DNA of 36,008 nucleotides from Sulfurimonas sp. endosymbiont of Alviniconcha boucheti (GTDB lineage: Bacteria; Campylobacterota; Campylobacteria; Campylobacterales; Sulfurimonadaceae). This document shows, one piece after another, positions 1-36,008 of this stretch (positions within the stretch are counted from its first letter, which is position 1; every line of letters starts with the position of its first letter). The notes under the pieces are model-generated. The model was not told the origin of the DNA and searched no databases. It saw nothing but the letters and a program-made list of their open reading frames with translations. Position numbers and translations under genes: made by a program. The DNA lies in assembly GCA_021766785.1 (NCBI GenBank), contig JAICBP010000076.1:62878-98885 (forward strand), written 5' to 3'.

Positions 1-70
1 ATATTATAGTACAACATAGCTTATAGGAGGATTGAAATATTATTTTTTAGATTTTCTTTTTTATCACTAA

Positions 71-99
71 TTGTATCTCCATTTCTCTTGGAGATACAA
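71..99. repeat. Perfect 10-bp inverted repeat, 9-nt loop
   Basis: TTGTATCTCC at 71-80 is mirrored by GGAGATACAA at 90-99. It would form a strong hairpin on either strand. Neither side is followed by a clean T-tract (the minus-strand flank is A-rich), so it is not a textbook terminator. It lies just beyond the stop of the minus-strand gene remnant at 121, so it may be the 3' end of that lost gene, an operator, or a small element end. Confidence 0.5.
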
Positions 100-120
100 A
101 TGATCAATGATACTATTGCG

Positions 121-213
121 TTAGTCTTTTATACAGCGGACAGAAAATCCGTATGTTTTTACACCTTTTTTCATTGGGATATATAGTATCTTGGACTTAA
201 TTAAAAATACTTC
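121..213 (-). pseudogene. C-terminal remnant resembling a Fibrobacter-type paralogous (FISUMP) domain
   Basis: A minus-strand frame is open from a stop at 216-214 to TAA at 123-121 and ends in YGFSVRCIKD. That ending matches the C-terminal signature of the Fibrobacter succinogenes major paralogous domain (typically a G-F/Y-S-V-R-C stretch just before the stop). Only about 30 codons are open. The part that should lie upstream is replaced by the glmU 3' end at 268. I read it as the tail of a gene whose body was lost. An internal ATG at 174 could start a 17-residue peptide, but I see no good ribosome-binding site for it. The assignment rests on a short motif only. Confidence 0.35.
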
Positions 214-267
214 TTAAAGTAAAAATAGTCTTACAAAATTTTGGGATCTTTTGGTCTTCTTGCTATG

Positions 268-1572
268 TTACTTCCCAAAATGTTTGAAAAAATATCCTAC
301 AATAGTACGAATTTTCGTGCGGCTTATAGCTAAGACTCCACTTTTTATAAGCCCACTAGGAACAGTAGTCCCTGCTGCTATCATAACATTATCTTCTACT
401 GTTACAGGGGCTATAAGTTGTGAATCACTTCCTATAAAAACATTTTTACCAATGATTGTTTTGTATTTATTTACACCATCATAGTTACAGGTAATCGTTC
501 CTGCACCTATATTTGTACCACTTCCTACCTCTGCATCGCCAATATAACTAAGGTGTCCCGCTTTTACATTTTGAAGAAATGATTTTTTTACTTCTACAAA
601 GTTTCCTATATGTGTATCTTCAATGAAAGAAGCAGGGCGAAGGTGTGCAAGTGGTCCTACATCGGAGTTTTTGATTACACTATCTTCTATCACACTACCT
701 GATTTTATGTGAGACTCTTTTATGAGTGTCTCTCCACAAATTCGACATCCATTTTCGACTATGCACTCTCCTTCAAACGCCACTGATGATTCTATATATA
801 TGGTAGAGGGAAGTTGCATTATCACACCTCTATTCATCCATTCTGTTTTTATTCGATTTTGCATAATCTCTTCAGAATCACTGAGGTCTTTTTTAGAGTT
901 AATACCCTTGAAATACTCTTCATTAACAGCTAAAGGAGCAATATTAAGATAATCAGCTTTTGCCATAGCGATTATATCAGTAAGGTAGTACTCTTTTTGA
1001 GCATTTTTATTTGAGAGGAGGGGGATATACTTCTCTATAACAGCTTTGCTAAATGCATAAATACCAGCATTTACAGTAGAGGTAAGTAGTTCGTCTCTAC
1101 TGGCATCTTTTTGTTCAACAATGTACTCTACTTGATTATTTTCATCTATAATAACACGACCATAGCCATTAGGATCTTTTAAGTTAAAGATGGAGATGAT
1201 AATATCTGCATCTGTATCTAAAAAACCTTGTAGAGCTTGTGCAGTGATAAGAGGCATATCTCCATTAAGAACTAAAATTTTTTCATTTTTTGGTGTTACA
1301 TTTTTCATAGCACCACCAGTTCCAGGAAAATTTTTAGTATCTTGAACAACAAAGTTAATATTTTTAAAGTAGCTTTGCATCTCTGCTTGAACTTTTTCTT
1401 TTTGATGAGCAATGACTACCGTAATGTCATTAGAAATTTCTTCAGATGCCTTAATAATATAATAAAGCATAGGTTTTCCACTGATAGAGTGAAGTACTTT
1501 TGCCTTAGGTGATTTCATACGGCTACCTTTGCCTGCTGCTAAAATTATTATACTGATATTATTTTTATCCAT
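268..1572 (-). CDS. glmU: Bifunctional UDP-GlcNAc pyrophosphorylase / glucosamine-1-phosphate acetyltransferase GlmU
   Basis: GlmU makes UDP-N-acetylglucosamine for peptidoglycan and LPS in the cytoplasm. The C-terminal domain acetylates glucosamine-1-phosphate and the N-terminal domain adds UMP from UTP. The protein has 434 residues, near the usual length in Campylobacterota and a little shorter than the 456 of E. coli. The nucleotidyltransferase signature LAAGKGSRMKSPKAK starts at residue 11. The left-handed beta-helix half carries KAGHLSYIGDAEVG, which holds the acetyltransferase catalytic His, then NIGAGTITCNYDG and FIGSDSQLIAPVTV. The ATG follows an AGGAAA ribosome-binding site. It is the last gene of a minus-strand envelope cluster, 46 bases after the membrane glycosyltransferase. 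Confidence 0.97.
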   Translation of the reverse strand: MDKNNISIIILAAGKGSRMKSPKAKVLHSISGKPMLYYIIKASEEISNDITVVIAHQKEKVQAEMQSYFKNINFVVQDTKNFPGTGGAMKNVTPKNEKILVLNGDMPLITAQALQGFLDTDADIIISIFNLKDPNGYGRVIIDENNQVEYIVEQKDASRDELLTSTVNAGIYAFSKAVIEKYIPLLSNKNAQKEYYLTDIIAMAKADYLNIAPLAVNEEYFKGINSKKDLSDSEEIMQNRIKTEWMNRGVIMQLPSTIYIESSVAFEGECIVENGCRICGETLIKESHIKSGSVIEDSVIKNSDVGPLAHLRPASFIEDTHIGNFVEVKKSFLQNVKAGHLSYIGDAEVGSGTNIGAGTITCNYDGVNKYKTIIGKNVFIGSDSQLIAPVTVEDNVMIAAGTTVPSGLIKSGVLAISRTKIRTIVGYFFKHFGK

Positions 1573-1618
1573 TATTTTCCTTTAGTATGTGATTTGGAGT
1601 CTATTTTTTTAGAAAAAA

Positions 1619-3052
1619 TCATTTCATCCCTTGAAAATTAGTGCAGAGAATAAATTCAATACTATTTTCTATCATAGTATTAATTTTTAAGTCAAAAGAA
1701 GAGAGTTTGCTTACAGCATTACACCGCATTGTTTTTTTAATATCTTTGTGAAAGAAGTGTGTATTTATAAAGATGACATCTTTTCCTATAGGCATATTTT
1801 TTTCCCAAAGGTCAAATTGATCATGGCGTTTATCTATGAGATAAACTTTGGAAGGATAGTTTCTATTGTAGTAGATTGCACGTGATGCTAATGTCCAGTT
1901 AGTTACTCCTAATACCTCTTTAGAACTCTCCTTTATCTCCTCATTTGCTTTTTGCATAATAGTGTCAAATCCATAAATATCTCTGTGAATAGATTTGTAT
2001 TTTGGAAATGTTATTATTTTATATCTTAGTTCTATATAGGCAAAAGTACTTAAAAGAAGACCAATTCCAACAGCGAAGGTAATAAATTTTGTAGATTTCT
2101 CTAAGAAAAAGAGAGTCCCAATGGGGATAAATAGTAAGTAAAAGAGTGCAGACCAGTGAGGGAGGGCACTCTTATAAAGTGAGGCATAGGTAAAAAAAAG
2201 AATGAGTACAAGACCAAAAAGAGCACTTAAGAGGAGTGTATCATTTTTGCTTGTAAAACTTTTGTAAAGTCCATAAAATGCCAAAGGCATAAGAAAAGGA
2301 TTATAGGCAAAAAATTGTGCAGAAATGGATTTTATAAATCCCTGCCAGTTAATATGCTTAGCTCCAATTACATGCTCACTTTGGTAAGTGAAACTTAACC
2401 AATTATTTTGTATATTCCAGATAAGTACTGGAGAGATAACGAGTATAGCAACACCAAGAGTTAGGAGAAGTTTAGGTGTATAAAGTAAATCATAACGTCT
2501 TTTCAAAAGAATATAAAGAATAATAGGTGGTATAAAAAGAATAGCAGTATATTTTGAAAGTCCTGCTAAGCCTAGAAGTAAACCTAATAGCAACCATGAT
2601 TTAATAGAACCACTATTTTGTACTGCTATCACACTAAAAATTATAGGAATAATAAACAAAAAGAGAAGAGTATCTGGCATAAGCATCATAAAAAGAGCAT
2701 TAAATATAAAAGTCCCATGAAGTGCAAGTACTGCGACAAAAGCTTCGTGAGTGCTTTTATGTATCATGTAAGTAAATTTGTAGAGAAAAATAGATACTAA
2801 AAAGCCTACAAAAATAGCTGAAGTTCGAGTACCAAACTCTCCACTTCCAAAAATAGAAGTAAAAAGAGCCTGTACCCAACCAACCAAAGGAGGATGATCA
2901 AAGTAGCTTAAGTCTAAATGCATAGCATAGAGCAGATAGTGTGCTTCATCTACACCAAGACCTACATGAGGTGCTAAGAGGAGTCTTATAACTGCAACAA
3001 GAGTTATGAGAAGTAAAAAAGGATAGTGCTCTTTTCTAGCTAAGTGCATCAA
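1619..3052 (-). CDS. Membrane glycosyltransferase, ArnT/GT39 (PMT) type
   Basis: This is a polytopic GT-C fold glycosyltransferase of 477 residues. Such enzymes transfer a sugar from a polyprenyl-phosphate carrier to a lipid or protein acceptor on the periplasmic face. The first periplasmic loop has the expected acidic motif, GVDEAHYLLYAMH, followed by YFDHPPLVGW, as in ArnT-like and dolichyl-phosphate-mannose mannosyltransferase-like proteins. About ten hydrophobic segments follow and a soluble C-terminal part begins near residue 350. Its first 17 bases overlap the end of the heptosyltransferase gene, which suggests coupled translation. The sugar and acceptor cannot be told from sequence. 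LPS/lipid A or a surface glycan is likely, given the neighbours. Confidence 0.85.
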   Translation of the reverse strand: MMHLARKEHYPFLLLITLVAVIRLLLAPHVGLGVDEAHYLLYAMHLDLSYFDHPPLVGWVQALFTSIFGSGEFGTRTSAIFVGFLVSIFLYKFTYMIHKSTHEAFVAVLALHGTFIFNALFMMLMPDTLLFLFIIPIIFSVIAVQNSGSIKSWLLLGLLLGLAGLSKYTAILFIPPIILYILLKRRYDLLYTPKLLLTLGVAILVISPVLIWNIQNNWLSFTYQSEHVIGAKHINWQGFIKSISAQFFAYNPFLMPLAFYGLYKSFTSKNDTLLLSALFGLVLILFFTYASLYKSALPHWSALFYLLFIPIGTLFFLEKSTKFITFAVGIGLLLSTFAYIELRYKIITFPKYKSIHRDIYGFDTIMQKANEEIKESSKEVLGVTNWTLASRAIYYNRNYPSKVYLIDKRHDQFDLWEKNMPIGKDVIFINTHFFHKDIKKTMRCNAVSKLSSFDLKINTMIENSIEFILCTNFQGMK

Positions 3053-4256
3053 GTTTGAACTTTAGTGTGTTAAATACCAAATCGGGTGTGATAATTTTAA
3101 TACATTGGTTATCACTACATGGCGTTTTTCTATGATTTGAAGCGCTAACACAAGGAGAACAGCTCATACCTGCATAGATAGAAGTAGTAGATCCAAGTGA
3201 TCCATAAAGAGCAGGTGTCTCCGGACCAAAAATAACAAAAGTATGCATATCTGTGATAGATGCAAAGTGAGCAGGTCCAGAGTCATTTGTTAGCATAAAG
3301 GCACAAAGAGAGTAGAGTGCTGGAAGCTCTAAAAATTTAACCCCTCCAGCAAAGTTAATACAGCGTTTATCATCTACATAGTCAGCAAGGAGTTGTGCTC
3401 CCTCTTTCTCTGATGGTGCACCTGTAAGAAGGAGTATTACATTTTCATTTGCTGCGAGTATTTTTTTTATAACTTCACCATAGTTTTCTCTATCCCATCT
3501 GCGTTGTGGTAGAAGATCTGAAGCATTTGAATTCACTAAAATAATATGGTTTTTGCTCCTGTCAAACCCTTCATAAAAAGTAGAGATAGTAGCAATAATA
3601 GAGGATTGTTCCTCTTCACAAATAGTTGCTTTAGCTATTTGTATTTCATCATCTTGAATAATGCGTTTGAGATAGGGAAGTTCCTGATTTTCTGAGAGTA
3701 GTGCATCAACAAGTGCTATAAAGTTTTTTGCAATATGTTGGTGAGGATTATAGGCTACCTTGTGAGTTAGTAAGTCACCTCTATAGAGCCCTTCGTTATG
3801 AAATGCATGAAAACCTACACGGTTTACAGCTCCACTTCCAATAGTCAAGAGGGCAGTAAATCGTGAAAAAAGTTCAAGGTCAATAACGGAGTCTATCTCT
3901 TTTTCTCTGCACCATTGAAAAAATTTGAGTGTAGATTTTGCTATATTTGTGAGACTATTTTCATCAATAGTATAGATATTCTCTTCTTTTACAGTACCAA
4001 GAAGTTGCAGAGAAGCTCTGTTCTTTGAAAAGATAACAAAGTAGAGCTCTCCTTCTATATTTTTTTTGAGTTTACGCATAGCTGGGTCAACAAGAATAGC
4101 ACTTCCCATTTCAGAAAGCTCAATAAGGAGTACATTTTTTGCTTTTCTCTTCTTCGGTGGTACGAAAAAATCTAAAGTCTTTTTCACAAGTGTGGCGCTC
4201 ATTACAAGAGGTACTCCTGCATAATAGTCGATATTTCTCATAGTATCTACATTCAT
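3036..4256 (-). CDS. Glycosyltransferase family 9 (ADP-heptose LPS heptosyltransferase-like)
   Basis: This 406-residue GT-B enzyme probably adds heptose to the LPS/LOS inner core from ADP-heptose on the cytoplasmic side. Family marks are VLLIELSEMGSAILVDPAM near residue 43, the nucleotide-sugar region NSNASDLLPQRRWDRENYG, NDSGPAHFASI, and the Cys-rich C-terminal stretch CSPCVSASNHRKTPC with a further Cys and an Ile-rich end. A roughly 40-residue N-terminal extension precedes the first strand. The chosen ATG has AAGGAT about 6 bases upstream. It is tightly packed: 9 bases after the YbhN-like gene and overlapping the next gene. The exact acceptor (heptosyltransferase I, II or other) is not resolved. 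Confidence 0.85.
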   Translation of the reverse strand: MNVDTMRNIDYYAGVPLVMSATLVKKTLDFFVPPKKRKAKNVLLIELSEMGSAILVDPAMRKLKKNIEGELYFVIFSKNRASLQLLGTVKEENIYTIDENSLTNIAKSTLKFFQWCREKEIDSVIDLELFSRFTALLTIGSGAVNRVGFHAFHNEGLYRGDLLTHKVAYNPHQHIAKNFIALVDALLSENQELPYLKRIIQDDEIQIAKATICEEEQSSIIATISTFYEGFDRSKNHIILVNSNASDLLPQRRWDRENYGEVIKKILAANENVILLLTGAPSEKEGAQLLADYVDDKRCINFAGGVKFLELPALYSLCAFMLTNDSGPAHFASITDMHTFVIFGPETPALYGSLGSTTSIYAGMSCSPCVSASNHRKTPCSDNQCIKIITPDLVFNTLKFKLDALS

Positions 4257-4265
4257 TCTTATCCT

Positions 4266-5171
4266 TTATGTTACTTGTTTACTTTTTATCCAGAAGTAAG
4301 ATCCTGGAAGTGCAGTGACAATAAGTAGTAATCCATATAAAATACTCATAGAAAGAACTTTTGTTTGGTCTGCTCCAACAAGCATAAATATACCTAACAT
4401 GGCACCTTCTCGAATTCCCCAACCAGCTAATGAAATGGGGATAATTGTGAGGAGAAATACTGGTGGTACTGCAATAAGCATTGTCTGAAAACTGAGCCCC
4501 AAGTTTAAAGATAGAGCAAGGCTGTACATAGTAAGGAGAGAGAAAAAATGTACTACTACTGAGATCGCTATATGTTTTAGAAGCAGTAGTTTTGAGTTAT
4601 AGAGAGTGTTGAGTCTGTTTGCTAAGCGACTAAAAAGATTTAAAAAAGTATATTTTTGAAAAAATGAGAATCTATGGAGATGAAAAAGTGTAATAAAACC
4701 TAAAATAGAGAGTGAAGATATGCCTATAATAAGGAGTGAAAAATCTTTATCAAATGTTCCAAAAAAGAGAAGAGAAGCGATAAGATTAAGAGTAAGAAGA
4801 CCAACAAGTCCAACAATACGATCAACAAATACACCATAAAATGCCTCTTTTTTGTCATACTGTTTATGTGTCAGATCTAAAATGCGTATAGCATCACCAC
4901 CTATGCTAGAGGGAAGAAATTGATTGAAAAAAGAGCCTTTAAAATAACTATGTATATAGAATAAAAAAGTCTCTTTAAAAATAAGAAGTTTGGAAATCTG
5001 AAACCATCTAAATACTGCTATAAATGTTGATATAAACTGCATGATAAGAGCGATAAATAACCATTCTAAATGGCTACTTAGAAGAAGAGTAAAAAGTGTA
5101 TGATAATCTACTTGCTGAAATAAATAGGAGAGTATAGCAATAGTAATGAGTAATTTGATAATGTTTTTCAT
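4266..5171 (-). CDS. Lysylphosphatidylglycerol synthase TM-region / YbhN (UPF0104) family membrane protein
   Basis: This 301-residue integral membrane protein has about eight hydrophobic segments. It carries the two family landmarks, LPSSIGGDAIRILDL (about residues 86-100) and SLAGWGIREGAMLG (about residues 247-260). The family covers the flippase half of MprF, YbhN and archaeal AglD relatives, and members are often found beside glycosyltransferases. The soluble aminoacyltransferase half of MprF is absent. It is the first gene of the minus-strand envelope cluster, divergent from motA. A role in moving or presenting a lipid-linked intermediate for the two downstream glycosyltransferases is inference. 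The ribosome-binding site upstream of the ATG is weak. Confidence 0.82.
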   Translation of the reverse strand: MKNIIKLLITIAILSYLFQQVDYHTLFTLLLSSHLEWLFIALIMQFISTFIAVFRWFQISKLLIFKETFLFYIHSYFKGSFFNQFLPSSIGGDAIRILDLTHKQYDKKEAFYGVFVDRIVGLVGLLTLNLIASLLFFGTFDKDFSLLIIGISSLSILGFITLFHLHRFSFFQKYTFLNLFSRLANRLNTLYNSKLLLLKHIAISVVVHFFSLLTMYSLALSLNLGLSFQTMLIAVPPVFLLTIIPISLAGWGIREGAMLGIFMLVGADQTKVLSMSILYGLLLIVTALPGSYFWIKSKQVT

Positions 5172-5191
5172 AAGTTACTATTTTAGCACAA

Positions 5192-5221
5192 AGTATATTA
5201 ACAAAAATTAAAGAATTGTAA
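5192..5221 (-). promoter_or_regulatory. Candidate sigma-70-type promoter of the envelope cluster
   Basis: On the minus strand, TTACAA (5221-5216) and TATACT (5197-5192) are separated by 18 bases and lie about 20 bases upstream of the first gene's ATG. This is the only reasonable pair in the divergent intergenic region. The pattern is weak in such AT-rich DNA. Confidence 0.35.
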
Positions 5222-5248
5222 GAGATTACTCAATCCTAAATGTTTTTG

Positions 5249-5260
5249 TGGTATTATAAG
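5249..5260 (+). promoter_or_regulatory. motA: Candidate extended -10 box upstream of motA
   Basis: TGGTATTATAAG lies about 30 bases upstream of the motA ATG. It resembles the TGG-TATAAT boxes seen upstream of the TSUP and uvrA genes in this window. No sigma-54 (GG-N10-GC) site was seen in this intergenic region. Confidence 0.35.
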
Positions 5261-5290
5261 AAATAAATTATTTTTTCATAAGGTTTTTTA

Positions 5291-6055
5291 ATGGATTTAG
5301 GTACGGTCATTGGTATAGTTTTAATTTTGGTTCTTCTTCTTGGGTCTATGGCTATGGGCGTTGGTATTGGTGCTTATGTGGATATTCCTTCTGTTTTGAT
5401 CGTTGTTGGTGGTAGTATGGGAGCATTAATGGTCTCTTTTAAACCAAAACAGATGAAAGGATTTATTAAAATTTTTATGAAAGCTATTAAACCAGATGAA
5501 GAGGATCCCAAAGAACTTATACAGAGACTTGTAGCTTTTGCTACTCAAGCGAGAAAAGATGGCATCTTATCATTAGAAAGCGATGTAAACAATGAAGAAA
5601 ATGCATTTTTAAAGAAGGGACTCTCTATGGCAATTGATGGAAGTGAGCCTGACATCATTCGTGAGCTTCTTGAGATAGAGATGGAACAGACAAGTCAAAG
5701 ACATACAATTAATGGTTCAATCTTTAATCAGTGGGCTGGACTTGCGGGTGCTATGGGTATGGTCGGTACACTGATAGGACTTGTAGCAATGCTTTTAAAT
5801 ATGGCAGATCCTTCAGCCATTGGTCCATCTATGGCGGTTGCACTACTTACTACTATGTATGGTGCTATTATTGGAAATGTTTTTGGTACACCTATTTATA
5901 ATATTTTGGCAATAAGAAATAAAGATGAAAGTATGCTAAAAGAGATGATTATTACAGGGATTATGTCTATACAGTCTGGGGATGCACCTCGTGTCCTTGA
6001 ATCAAAACTTTTAGCATACTTAACACCTAGTGATCGTGTTAGTCAGTTTGACTAA
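5291..6055 (+). CDS. motA: Flagellar motor stator protein MotA
   Basis: MotA forms the inner-membrane ion channel of the flagellar stator with MotB and presses on the rotor. The protein has 254 residues and four membrane segments: two at the N-terminus (about 1-25 and 33-50) and two around 150-205. The cytoplasmic loop between them is charged (PDEEDPKELIQRL, and conserved acidic residues before the third helix). The third and fourth helices carry WAGLAGAMGMVGTLIGLVAM and AVALLTTMYGAIIGN. The start follows AAGG. motB begins 12 bases downstream. The N-terminus resembles both PomA (sodium) and proton-type MotA of the clade, so the coupling ion is not decided here. Confidence 0.95.
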   Translation: MDLGTVIGIVLILVLLLGSMAMGVGIGAYVDIPSVLIVVGGSMGALMVSFKPKQMKGFIKIFMKAIKPDEEDPKELIQRLVAFATQARKDGILSLESDVNNEENAFLKKGLSMAIDGSEPDIIRELLEIEMEQTSQRHTINGSIFNQWAGLAGAMGMVGTLIGLVAMLLNMADPSAIGPSMAVALLTTMYGAIIGNVFGTPIYNILAIRNKDESMLKEMIITGIMSIQSGDAPRVLESKLLAYLTPSDRVSQFD

Positions 6056-6067
6056 GGAGTTGGGATA

Positions 6068-6841
6068 ATGGGTAAAAAAAAATGTCCTGAGTGTACAGAG
6101 TGTCTTCCTGCATGGTTAGCAGCATTTGGGGATCTTATGTCTCTTCTTTTATGTTTTTTTGTTTTATTACTCTCTATGAGTTCTATGGATGCAAAAAAAA
6201 TCTCTGAAGCTGTTGGATCTCTCTCTGGTGCGATGAGTGTACTTGAAGGTGGAAGTAAAACAGAAATTTCTAAACAACATATTCAAGAATCTACACCAAT
6301 TGAGTCCAAAGGTGAGACAAGCAAAGTTGTTGAGCGTGTGCAGCAAGCAGCAGGGGATGCAAATGAGATGATGCAAAAGAGGGAGAGCCCCTCTATCACA
6401 GTAAAAGAGGCACAACAGGGATTTGTTATTGCTCTTCCTGCAGCACTTCTTTTTAAACCAGATAGTGCAATTATAGAAAATCAGGATGCTTTACTCTTTT
6501 TAAAAAGAGTTGCTCTTATTATAGAAGAGTTACCTAAAGAGATGCAAGTAAGTATTCAAGGGCATACTGATAAAATAGACCCTAGTACTAATAGCCTTTA
6601 TAAGGATAACTGGGAACTCTCAACGGCACGTGCGCTCTCTGTTCTTCATGAACTTCTTCTTGATGGTGTTGATCCTGTAAGAATGAGTGCTTCAGGATAT
6701 GCTAATTACCATCCTGTCGCGACAAATGCAACAAAAAGTGGACGGGAGAAAAATCGTAGAGTAGAGCTACATTTCTATGGAAAGAAAAAGGATAAAAGTG
6801 CCTCAGTTGGATCTATCTTAGATAAGGTTAAAGCAAAATAA
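6068..6841 (+). CDS. motB: Flagellar motor stator protein MotB
   Basis: MotB anchors the stator to peptidoglycan and carries the ion-binding aspartate. Of 257 residues, the single membrane helix is at about 15-37 and contains Asp22 (AAFGDLMSLLLCFFVLLLS), the residue protonated or occupied by the coupling ion. A flexible, plug-like region follows. The OmpA-like peptidoglycan-binding domain occupies about residues 120-240 with GHTDKI, LSTARALSV and NRRVELHF. A cytoplasmic CPECTEC triplet of cysteines (residues 6, 9 and 12) precedes the helix. PomB-like proteins also have Cys here. Its stop overlaps the fliP start by one base (TAATG). Confidence 0.95.
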   Translation: MGKKKCPECTECLPAWLAAFGDLMSLLLCFFVLLLSMSSMDAKKISEAVGSLSGAMSVLEGGSKTEISKQHIQESTPIESKGETSKVVERVQQAAGDANEMMQKRESPSITVKEAQQGFVIALPAALLFKPDSAIIENQDALLFLKRVALIIEELPKEMQVSIQGHTDKIDPSTNSLYKDNWELSTARALSVLHELLLDGVDPVRMSASGYANYHPVATNATKSGREKNRRVELHFYGKKKDKSASVGSILDKVKAK

Positions 6842-7578
6842 TGATAAAGTATTTTCTCCTTTTTTTAACATTGAGTTCTTTTCTCCTTGGAGCTGAAAAT
6901 ACTACAATACCTACAATGAATTTTAATTTAGCAGCACCAGAAAATCCCCAACAACTAGTCTCCTCACTAAATGTATTAGTTGTTTTAACACTTCTTTTTT
7001 TAGCACCATCTATGGTTCTTGTTATGACAACTTTTACACGTTTTGTTATAGTGTTTGGATTTTTACGTCAGGCTCTTGGAACACAACAGGTACCACCAAC
7101 ACAACTTTTAGTGATGTTAGCGATGATACTAACATTTTTTGTGATGGAACCTGTGGGTACAAAAGCGTATAATGCTGGCATAAAACCATATATAGAAGAA
7201 AAAATAGGCTATGAAGAGGCATTTACTAAAACAGCTCTTCCCTTTAAAAACTTTATGATTAGAAATACAAGGGAAAAAGATTTAGCACTTTTCTTTCGCA
7301 TCCGAAAGATGCAAAATCCTCAGTCTATAGCAGATGTACCACTATCTATAGTGATACCTGCATTTGTGATTAGTGAGATGAAAACAGCATTTGAGATAGG
7401 TTTTTTGATATTTTTGCCATTCTTAGTTATAGATATGGTTGTAGCATCTATTCTTATGTCAATGGGTATGATGATGCTCCCACCAGTTATGATATCCTTG
7501 CCTTTTAAGATACTTGTATTTGTACTTATAGATGGATGGAATTTACTTATTGGCAACCTTATCGCTTCGATAAAATAG
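6841..7578 (+). CDS. fliP: Flagellar type III export protein FliP
   Basis: FliP is the main subunit of the FliPQR export gate in the flagellar basal body. The 245-residue protein starts with a cleavable-looking signal sequence (MIKYFLLFLTLSSFLLGAEN), which is usual for FliP. Conserved stretches are TRFVIVFGFLRQALGTQQVP, LAMILTFFVMEPVG, and PAFVISEMKTAFEIGFLIF followed by MMMLPPVMISLPFK. Length and start match the family. It is translationally coupled to motB by a one-base overlap. Finding fliP behind motAB, away from fliQ/fliR, reflects the scattered flagellar genes typical of Campylobacterota. Confidence 0.96.
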   Translation: MIKYFLLFLTLSSFLLGAENTTIPTMNFNLAAPENPQQLVSSLNVLVVLTLLFLAPSMVLVMTTFTRFVIVFGFLRQALGTQQVPPTQLLVMLAMILTFFVMEPVGTKAYNAGIKPYIEEKIGYEEAFTKTALPFKNFMIRNTREKDLALFFRIRKMQNPQSIADVPLSIVIPAFVISEMKTAFEIGFLIFLPFLVIDMVVASILMSMGMMMLPPVMISLPFKILVFVLIDGWNLLIGNLIASIK

Positions 7579-7587
7579 GAGAAAGCT

Positions 7588-8703
7588 TTGGATTGTAAAC
7601 ATTTTGGTGAGTGTGGTGCTTGTGTAGTTTTTAATAAGGGCTATGAGGGACAGCTAGAAGATAAAATAAATCTTAATAAAGAGCGATTTGCAAAATTTTT
7701 TAGTAAAGAAATATCTGTGTTTTGCTCACCCACTATTCACTATCGCTCTCGCAGTGAGTTTAAACTCTGGCATAAAGATAATGCAATTTACTATGCGATG
7801 AATAATAGGACAAAAGATGGCGTGGTTCTTATTGAGGAGTGTCCACAAGTCAATGAATATATAGCTACTTTAATGCCAAAACTTTTAGTAGAGATACAAA
7901 ATCATCAGATAGATTTTAAGCTCTTTGGTATAGACTTTTTGAGTTCTAGTAGTGGAGAGATAGTCATCTCTCTTCTTTATCATAGAAGAGTTGACAGTGA
8001 GTGGGAAGAAAAAGCAAAACTTATCTCTGAGGCTTTTGGTATCTCTATTATTGGTAGAAGTCGTAAGCAAAAAGTTGTAATTGGTCAGGATTATATAACA
8101 GAGACTCTTACTATACATGATAGAGAGTATAAGTTTCATCATATAGAAAATAGTTTTACACAACCAAATGCAAGAGTAAATGAGCAGATGATCTCTTGGG
8201 CATTAGAGAAGTTTGCCAACTCTTATGGGGATCTTTTAGAACTCTATTGTGGAGCAGGTAATTTTACAATCCCTTTTGCGAAAAAATTTGACAGAGTATT
8301 AGCGACTGAAATTTCTAAGTCCTCTATAAATGCTGCTAAAGAAAATATGAAACTCAATAGTGTGAAAAACATAGAGTTTCTCCGTATGGATGTTGAAGAT
8401 TTTGTAGGAGCAATAGATGGTGTAAGAGAGTATAGACGGATGAAGGATATAGATATAAAAAGTTATAATATAAAAAATATCTTTGTCGATCCTCCTCGTA
8501 GTGGAATGGATGAAGCCTCTTGTCATTTTACTTCTCGTTATGATACTATAGTTTATATATCTTGTAATCCAGAAACACTTGTAAGAGATTTGGAGATACT
8601 CACTAAAACACATACTATTATAGATATGGCAATATTTGATCAATTTCCTTATACACACCATGTTGAGATGGGTGTAAAATTATTAAAAAAGGTGGATAAT
8701 TAA
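7588..8703 (+). CDS. trmA: tRNA (uracil(54)-C5)-methyltransferase TrmA
   Basis: TrmA makes ribothymidine 54 in the tRNA T-loop with SAM. The protein has 371 residues. SPTIHYRSRSEFKLWH and the length match TrmA rather than RlmC/RlmD, and there is no TRAM domain. The SAM fold shows ENSFTQPN, LLELYCGAGNFTIPFA and FVDPPRSGMDEAS. The catalytic Cys is in YISCNPETLVRDL and the catalytic base Glu is in HHVEMGVKLL. Odd: Cys3, Cys9, Cys12 and Cys85 (IEECPQVNEY) sit where the RlmD/RumA 4Fe-4S ligands are expected. The start is TTG, 9 bases after the fliP stop, with AGGAGAAAG as ribosome-binding site. The stop overlaps the next gene by one base. Confidence 0.92.
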   Translation: MDCKHFGECGACVVFNKGYEGQLEDKINLNKERFAKFFSKEISVFCSPTIHYRSRSEFKLWHKDNAIYYAMNNRTKDGVVLIEECPQVNEYIATLMPKLLVEIQNHQIDFKLFGIDFLSSSSGEIVISLLYHRRVDSEWEEKAKLISEAFGISIIGRSRKQKVVIGQDYITETLTIHDREYKFHHIENSFTQPNARVNEQMISWALEKFANSYGDLLELYCGAGNFTIPFAKKFDRVLATEISKSSINAAKENMKLNSVKNIEFLRMDVEDFVGAIDGVREYRRMKDIDIKSYNIKNIFVDPPRSGMDEASCHFTSRYDTIVYISCNPETLVRDLEILTKTHTIIDMAIFDQFPYTHHVEMGVKLLKKVDN

Positions 8704-10109
8704 TGAAAAAAGTCTTGGTTATCAGCGATGGAGATGTTGGGACACACTTTATTCAGAGAATAAGTGAGACATATACAAGTGAAAATGTTTACTACATAGT
8801 GCAAACAAAAGCAGAAAAATTTGCAGATGTTAACCCTGCAAGATTTAAGTTCTATGAATTTGATCCAACAAGCCTTTATAAGTTAGCTAATCTTTTGAAA
8901 ATGGAATTTATTCAAGTCTTTATAGCGATGGATTCTTACATTGAGATTGAGAATACTATTAAGAATATTAGGGCTATAAAAAAGCAACTTAGAATTATTG
9001 TGCTCAATAAAGGTACTTTAAAGATTGAAGATACGAATGTAGTACTTATTAACACAAATGAGCTTATTGCATCACGTTTACTAGATTATCTTCCTAATGT
9101 TCCTGTTATTGCACAAAATATAGGTATAGGTGAGGGTGAAATTATGGAAGTTCTTGTTCCATTTGGTAGCTCTTTTATCTATCGTCACATAGGAGCAATA
9201 GAACAAAAAAATTGGCGAATAGTGGCTATATATAGAAACCGTAAACTAATTATGCCCTCACAAAGAAGTATGATTCAGCCAAATGATCTTTTAGTGCTTG
9301 TAGGAGAACCTGCTGTTTTGAAGTCTGTTTATCGTTCTATCAAACGAGAGTTAGGACAGTTCCCTGAACCTTTTGGAACAAATCTTTTACTCTATATCGA
9401 TATGAATATCGTTAATCATGAGACGATGAGAGCATCTCTACGTCGTGCTGTGTATATACATAAAAAATTTAAACATGACCTTATTATTAAGGTGGTAAAT
9501 CCTTCAAATATAGAGATCTTACAGTATATCAAAGAGTTTCGTTCTTCAAATATAAAGATAGAAATAGATTATGATAGTCTAAATATAAAAGAGAATTTTT
9601 TTAGTGATATAAAAAAATATCATATAGGTTTACTGATTGTCTCTAAAGAGATGTTTGCTGATAATTATGTAAGAAATGTAATGTATGAAGCACATGTTCC
9701 ACTTTTGAAACTTTCAGATAAAGACTTTTCTACACTTAAGGATGCGGCTTTAATACTCTCAAACAATAGAGATTTGGAAAAAATTTCTTCAACTGTTTTT
9801 GATATTTCAGAACAGATGAATTTAAATATAGAAATCTATAACTATATGAATGAACATCAAGATGAGAAAGAGCAGGTATTAGAACATTACTCAAATTTAG
9901 CTACAATTTTTTCAAAAAGTATTAAAGAGCATGAAGTAAGTGAAAATCCACTCAATATTTTACGTGAAAAAGAGAATTTTATTCAGTTGTTACCATTTAC
10001 AAAAAAGCTTATAAAAAGACGGATATACTCCCTCTTATCAACAGATAGTGAGAAGCTATACCACAAACTTGATGCGTATCATCAAATTTTTATACCTGTA
10101 CAGCTCTAA
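8703..10109 (+). CDS. TrkA-N / RCK-like regulatory protein, function unknown
   Basis: This is a soluble 468-residue protein with no membrane segments. Residues 1 to about 125 look like a Rossmann nucleotide-binding (TrkA-N/RCK) domain, beginning VLVISDGDVGTHF. Residues about 135-215 look like a TrkA-C/RCK-C domain (IGIGEGEIMEVLVPFGS, then NDLLVLVGEP). The remaining part (about 225-380) is alpha/beta and loosely resembles a universal-stress-protein fold. The tail is helical. TrkA/RCK modules gate potassium channels and transporters through NAD(H) or nucleotides, but no partner channel is next to it. It overlaps trmA by one base (TAATG) and precedes aroB by 60 bases. A link to the MscS-type channel two genes on is only speculation. 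Confidence 0.75.
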   Translation: MKKVLVISDGDVGTHFIQRISETYTSENVYYIVQTKAEKFADVNPARFKFYEFDPTSLYKLANLLKMEFIQVFIAMDSYIEIENTIKNIRAIKKQLRIIVLNKGTLKIEDTNVVLINTNELIASRLLDYLPNVPVIAQNIGIGEGEIMEVLVPFGSSFIYRHIGAIEQKNWRIVAIYRNRKLIMPSQRSMIQPNDLLVLVGEPAVLKSVYRSIKRELGQFPEPFGTNLLLYIDMNIVNHETMRASLRRAVYIHKKFKHDLIIKVVNPSNIEILQYIKEFRSSNIKIEIDYDSLNIKENFFSDIKKYHIGLLIVSKEMFADNYVRNVMYEAHVPLLKLSDKDFSTLKDAALILSNNRDLEKISSTVFDISEQMNLNIEIYNYMNEHQDEKEQVLEHYSNLATIFSKSIKEHEVSENPLNILREKENFIQLLPFTKKLIKRRIYSLLSTDSEKLYHKLDAYHQIFIPVQL

Positions 10110-10169
10110 TTTATTGTATTCTTAGTAAAAATAAAGTATTATCTATCATATTACAAATTTGGACAGATA

Positions 10170-11219
10170 ATGAAAGTAAAGATCCCTCTCAAACAAGTTG
10201 TAGATAACTCGTATGAGATCACTATTGACACCTTAAGCCCTATACACTTTGATACAAAAGTAGCTATTATAACTAATCCTAAAGTTGCTGGACTGCACTT
10301 GGCTTATTTACTCTCTAAGGTAACAGCAAAAGAGCTCTATATTATTACAGTTCCTGATGGTGAAGAGTATAAAAATCAAGAATCTGTTAATCTTATCCTA
10401 GAGTCCCTTTTTCAGCACAAATTTAATAGGAAATCTATGCTTATTGCATTTGGTGGTGGTGTGATTGGTGATATGACAGGATATGTGGCTAGTATATACC
10501 AACGTGGCATTAGTTTTATCCAAATACCTACGACACTACTCTCTCAAGTAGATGCAAGTGTAGGTGGCAAAACAGGAATAAACAATAGTTATGGAAAAAA
10601 TCTTATTGGAGCTTTTCATCAGCCAAAATCTGTTCTTATTGACCCACATTTTTTAACTACTCTCCCTGCTCGCGAATTTGGTGCGGGTGTAGCAGAAATA
10701 GTAAAAATGGCAATTACTTTTAATAAAGATTTTTTTCTATTTTTAGAGAGTGCAGATCTTACAAAAACAGATCTATTACAAGAAGCGATAAAACAAGCAG
10801 TGCAGACAAAAGCAGATGTTGTAGTAAAAGATGAAAAAGAGAACGGTATTAGGGCCGCTTTAAACTATGGGCACACCTTTGCCCATGTTATAGAACAAGA
10901 GACAAAATATAAGCGCTATTTACATGGAGAGGCAGTAGCAATAGGAATGGTGATGGCGAATGAGATGGCAACAGCTATGGGACTTATGAGTCAAGAAGAA
11001 GCCTCTCGTGTAAAGCGTGTTCTAAAGAAATATGATCTACCTACTAGCTACAGTATTAGTGATAGTCTCTCATTTTATGAGAGATTTTTCTTAGATAAAA
11101 AAAGTTTGGATACTACTGTTACATTTATCCTTCCTTTAGGTATTGGAGGAGTGAAAATTACTGATAAATGTGAGAAAGAACTTGTAATCTCCATACTTAA
11201 TAATTTTAAGGAGATATAG
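10170..11219 (+). CDS. aroB: 3-dehydroquinate synthase AroB
   Basis: AroB converts DAHP to 3-dehydroquinate, step two of the shikimate pathway, using NAD+ and a divalent metal. The 349-residue length is typical. Visible family marks are PDGEEYKN, FGGGVIGDMTGYVAS, QIPTTLLSQVDASVGGKTGIN, KNLIGAFHQP, and the metal-binding positions GAGVAEIVKMAI, NYGHTFAHVIEQ and YLHGEAVAIGM. The start ATG is preceded by a weak GGAC. The 60-base gap before it could hold a promoter. The stop at 11219 is directly followed by the GTG start of the MscS gene. Confidence 0.97.
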   Translation: MKVKIPLKQVVDNSYEITIDTLSPIHFDTKVAIITNPKVAGLHLAYLLSKVTAKELYIITVPDGEEYKNQESVNLILESLFQHKFNRKSMLIAFGGGVIGDMTGYVASIYQRGISFIQIPTTLLSQVDASVGGKTGINNSYGKNLIGAFHQPKSVLIDPHFLTTLPAREFGAGVAEIVKMAITFNKDFFLFLESADLTKTDLLQEAIKQAVQTKADVVVKDEKENGIRAALNYGHTFAHVIEQETKYKRYLHGEAVAIGMVMANEMATAMGLMSQEEASRVKRVLKKYDLPTSYSISDSLSFYERFFLDKKSLDTTVTFILPLGIGGVKITDKCEKELVISILNNFKEI

Positions 11220-12911
11220 GTGAGGTATATATTCTTTAAAGTTGTACTACTTGTTGCTTTTACATATAATGGTCTTTGTAACTCGCAAAATTCTAGTATA
11301 TTACAAAAGAAATCAAATACAACACATACATCTGCAAAACTCTCTAAAGGAAAGAGAGATAAAGAAGAAAAAAAGAGAAAGGTAGAAATCTTACGTCAGC
11401 AAAAAATAGCTATGTATAAAGATAAACTCACAGCATTAGAGAAAGAGATATCTTCTGAAAATACATGGATAAAGAGTTATGCTTCTTACTTGACCTCCTT
11501 AGAGGTACGAACAAATCTTAAGAAAATAGAAAAACGAATAAAGCACCTTACACGTCATGCAAAAAGTATAAGTGAGAAAGATGAACTCAACGCACTTATA
11601 GCTAAAGTGAGTATTCTTAACTCTCAGGTGAATAAACTTAAGGGTAAGGATGCAGCACCTTTTGCAAAACTTATTACCCCTCCAAATATAGGTGATGTGA
11701 GTAAAATAACGACTCCTTTTGATATTTTCACAGGTTTCTCTACAATTAAAAAACTCAATGCAAATTTTGAGGATTATAAATTAAAACGAGAAAATTTAAT
11801 GAATTTGATTGTTCTTTTGCGTAAGGAGAATGAAATTTATAAAAAGTTACAAGCCCTAGATACTACAGATACATTTCAAAAGAGAGCAAAATATAAACAA
11901 GTTCAATTAGAACGCTTAGAGACAGCACTTGATACAATTGATGTGACATTGGAAGTCTATCAACGCCGTTTAGAGATAGTAGAGATAAATATTCATAAGG
12001 GAATACAGAAGCAAGTTTATAGACTAATTCGCATAGGAACAGCAGTTTTAGCAGTCTTTTTTATCTTCTTTTTATTCAAGCTTGTTGTCAAAAAATATAT
12101 CACAGATAATGAACGTTTTTATATGGCAAATAAATTTATTACCTTTGCTAACTTTACTATTATTATTCTTATCCTCTTTTTTAACTATATTGAAAATGCA
12201 GCTTACTTAGTTACTATATTAGGATTTGCTTCTGCTGGTATTGCTATTGCTATGAAAGATTGGTTTATGTCTATATTGGGGTGGCTTGTTATTGTTTTTG
12301 GTGGGAGTATTCATGTTGGAGATAGAATTCGTGTTGATATGGATGGGATGAAGTATGTTGGAGACGTGATGGATATCTCATTACTGCGTATGACAATTTT
12401 AGAAGATATTACTTTAACTTCTATTCGTACTAATCGTCGTGCTGGTCGTATTATGTTTATACCAAATAACTATGTTTTTACAAATATGATTGCTAACTAT
12501 ACGCACAACTCTCTCAAGACCGTATGGGATGGGGTGAAGATTACCATTACTTTTGATTCTAACCATAAAAAAGCTATGCATATTGCAAAAGAGATTACAA
12601 AGAAGTTTTCTAAAGGGTACACAGACATTACTCGTAAACAGCTTAATAAACTGCGTGAGCATTATAGTCTGAAAAATACAAATGTTGAACCAAGAATTTT
12701 CTCTTTTATAGAGGCTAATGGTATGGATATTGAAGCATGGTATCTTACAAATGCTTATGCAACTCTAACCCTAAGAAGTGTTATTTCTACAGAGATTGTT
12801 GATGCATTTAATGCAGAAGATGACATTACCATAGCATACCCTACACAAAAACTTTATGTTGAGAAACAAGAAGCACTAAAACCCCCTTTTGAAGAAAAGG
12901 AATTACTCTAA
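11220..12911 (+). CDS. Long-form MscS family mechanosensitive channel
   Basis: This 563-residue protein has a signal sequence (about 1-20), then a long charged, coiled-coil-rich periplasmic region to about residue 255. Three membrane helices follow at about 262-350. The pore helix and beta domain include GFASAGIAIAMKDWFMSILG and GGSIHVGDRIRVDMDG, which match MscS. MscS channels open on membrane tension and release solutes during hypo-osmotic shock. The extended periplasmic domain is characteristic of the larger MscS relatives. The start is GTG with AAGGAG upstream. The stop overlaps mtaB by one base (TAATG). The order aroB-MscS-mtaB is, from memory, also found in Campylobacter and Helicobacter. 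Confidence 0.9.
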   Translation: MRYIFFKVVLLVAFTYNGLCNSQNSSILQKKSNTTHTSAKLSKGKRDKEEKKRKVEILRQQKIAMYKDKLTALEKEISSENTWIKSYASYLTSLEVRTNLKKIEKRIKHLTRHAKSISEKDELNALIAKVSILNSQVNKLKGKDAAPFAKLITPPNIGDVSKITTPFDIFTGFSTIKKLNANFEDYKLKRENLMNLIVLLRKENEIYKKLQALDTTDTFQKRAKYKQVQLERLETALDTIDVTLEVYQRRLEIVEINIHKGIQKQVYRLIRIGTAVLAVFFIFFLFKLVVKKYITDNERFYMANKFITFANFTIIILILFFNYIENAAYLVTILGFASAGIAIAMKDWFMSILGWLVIVFGGSIHVGDRIRVDMDGMKYVGDVMDISLLRMTILEDITLTSIRTNRRAGRIMFIPNNYVFTNMIANYTHNSLKTVWDGVKITITFDSNHKKAMHIAKEITKKFSKGYTDITRKQLNKLREHYSLKNTNVEPRIFSFIEANGMDIEAWYLTNAYATLTLRSVISTEIVDAFNAEDDITIAYPTQKLYVEKQEALKPPFEEKELL

Positions 12912-14167
12912 TGCAAGTAAAGAAAAAAGTCTTTTTTAAAACTTTTGGTTGTAGGACAAATATCTATGACTCTCAGGTTATGATCTCCTCTATGGTAGAT
13001 TATGAAGTCACAGAAAATGAATCTGAAGCTGATGCTATAGTGATAAACTCCTGTACAGTTACAAATGGAGCAGATACACATGTTCGCTCATATATCTCTC
13101 GTATGGAGAAGTCTCAGAGTGAAGCAAAACTTTTTCTTACTGGATGTGGAGCACACACTAAAGGTGAATCCCTCCTTAAAGAGGGTCGTATATCTGGTGT
13201 CTTTGGGCAGAGTGAAAAAGGGAAAATAGATAGCCTACTTAAAAGAGAGCAACCTTTTTATGACCCAGGGGATCTTAACCATATAGATGATATGATAGTG
13301 GATAATTTTGTTGGCAAGAGTCGTGCATTTATTAAGATACAAGAGGGGTGTAACTTTCGTTGTTCTTATTGTATTATCCCTTTTGTTCGTGGTAATGCAA
13401 GAAGTATGAATGAAGAGAAGATCCTTGAGCAGATACGGCGTTTAGCATTAAATGGCTTTGGAGAGTTTATCTTAACCGGGACAAATGTTGGTTCTTATGG
13501 ACAAGATACCAAAACATCTTTAGCTAAACTGATGAAAAAGATGAGTCAAATACGTGGCGTTCGTAGAATTCGTCTTGGAAGTGTAGAGCCTATTCAAATA
13601 ACAGATGAGTTTAAAGAGATATTAGGTGAATCGTGGATGGAGAAGCATATGCATATAGCACTTCAGCACACTTCACCAGCAATGCTTAAACTTATGAATA
13701 GACGTAATATTTATAAGCAAGATAGGGAGCTTTTTGAGATGCTTGCGCAAAAGGGTTATGCTATAGGAACAGATTTTATTACAGGGCACCCAGGTGAGAG
13801 TGAGGAGTTATGGCTAGAGGGTATGCAAAATGCACAAAAATTGCCGCTTACACATATTCATGCCTTTAGCTATTCTAAACGAGATGGTACACTCTCAGCG
13901 ACTATGAATCCAGTAATAAATACTCAAGTAGCTAAACGAAGACTTCATGAAATACAAGATCTAATAAATGTGAAAAATCATGAGTTTAGAAAAGCTGTTA
14001 CAGGAGAGCTAGATGTACTTGTAGAGTCTCAAAAAGATGGCTTGTATCATGGATTTGATCAATACTTTAACAAAATAATTATTGACTCTAAAGAGGATTT
14101 GCTTGGCAACTGGATACAAGTAGATAACTATAGTGTCAAAAAGGACTATAATTATGCTCAACTCTAA
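12911..14167 (+). CDS. mtaB: tRNA t6A37 methylthiotransferase MtaB
   Basis: This radical-SAM enzyme adds the methylthio group to t6A37 to give ms2t6A in ANN-decoding tRNAs. It has 418 residues. The N-terminal UPF0004 domain binds the auxiliary 4Fe-4S cluster through Cys in FGCRTN (Cys14), INSCTVTN and TGCGAH. The radical-SAM motif is GCNFRCSYC (CX3CX2C). Later landmarks are LTGTNVGSYGQD, RLGSVEP, HIALQHTSPAMLKLMNR and DFITGHPGES. FKTFGCRTN (rather than the MiaB/RimO variants) points to MtaB. It overlaps mscS by one base and the FtsH-like gene by 14 bases. Confidence 0.93.
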   Translation: MQVKKKVFFKTFGCRTNIYDSQVMISSMVDYEVTENESEADAIVINSCTVTNGADTHVRSYISRMEKSQSEAKLFLTGCGAHTKGESLLKEGRISGVFGQSEKGKIDSLLKREQPFYDPGDLNHIDDMIVDNFVGKSRAFIKIQEGCNFRCSYCIIPFVRGNARSMNEEKILEQIRRLALNGFGEFILTGTNVGSYGQDTKTSLAKLMKKMSQIRGVRRIRLGSVEPIQITDEFKEILGESWMEKHMHIALQHTSPAMLKLMNRRNIYKQDRELFEMLAQKGYAIGTDFITGHPGESEELWLEGMQNAQKLPLTHIHAFSYSKRDGTLSATMNPVINTQVAKRRLHEIQDLINVKNHEFRKAVTGELDVLVESQKDGLYHGFDQYFNKIIIDSKEDLLGNWIQVDNYSVKKDYNYAQL

Positions 14168-15806
14168 AACAAACAGAATTGCTCTATATATATCTGCTGT
14201 AACTATTATATCTCTTATACTTTTTGCACTCTTTCGTGATAATGCTGATGCTATTACTCTCAGAGAAGCAAATACAATGCTTCAAGAAAAAAGTGTTGAA
14301 AAGGTTATAGTAGCAAAAAAGTATGTTTATCTTAAAACAAAATATGGTCTCTTTAAAATAGCTTCTTCTCAGGTGTCTCCTAAGATGTTTATCGATCAAA
14401 AAGTAGAGGTTAATGAGGATTCTAATGCTCTTTTATATATACTTTTTACCATTTTCTTTTTAGGAGTTCTCTCTTTTGTTTTGAGATGGTGGCAAAAGAA
14501 AGAGGGAATTTTTTTCTCTACAAAAGGTGTTATAAAAGAGAAGAGCAGTAGAGATCTCTCAAGTGACACAAGTACAATAAAAGCAACTAAAAGTGATGTT
14601 AGTTTTGATGATATTGGTGGGATTAGTGATGTAAAAATTGAACTTGAAGAGATCATAGATTTTATGAAAAATCCTAAACGATATAAAAGCTTTGGTGCGC
14701 ATATGCCCCGTGGCGTTTTACTTGTCGGACCTCCTGGAGTGGGAAAGACTATGATCGCAAAAGCTGTTGCCAATGCAGCAAATGTACCGTTTTATTACCA
14801 AAGTGGTGCATCTTTTGTGCAGATATATGTAGGAATGGGAGCAAAACGAGTCCATGAACTTTTTGTTGCAGCAAAGAAAAATGCTCCAAGTATTATCTTT
14901 ATAGATGAGATAGATGCAGTTGGGAAAAAACGTGGGGGAGAGAGAAATGATGAACGAGAGGGTACTCTCAATCAGCTTTTAACTGAAATGGATGGTTTTG
15001 AAGGGTCAAGTGGTGTTATAGTGGTAGCAGCAACAAATAAGATAGATGTTCTTGATGAAGCACTTCTTCGTGCTGGGCGTTTTGATAGGCGTATATTTGT
15101 AGAGTTACCTACCAAACGAGAGAGAGAAGCTATTTTAAGTAAATATCTTGCTAAAATTCCTCATGAATTAGATATAGAAGTAGTTGCAAATATGACAGTT
15201 GGATTTAATGGCGCTTTACTTGCAGCTCTTGTAAATGAAGCGGCACTTTTCTCTTTACGTCAAAAAGCTTTCCATGTTACTATCGAACATTTTTATGATG
15301 TTAAAGATAAAGTGATGTTTGGAAAGAAAAAGTTACAGATGCTTAGTGAGAAGCAAAAAGAGTTTCGTATTACATATCAAGCTGCAAAAGTTATTGTAGC
15401 TACATATTTTAACATTGCATTTGAGAAATTAATGCTCTCAAATGAGAAATTAACACCAGCAACTGATGAGCCCTTTATAAAAAAGGAGTTAGAGGCACGA
15501 GTTATGATGCTTTTAGCAGGAACAGTTGCCTGTGATATTAAGTATAAAGAGCATGCTAGTAGTGTAAAATCTGATTTGGATGAAGCAAAAGAGGTTGTAA
15601 AGAAAATGTGCGAGAGTTACGGTATGGGTTCTTCTTTACTACCTGAGCAAAGTGAACAGAAGCATATACTTGAAAAACTTTATAAAGAGACTGAAGCATT
15701 GCTAATCTCCCTTTCGAGCATACTTAAAAGAGTAGAGTTAGAGCTTCAAGAGAGAGAGAGTATTACAAAATCAGCTGTACAGATGCTACTTGATGAAGTT
15801 CTTTAG
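14154..15806 (+). CDS. FtsH-like AAA+ membrane protein lacking the HEXXH zinc protease motif
   Basis: This protein has the FtsH architecture: two membrane helices (about 9-27 and 92-111) around a short periplasmic segment, then an AAA+ domain. It has Walker A GPPGVGKT (192-199), pore-loop-like [10 protein letters not shown], Walker B IIFIDE (247-252) and the second region of homology [10 protein letters not shown] (304-313). The C-terminal region aligns with the M41 peptidase, but where FtsH has Y-HEAGH this protein reads YQAAK (408-412), so both zinc His ligands and the catalytic Glu are missing. A third-ligand-like Asp remains in SDLDEA. It probably unfolds or remodels membrane proteins without cutting them. 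I chose ATG 14154 (AAGGA 9 bases upstream; 550 residues) over a GTG at 14133. It overlaps mtaB and bioV. Confidence 0.85.
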
Positions 15807-16314
15807 TGGTTTTTCTCTTGCAAATGAGCAAGCCTTTTTTTATAACTATATAAAAGAGAATGCTTATACCGTTGTAGGTTTTAGCTATGGGAGTATTAAA
15901 GCATTAGAAGAAGTGCTACGACTACTAGAAAAGCATAAGCGTGTCGATACCTTACAGCTTCTCTCTCCAGTATTTTTTCAGACAAGGGAGGAGAGATTTA
16001 GATCTCTTCAACTTCTTAATTACAAGAAAAATAGATCTCTTTATATGAAGCAGTTTATAAGAGGATGTTTTGCCCCTTTTGCTATACAGAGTGTTGCGCA
16101 TAGAGAGACAAAGAGTGAAGAACTAAAAGAGTTACTCTACTATATATGGAATAAAAAAGATTTTATTCTATTAAAAGAGAAAGGTGTTAAAGTAGAGATC
16201 TATCTTGGTGGTAAAGATAAAATAATAGATGTTCAAAATGCAAGAGAGTTTTTTAGAGGTGTAGGCACACTCACATATGTAAAAAATGCAAATCATTTTT
16301 TACAGGTCTTTTGA
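15793..16314 (+). CDS. bioV: Pimeloyl-ACP methyl ester esterase BioV (compact alpha/beta hydrolase)
   Basis: This small alpha/beta hydrolase has 173 residues from ATG 15793; a TTG at 15790 is also possible. The triad can be placed: Ser31 in VVGFSYGS, Asp142 in LGGKDKIID, His168 in KNANHFLQ. It lacks the first strands and oxyanion loop of a full-size BioH. BioV is the short esterase that frees pimeloyl-ACP from its methyl ester to start biotin ring assembly in Helicobacter. Size, triad layout and position downstream of the FtsH-like gene fit that family, although no other bio gene is in the window. It overlaps the FtsH-like gene by 14 bases with no strong ribosome-binding site, so translation is probably coupled. 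Confidence 0.72.
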   Translation: MKFFSGFSLANEQAFFYNYIKENAYTVVGFSYGSIKALEEVLRLLEKHKRVDTLQLLSPVFFQTREERFRSLQLLNYKKNRSLYMKQFIRGCFAPFAIQSVAHRETKSEELKELLYYIWNKKDFILLKEKGVKVEIYLGGKDKIIDVQNAREFFRGVGTLTYVKNANHFLQVF

Positions 16315-16381
16315 GAAAATTCAATGTAATTCTAATCTCTCTTGAGTGAGAATATATAAAATTTATATAAGGAAAATGGAT

Positions 16382-16924
16382 ATGAAAGAGATAAAAATAG
16401 GTGTAATAACAGCAAGTGATAGAGCGAGTAAAGGTATTTATGAAGATATTAGTGGTGTAGCTATTCAAGAGACTATGAGGGAGTACTTAAAAAGTGAGTT
16501 TGAGATAGTGTATAGATGTATTCCAGATGAACAAGATATGCTTGAGGAAACTATGAAAGAGTTGTGTGATGAAGTAGGGTGTTGTTTAGTTGTAACAACA
16601 GGTGGAACAGGTCCAGCACTTCGTGATGTGACACCTGAGGCAACAGAGAATGTCTGTGAAAAGATGATGCCTGGTTTTGGTGAGTTAATGCGACAAGTGA
16701 GCTTACAATATGTTCCGACAGCAATACTCTCTAGACAGACTGCGGGAGTAAGAGGAAAATCTCTTATAATTAATCTCCCTGGAAAACCAAAGTCTATTCG
16801 TGAGTGTTTAGATGCTGTTTTTCCAGCGGTACCTTACTGTATAGATCTAATTGAGGGTCCTTTTATTGAGACAAATGAAGAGGTATTGAGAGCATTTAGA
16901 CCTAAATCTAATCCCCAATCCTAG
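16382..16924 (+). CDS. mogA: Molybdopterin adenylyltransferase MogA
   Basis: MogA adenylylates molybdopterin before molybdenum (or tungsten) insertion, the last common step of the cofactor route. The protein has 180 residues from ATG 16382, chosen because AAGGA ends 8 bases upstream. Two in-frame upstream ATGs (16346, 16376) are badly placed for that site. Family motifs are GVITASDRASKGIYEDISG, the active-site loop TTGGTGPALRDVTPEAT with its conserved Asp, and the C-terminal INLPGKPKSIRECL. It ends the long plus-strand gene run, 14 bases before a terminator hairpin. Confidence 0.94.
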   Translation: MKEIKIGVITASDRASKGIYEDISGVAIQETMREYLKSEFEIVYRCIPDEQDMLEETMKELCDEVGCCLVVTTGGTGPALRDVTPEATENVCEKMMPGFGELMRQVSLQYVPTAILSRQTAGVRGKSLIINLPGKPKSIRECLDAVFPAVPYCIDLIEGPFIETNEEVLRAFRPKSNPQS

Positions 16925-16937
16925 TTAAAAGGAGAGT

Positions 16938-16955
16938 TTCCCGCAAAAGCGGGAA
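16938..16955. terminator. Hairpin terminator between convergent mogA and oxidoreductase operon
   Basis: TTCCCGC (16938-16944), loop AAAA, GCGGGAA (16949-16955) is the only GC-rich hairpin of note in the window. It lies between the mogA stop (16924) and the minus-strand stop at 16967. The minus strand reads into a loose CTTTT stretch and the plus strand has no T-tract, so it probably serves both directions, better for the minus operon. Confidence 0.7.
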
Positions 16956-16966
16956 GAGAAAATGGA

Positions 16967-17848
16967 TTAAACAAAGTTTACTTTTGTAAGGTGATGTTTC
17001 ATACCTAAAGCATTTTGATCACAACCAAGCGCAAGTCCTAGCATCTGTTGCATATGAAGAACAGGAAGTGCGACTTCACGTCCTATAGCTTTACTTGCAT
17101 GATGTGTTTGTGTGTCTAGTTTGAGGTGGCAGAGTGGACATGGTGTTACCATCCAGTCAGCATTACCATCCATAGCTCCAGCAATAGCATTGCCTGTTAA
17201 GGTAGCAGCAGTTTTTGGTGCTTGAAGTTCTGCATGGAAACCACAACATTTATTTTTTTCATCATAGTCTACATTTTGACCACCACAAGCGATAATTAAG
17301 TCATCAAGTGAAGTAGGGTTGTAAGGCGATTCTGCTTTATCATGAGACTCATTTTGAAGTTCTGAAGGGCGGATATTGTGACAGCCGTAAAATGGTGCAA
17401 TATTGAACTGACTCAGAGGAGTGACAACCATCTCTTTAATCTTATCAAGACCAATATCATCAATAATTGCATATAGAAAGTGAGTGATTTTAGATGTACC
17501 TTTATACTCTAAACCAATCTCTGCTAACTTCTCGTTCACTTTCGCTTTTAACTCTGCATTGTTATCTAAACGGTGTTTTGTCATTGCCGTATTTAGTTGG
17601 CAAGTATTACAAATAGTTACCATAGTAAGACCATGCTTCTCTGCATAAGCGATATTTCTTGCATTTAATACAAGTGACAAAAAGTCATCATAATCTTGGA
17701 GGTGAGATGCACCACAACATGAAGCTTCTGTAAGCTCAATGAGCTCTATCCCAAGTTTTTCAGCTACTGCCATTGTGGACATCATCTGTTCTGGAGTACT
17801 CTGTTTTGCAGTACATCCAGTAAAAAGTGCATATTTTAATTTCTTCAT
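16967..17848 (-). CDS. HdrB-like CCG-domain subunit of succinate dehydrogenase/fumarate reductase (SdhE/MfrE type)
   Basis: This 293-residue protein has two cysteine-rich CCG domains like subunit B of heterodisulfide reductase. The first has FTGCTAK, EASCCGASHL and CNTCQLN. The second has YGCHNIRP, CGGQN, NKCCGFHAEL and TPCPLCHLKLD. These bind non-cubane Fe-S clusters in the family. It is the third gene of a minus-strand operon with SdhA- and SdhB-like subunits. The same subunit set occurs in Campylobacter/Wolinella methylmenaquinol:fumarate reductase (MfrABE) and, fused, in thiol:fumarate reductase. It likely mediates electron exchange with a quinone at the membrane, although it has no membrane helix. 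It is separate from the small FAD-insertion factor also called SdhE. Confidence 0.88.
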   Translation of the reverse strand: MKKLKYALFTGCTAKQSTPEQMMSTMAVAEKLGIELIELTEASCCGASHLQDYDDFLSLVLNARNIAYAEKHGLTMVTICNTCQLNTAMTKHRLDNNAELKAKVNEKLAEIGLEYKGTSKITHFLYAIIDDIGLDKIKEMVVTPLSQFNIAPFYGCHNIRPSELQNESHDKAESPYNPTSLDDLIIACGGQNVDYDEKNKCCGFHAELQAPKTAATLTGNAIAGAMDGNADWMVTPCPLCHLKLDTQTHHASKAIGREVALPVLHMQQMLGLALGCDQNALGMKHHLTKVNFV

Positions 17849-17861
17849 TCTTCTTTACTCC

Positions 17862-18839
17862 CTAAAACTTTGCAGTTGTTGATGATTTTACAAGTTTTTG
17901 AATCTCATCAAGATTTTTCGATTTTGTGATACTCCATGGTGGAGTTATCTTTCCTTTTGAGAACATTTTAAGTGCTACTGGTACATGTTTTACTATTCCA
18001 GCCATTTCAGAGTAGAGTACTAATCCACCCTCATCAAGTACACCATTTTTCTTGATAGATTTTTCAAAACCTACAGCATGGCGTGTTGCTACATTTGATT
18101 CTGCTTTTCCTTGCTGGAAGAGCATATTGTGAAGTTTTCCAATTTTTTCAATAGGGTTGACCTCTTTTGGACAGACTTGAGCACATTCATAACATTTTAC
18201 ACAGTCCCAAACACCTGAACCCATTTGGTTTACATCTATAAGTCTCGATTTATCACCATCACGAACATCTGCCTCAAATCTATAAGCGGCTGCAAACGCA
18301 GCAGGTCCCATAAACTCTTCATTCACTTCTACAACTGGACAAGCATAGTGACACGCACCACACTGAATACATAAATCAGCATCATCAAGTGCATCTGCCT
18401 CAGCAGGTGAGAGAAGATTTTCTGTTTCTGGCGTTTCATCGATTTCATCCACTACAAATGGCTTAACAGCATCATGTTTCTCCCAGAAGTCACCCTTATC
18501 GATAATCATATCTTTTACTGCACGTTTAATACTTAATGGTTCAATAGTCATTTCATCGCCCCATAGCTCAATCATATCAGTCATAGACTCTTTACAAGCA
18601 AGAGTAGAGCGACCATTTACTTTAATAGCACATGCCCCACAGATACCGTGACGACAAGATCGTCTGTATGAAAAACTTCCATCGTGATCCCATTTAATTC
18701 TATTTAGGATGTCTAAAACAACCTCTTCAGAAGTAACATCCATTGCATAATCTTCATAGTATGGAAGATAATCTTCATCAGCATTAAAACGAAATACTTT
18801 GAAGTTTACTTTTTGTGTAGTTATTTTGTTTGTACTCAT
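17862..18839 (-). CDS. sdhB: Succinate dehydrogenase/fumarate reductase iron-sulfur subunit
   Basis: This electron-transfer subunit has 325 residues. The N-terminal 2Fe-2S ferredoxin domain has SCRHGICGACAIKVNGRSTLAC (about residues 61-82). The C-terminal ferredoxin domain has CIQCGACHYACP (about 157-168) and CVKCYECAQVCP (about 214-225), which bind the 4Fe-4S and 3Fe-4S-type clusters. The protein has a C-terminal extension of about 80 residues beyond E. coli FrdB/SdhB. It lies between the flavoprotein gene (16 bases upstream) and the HdrB-like gene (13 bases downstream), so all three are one transcription unit. Confidence 0.93.
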   Translation of the reverse strand: MSTNKITTQKVNFKVFRFNADEDYLPYYEDYAMDVTSEEVVLDILNRIKWDHDGSFSYRRSCRHGICGACAIKVNGRSTLACKESMTDMIELWGDEMTIEPLSIKRAVKDMIIDKGDFWEKHDAVKPFVVDEIDETPETENLLSPAEADALDDADLCIQCGACHYACPVVEVNEEFMGPAAFAAAYRFEADVRDGDKSRLIDVNQMGSGVWDCVKCYECAQVCPKEVNPIEKIGKLHNMLFQQGKAESNVATRHAVGFEKSIKKNGVLDEGGLVLYSEMAGIVKHVPVALKMFSKGKITPPWSITKSKNLDEIQKLVKSSTTAKF

Positions 18840-18855
18840 AAGTTCTTTCTTCCTT

Positions 18856-20568
18856 TTAGTAAGTTCTAGCTTTTAGTTCATGTTTGCCTAAAACAACACT
18901 CATATAGTCAAGTTTTAGGTTACCCTCTTTATCCATGTATGCCATTGTATGTTTTAAGAAATCTTCATCGTTACGAGTATCAAAATCCTCTCTAAAGTGA
19001 GCACCACGGCTCTCATTTCTAGCTATGGCAGATTCAACAATAAACATAGAATAGTCAAGCATATGACCAAATTCTATAGCTTCTTGAAGTTCTGTATTGA
19101 ATATTTTAGATTTATCTTTGATACGAATATTTTTATAACGCTTACGAAGTTCTTGCACTTTTGCGACAACAATTTCTAAAGTCTCTTTTGTTCTAAAAGC
19201 ACCGGCGTTTGCTGTCATACTCTGCTGTAACTCTTCTCTTAAATTTGCAACACTCTCATTACCATTATTTGAGAGAATCCACTCAACTTCTGCAAGTGCA
19301 TTTGTTGCATCCTCTTCTGTCGCAGGGCGAAGTTCTATTTTGTCAATCTCTTCAACCATTGTTTTACCAACAAAACGACCAAAAAGAAGTGCTTCAAGAA
19401 CAGAGTTTGCACCTAGACGGTTTGCACCATGAACAGATACACATGAGCACTCACCAGCTGCATAAAAGCCTTCAACAAATTCATCATTATTTTTACGAAC
19501 ATTTCCAGCTATATTGACTGGAATACCACCCATAGAGTAGTGTGCAGTAGCAGAGATAAGAATAGGTTCTTTGATCATATCAAGACCTAAAAAAGTGATA
19601 GCAAGTTCACGAAGCTCTGGAAGTCGCTCTAAGATGAGATCTTCTCCTAAGTGTGTTACATCGATGTAAACTGCATCTTTTCTTGGACCTACACCACGCC
19701 CTTCTCTAATCTCATTGATGATAGCACGAGATACTACATCGCGAGATGCAAGTTCCATGGCGTTTGGAGCATATTTCTCCATAAATCTTTCACCTTTAGA
19801 GTTAAAGAGACGTCCACCTTCACCACGAGCAGCTTCAGAGATGAGAACACCATTTCCAGAAAGACCTGATGGATGAAACTGAACAAACTCCATATCCTCC
19901 AGAGGAAGACCATGTCGTGCAACGATAGAGAGACCATCACCTGTATTTGCGTGAGCATTTGAGTTGATCTTGAATGAACGAGCATAACCACCAGTAGCAA
20001 ACATTACAGATTTGGCATTAAAAATAGCCATCTGCATATCTCGGATATTAAATGCAATAACACCAGATACCTTATCATCTTTGTATATAATATCAGCAGC
20101 ATACCACTCATCCCAAAACTTTACACCACAGCGATCAGCTTGTTCGTAAATAGTTTGAAGAAGTGTAAGACCAGTTCTATCTTTTGCATAACATGCTCGT
20201 GGTGAAGATTGTCCACCAAAAGGTCGTTGTGCTATTTTGCCATCAGGAGTTCTACTAAATGCAGCACCCATCCTTTCAGCCCAACGAATAGTCTCGGGAG
20301 CTTTTTGACACATAAACTCTACAGCATCTTGATCTGCAAGATAGTCAGAACCTTTTACTGTGTCAAATTCATGAAGCTCAATACTATCCTCATCACTAAA
20401 GGCTGCATTAATTCCACCTTGTGCCGCACCAGAGTGACTTCTTAGTGGGTGTAATTTTGTAATAACAGCAACTTTTTTACCTGCATTTTGTAACTCCCTT
20501 GCTGCTGCACAACCTGCAAGTCCGGCACCAACAACGATAGCATCGTAAGTATAAATAGGAATACTCAT
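18856..20568 (-). CDS. sdhA: Succinate dehydrogenase/fumarate reductase flavoprotein subunit
   Basis: This 570-residue catalytic subunit interconverts succinate and fumarate. The FAD-binding N-terminus is VVGAGLAGCAAARELQNAG. The covalent-FAD His is in RSHSGAAQGGINAA. Substrate-site stretches include EFVQFHPSG, ISEAARGEGGRLF and AHYSMGGIPV, then GANRLGANSVLEALLFGRF. No Tat or Sec signal precedes the FAD motif, unlike the periplasmic MfrA of Campylobacter and Wolinella, so the active site should be cytoplasmic. In a Sulfurimonas-like autotroph this enzyme would serve as fumarate reductase in the reverse TCA cycle; that role is inference. The ATG follows AAGGAAAT. A palindrome at 20592-20612 sits just upstream. 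Confidence 0.94.
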   Translation of the reverse strand: MSIPIYTYDAIVVGAGLAGCAAARELQNAGKKVAVITKLHPLRSHSGAAQGGINAAFSDEDSIELHEFDTVKGSDYLADQDAVEFMCQKAPETIRWAERMGAAFSRTPDGKIAQRPFGGQSSPRACYAKDRTGLTLLQTIYEQADRCGVKFWDEWYAADIIYKDDKVSGVIAFNIRDMQMAIFNAKSVMFATGGYARSFKINSNAHANTGDGLSIVARHGLPLEDMEFVQFHPSGLSGNGVLISEAARGEGGRLFNSKGERFMEKYAPNAMELASRDVVSRAIINEIREGRGVGPRKDAVYIDVTHLGEDLILERLPELRELAITFLGLDMIKEPILISATAHYSMGGIPVNIAGNVRKNNDEFVEGFYAAGECSCVSVHGANRLGANSVLEALLFGRFVGKTMVEEIDKIELRPATEEDATNALAEVEWILSNNGNESVANLREELQQSMTANAGAFRTKETLEIVVAKVQELRKRYKNIRIKDKSKIFNTELQEAIEFGHMLDYSMFIVESAIARNESRGAHFREDFDTRNDEDFLKHTMAYMDKEGNLKLDYMSVVLGKHELKARTY

Positions 20569-20591
20569 TAAATTTCCTTATAATAAAACTA

Positions 20592-20612
20592 ATATAATCT
20601 CGTTGATTATAT
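20592..20612. promoter_or_regulatory. Perfect 8-bp palindromic arms upstream of sdhA (candidate operator)
   Basis: ATATAATC (20592-20599), spacer TCGTT, GATTATAT (20605-20612) is a perfect inverted repeat 24 bases upstream of the sdhA ATG. It contains a TATAAT on each strand, so it could be an operator over the sdhA -10 region or simply a -10 box with chance symmetry. Confidence 0.4.
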
Positions 20613-20660
20613 CGTGAAAAGACTTAGGGAAGGTTAAATATGAGATTAAAAAATAGGAAT

Positions 20661-20673
20661 TAACAGGATGTTA
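20661..20673. promoter_or_regulatory. TAAC-N5-GTTA inverted repeat (candidate regulator site)
   Basis: TAAC, spacer AGGAT, GTTA lies in the middle of the divergent sdhA/accD region. It resembles the TTAAC-N4-GTTAA sites of Crp/Fnr-type regulators in Campylobacter, but the spacer is one base longer. Arms are only 4 bp, so chance is a real alternative. Confidence 0.25.
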
Positions 20674-20720
20674 CAATTATGGACATATAGAGTTTTATAA
20701 GTAAATTTTAAGTATTTTTC

Positions 20721-20737
20721 TATGTGATAATCGCATA
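20721..20737. promoter_or_regulatory. 17-bp near-palindrome in the sdhA/accD intergenic region
   Basis: TATGTGAT-A-ATCGCATA has 8-bp arms with one mismatch. Together with the other two inverted repeats it makes the 275-base gap 20569-20843 the most palindrome-rich intergenic stretch here. It lies about 75 bases upstream of the accD -10 box and could bind a dimeric regulator. No ORF or RNA gene was seen in this gap. Confidence 0.35.
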
Positions 20738-20808
20738 AATTAGGTTCTATAGTGTTCCAATAAATATAAAATTTTTCGTAAAACCTTTTAATCTAAGTAT
20801 AAATTAGC

Positions 20809-20814
20809 TATAAT
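20809..20814 (+). promoter_or_regulatory. accD: Candidate -10 box of accD
   Basis: A consensus TATAAT lies 29 bases upstream of the accD TTG start, in a T-rich context typical of sigma-70 promoters in Campylobacterota, which often lack a clear -35. Confidence 0.5.
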
Positions 20815-20843
20815 GAGGCTTATTTATAATTTAAGGATTTTTT

Positions 20844-21695
20844 TTGAACTTACTTGACCTATTTAATAAAACTTTTGATAATAAACAACCTGTAAAAGAA
20901 GAGGCATCTTCACACTGGATTAAATGTAAATCTTGTCACTCTAGTATGTACTATAAAGAGGTTAAAAACCAAAATTATGTATGCCCCAAATGTGGTTTTC
21001 ATATTCGAATTGGTGTGAAAGAACGCATAGAACTTCTTGCAGATGAGGGGACTTTTGTCGAACATGATGCTTCACTTGAACCAGTAGATCCTATTAGTTT
21101 TGTGGATAAGAAACCTTATAAACAGAGGATAGAAGAGGGCTTCAAAAAAACAAGTAGAAAGTCATCGGTTGTCGCAGGAAGTTGTATGATGAATGGTGTG
21201 TCTGCTCAAGTTGTTATCTTTGATTTTGCATTTATGGGTGGATCTTTAGGATCAGTTGAAGGTGAAAAGATAGTACGTGCAGTGACTCGTGCTATTAAAA
21301 ATAGAGAGGGGCTTATTATTCTTTCTGCTTCTGGTGGTGCTCGCATGCAGGAGTCAACTTTCTCACTTCTACAGATGAGTAAGACTTCGGCAGCCTTAGC
21401 AAAATTAGCAAATCATCATTTACCTTATATATCAGTACTTACTGACCCTACTATGGGTGGAGTCTCTGCTTCATTTGCGACTTTAGGGGATATTATTATT
21501 GCTGAACCTGGTGCTCTTATTGGGTTTGCTGGTCAACGTGTAATAGAGCAGACTATTGGCTCTGCTCTTCCTGATGGATTTCAGCGTGCTGAGTTTTTAC
21601 TAGAGCATGGTTCTGTAGATATGATAGTCAACCGTAATGAGCTAAAAAAGACGCTTGCTGACCTTTTGACACTGTTAAAAAAAGAAGTAGCATAA
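20844..21695 (+). CDS. accD: Acetyl-CoA carboxylase carboxyltransferase subunit beta AccD
   Basis: AccD and AccA form the carboxyltransferase that makes malonyl-CoA for fatty-acid synthesis. The protein has 283 residues. The N-terminal zinc ribbon is CKSCHSSMYYKEV followed by CPKCGFHIRI (two CX2C pairs). The carboxyltransferase core has DFAFMGGSLGSVEGEKIVRA, SASGGARMQES, LTDPTMGGVSASFATLGD and IGFAGQRVIEQT. The start is TTG, placed 6 bases after AAGGA; no ATG gives the full conserved N-terminus. thiE starts 4 bases after the stop. Confidence 0.96.
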   Translation: MNLLDLFNKTFDNKQPVKEEASSHWIKCKSCHSSMYYKEVKNQNYVCPKCGFHIRIGVKERIELLADEGTFVEHDASLEPVDPISFVDKKPYKQRIEEGFKKTSRKSSVVAGSCMMNGVSAQVVIFDFAFMGGSLGSVEGEKIVRAVTRAIKNREGLIILSASGGARMQESTFSLLQMSKTSAALAKLANHHLPYISVLTDPTMGGVSASFATLGDIIIAEPGALIGFAGQRVIEQTIGSALPDGFQRAEFLLEHGSVDMIVNRNELKKTLADLLTLLKKEVA

Positions 21696-21699
21696 TAGG

Positions 21700-22263
21700 A
21701 TGAAACTTTATGCTTTATGTGATCAAGATATGCTTGAGTCTCAAGGGGTAACGCTTGAAGAGTATATAGAAGTAGCAAAAAAACATAATGCTGAAATTAT
21801 TCAATATCGCAACAAAACTGCAGATATTACCTATATTAAAAAACAACTTATTAAGATACGTAAACTCTATGAAGGGTTTCTGATAGTCAATGATGCCTAT
21901 GAACTAGTTGAGTATTGTGATGGTGTTCATGTGGGTCAAGAGGATCTTACTGCTATTGATGAAGATATTTATAAAGCAGTAAAGATTTTAAGGTCTCTTG
22001 TTACAGAGGATAAAATTCTTGGTATCTCTACACATAATGAAGAAGAAGTCTTAAAAGCTAATCATTTGGATTTAAATTATATAGGACTTGGTGCATTTCG
22101 TACGACAAATACAAAAAAAGATATAACTGATACTCTTGGAGAAGAGTTAGATGCTATTGCTAAAAAGTCTAAACATCTAGTAGCTGCTATAGGTGGCGTT
22201 CAATTAGATGATAAATTTGAACATGTCACATATAATGTTATAGGAAGTGGACTTTTAGTATGA
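21700..22263 (+). CDS. thiE: Thiamine phosphate synthase ThiE (short form)
   Basis: This TIM-barrel enzyme joins HMP pyrophosphate and thiazole phosphate to give thiamine phosphate. At 187 residues it is shorter than typical ThiE (about 210-220). Key positions are present: [47 protein letters not shown] and AIGGV. That argues for a catalytic ThiE rather than a TenI-like regulator, but TenI cannot be fully excluded. Its TGA overlaps the rlmH start (ATGA). No TPP riboswitch was seen upstream. Confidence 0.8.
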
Positions 22264-22718
22264 ATGTAGAGATAGTAAGTATTGTTAAGAAAGAGAAAAA
22301 TTTATATGATTCTTTGAGCAAGGAGTTTATTAAAATGATAAATCGTTTTGCAAAAGTGACTGACACAGAAGTTTTTAACAAAGATATAACAAAAGCACAT
22401 GCTATTTCAGCTGATGCCGCACAAAAGGCTTACACAAAAATACTTACTCCTCATATTAGCTCTTGTTATAGTATTGTTTTAGACCCTGATGGTAAAATTA
22501 TTGATAGTTTTGAATTTAGTAAGCTTTTAGATGGTAAAATGTCAGTGAAGTTTTTTATAGGTGGGGCATATGGCTTTGATCAGGACTTTTTACAAAAAAG
22601 TGATGTTGTTATAAGTTTAGGAAAAATTACAATGGCTCATAAAATAGTAAAGATTGTGTTGCTTGAACAGATTTATAGAGGTTTTTCCATTCTAAGCAAC
22701 CATCCATATCATAAATAA
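22260..22718 (+). CDS. rlmH: 23S rRNA (pseudouridine(1915)-N3)-methyltransferase RlmH
   Basis: RlmH is a SPOUT-class methyltransferase acting on helix 69 of 23S rRNA in assembled ribosomes. It has 152 residues, near the usual 155. The trefoil-knot SAM site is in [10 protein letters not shown] and [20 protein letters not shown], and the protein ends with the hallmark NHPYHK. It overlaps thiE by four bases (ATGA). Confidence 0.95.
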
Positions 22719-22730
22719 AGGATAATATTC

Positions 22731-23087
22731 GTGCAAGCAAGTGAGTTAAATTATTTCAAAGAAATTTTGGAAAATCGTAAAGAGCAAATCAGTAAAAATA
22801 TTGATGGCGTACATAATGAGTTAGAGTGTTTACATGCTTTAGAGTTAAATGATGAAGGTGATTATGCCTCTGTAAATAATAATTCTCTAGTAGAGAGCGC
22901 AATTGTTACACAACAGATGCAAGAGTTACATGAAATTGAAGTTACTTTAGGTAAAATAGCAAATGGTGATTATGGAATTTGTGAAATATGTGAAGATCTT
23001 ATTGGTTTTCAACGTTTAAAAGTAAAACCTCATGCTATCTACTGTATTGATTGTAGAGAAATTGTAGAAAAATCTAAAAAAGGATAA
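22731..23087 (+). CDS. DksA/TraR-type zinc-finger protein
   Basis: This 118-residue member of the DksA family would act in the RNA polymerase secondary channel with ppGpp in the stringent response. The N-terminal half is helical (coiled-coil) with an acidic loop NDEGDYAS that keeps a DxxDxA tip like that of DksA. The C-terminal zinc finger is CEICEDLIGFQRLKVKP followed by CIDC. It is shorter than E. coli DksA (151). The start is GTG, about 8 bases after AAAGGAT. It lies 12 bases after rlmH and 4 before the next gene. Confidence 0.85.
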   Translation: MQASELNYFKEILENRKEQISKNIDGVHNELECLHALELNDEGDYASVNNNSLVESAIVTQQMQELHEIEVTLGKIANGDYGICEICEDLIGFQRLKVKPHAIYCIDCREIVEKSKKG

Positions 23088-23091
23088 ATAT

Positions 23092-24111
23092 ATGTACATC
23101 AAAAGATATACAATAGCATCACTCATTTTAATGGGATTATTAGGAGCGTATGTTTTTTCATATGTTACACAAGAATCAATATCTCTTGATTTCTTTGGTA
23201 CTACACTACCAAATCTTTTCATCGCAGTTTGGGTTATTGTACCTGTTGGTATTCTTTATCTTGTTAGTGTTGCACATATCTCCTTTTACTCTCTACTTAG
23301 ATCAGTACAGTTACGTAAGTATGAAAAAGATTTTGATGAGATAATCGATGCTATTGTAGAAGCATATCTTGGAAAACAGAGTAGAAGTCATACTTTTAAA
23401 ACAGAGAGATATACACTTCTAGGAACACTTATTGAAAATACTGCTCTTTTTCCTATGAGTAATGAAACAGAGCTTACTGGAAATGAAAAGATAGATGGTG
23501 TTTTAAAAATAATAGAACAGATAAAAGCGGGTGAAGTTGTAGATCTGAAACCTTTTAATCTTCGTAATGAAAATGAACTTGTTCTTCAAAATAAAAGAAA
23601 CATGTATAAAAAAGGTATATTAACTGCTGAAACTATTCTTGCAAATAAGACGAAGTATGCAGATGTTTTACGTCAAGAGGTTTATGTAGATTATGTAAAA
23701 ACTGCTTCATTTGCAAATATTGAAAAGTATAAAACACTACTAACAAAAGAGTCACTCTATTCCATTATCGCTCGTGTAAATGCGGATAAATATACCCTTG
23801 AAATGAATACAGAAGAGTTGCTTGTTCTTGTAAAAACATTAGATTTTAGCAAAAAAGAGTTTATAAAGCTCTCTTCTGTTGTAGCAAAAGGTGGTATGAT
23901 TCCTGAACAACGTATTCGTCTTTTTGAGATGTTAAGTGATGAGAATGAAGATGCAATGGATGCATACCTTTATACACTTTTTGACTTAGAAATGCTAGAT
24001 CCTGTTGATGAGATACTCGATAATGTTCAAGAGAGTGAATATCAAAATTTTAAAGCATATCGTGCACTGAAAGCATGTAATAAAAACTTTAGCATAGAGT
24101 TGTTTATATAG
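23092..24111 (+). CDS. Conserved membrane-anchored protein of unknown function
   Basis: I do not recognise this 339-residue protein. Two hydrophobic segments (about 8-25 and 42-70) form an N-terminal membrane hairpin with a short periplasmic link (TQESISLDFFGTTLPN). The remaining roughly 260 residues are charged, predicted cytoplasmic and largely helical, with an acidic C-terminal part (FEMLSDENEDAMDAYLYTL). Helical pairs of about 35-40 residues suggest a repeat-like alpha solenoid, which is inference. It starts 4 bases after the DksA-type gene with GGATAAAT upstream and is followed by dus after 3 bases, so it belongs to the accD-dus transcription unit. Confidence 0.7.
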   Translation: MYIKRYTIASLILMGLLGAYVFSYVTQESISLDFFGTTLPNLFIAVWVIVPVGILYLVSVAHISFYSLLRSVQLRKYEKDFDEIIDAIVEAYLGKQSRSHTFKTERYTLLGTLIENTALFPMSNETELTGNEKIDGVLKIIEQIKAGEVVDLKPFNLRNENELVLQNKRNMYKKGILTAETILANKTKYADVLRQEVYVDYVKTASFANIEKYKTLLTKESLYSIIARVNADKYTLEMNTEELLVLVKTLDFSKKEFIKLSSVVAKGGMIPEQRIRLFEMLSDENEDAMDAYLYTLFDLEMLDPVDEILDNVQESEYQNFKAYRALKACNKNFSIELFI

Positions 24112-24114
24112 TTT

Positions 24115-25065
24115 ATGCAAAGAAAACTCTCTTTTAATAAGCCTCTCTTTTTCCTAGCACCTCTTGCTGGGTTTACAGATCTTCCTTTTCGTAGTGTTGT
24201 AAAAAAATTTGGGGCTGATCTTACGATTAGTGAGATGCTTAGTTCAAATGCTTTAGCCCATAGTTCACAAAAGACACTTCATATGTTAGAGAAATCCTCA
24301 CTAGAAGATCCTTACTCTGTACAGATTTCAGCTTCTGAGGTAGATATGGCAAAACGTGCTGTAGAAGTACTTAATGAGCAAGCAGGCATTGATATCATAG
24401 ATCTTAATTGTGGTTGTCCTGTACCTAAGGTTGTTGGACATGGAAGTGGAAGTTCTCTTCTGTTAAATCTTCCTCTTATGGGTGACATTATTAAAACTAT
24501 CAAAGAGACTTCAAACAAAAGTATGACAAGCGTAAAAGTTCGTTTAGGTTTTGAGAAAAAAAATCATATAGACATAGCTAAACTTGTAGAGGATAGTGGT
24601 GCTGACTTTATAGCTGTACATGGTCGTACTCGTGTCGGAAAATTTAAAGCACCAGTTGATTATGATGCTATAAAAGAGATGAAAAATGCTGTAAGTATTC
24701 CTGTTATTGCAAATGGAGATATAGACTCTTATGCAAAAGCTAAATGGGTTTTAGAGCATACTGGTGCAGATGGTGTTATGATAGGGCGTGGTGCAGTTGG
24801 TGCTCCATGGATATTTCACCAACTCCGTTCAGGTGAAGAAGATATTGATTTTGTACTCAAGCATAAGATTATAATGGAGCATTTTGATAGGATGATAGAG
24901 TTTTATGGCGCACATGGTGTTCCTATGTTTAGAAAACATACTCATATATATTCTAAAGGCTATCGAGGTGCCTCTACTCTGCGTAATCAGGTCAATAGCA
25001 TTAATGATATTCAAGAGTATAGAGATACTTTGGATGATTTTTTTAGAAATGGGGCGTTTGCTTAA
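24115..25065 (+). CDS. dusB: tRNA-dihydrouridine synthase (DusB-like)
   Basis: This FMN enzyme reduces specific uridines in tRNA D-loops with NADPH. It has 316 residues. Visible motifs are LAPLAGFTDLPFRSVVKKFG, the active-site Cys region LNCGCPVPKVVGHGSGSSLL, HGRTRVGKFKAPVDYDAI, IPVIANGDIDS and GVMIGRGAVGAPWIF, all DusB/NifR3 type. Its ATG is 3 bases after the previous stop with a poor ribosome-binding site, so it is probably coupled. The next gene begins at the base after its stop. Confidence 0.92.
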   Translation: MQRKLSFNKPLFFLAPLAGFTDLPFRSVVKKFGADLTISEMLSSNALAHSSQKTLHMLEKSSLEDPYSVQISASEVDMAKRAVEVLNEQAGIDIIDLNCGCPVPKVVGHGSGSSLLLNLPLMGDIIKTIKETSNKSMTSVKVRLGFEKKNHIDIAKLVEDSGADFIAVHGRTRVGKFKAPVDYDAIKEMKNAVSIPVIANGDIDSYAKAKWVLEHTGADGVMIGRGAVGAPWIFHQLRSGEEDIDFVLKHKIIMEHFDRMIEFYGAHGVPMFRKHTHIYSKGYRGASTLRNQVNSINDIQEYRDTLDDFFRNGAFA

Positions 25066-26202
25066 ATGTTTGAAATTACTACAAGTATTAAAAACTTAGA
25101 CAACATAGATATTGCTGACAACCTTTTTCATTATGACTACAATACAAAACATCTTCTCTCTCTCATAGCTAAAGGTCTTGAGGTAGATGACCCTGTATAT
25201 ATGAGCTCTTTTCGATCTTTTGAAGGGGAAGCTTTTGAAAATTTTGTATATGAGAAGCTTTTACGCTATGCACAAAAAGATGATAATATTACTAAGTTTG
25301 TACTTAAAGGTTTTCATCAAAATAGGCATAGAGCATATGCAAATACTCTCTCTATTAGTGAGAAAGAGCAGATAGTTTATCGTACGAAGTCTCGAGAGAT
25401 TAGTGAGTTTGATGCTATGTTTATTACGAAAGATAATGAGCTCTATTTTGTAGAGATGACCTTAGTGAAAAATGTTCTCAAACTTCGCAAGAGACTACGA
25501 AAGAAAAAAGCACTTTTAGAAATTATCTTTCCAAATTATGAGATTAAAGCTCTTATTATCTTAAATAATGGGGCTACAGGAACAAGACAGTTCCCTGATT
25601 ACTGTAAGGTATGGTTTACAAAAGAGTTTTCAGCAGTAGATGTCTTAGAGTATATAACAGCGAAAAATAAACGTAAGTTGCTTCCTAAAGAGAAAATAAA
25701 AGGTGGATGTATGATAGAGGCTCATGAGCTTAAGCTACACCCCTTTAAATATTATAACACGATGTCATGGATTACAAAGAGTTTACGAAATCAGAAAAAA
25801 CATATTATCAATATGAACTTCTTAATGACCTTTAAAGTACAGCGCTATCATGATCTTTATAATAAATTTTACATAGGTTATATTTCAATAGAGAATGCGA
25901 AGAGTCTTCTTCATCTTACAGATGAATATAAAGAAGAACAACGAGTAATAGTTGCATTAGAGAAGAAGCATTCTGATGAGATTGTAGTCACTTACTATAT
26001 TCAAACTGGTCGTAAAAAGCTTTATCTATATACTATAGATGAGGAAAAAATAACTAAAGAGAAGAAAGACCCTTATGGTATTACTGTCACAGAAGTTTTT
26101 CACTCTAATAGGCAAATGGATGACTCTTATGAACTAACAATGCAACAACTTAAAGTAATAAAAAAACTTCTTAAAGATCGTTTTTTACAAGAGAAGAAGT
26201 AG
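25066..26202 (+). CDS. Uncharacterised protein with a PD-(D/E)XK nuclease-like core
   Basis: This is a soluble 378-residue protein I cannot name. Residues about 52-180 look like a restriction-endonuclease fold: a helix with FEGEAFENFVYEKLL (Glu53/55/58), a strand with SEFDAMFI (Asp116), then LYFVEMT (Glu130) where the catalytic Lys of E-x-K is replaced by Thr132, with Lys135 nearby. A basic stretch RKRLRKKK (141-148) follows. The C-terminal 180 residues form an alpha/beta region of unknown type. It abuts dus (ATG right after its TAA) and ends the operon. A nucleic-acid role fits the basic patches, but activity is uncertain because of the Lys change. Confidence 0.55.
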   Translation: MFEITTSIKNLDNIDIADNLFHYDYNTKHLLSLIAKGLEVDDPVYMSSFRSFEGEAFENFVYEKLLRYAQKDDNITKFVLKGFHQNRHRAYANTLSISEKEQIVYRTKSREISEFDAMFITKDNELYFVEMTLVKNVLKLRKRLRKKKALLEIIFPNYEIKALIILNNGATGTRQFPDYCKVWFTKEFSAVDVLEYITAKNKRKLLPKEKIKGGCMIEAHELKLHPFKYYNTMSWITKSLRNQKKHIINMNFLMTFKVQRYHDLYNKFYIGYISIENAKSLLHLTDEYKEEQRVIVALEKKHSDEIVVTYYIQTGRKKLYLYTIDEEKITKEKKDPYGITVTEVFHSNRQMDDSYELTMQQLKVIKKLLKDRFLQEKK

Positions 26203-26216
26203 GCTCTATATTACTT

Positions 26217-27110
26217 TTATTCATTCTCTCCATAGACTAAGGATGCTGCTCTCTCTTTATAAGCTTGGAGAGGCTCCTTTATCTGCTCTTTTGGAGATTC
26301 TAAAAAATCCTCAAGTTGTTGATTTCTTTTTTGAAGTATAGAGTCAAACTCTTGTTGTGTATTTGGTTTGATACCTCTAAACTTCTCAAGCAAAATATTA
26401 CTATTGCCCATCAGCACAAGGTAACTCTCTTCACCAAAGTCTAACATTACAACACTGTTTGTTGAGTCTATAGCTTTCTGAAATCTTATTGATACCATGT
26501 TTGTAGATTTTGGTGCTGCTTTTGTCTCTTTTGTATCTACTTTTTCTTGTGTGGTATTAAAGAGCCAAGAATCATCCTTCTCTTTATTTTCTACATTTGT
26601 TACTCTTTTTTTAATAAAAAGAAGAGTGAGAATACCTATAATTAAGATTGCAACAACGATATAGTAGCTCTTACTCATCTCCCCATCTTTTTTTGTGGGA
26701 AGGGCAGAGAGATTAGTGTTAAAAGAGCTCTTTTTAGTTGTAGCAGGATTGGCTAATGCTTTATGTGTAAAACGTAATCTTAACCCATATGCATCAGATG
26801 TTTTAGAGGCAATAAATCTAACATTTTGAGAAGTATATGCTGTTATCTGTGTCTTATCTTTAAGAGGTGTTATAGTGAGAGAGTGTAGATAAGCAGAGTT
26901 TACTTTTTTAAGTTTAGTGGACTCTATACTTGCACCTTCTAGTTTTATAATTATTTTGTTCTTCCCATTACTCTGCTTAATTGTTCCAGAGTAAGGTGTA
27001 TCAAAAGTTATCATAACATCTGCACGATCACTACGTTCATAAATATTGTAGCTAAGTATTTTTGATGCATATATAGAGAGTGGTAGAAGTAGTAGTAGGA
27101 GATATCTCAT
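26217..27110 (-). CDS. fliO: FliO-like flagellar export protein with an N-terminal AMIN-like periplasmic domain
   Basis: FliO helps assemble the FliP ring of the flagellar export gate. This 297-residue protein has a signal peptide (1-15) and a beta-rich periplasmic domain (about 17-117) resembling AMIN domains. One membrane helix (about 148-167) follows, then a cytoplasmic part with the FliO signature around 205-245 (VVMLDFGEESYLVLMGNSNILLEKF). Canonical FliO is about 100-140 residues and lacks the periplasmic domain. A large FliO is known in Helicobacter. It directly follows fliN: the fliN TAG ends at 27111 and this ATG begins at 27110. It converges on the PD-(D/E)XK-like gene with a 14-base gap. 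Confidence 0.72.
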   Translation of the reverse strand: MRYLLLLLLPLSIYASKILSYNIYERSDRADVMITFDTPYSGTIKQSNGKNKIIIKLEGASIESTKLKKVNSAYLHSLTITPLKDKTQITAYTSQNVRFIASKTSDAYGLRLRFTHKALANPATTKKSSFNTNLSALPTKKDGEMSKSYYIVVAILIIGILTLLFIKKRVTNVENKEKDDSWLFNTTQEKVDTKETKAAPKSTNMVSIRFQKAIDSTNSVVMLDFGEESYLVLMGNSNILLEKFRGIKPNTQQEFDSILQKRNQQLEDFLESPKEQIKEPLQAYKERAASLVYGENE

Positions 27111-27443
27111 CTAAAGTCTCTCTTTTGAGAGGTGATAAAGTACAGCACTTGAATCTAAAATTTCATTAATACGAATAGCAAGGTTTTTTTCATAAACCAT
27201 CACTTCACCTTTTCCTAAAATTCTCCCATTTACATAAGACTCTACTGATTCACCTGCTGGTTTTTTAAGATCTATAATTGAACCTTTTTCGAGACTAAGA
27301 ATTTCATGTATAGTGAGATCTGTCTCTCCAAGATCTGCAATAAATTCAACTTCCATGTCTAGGATACCAGAGTAGTCCATCCATTTAAGATCTTTTTGAT
27401 TCAAGGTTTTCTCCCCATCTGAGACTTGTGTAGATTTAGACAT
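27111..27443 (-). CDS. fliN: Flagellar motor switch protein FliN
   Basis: FliN is the C-ring component that, with FliM and FliY, sets rotation direction and docks export substrates. It has 110 residues. The SpoA domain covers about residues 25-107: LDMEVEFIADLGETDLTIHE, LEKGSIIDLKKPAGESVESY, VNGRILGKGEVMVYEKNLAI and RINEIL. It is the first recognised gene of a minus-strand pair with the FliO-like protein. A small ORF upstream overlaps its start by 8 bases. Confidence 0.93.
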   Translation of the reverse strand: MSKSTQVSDGEKTLNQKDLKWMDYSGILDMEVEFIADLGETDLTIHEILSLEKGSIIDLKKPAGESVESYVNGRILGKGEVMVYEKNLAIRINEILDSSAVLYHLSKERL

Positions 27444-27534
27444 AAAGCTCCTTAGCAGCTATACTCTTTGTACTATCATGTTCAAAAGAAAATAGATTAG
27501 TTGTTTCATCTCTCTTTTCAATAGTTACTAACAT
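27436..27534 (-). CDS. Candidate 32-residue small ORF overlapping the fliN start
   Basis: ATG at 27534 is preceded by AAAGG about 7 bases upstream and reads 32 codons to TAA at 27438-27436, beginning MLVTIEKRDETTNLFSFEHD. The fliN ATG (27443-27441) lies inside its last codons, an arrangement typical of translational coupling. It has no membrane segment and I recognise no family. It may be a leader peptide, a small flagellar protein, or a chance ORF. The ribosome-binding site and overlap are the support. Confidence 0.4.
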   Translation of the reverse strand: MLVTIEKRDETTNLFSFEHDSTKSIAAKELYV

Positions 27535-27561
27535 TATGAACCTTTAGAGTTATTATGTCAG

Positions 27562-27588
27562 ATTATACTTTAACAAAACACAAAGCAA
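27562..27588 (-). promoter_or_regulatory. Candidate promoter of the sORF-fliN-fliO unit
   Basis: On the minus strand TATAAT (27567-27562) lies about 28 bases upstream of the small ORF start, with a weak TTGCTT (27588-27583) 15 bases further up. The spacing is short, so the -10 is the main evidence. Confidence 0.4.
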
Positions 27589-27596
27589 AATAAAAT

Positions 27597-27604
27597 GGTA
27601 TAAT
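27597..27604 (+). promoter_or_regulatory. Candidate extended -10 promoter of the TSUP gene
   Basis: The box TGGTATAAT, with its consensus hexamer at 27599-27604, lies 24 bases upstream of the ATG. The divergent fliN promoter is only about 30 bases away. Confidence 0.5.
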
Positions 27605-27628
27605 TCACTAAAAATTTATGGAAAATCT

Positions 27629-28363
27629 ATGCTAGAACTCTCTTTTGTTGGTGCTTTTGTTGGTTTGATCTCTGGCTTTTTTGGTGTGGGTGGTGGTACT
27701 ATCTTGGTTCCTTTGCTCCTTTATTTAGGATTTGATACTAAAATTGCTATGGGTATTTCAGTGGTACAGATGGTATTTAGTTCTGTATATGGAAGTTATC
27801 TTAACAACAAAAAAGGGACTCTTGATGTGAAAATGGTTCTTTTTATTGGTCTAGGAGGATTTGGTGGTGCACTCTTAAGTGGTTTTGTTACTTCAGCATT
27901 AACACCACAAACCTTAGAATTGATCTTTCTTGGATTTGCTATTTTTGCTCTTGTTAGACTTTTTATAAAGATAGATGCTAAAAAAATACAAAAACAAGTA
28001 CATCCACTTCTTTTAATAAGTATAGGCTTTATTCTTGGTACTATTAGTATGACTATTGGTGTTGGAGGCAGTATTGTACTTACACCTATACTTGTAGGAT
28101 TTTTGCATATTCCACTAAAAAAAGCCATTTCTGCAGGGCTATTTTTTGTCGTTTTCTCTTCTATCTCTGGGCTTATTTCGCATGCATTAGAGGGTAATAT
28201 AGCTTATAAAAGTGGGTTTATTATAGGTTTGGCCTCTTTAGTCGGCGTTTACTTTGGGGTATATTTGAAAGATAGAGTAAACGAAAAGGTACAAAAAAAT
28301 TTACTAGTGAGTTTTTATCTCTTCATCGTTCTATACTTAGTCCAAAGAACTTTAATATCATAA
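27629..28363 (+). CDS. TSUP (TauE/SafE, DUF81) family membrane transporter
   Basis: This 244-residue protein has about eight membrane helices and the internal two-fold repeat of the family: SGFFGVGGGTILVPLLLYLG near residue 15 and GTISMTIGVGGSIVLTPILV near residue 138. Family members move sulfite, sulfonates or other small anions. The substrate cannot be read from sequence. A sulfur-oxyanion role would suit a sulfur-oxidising host but is inference. It is a single gene with its own promoter; uvrA follows after 107 bases. Confidence 0.88.
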   Translation: MLELSFVGAFVGLISGFFGVGGGTILVPLLLYLGFDTKIAMGISVVQMVFSSVYGSYLNNKKGTLDVKMVLFIGLGGFGGALLSGFVTSALTPQTLELIFLGFAIFALVRLFIKIDAKKIQKQVHPLLLISIGFILGTISMTIGVGGSIVLTPILVGFLHIPLKKAISAGLFFVVFSSISGLISHALEGNIAYKSGFIIGLASLVGVYFGVYLKDRVNEKVQKNLLVSFYLFIVLYLVQRTLIS

Positions 28364-28367
28364 ATTT

Positions 28368-28375
28368 GGTATAAT
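28368..28375 (+). promoter_or_regulatory. uvrA: Candidate extended -10 promoter of uvrA
   Basis: A second TGGTATAAT box, with the hexamer at 28370-28375, lies just after the TSUP stop and about 95 bases upstream of the uvrA GTG. It implies a roughly 90-base leader. Confidence 0.45.
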
Positions 28376-28399
28376 AATTAACTTACAGGATTTTTATGT

Positions 28400-28431
28400 G
28401 ATGTTTCAAGGGTTACAACTGCTCAAACATC
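28400..28431 (+). repeat. 7-bp inverted repeat in the uvrA leader
   Basis: GATGTTT (28400-28406) and AAACATC (28425-28431) are separated by 18 bases in the 5' leader between the -10 box and the GTG start. It could be an operator or a hairpin. No LexA-like site was recognised. Confidence 0.3.
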
Positions 28432-28470
28432 GTACAAATACACAGTACAAAACAAATATAAAGGTAAAAT

Positions 28471-31308
28471 GTGAAGAAAAAAGAGAGTATAGTCATAACG
28501 GGTGCAAGAGAAAATAATCTAAAAAATATAAATTTAACTATACCAAAAAATGAACTTGTTGTGATGACAGGTATAAGTGGAAGTGGAAAATCTACTCTTG
28601 CATTTGATACACTCTATGCAGAGGGTCAGCGACGTTATATGGAGTCACTATCAAGTTATGCAAGACAGTTCTTAGATCGTGTTGGCAAGCCTGATGTGGA
28701 TAAGATAGAGGGACTCACACCTGCTATTGCGATTGATCAAAAAACTACGAGTAAAAACCCACGTTCAACTGTAGGAACAATTACAGAAATATATGATTAT
28801 TTTAGACTTCTTTATGCTCGTGTTGGAGTACAACACTGTCATAAGTGTCATAAAGTGATCTCTCAAATGTCTGCAGCAGACATTATCGCTGAGGTGCATA
28901 AACTTCCACCAAATGCAAAATTAGTACTACTTGCTCCACTTGTTCGTGAGAAAAAAGGCTCCTTTACTGATATGCTAGAGTCTCTTGTTCACAAAGGTTA
29001 TGTTCGTGCCATAATAGATGGTGTTATGGTACGTTTAGATGAGGAGATAGCACTCTCTAAAACAAAAAAACACACTATAAAAGTTGTAGTAGATCGTGTT
29101 GTAGTTAGGCCTGAAAATAAAGAGCGAATAGCTGCTGATGTTGAAAAAGCACTCAAAGAGTCTTATGGTGAACTAGAGATTGAGATTCTAAATCACGAAG
29201 AGCTTGATTGTAAAGCATATATACACTACTCAGAGCATAATGCTTGTTTTGACTGCAAAATTAGTTTTGATCCTCTTGAGCCACTCTCTTTCTCCTTTAA
29301 CTCTCCAAAAGGTGCATGTCCTGAGTGTGATGGTTTGGGTCTGCGTTATGCACTTGATCATGAGAAAATTATTGATCAAGATTTAAGTATTGAGAAGGGT
29401 GCAGTTAAAATTGTTTATGGTTTTAATAAAGGGTACTATTTTACTTTTTTAAAGGGTTTTTGTGCGCATAATAAGATAGATATAACAGTACCATACTCAG
29501 AGCTACAGGAGCATCAAAAAAAAGCGATCCTGCATGGAAATATAGATGAAGTAACTTTTTTATGGAAAAAACATAAGGTCAAACGCCTCTTCCCTGGTAT
29601 CATACGCATAGCTTACGATATGTTTAAAGATGAGAAAGAACTTCAAGACTATATGAGTGAAAAGGTGTGTGATATTTGTGATTCACATAGACTTAAATGT
29701 GAGAGTTTAGCTGTTAGAGTAGGGAATAAAGGAATAGCAGATCTTCTTGATATGCCTATAGCAAACACTTATGCTTGGTTCGCAGATGAAGAGCATTTTG
29801 CTTATATGAGTGAGCAAGATGTTATTGTCTCAGCTCCTATTTTAAATGAAATTCGCGAACGGTTATATTTTCTTTTTGATGTTGGATTAGGGTATATTAC
29901 TTTAGGACGTGATGCTCGTACTATTTCAGGGGGAGAGGCACAACGTATTCGTATCGCCTCTCAAATAGGCTCTGGTCTTACTGGCGTTTTATATGTACTA
30001 GATGAGCCAAGTATAGGACTACATGAACGTGATACACTCAAACTTATAAAAACACTTAAATCTCTAAAAGAGAAGGGTAATAGCGTTATAGTCGTAGAGC
30101 ATGATAGAGAGACCATAGAAAATGCTGACTTTATTATAGATATTGGTGAGGGTGCAGGGAAGTTTGGTGGGAATGTGATTTTTTCTGGAACGTTAGAGAA
30201 GCTCAAAAAAGCGAAAACTCTTACAGCAGACTATCTTTATGGTCGAAAGAAAATAGAGTATTTTTATAGAAGAAAACAGGATAAAATGATAGAAATAAAA
30301 AATGTTACTATCAACAATATTAATAATTTAAATGTAAAAATTCCACTTAACAACTTTGTATGTATTACAGGTGTAAGTGGAAGTGGGAAAAGTTCGTTGA
30401 TGCTTCAAACTCTTCTCCCAACAGCAAGAGAACTACTTAACCATGCAAGAAAAGTAAATAAAGTTGCAGGTGTAGAGATAACAGGACTTGAAAATATTGA
30501 TAAGGTCATCTATCTCGATCAAAGCCCAATAGGGCGAACACCACGTTCAAACCCAGCAACCTACACAGGTGTAATGGATGAAATACGAAATCTTTTTAGC
30601 CAAACAAAAGAGTCTCAAATCCGTGGCTATACAACTTCTCGTTTTAGTTTTAATGTCAAAGGTGGACGTTGTGAGAAGTGTCAGGGAGAAGGTACGATAA
30701 AGATAGAGATGCACTTCTTGCCAGATATACAAGTTAAGTGTGATACATGTAATGGTACTCGATATAACCAACAGACATTAGAAGTGCTTTATAAAGGAAA
30801 GACAATAAGTGATGTTCTTGATATGTCAGTAGATGAGGCATATGAGTTTTTTGCACCTATTCCAAAGATAAATTTGAAGATGAAAACACTTGTTGATGTA
30901 GGGCTTGGCTACATTACTTTAGGACAAAATGCCGTGACACTTTCAGGGGGAGAGGCACAACGTATTAAGCTTGCAAAAGAACTCAGTCGCAAAGATACAG
31001 GAAAAACACTCTATATCTTAGATGAGCCAACAACAGGTTTACACTTTGCTGATGTTGATAGACTTACAAATGTTCTCCACAAATTTGTAGAATTAGGTAA
31101 CTCTATGCTTATTATCGAGCATAACCTAGATATGATTAAAAATGCTGATTATATTATTGATATGGGACCAGAGGGTGGAGCAGGTGGTGGGCTTGTCATC
31201 GCTGAGGGAACACCTGAAGTATTAGTTAGCACTTATGAAACAACTGGTTCATTTACAGGTAAGTATCTTAAAAAAGAGTTGGCATTACATAATGAGAAAT
31301 GTAAGTGA
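28471..31308 (+). CDS. uvrA: Excinuclease ABC subunit A UvrA
   Basis: UvrA is the damage-recognition ATPase of nucleotide excision repair and loads UvrB. It has 945 residues, full length. The first ATPase half has GISGSGKST (Walker A), TISGGEAQRIRIASQIGSGL (signature) and VLDEPSIGLHERD (Walker B). The second has GVSGSGKSSLM, TLSGGEAQRIKLAKEL and ILDEPTTGLHFAD. Zinc modules are visible: CFDCKISFDP with CPECDGLG, and CEKCQGEGTIK with CDTCNGTRY. GTG start with AAGG about 6 bases upstream. An AT-only hairpin follows the stop. Confidence 0.98.
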   Translation: MKKKESIVITGARENNLKNINLTIPKNELVVMTGISGSGKSTLAFDTLYAEGQRRYMESLSSYARQFLDRVGKPDVDKIEGLTPAIAIDQKTTSKNPRSTVGTITEIYDYFRLLYARVGVQHCHKCHKVISQMSAADIIAEVHKLPPNAKLVLLAPLVREKKGSFTDMLESLVHKGYVRAIIDGVMVRLDEEIALSKTKKHTIKVVVDRVVVRPENKERIAADVEKALKESYGELEIEILNHEELDCKAYIHYSEHNACFDCKISFDPLEPLSFSFNSPKGACPECDGLGLRYALDHEKIIDQDLSIEKGAVKIVYGFNKGYYFTFLKGFCAHNKIDITVPYSELQEHQKKAILHGNIDEVTFLWKKHKVKRLFPGIIRIAYDMFKDEKELQDYMSEKVCDICDSHRLKCESLAVRVGNKGIADLLDMPIANTYAWFADEEHFAYMSEQDVIVSAPILNEIRERLYFLFDVGLGYITLGRDARTISGGEAQRIRIASQIGSGLTGVLYVLDEPSIGLHERDTLKLIKTLKSLKEKGNSVIVVEHDRETIENADFIIDIGEGAGKFGGNVIFSGTLEKLKKAKTLTADYLYGRKKIEYFYRRKQDKMIEIKNVTINNINNLNVKIPLNNFVCITGVSGSGKSSLMLQTLLPTARELLNHARKVNKVAGVEITGLENIDKVIYLDQSPIGRTPRSNPATYTGVMDEIRNLFSQTKESQIRGYTTSRFSFNVKGGRCEKCQGEGTIKIEMHFLPDIQVKCDTCNGTRYNQQTLEVLYKGKTISDVLDMSVDEAYEFFAPIPKINLKMKTLVDVGLGYITLGQNAVTLSGGEAQRIKLAKELSRKDTGKTLYILDEPTTGLHFADVDRLTNVLHKFVELGNSMLIIEHNLDMIKNADYIIDMGPEGGAGGGLVIAEGTPEVLVSTYETTGSFTGKYLKKELALHNEKCK

Positions 31309-31309
31309 A

Positions 31310-31328
31310 AATAAATTTGGTATTTATT
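31310..31328 (+). repeat. AT-only 7-bp inverted repeat after uvrA
   Basis: AATAAAT, loop TTGGT, ATTTATT starts two bases after the uvrA stop. The stem has no GC pairs and no long T-tract follows, so it is at best a weak attenuator before thiL. Confidence 0.3.
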
Positions 31329-31346
31329 GTTTGAGAAGAGGTTTAT

Positions 31347-32165
31347 TTGAATTTAGAAAATTATTTTATATCACATTTTAATAGTAGCACTATTGGTGAT
31401 GATGGTGCACTTGTTGGAAAATATGTTTATTCAAAAGATGCTTTTTTTGAAAATGTGCATTACAAAAAAGAGTGGCTTACATATTATCAGATTGCTCAAC
31501 GTGCTATGCTTGTGAATATCTCTGATGCTATAGCTATGAATGCAGTGCCAGAGTATGCACTTCTTAGTGTTGCTATGCCAAAAAGTATGAGCAAAAAAGA
31601 TATGAGTGATTTAGCAGAAGGTTTTAATGATATGGCGAAGTATTATGATATAGAGATTATTGGTGGAGATACTATTAGTAATACTAAACTCGATATTACT
31701 ATTACTATTATTTCAAGAACTTCTCAACCACTTTTACGTTCAAAAATACGGTGCGGATATATTTTAGGATTTACAGGTCAGCTTGGAAAATCAGCTTATG
31801 CTCTTAAAAAGCTTTTTAATCTTGGTAAAATTCATAAACATTCAAAGTTTATAAATATACAACTGAGACAAGATTTCGTACAAAATAGTGAACGTGTATT
31901 GAAAGCTGGTATGGATATTTCAGATGGTCTTTTTAGTGACCTCGAAAAACTTGCTAAACTAAATAAAATAGGAGTTCATATCTTTAAGGAAATGCCTAAA
32001 AATGTAGTTTGTAGTGGAGAAGAGTATGAGATGCTAGTGGCGTTTGATAAACGTGCTATAAAAGCAGTCAAACGCCGAGCTACTCAAAGTCGAACAGATA
32101 TAACATTTTTTGCACAAGCTGCAAGAAAGAGATACACAAACAGATGTAAAGTACACCATTTTTAA
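31347..32165 (+). CDS. thiL: Thiamine-monophosphate kinase ThiL
   Basis: ThiL phosphorylates thiamine monophosphate to the active diphosphate. The 272-residue protein is shorter than the usual roughly 320. It keeps the PurM-like N-terminal motifs IGDDGALV, DAFFENVHY, LVNISDAIAMNAVPEYAL and IIGGDTISN, plus the C-terminal GMDISDGLFSDLEKLA and CSGEEYEMLVAF. The start is TTG with AAGAGG 5 bases upstream; the N-terminus fits the family without a closer ATG. truD begins 8 bases after the stop. Confidence 0.9.
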   Translation: MNLENYFISHFNSSTIGDDGALVGKYVYSKDAFFENVHYKKEWLTYYQIAQRAMLVNISDAIAMNAVPEYALLSVAMPKSMSKKDMSDLAEGFNDMAKYYDIEIIGGDTISNTKLDITITIISRTSQPLLRSKIRCGYILGFTGQLGKSAYALKKLFNLGKIHKHSKFINIQLRQDFVQNSERVLKAGMDISDGLFSDLEKLAKLNKIGVHIFKEMPKNVVCSGEEYEMLVAFDKRAIKAVKRRATQSRTDITFFAQAARKRYTNRCKVHHF

Positions 32166-32173
32166 GGAATATT

Positions 32174-33247
32174 ATGGATAGATTTTATTCTCTTGCACAT
32201 GCAAGTATAGATTTTTACTTTAGACAATCTCCTAGAGATTTTGTTGTTGAGGAGATTCCTCTTTATGAGTTTTCAGGAGAGGGTGAGCATCTTGTACTTT
32301 TGGTAAGAAAAAAGAACCTTACAACAAATGAGATGATAGGGAAAATCGCAAGATATCTTAATATAAAAAATAGAGATATTGGCTATGCCGGTCTTAAAGA
32401 TAAGCATGCTATGACAAAGCAGTATATCTCTATAGAGAAAAAATATGAAGAGGCATTACTAAACTTTAGCTTTGAAGGGATAAAAATAGTCTCAAAAACC
32501 TACCATAATAATAAGATAAGGATAGGACATCTAAAAGGAAATCGATTCTATATAAGATTGAAAAAAGTAAATCCTACAAGTGCAGTAAAAATTGATGAAG
32601 CTTTAAAAAATATAGAAAAAAATGGAATGCCAAATTACTTTGGTTATCAACGTTTTGGCAATGATGGAGATAACCATATAATCGGAGAAAAGATAGCTAA
32701 AGGTGAGAAAAAAGAACAAAATCCTAGAGTGAAAAAACTTCTTATTAATGCTTATCAATCACACCTTTTTAACCTCTGGCTCTCTCGTCGATTGGAGATA
32801 AACTCTCTAGTAAATAGTTTTGAGTCTAAAGAGCTTGAGGGCTTACTTAATATGCCAAATGATATAATAAAGAGAATGAAAGAGCAAAAGCATGTTTTTA
32901 AGCTAATAAGTGGTGATATTATGGAACACTATCCTAAGGGAAAGCTCTTTGAATATGAAGAGACTAAGCATGATATAGATCGCTTTAACTCTCGTGATAT
33001 TACTGTAACTGGACTCCTATGTGGAAAAAAAGTACGAGTTGCAGAGTCTTTTGCGGGTGAAATAGAAAAAGATTTTGATGATGAAATAAACGCCGATGGT
33101 GCTCGTCGTTTTGCTTGGGTATATCCAACAGATATGGAGTGGCGTTTCAACCAAGTAGAAGCACAGTATGAGATGAATTTTACACTGCCAAAAGGTTCGT
33201 ATGCTACGGTACTCATAGAGGAGATAGCAAAACGTAAGCTTTTGTAG
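32174..33247 (+). CDS. truD: tRNA pseudouridine(13) synthase TruD
   Basis: TruD isomerises U13 of tRNA(Glu). It has 357 residues. The catalytic Asp lies in GYAGLKDKHAMTKQYISI (about residues 73-90). Other signatures are RQSPRDFVVEE at the N-terminus, LKGNRFYIRLK, and the insertion-domain start GMPNYFGYQRFGNDGDNH. The start follows AAGGA. Confidence 0.95.
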   Translation: MDRFYSLAHASIDFYFRQSPRDFVVEEIPLYEFSGEGEHLVLLVRKKNLTTNEMIGKIARYLNIKNRDIGYAGLKDKHAMTKQYISIEKKYEEALLNFSFEGIKIVSKTYHNNKIRIGHLKGNRFYIRLKKVNPTSAVKIDEALKNIEKNGMPNYFGYQRFGNDGDNHIIGEKIAKGEKKEQNPRVKKLLINAYQSHLFNLWLSRRLEINSLVNSFESKELEGLLNMPNDIIKRMKEQKHVFKLISGDIMEHYPKGKLFEYEETKHDIDRFNSRDITVTGLLCGKKVRVAESFAGEIEKDFDDEINADGARRFAWVYPTDMEWRFNQVEAQYEMNFTLPKGSYATVLIEEIAKRKLL

Positions 33248-33368
33248 TACTTACTATAAACTCTTACATTACTTATTGTATCTCTTCTGGAGTGTAGATT
33301 TTCTACTATATATTTTCCAATTTAGGAAAGATGGAAGAGAAAATAAAATAAAAAGGAAAAATAATTAC

Positions 33369-34199
33369 ATGAACAAAAGACATTTTACATCACTAATCTC
33401 ACAATACTTTGGAAAGTTTGCAAATAGAGAGTTCCCATTTTGGTTACAAAAAATTATTAACCAATCCTATGTAACCTTAATGGGGCTTAATATGAGTGAG
33501 TTTCATAAGCCAAGCAGATATAAAAGTTTAAATGCACTCTTTACAAGAGAGTTAAGAGAAGAACGTAAATTTTCTCTTGATGGAGAAGATTTTATCTCTC
33601 CTTGTGATTCTTATATCTCTGAAACAGGTACTATTACTGAGGATTATGCTCTTCAGATTAAAGGTATGCGCTATAAGTGTGCTGATTTTATAGGGAGTGA
33701 GTTTAGCGAAGAGGAGAAAGCAATTGTTGCTGATGGAACATTTATAAACCATTATCTCTCTCCTAAAGATTATCATCGCTACCATATTCCTACAAATCTA
33801 AAAGTACTTAAAACTGTGCATATTCCAGGAAAATTTTATCCAGTAAATATACCTTCACTTAAAAAAAGAGTTAATCTTTTCATAGAAAATGAGCGTGTAG
33901 TGATATTATGTGAAGCAACAAATGGAAAAAGATTTTATATAATCTTGGTAAGTGCCTTAAATGTTGGTGTTATGCAGGTGAGTTTTGAACCATTGATTCA
34001 AACAAACGCCAGCATAACATCACCACAGACATATATATTTGAAGATATGTACCTTAACAAGGGTGATGATTTTGGATGTTTTGAGATGGGATCGACTATT
34101 ATTCTTTTAACTGAAAAAGATATGTTAGACGTGAAAATTAATGCTGGTGATAATGTAAAGTTTGCTCAAACTATAGCAAAGATAAAATATAAGGATTAA
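33369..34199 (+). CDS. psd: Phosphatidylserine decarboxylase Psd
   Basis: Psd makes phosphatidylethanolamine at the inner membrane and self-cleaves to form a pyruvoyl cofactor. The protein has 276 residues from ATG 33369, matching relatives of about 267 in Campylobacter and Helicobacter. An in-frame ATG at 33276 would add a 31-residue basic extension without family support. Motifs are SLNALFTRELREERKF, ISPCDSYISETG, LSPKDYHRYHIPTN with the conserved His, and the cleavage site FEMGST, where GST replaces the usual L-GST. The 121-base gap before it has a weak GTAGA/TCTAC hairpin at 33294-33306. It is the last core gene before the accessory right end. Confidence 0.94.
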   Translation: MNKRHFTSLISQYFGKFANREFPFWLQKIINQSYVTLMGLNMSEFHKPSRYKSLNALFTRELREERKFSLDGEDFISPCDSYISETGTITEDYALQIKGMRYKCADFIGSEFSEEEKAIVADGTFINHYLSPKDYHRYHIPTNLKVLKTVHIPGKFYPVNIPSLKKRVNLFIENERVVILCEATNGKRFYIILVSALNVGVMQVSFEPLIQTNASITSPQTYIFEDMYLNKGDDFGCFEMGSTIILLTEKDMLDVKINAGDNVKFAQTIAKIKYKD

Positions 34200-34247
34200 G
34201 GATTATAGTATCACTACGAGCTTTTATAGCTACTTATAGTACTCTCT

Positions 34248-34275
34248 AATCAAACATTAAATCTAAATCAAACAT
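34248..34275. repeat. Two direct copies of AATCAAACAT
   Basis: The 10-mer occurs at 34248-34257 and 34266-34275, an 18-base period, in the psd/toxin gap. It is separate from the 13-base-period repeat further on. Confidence 0.5.
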
Positions 34276-34302
34276 CATAAATACGGTACTTTCTAATAGT
34301 AA

Positions 34303-34324
34303 GGTATCAATATACGGTATCAAT
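34303..34324. repeat. Two direct copies of GGTATCAAT
   Basis: The 9-mer occurs at 34303-34311 and 34316-34324 (13-base period). A partial ATACGGTA copy lies at 34281-34288. The array sits between psd and the toxin stop and resembles short iterons or a scarred insertion boundary. Confidence 0.5.
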
Positions 34325-34339
34325 TGATAAAAAATCAAT
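34323..34339 (-). terminator. Possible weak hairpin at the end of the TA operon
   Basis: ATTGAT, loop AAAAA (TTTTT on the minus strand), ATCAAT overlaps the toxin stop codon at 34341-34339. The stem is AT-rich and lacks a downstream T-tract, so terminator function is doubtful. Confidence 0.25.
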
Positions 34340-35010
34340 CATTTTGACAATTTATCAATAACTTCTTTTTTAATCTCTTCAAAACTTAAATCAACCCTAT
34401 GTGTTTCACTAAGATATACAGATTCATCTGCTTTAGACTCTTTTTTATATTTAATAAAATTGATTATATCATAAGTTGATTTTATTTTATTTTCAATTTT
34501 AGAAAACAGATCTATTATCTCATTAGTACTTAGTACTTTATGCTCTAAAATAGCTCCAAAATCAAACAAATCTCTTGATTTATCTCTCATGATTAGTGCA
34601 ACTAGTTTTAGTTTTGCTATAGATTTTAAATCAAGTATCTTTAGCTGTGAATTTTCAAAATTATTAAAAGTAGCTTGAGATAATATCTCTTTTTGTATAG
34701 GTCTATTTGCTTGAAAGAACTCTAGTTTAACATTATCAAATACAAACTTTATCATATACGCATCAGGGAACAATCCAGCCATTCTAAGAGCTGTTACATT
34801 TTCATCTTGAAGTTTAGTTGCTCCTAGTATTGTTATATTTGGGATAATAGTTTTATGTGGCAATGATTTAGCAGATACTATATCTATATCTTCTGAAATC
34901 CTATGATTTAAATAATAAGCCAAAGCTGTACCTCCACAGAAGTACAACTCATCTTTAAATATATTGTTATTTTTTATTTTATCTAAGGCTTGTTTTGCAT
35001 TAACAGTCAT
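34339..35010 (-). CDS. AbiEii/AbiGii-type nucleotidyltransferase toxin
   Basis: This 223-residue protein is of the MNT-like AbiEii toxin family, which modifies tRNA or other targets with nucleotides when not neutralised. The nucleotidyltransferase core is CGGTALAYYLNHRISEDIDI: GGTAL at 26-30, Arg37, and the metal-binding Asp41 and Asp43. A third acidic position is in LEFFQAN, and SRDLFDFGAI matches the family's basic-D-x-x-D motif. The gene overlaps the 3' end of the upstream HTH gene by 11 bases, the usual antitoxin-toxin arrangement. Its low GC and location next to an IS suggest accessory origin. Confidence 0.85.
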   Translation of the reverse strand: MTVNAKQALDKIKNNNIFKDELYFCGGTALAYYLNHRISEDIDIVSAKSLPHKTIIPNITILGATKLQDENVTALRMAGLFPDAYMIKFVFDNVKLEFFQANRPIQKEILSQATFNNFENSQLKILDLKSIAKLKLVALIMRDKSRDLFDFGAILEHKVLSTNEIIDLFSKIENKIKSTYDIINFIKYKKESKADESVYLSETHRVDLSFEEIKKEVIDKLSK

Positions 35011-35449
35011 TGATTATACCTACTATTTGTTTATACATATCATTTTGATTGTAAGCACCAGTTAAAGGTATATCTATGCCACTAGTGGAAATATAGCCTT
35101 TTTTATACATCTTCTTATACTTATCTATAAGCACACTTTTTACCATATTTTTACCAAACTTAGTACATAGAGTTTTTATATCGTTTTCATTTATAGTTGA
35201 TAAATAATTTGAAATAATTGCATATACTTTTTGTTGGCTTGATTTGTTTGTTTGCCAAAAAAGATTATGAGTATAACTTCTAGGATCAAAAATAACTACA
35301 TCATCAATATCTACTGCATTTATCTTTTCTTTAGCTTCATCATATTCTAGTGATTCCAATAAACTATATAATCGCTGCCTATTGTGTTTCCAATCCCTTA
35401 AAGTTCTATCTGGTACATCTAATAATTTACTAATTTGTTGTTGTGTCAT
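35000..35449 (-). CDS. HTH antitoxin of the AbiEii-type pair
   Basis: This 149-residue protein has an N-terminal helix-turn-helix (MTQQQISKLLDVPDRTLRDW). Its C-terminal part has the pattern LFWQTN, then about 20 residues, then DIKTLCTKFGKNMVKSVL. That pattern recalls the small LFWD/YG domain (DUF6922, if I recall its number correctly) often encoded just upstream of AbiEii-like toxins. It is not a recognisable AbiEi. It probably neutralises the toxin and represses the shared promoter. The ATG has AAGG about 7 bases upstream. The role is inferred from order, overlap and the HTH. Confidence 0.7.
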   Translation of the reverse strand: MTQQQISKLLDVPDRTLRDWKHNRQRLYSLLESLEYDEAKEKINAVDIDDVVIFDPRSYTHNLFWQTNKSSQQKVYAIISNYLSTINENDIKTLCTKFGKNMVKSVLIDKYKKMYKKGYISTSGIDIPLTGAYNQNDMYKQIVGIINDC

Positions 35450-35473
35450 AATAGTACCTTTTTATTTTTTCAT

Positions 35474-35502
35474 ATTATAGGCGAATATTGCCTAATTGTC
35501 AA
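35474..35502 (-). promoter_or_regulatory. Consensus sigma-70 promoter of the toxin-antitoxin operon, with internal operator
   Basis: On the minus strand TTGACA (35502-35497), 17 bases, TATAAT (35479-35474) is a perfect consensus, 25 bases upstream of the antitoxin ATG. An inverted repeat TAGGC-N7-GCCTA (35478-35494) fills the spacer, so a bound antitoxin would block polymerase. Confidence 0.85.
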
Positions 35503-35529
35503 TATGGATTTTATGAGTTAATTAAAAAA

Positions 35530-36008
35530 ACGGGGGTTTGAAAACCATTACAAACTTCGGTATATTGGTAAGAAACCAAGGTATTTCTATAATGAATTAT
35601 AAAAAAGCTCTAAAATATGCCCAAAATGCTCTTTAAAAAATATTATTAAAATAGGGAAAAGAAGAGGTATACAGAGATATTTATGTAAAGATTGTAAGTG
35701 TAAATTTCAACACAAAAGGCGACCAGAACAACTCCAAAAAATTATCTTCGAAGAGTATTTTTTACATCGCCAAACTCTCAAACAATTAGCAGCTAAATAT
35801 GACAGATCTATACCTTGGATTATGAAGCAAAGAGATGAATATATTGTTGATTGTAAAACTCATCATCCAAGACCTGTAAATCTTATTTGTGATGCCACTT
35901 TTTATGGCAAAAGGAAAGACAAGTTGGGTATTTTAGTTTTTAAGGATAATGAGTCCAAAGAGATACTCATTTGGAAGCATATTGAAAGCGAACTTGTAAA
36001 AGACTATA
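35530..36008 (+). mobile_element. Left part of an insertion sequence, IS256-related with variant Zn-binding transposase
   Basis: The last roughly 480 bases hold the start of a DDE transposase gene running off the window. The element's left end is not exact. A G-run with GGTTT-GA-AAACC (35535-35546) about 45 bases upstream of the gene could be part of the terminal inverted repeat. The right end lies outside, so length and target duplication cannot be given. It lies about 28 bases beyond the -35 box of the TA promoter. Confidence 0.6.
35592..36008 (+). pseudogene. Zn-ribbon transposase, frameshifted near its start and truncated by the window end
   Basis: The frame open from 35603 to the end encodes a zinc ribbon, CPKCSLKN followed by RYLCKDCKCKFQ, then an HTH-like region (QTLKQLAAKYDRSIPWIMK) and HHPRPVNLICDATFYG with the first catalytic Asp, as in IS256-family variants with a Zn-binding N-terminus. 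That frame has no start codon after a stop at 35600-35602. An ATG at 35592 with AAGG 10 bases upstream reads MNYKK in another frame and stops at 35634-35636. One more A in the A6 tract at 35601-35606 would join them into MNYKKSSKICPKC. So this is either a real one-base loss, an A-tract slippage site, or a sequence error. Confidence 0.65.

Follow-up and report, generated by a model that had tools for sequence, protein, structure and literature searches.

Motif III of the NucS endonucleases is the canonical ExK, and in Card1, Can2 and VC1899 a sensor (CARF) domain precedes the nuclease domain. Across the PD-(D/E)XK superfamily, as described in excerpts of PMC1913061, carboxylates coordinate metal and a lysine in motif III positions the attacking water; in three families, DUF1626, DUF506 and DUF790, the same excerpts place this lysine in the next helix. 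Relevant passages of PMC4909276 describe K124 of the Hantaan cap-snatching endonuclease and K134 of the influenza enzyme as deployed from a helix, and K94 of the La Crosse enzyme as deployed from a strand, and report that the metal ligands and K124 of the Hantaan enzyme are important for activity. For Bax1, a DUF790 protein, the acidic residues named in the corresponding part of PMC7293015 are E275, D305 and E318.

Here we analyse a gene in a 36,008-nucleotide stretch of DNA (the window) from a Sulfurimonas endosymbiont of Alviniconcha boucheti. We propose that it encodes what is probably an active housekeeping nuclease, a stand-alone, metal-dependent PD-(D/E)XK phosphodiesterase with a moved catalytic lysine, and we compare it with the systems above.

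The gene and its neighbours

The open reading frame at 25066-26202 on the + strand has an ATG start and a TAG stop, encodes 378 aa and is a real gene. Its first base follows the dus stop codon with a gap of 0 bp, so the initial annotation was right to place it directly after dus, and its numbering of D116, E130, T132 and K135 is correct on the translated frame.

25066..26202, + strand: whole gene, 378 aa; a PD-(D/E)XK-like domain at the N terminus, then a C-terminal domain with no convincing counterpart in the PDB
24115..25065, + strand: dus, immediately upstream neighbour (PF01207, E 4.5e-78), adjacency conserved in the genus only

Further upstream on the same strand, Pfam matches identify a carboxyltransferase with an acetyl-CoA carboxylase zinc finger, a thiamine phosphate synthase, a SPOUT methyltransferase and a DksA/TraR zinc-finger protein, and a 339-aa protein comes between these and dus. 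Downstream, the opposite strand encodes a 297-aa protein and FliN. Neither of the two flanking proteins, of 339 aa (23092-24111) and 297 aa (26217-27110), matches a Pfam family, though each is conserved in Sulfurimonas. The genome carries one copy of the gene, and the closest named relatives of its product are from Sulfurimonas genomes, at 88-90% identity.

Sequence searches

No Pfam family exceeded its cut-off for the protein, and the same held for 21 members of the family searched at E up to 1. The NCBIfam search and the PDB sequence search were both empty, PADLOC, queried with four proteins at E up to 1, returned no family for any of them, and PHROGs gave noise only. Below the cut-off, DUF4143 matched 22 residues of helix alpha-1 at E 0.0058 and appeared for 3 of the 21 members, and DUF234 appeared for 1 of the 21; as sub-cut-off matches, both are weak hints that we did not adopt as an identity, and the Pfam rows IFT52_central and DUF5928 were taken as noise. 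A literature search of limited coverage found no description of the family, PMC1913061 being the sole relevant paper among the matches listed, and a search for fitness data on the family yielded nothing relevant among the matches listed. The protein is a new, previously unnamed family within a known kind, the PD-(D/E)XK proteins.

Predicted structure

An AlphaFold model of the whole protein, built with 29 aligned sequences, has a pLDDT of 88.6 and a pTM of 0.88 and comprises two domains.

25192..25629, + strand: residues 43-188, restriction-endonuclease-like core as predicted from AlphaFold and structural neighbours, in the order helix, strands, helix, strands
25687..26199, + strand: residues 208-378, C-terminal domain, a confident fold without a convincing PDB match (pLDDT 94.4 when modelled alone)

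The N-terminal domain begins with a long helix (residues 43-71; alpha-1) followed by strands at 75-80, 94-97, 103-106, 111-115, 117-121 and 125-132, a second helix (residues 140-154; alpha-2) and strands at 159-167 and 180-185. E58 lies on the first helix, D116 between strands 111-115 and 117-121, and E130 on strand 125-132; K146 and K147 lie in helix 140-154, which comes next after the motif III strand.

A Foldseek search of the PDB with the model returned nothing at E <= 1e-3; its best rows were Card1 (5.2e-3), VC1899 (9.3e-3) and Bax1 (1.3e-2), followed by EcoO109I (2.9e-2) and a NucS-type repair endonuclease (3.2e-2). In a second structural comparison, PD-(D/E)XK proteins made up most of the 50 best rows. 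The top neighbours, NucS 2vld_B (Z 7.6, rmsd 2.8 Å over 104 residues), EndoMS 5gke_A (Z 7.5, 3.5 Å over 112) and VC1899 1xmx (Z 7.0, 3.1 Å over 112), score in a range, Z < 8, that by the tool's own caveat can reflect a mere common arrangement. NucS/EndoMS, VC1899/Card1/Can2, McrC and BspD6I all align over residues ~43-188 (Z 6-7.6), and HamA, LmuA and SduA are also among the neighbours. The viral structure library gave no row at E <= 1e-3; among its rows are several phage proteins annotated as PD-(D/E)XK, RecB or Cas4, which add nothing specific.

We accept the fold because many independent rows come from one superfamily and because invariant residues occupy its motif positions. By prediction, residues 43-188 adopt a PD-(D/E)XK-superfamily fold with the core elements and the motif I, II and III acids in place, in agreement with the restriction-endonuclease-like core first proposed from the letters.

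The C-terminal domain was modelled alone from 61 rows. Its best Foldseek match in the PDB has E 0.28, and its best match in the structure comparison is a lobe of RNA polymerase at Z 4.6 (3.7 Å over 84 residues); such scattered low matches are no proof of a new fold.

Conservation of the active-site residues

Six-frame retrieval collected 204 full-length matches to the protein, 142 of them unique, which with the window's own row give a set of 143. This set holds full-length rows only, and the window's row may be counted twice; truncated or broken copies and one distant homologue, L120, stand outside its counts. Thinning at 80% identity left 76 rows. At one locus (L070), the gene reads as two open pieces.

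25237..25239, + strand: E58, motif I acid on helix alpha-1, putative metal ligand; 143/143 rows, kept in L120
25411..25413, + strand: D116, motif II, putative metal ligand; 143/143 rows, kept in L120
25453..25461, + strand: E130-M-T132, motif III, in which Thr/Ser takes the place of the usual Lys; E130 in 143/143 rows
25492..25506, + strand: R143 to K147, helix alpha-2, motif IV, with K147 or K146 as candidate migrated Lys; R143, K146 and K147 each in 143/143 rows

The spacing motif was rejected as evidence when taken alone: the pattern D-x(8,20)-E-x-[TSK] occurs in 1963 of 2000 shuffles of the protein, which is chance level, and the case thus rests on conservation and fold. What lifts the pattern beyond chance is that D116 and E130, the acids singled out in the initial annotation, are invariant, that position 132 is only ever threonine (109 rows) or serine (34), and that few acidic residues are invariant at all. 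Lysine never occurs at this position, two residues past the motif III acid, in any of the 143 rows, so the reported replacement of the motif III lysine by threonine extends, as Thr or Ser, to the whole set. The 76 thinned rows share 30 invariant positions, of which 23 fall within residues 1-200; the 30 include six of the 51 acidic residues (E58, E63, E114, D116, E130 and E343) and six of the 65 basic ones (K81, R143, K146, K147, K267 and K334). The invariant residues of the C-terminal domain are F227, Y229, K267, L319, K334, G338 and E343, which suggest a surface for a substrate or partner.

The distant homologue extends the comparison to another family. L120 (4817-5683; G046:C2) is a lone 288-aa protein, present in 1 of 150 genomes from that family; the profile of the present family matches it at E 7.1e-15, over the nuclease part alone. 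L120 retains the equivalents of E58, E114, D116, E130, T132, K135 and K147, and its motif III reads EST; at the positions of E63, K146 and R143 it carries Asn, Arg and Glu, respectively, in an alignment free of gaps over residues 144-156. Among the basic residues of the helix, K147 is the most strongly conserved, since it is kept in L120, unlike R143 and K146.

Conserved lysine and arginine residues in the helix following motif III are the mark of the migrated-lysine variant. The suggestion that the catalytic residue had migrated holds in so far as the basic residues of the helix are invariant; K135, lysine in 134 of 143 rows (otherwise Q in 4, G in 3, R in 1 and T in 1), is not strictly kept and was rejected as the replacement because it varies, and K147 (or K146) is the likelier residue. 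The catalytic lysine would most likely be K147 (or K146), judging by the layout shared with the helix-lysine families.

A restriction-endonuclease fold that has lost catalysis, and in which the acids and the basic helix bind nucleic acid or protein, would also fit the Thr/Ser that stands at the motif III lysine position in all 143 rows, a strongly basic invariant helix and a second conserved domain. A dead site, however, need not keep three metal-ligand positions, which here are invariant and preserved even in L120, and the published families with the same change retain a helix lysine or arginine in the excerpts of PMC1913061. We consider a binding-only protein rather unlikely, and continue with the reading as a nuclease.

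Comparison with helix-lysine and NucS-like nucleases

DUF1626/PDDEXK_10 (PF07788) resembles this family in that its motif III lysine is often threonine and a conserved Lys/Arg patch follows in the next helix; it differs in the N-terminal coiled coil that most of its proteins carry, compared with the C-terminal domain here (both features as given in excerpts of PMC1913061). PF07788 was not listed for the protein at E up to 10, nor for the 21 members at E up to 1, and a search of the genome with it gave matches only elsewhere, at E 0.23 and 0.62.

Bax1 is similar in structure (Foldseek E 1.3e-2, prob 0.96), and migration of the lysine is stated for DUF790 in the same excerpts of PMC1913061. Unlike the present protein, Bax1 is archaeal, partners XPB and carries its nuclease domain (270-372) after other domains, according to passages of PMC7293015. 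Our protein has no Pfam match.

The cap-snatching endonucleases of the Hantaan, Lassa and influenza type likewise draw the catalytic lysine from the helix that follows the motif III strand; the spacings are 14 residues from E110 to K124 and 13 from E102 to K115 (both from passages of PMC4909276), and 13, 16 and 17 residues from E130 to R143, K146 and K147 in our protein. They are, however, viral RNA enzymes, and their structural similarity is weaker (Z 5.0-5.7, rmsd 4.9-7.4).

NucS/EndoMS, to which the nuclease domain is structurally closest (Z 7.6, 7.5), differs in motif III, which is ExT/S in this family. In a search of 32 genomes the NucS_C profile (PF01939) never picked out the gene, and it gave no match for the protein or the 21 members. 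Elsewhere in the same genome, outside the window (G000:C81:410878-411102), another protein scores just over the NucS_C cut-off, at 24.4 bits with its frame neighbours. Card1, Can2 and VC1899 supply the top Foldseek rows (5.2e-3, 9.3e-3) and reach Z 6-7, but the domain order differs: in the present protein the nuclease domain comes first and the additional domain lies at the C terminus.

Distribution and genomic context

In the window's family, a wider profile finds the gene in 145 of 147 genomes and 16 of 16 genera; in a second family, 85 of 89 genomes and 16 of 18 genera carry it. Carriers nearly always have one match per genome. A third family has it in 5 of 38 genomes, all of one genus, and a phylum-wide sample in 95 of 397 genomes; the plasmids, phages and viral contigs searched yielded no relatives. 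A quick tree places the second family on one side of a branch with support 100 and the third-family copies (L108, L116 and L183, from one genus) inside the part of the window's family, with some forks weakly supported, which suggests that this genus may have received the gene by transfer.

The association with dus is local. The two genes are adjacent at 128 loci in Sulfurimonas and close genera (a redundant set), with gaps of -4 to +18 bp; dus is not adjacent in the other genera of the window's family or in the second and third families, where the neighbours are unrelated and vary from genus to genus. A constant genomic partner, sought across the loci, was not found. The gene is a core chromosomal gene whose operon says little about its function. 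Its retention in 145 of 147 genomes of one family and 85 of 89 of the other, while its neighbours reshuffle, indicates a needed function.

In several second-family genomes, a DTW-domain gene (PF03942) is convergent to or near the gene, as at L118:3904-4542 (E 1.6e-48) and like places in L111-L115; we give this proximity little weight.

The tie to tRNA or translation genes drawn from the operon is not supported by this survey, since the dus link is confined to Sulfurimonas and close genera. An RNA-processing nuclease that acts together with dus on tRNA or some other component of translation would account for the 128 adjacent rows, would find an echo in the convergent DTW-domain gene and would suit the cap-snatching RNA endonucleases among the structural neighbours; yet dus is not next to the gene in the remaining genera or in either of the other families, and the DTW gene is inconstant and on the opposite strand. 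Such a role appears unlikely. That the gene is a defence or restriction nuclease, as Card1/Can2, McrC, HamA, LmuA and SduA among the neighbours might suggest, is highly improbable for a near-universal gene, nearly always in one copy, in two families, with no PADLOC match, no plasmid or phage matches and no constant partner gene.

Proposed mechanism and function

In the housekeeping nuclease that we favour, one or two divalent metal ions would be bound by E58, D116 and E130, and K147, or K146 beside it, would extend into the site from helix alpha-2 and take over from the absent motif III lysine. R143 and the other residues of the basic patch could grip the nucleic acid backbone, and the C-terminal domain may select or orient the substrate or mediate dimerization. 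The role would lie in genome or RNA maintenance, not in that of a mobile defence gene. Going by the nature of the structural neighbours, we lean towards structured or damaged DNA over RNA as the substrate.

A narrower proposal, improbable as it stands, makes this protein the founder of a lineage-specific class of housekeeping repair nucleases, in which a NucS-like core with a helix-lysine site, fused to a C-terminal recognition domain not seen elsewhere, would process mismatched or branched DNA. MutL was over the cut-off in 0 of 32 genomes, a sample of carriers and other Campylobacterota; because it is missing in carriers and non-carriers alike, co-occurrence speaks neither for nor against a mismatch-repair stand-in.

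If the protein is a nuclease, these bacteria would have an unnamed core step of DNA or RNA maintenance, and the family would provide a clear bacterial, non-mobile example of a migrated-lysine active site, testable by simple point changes.
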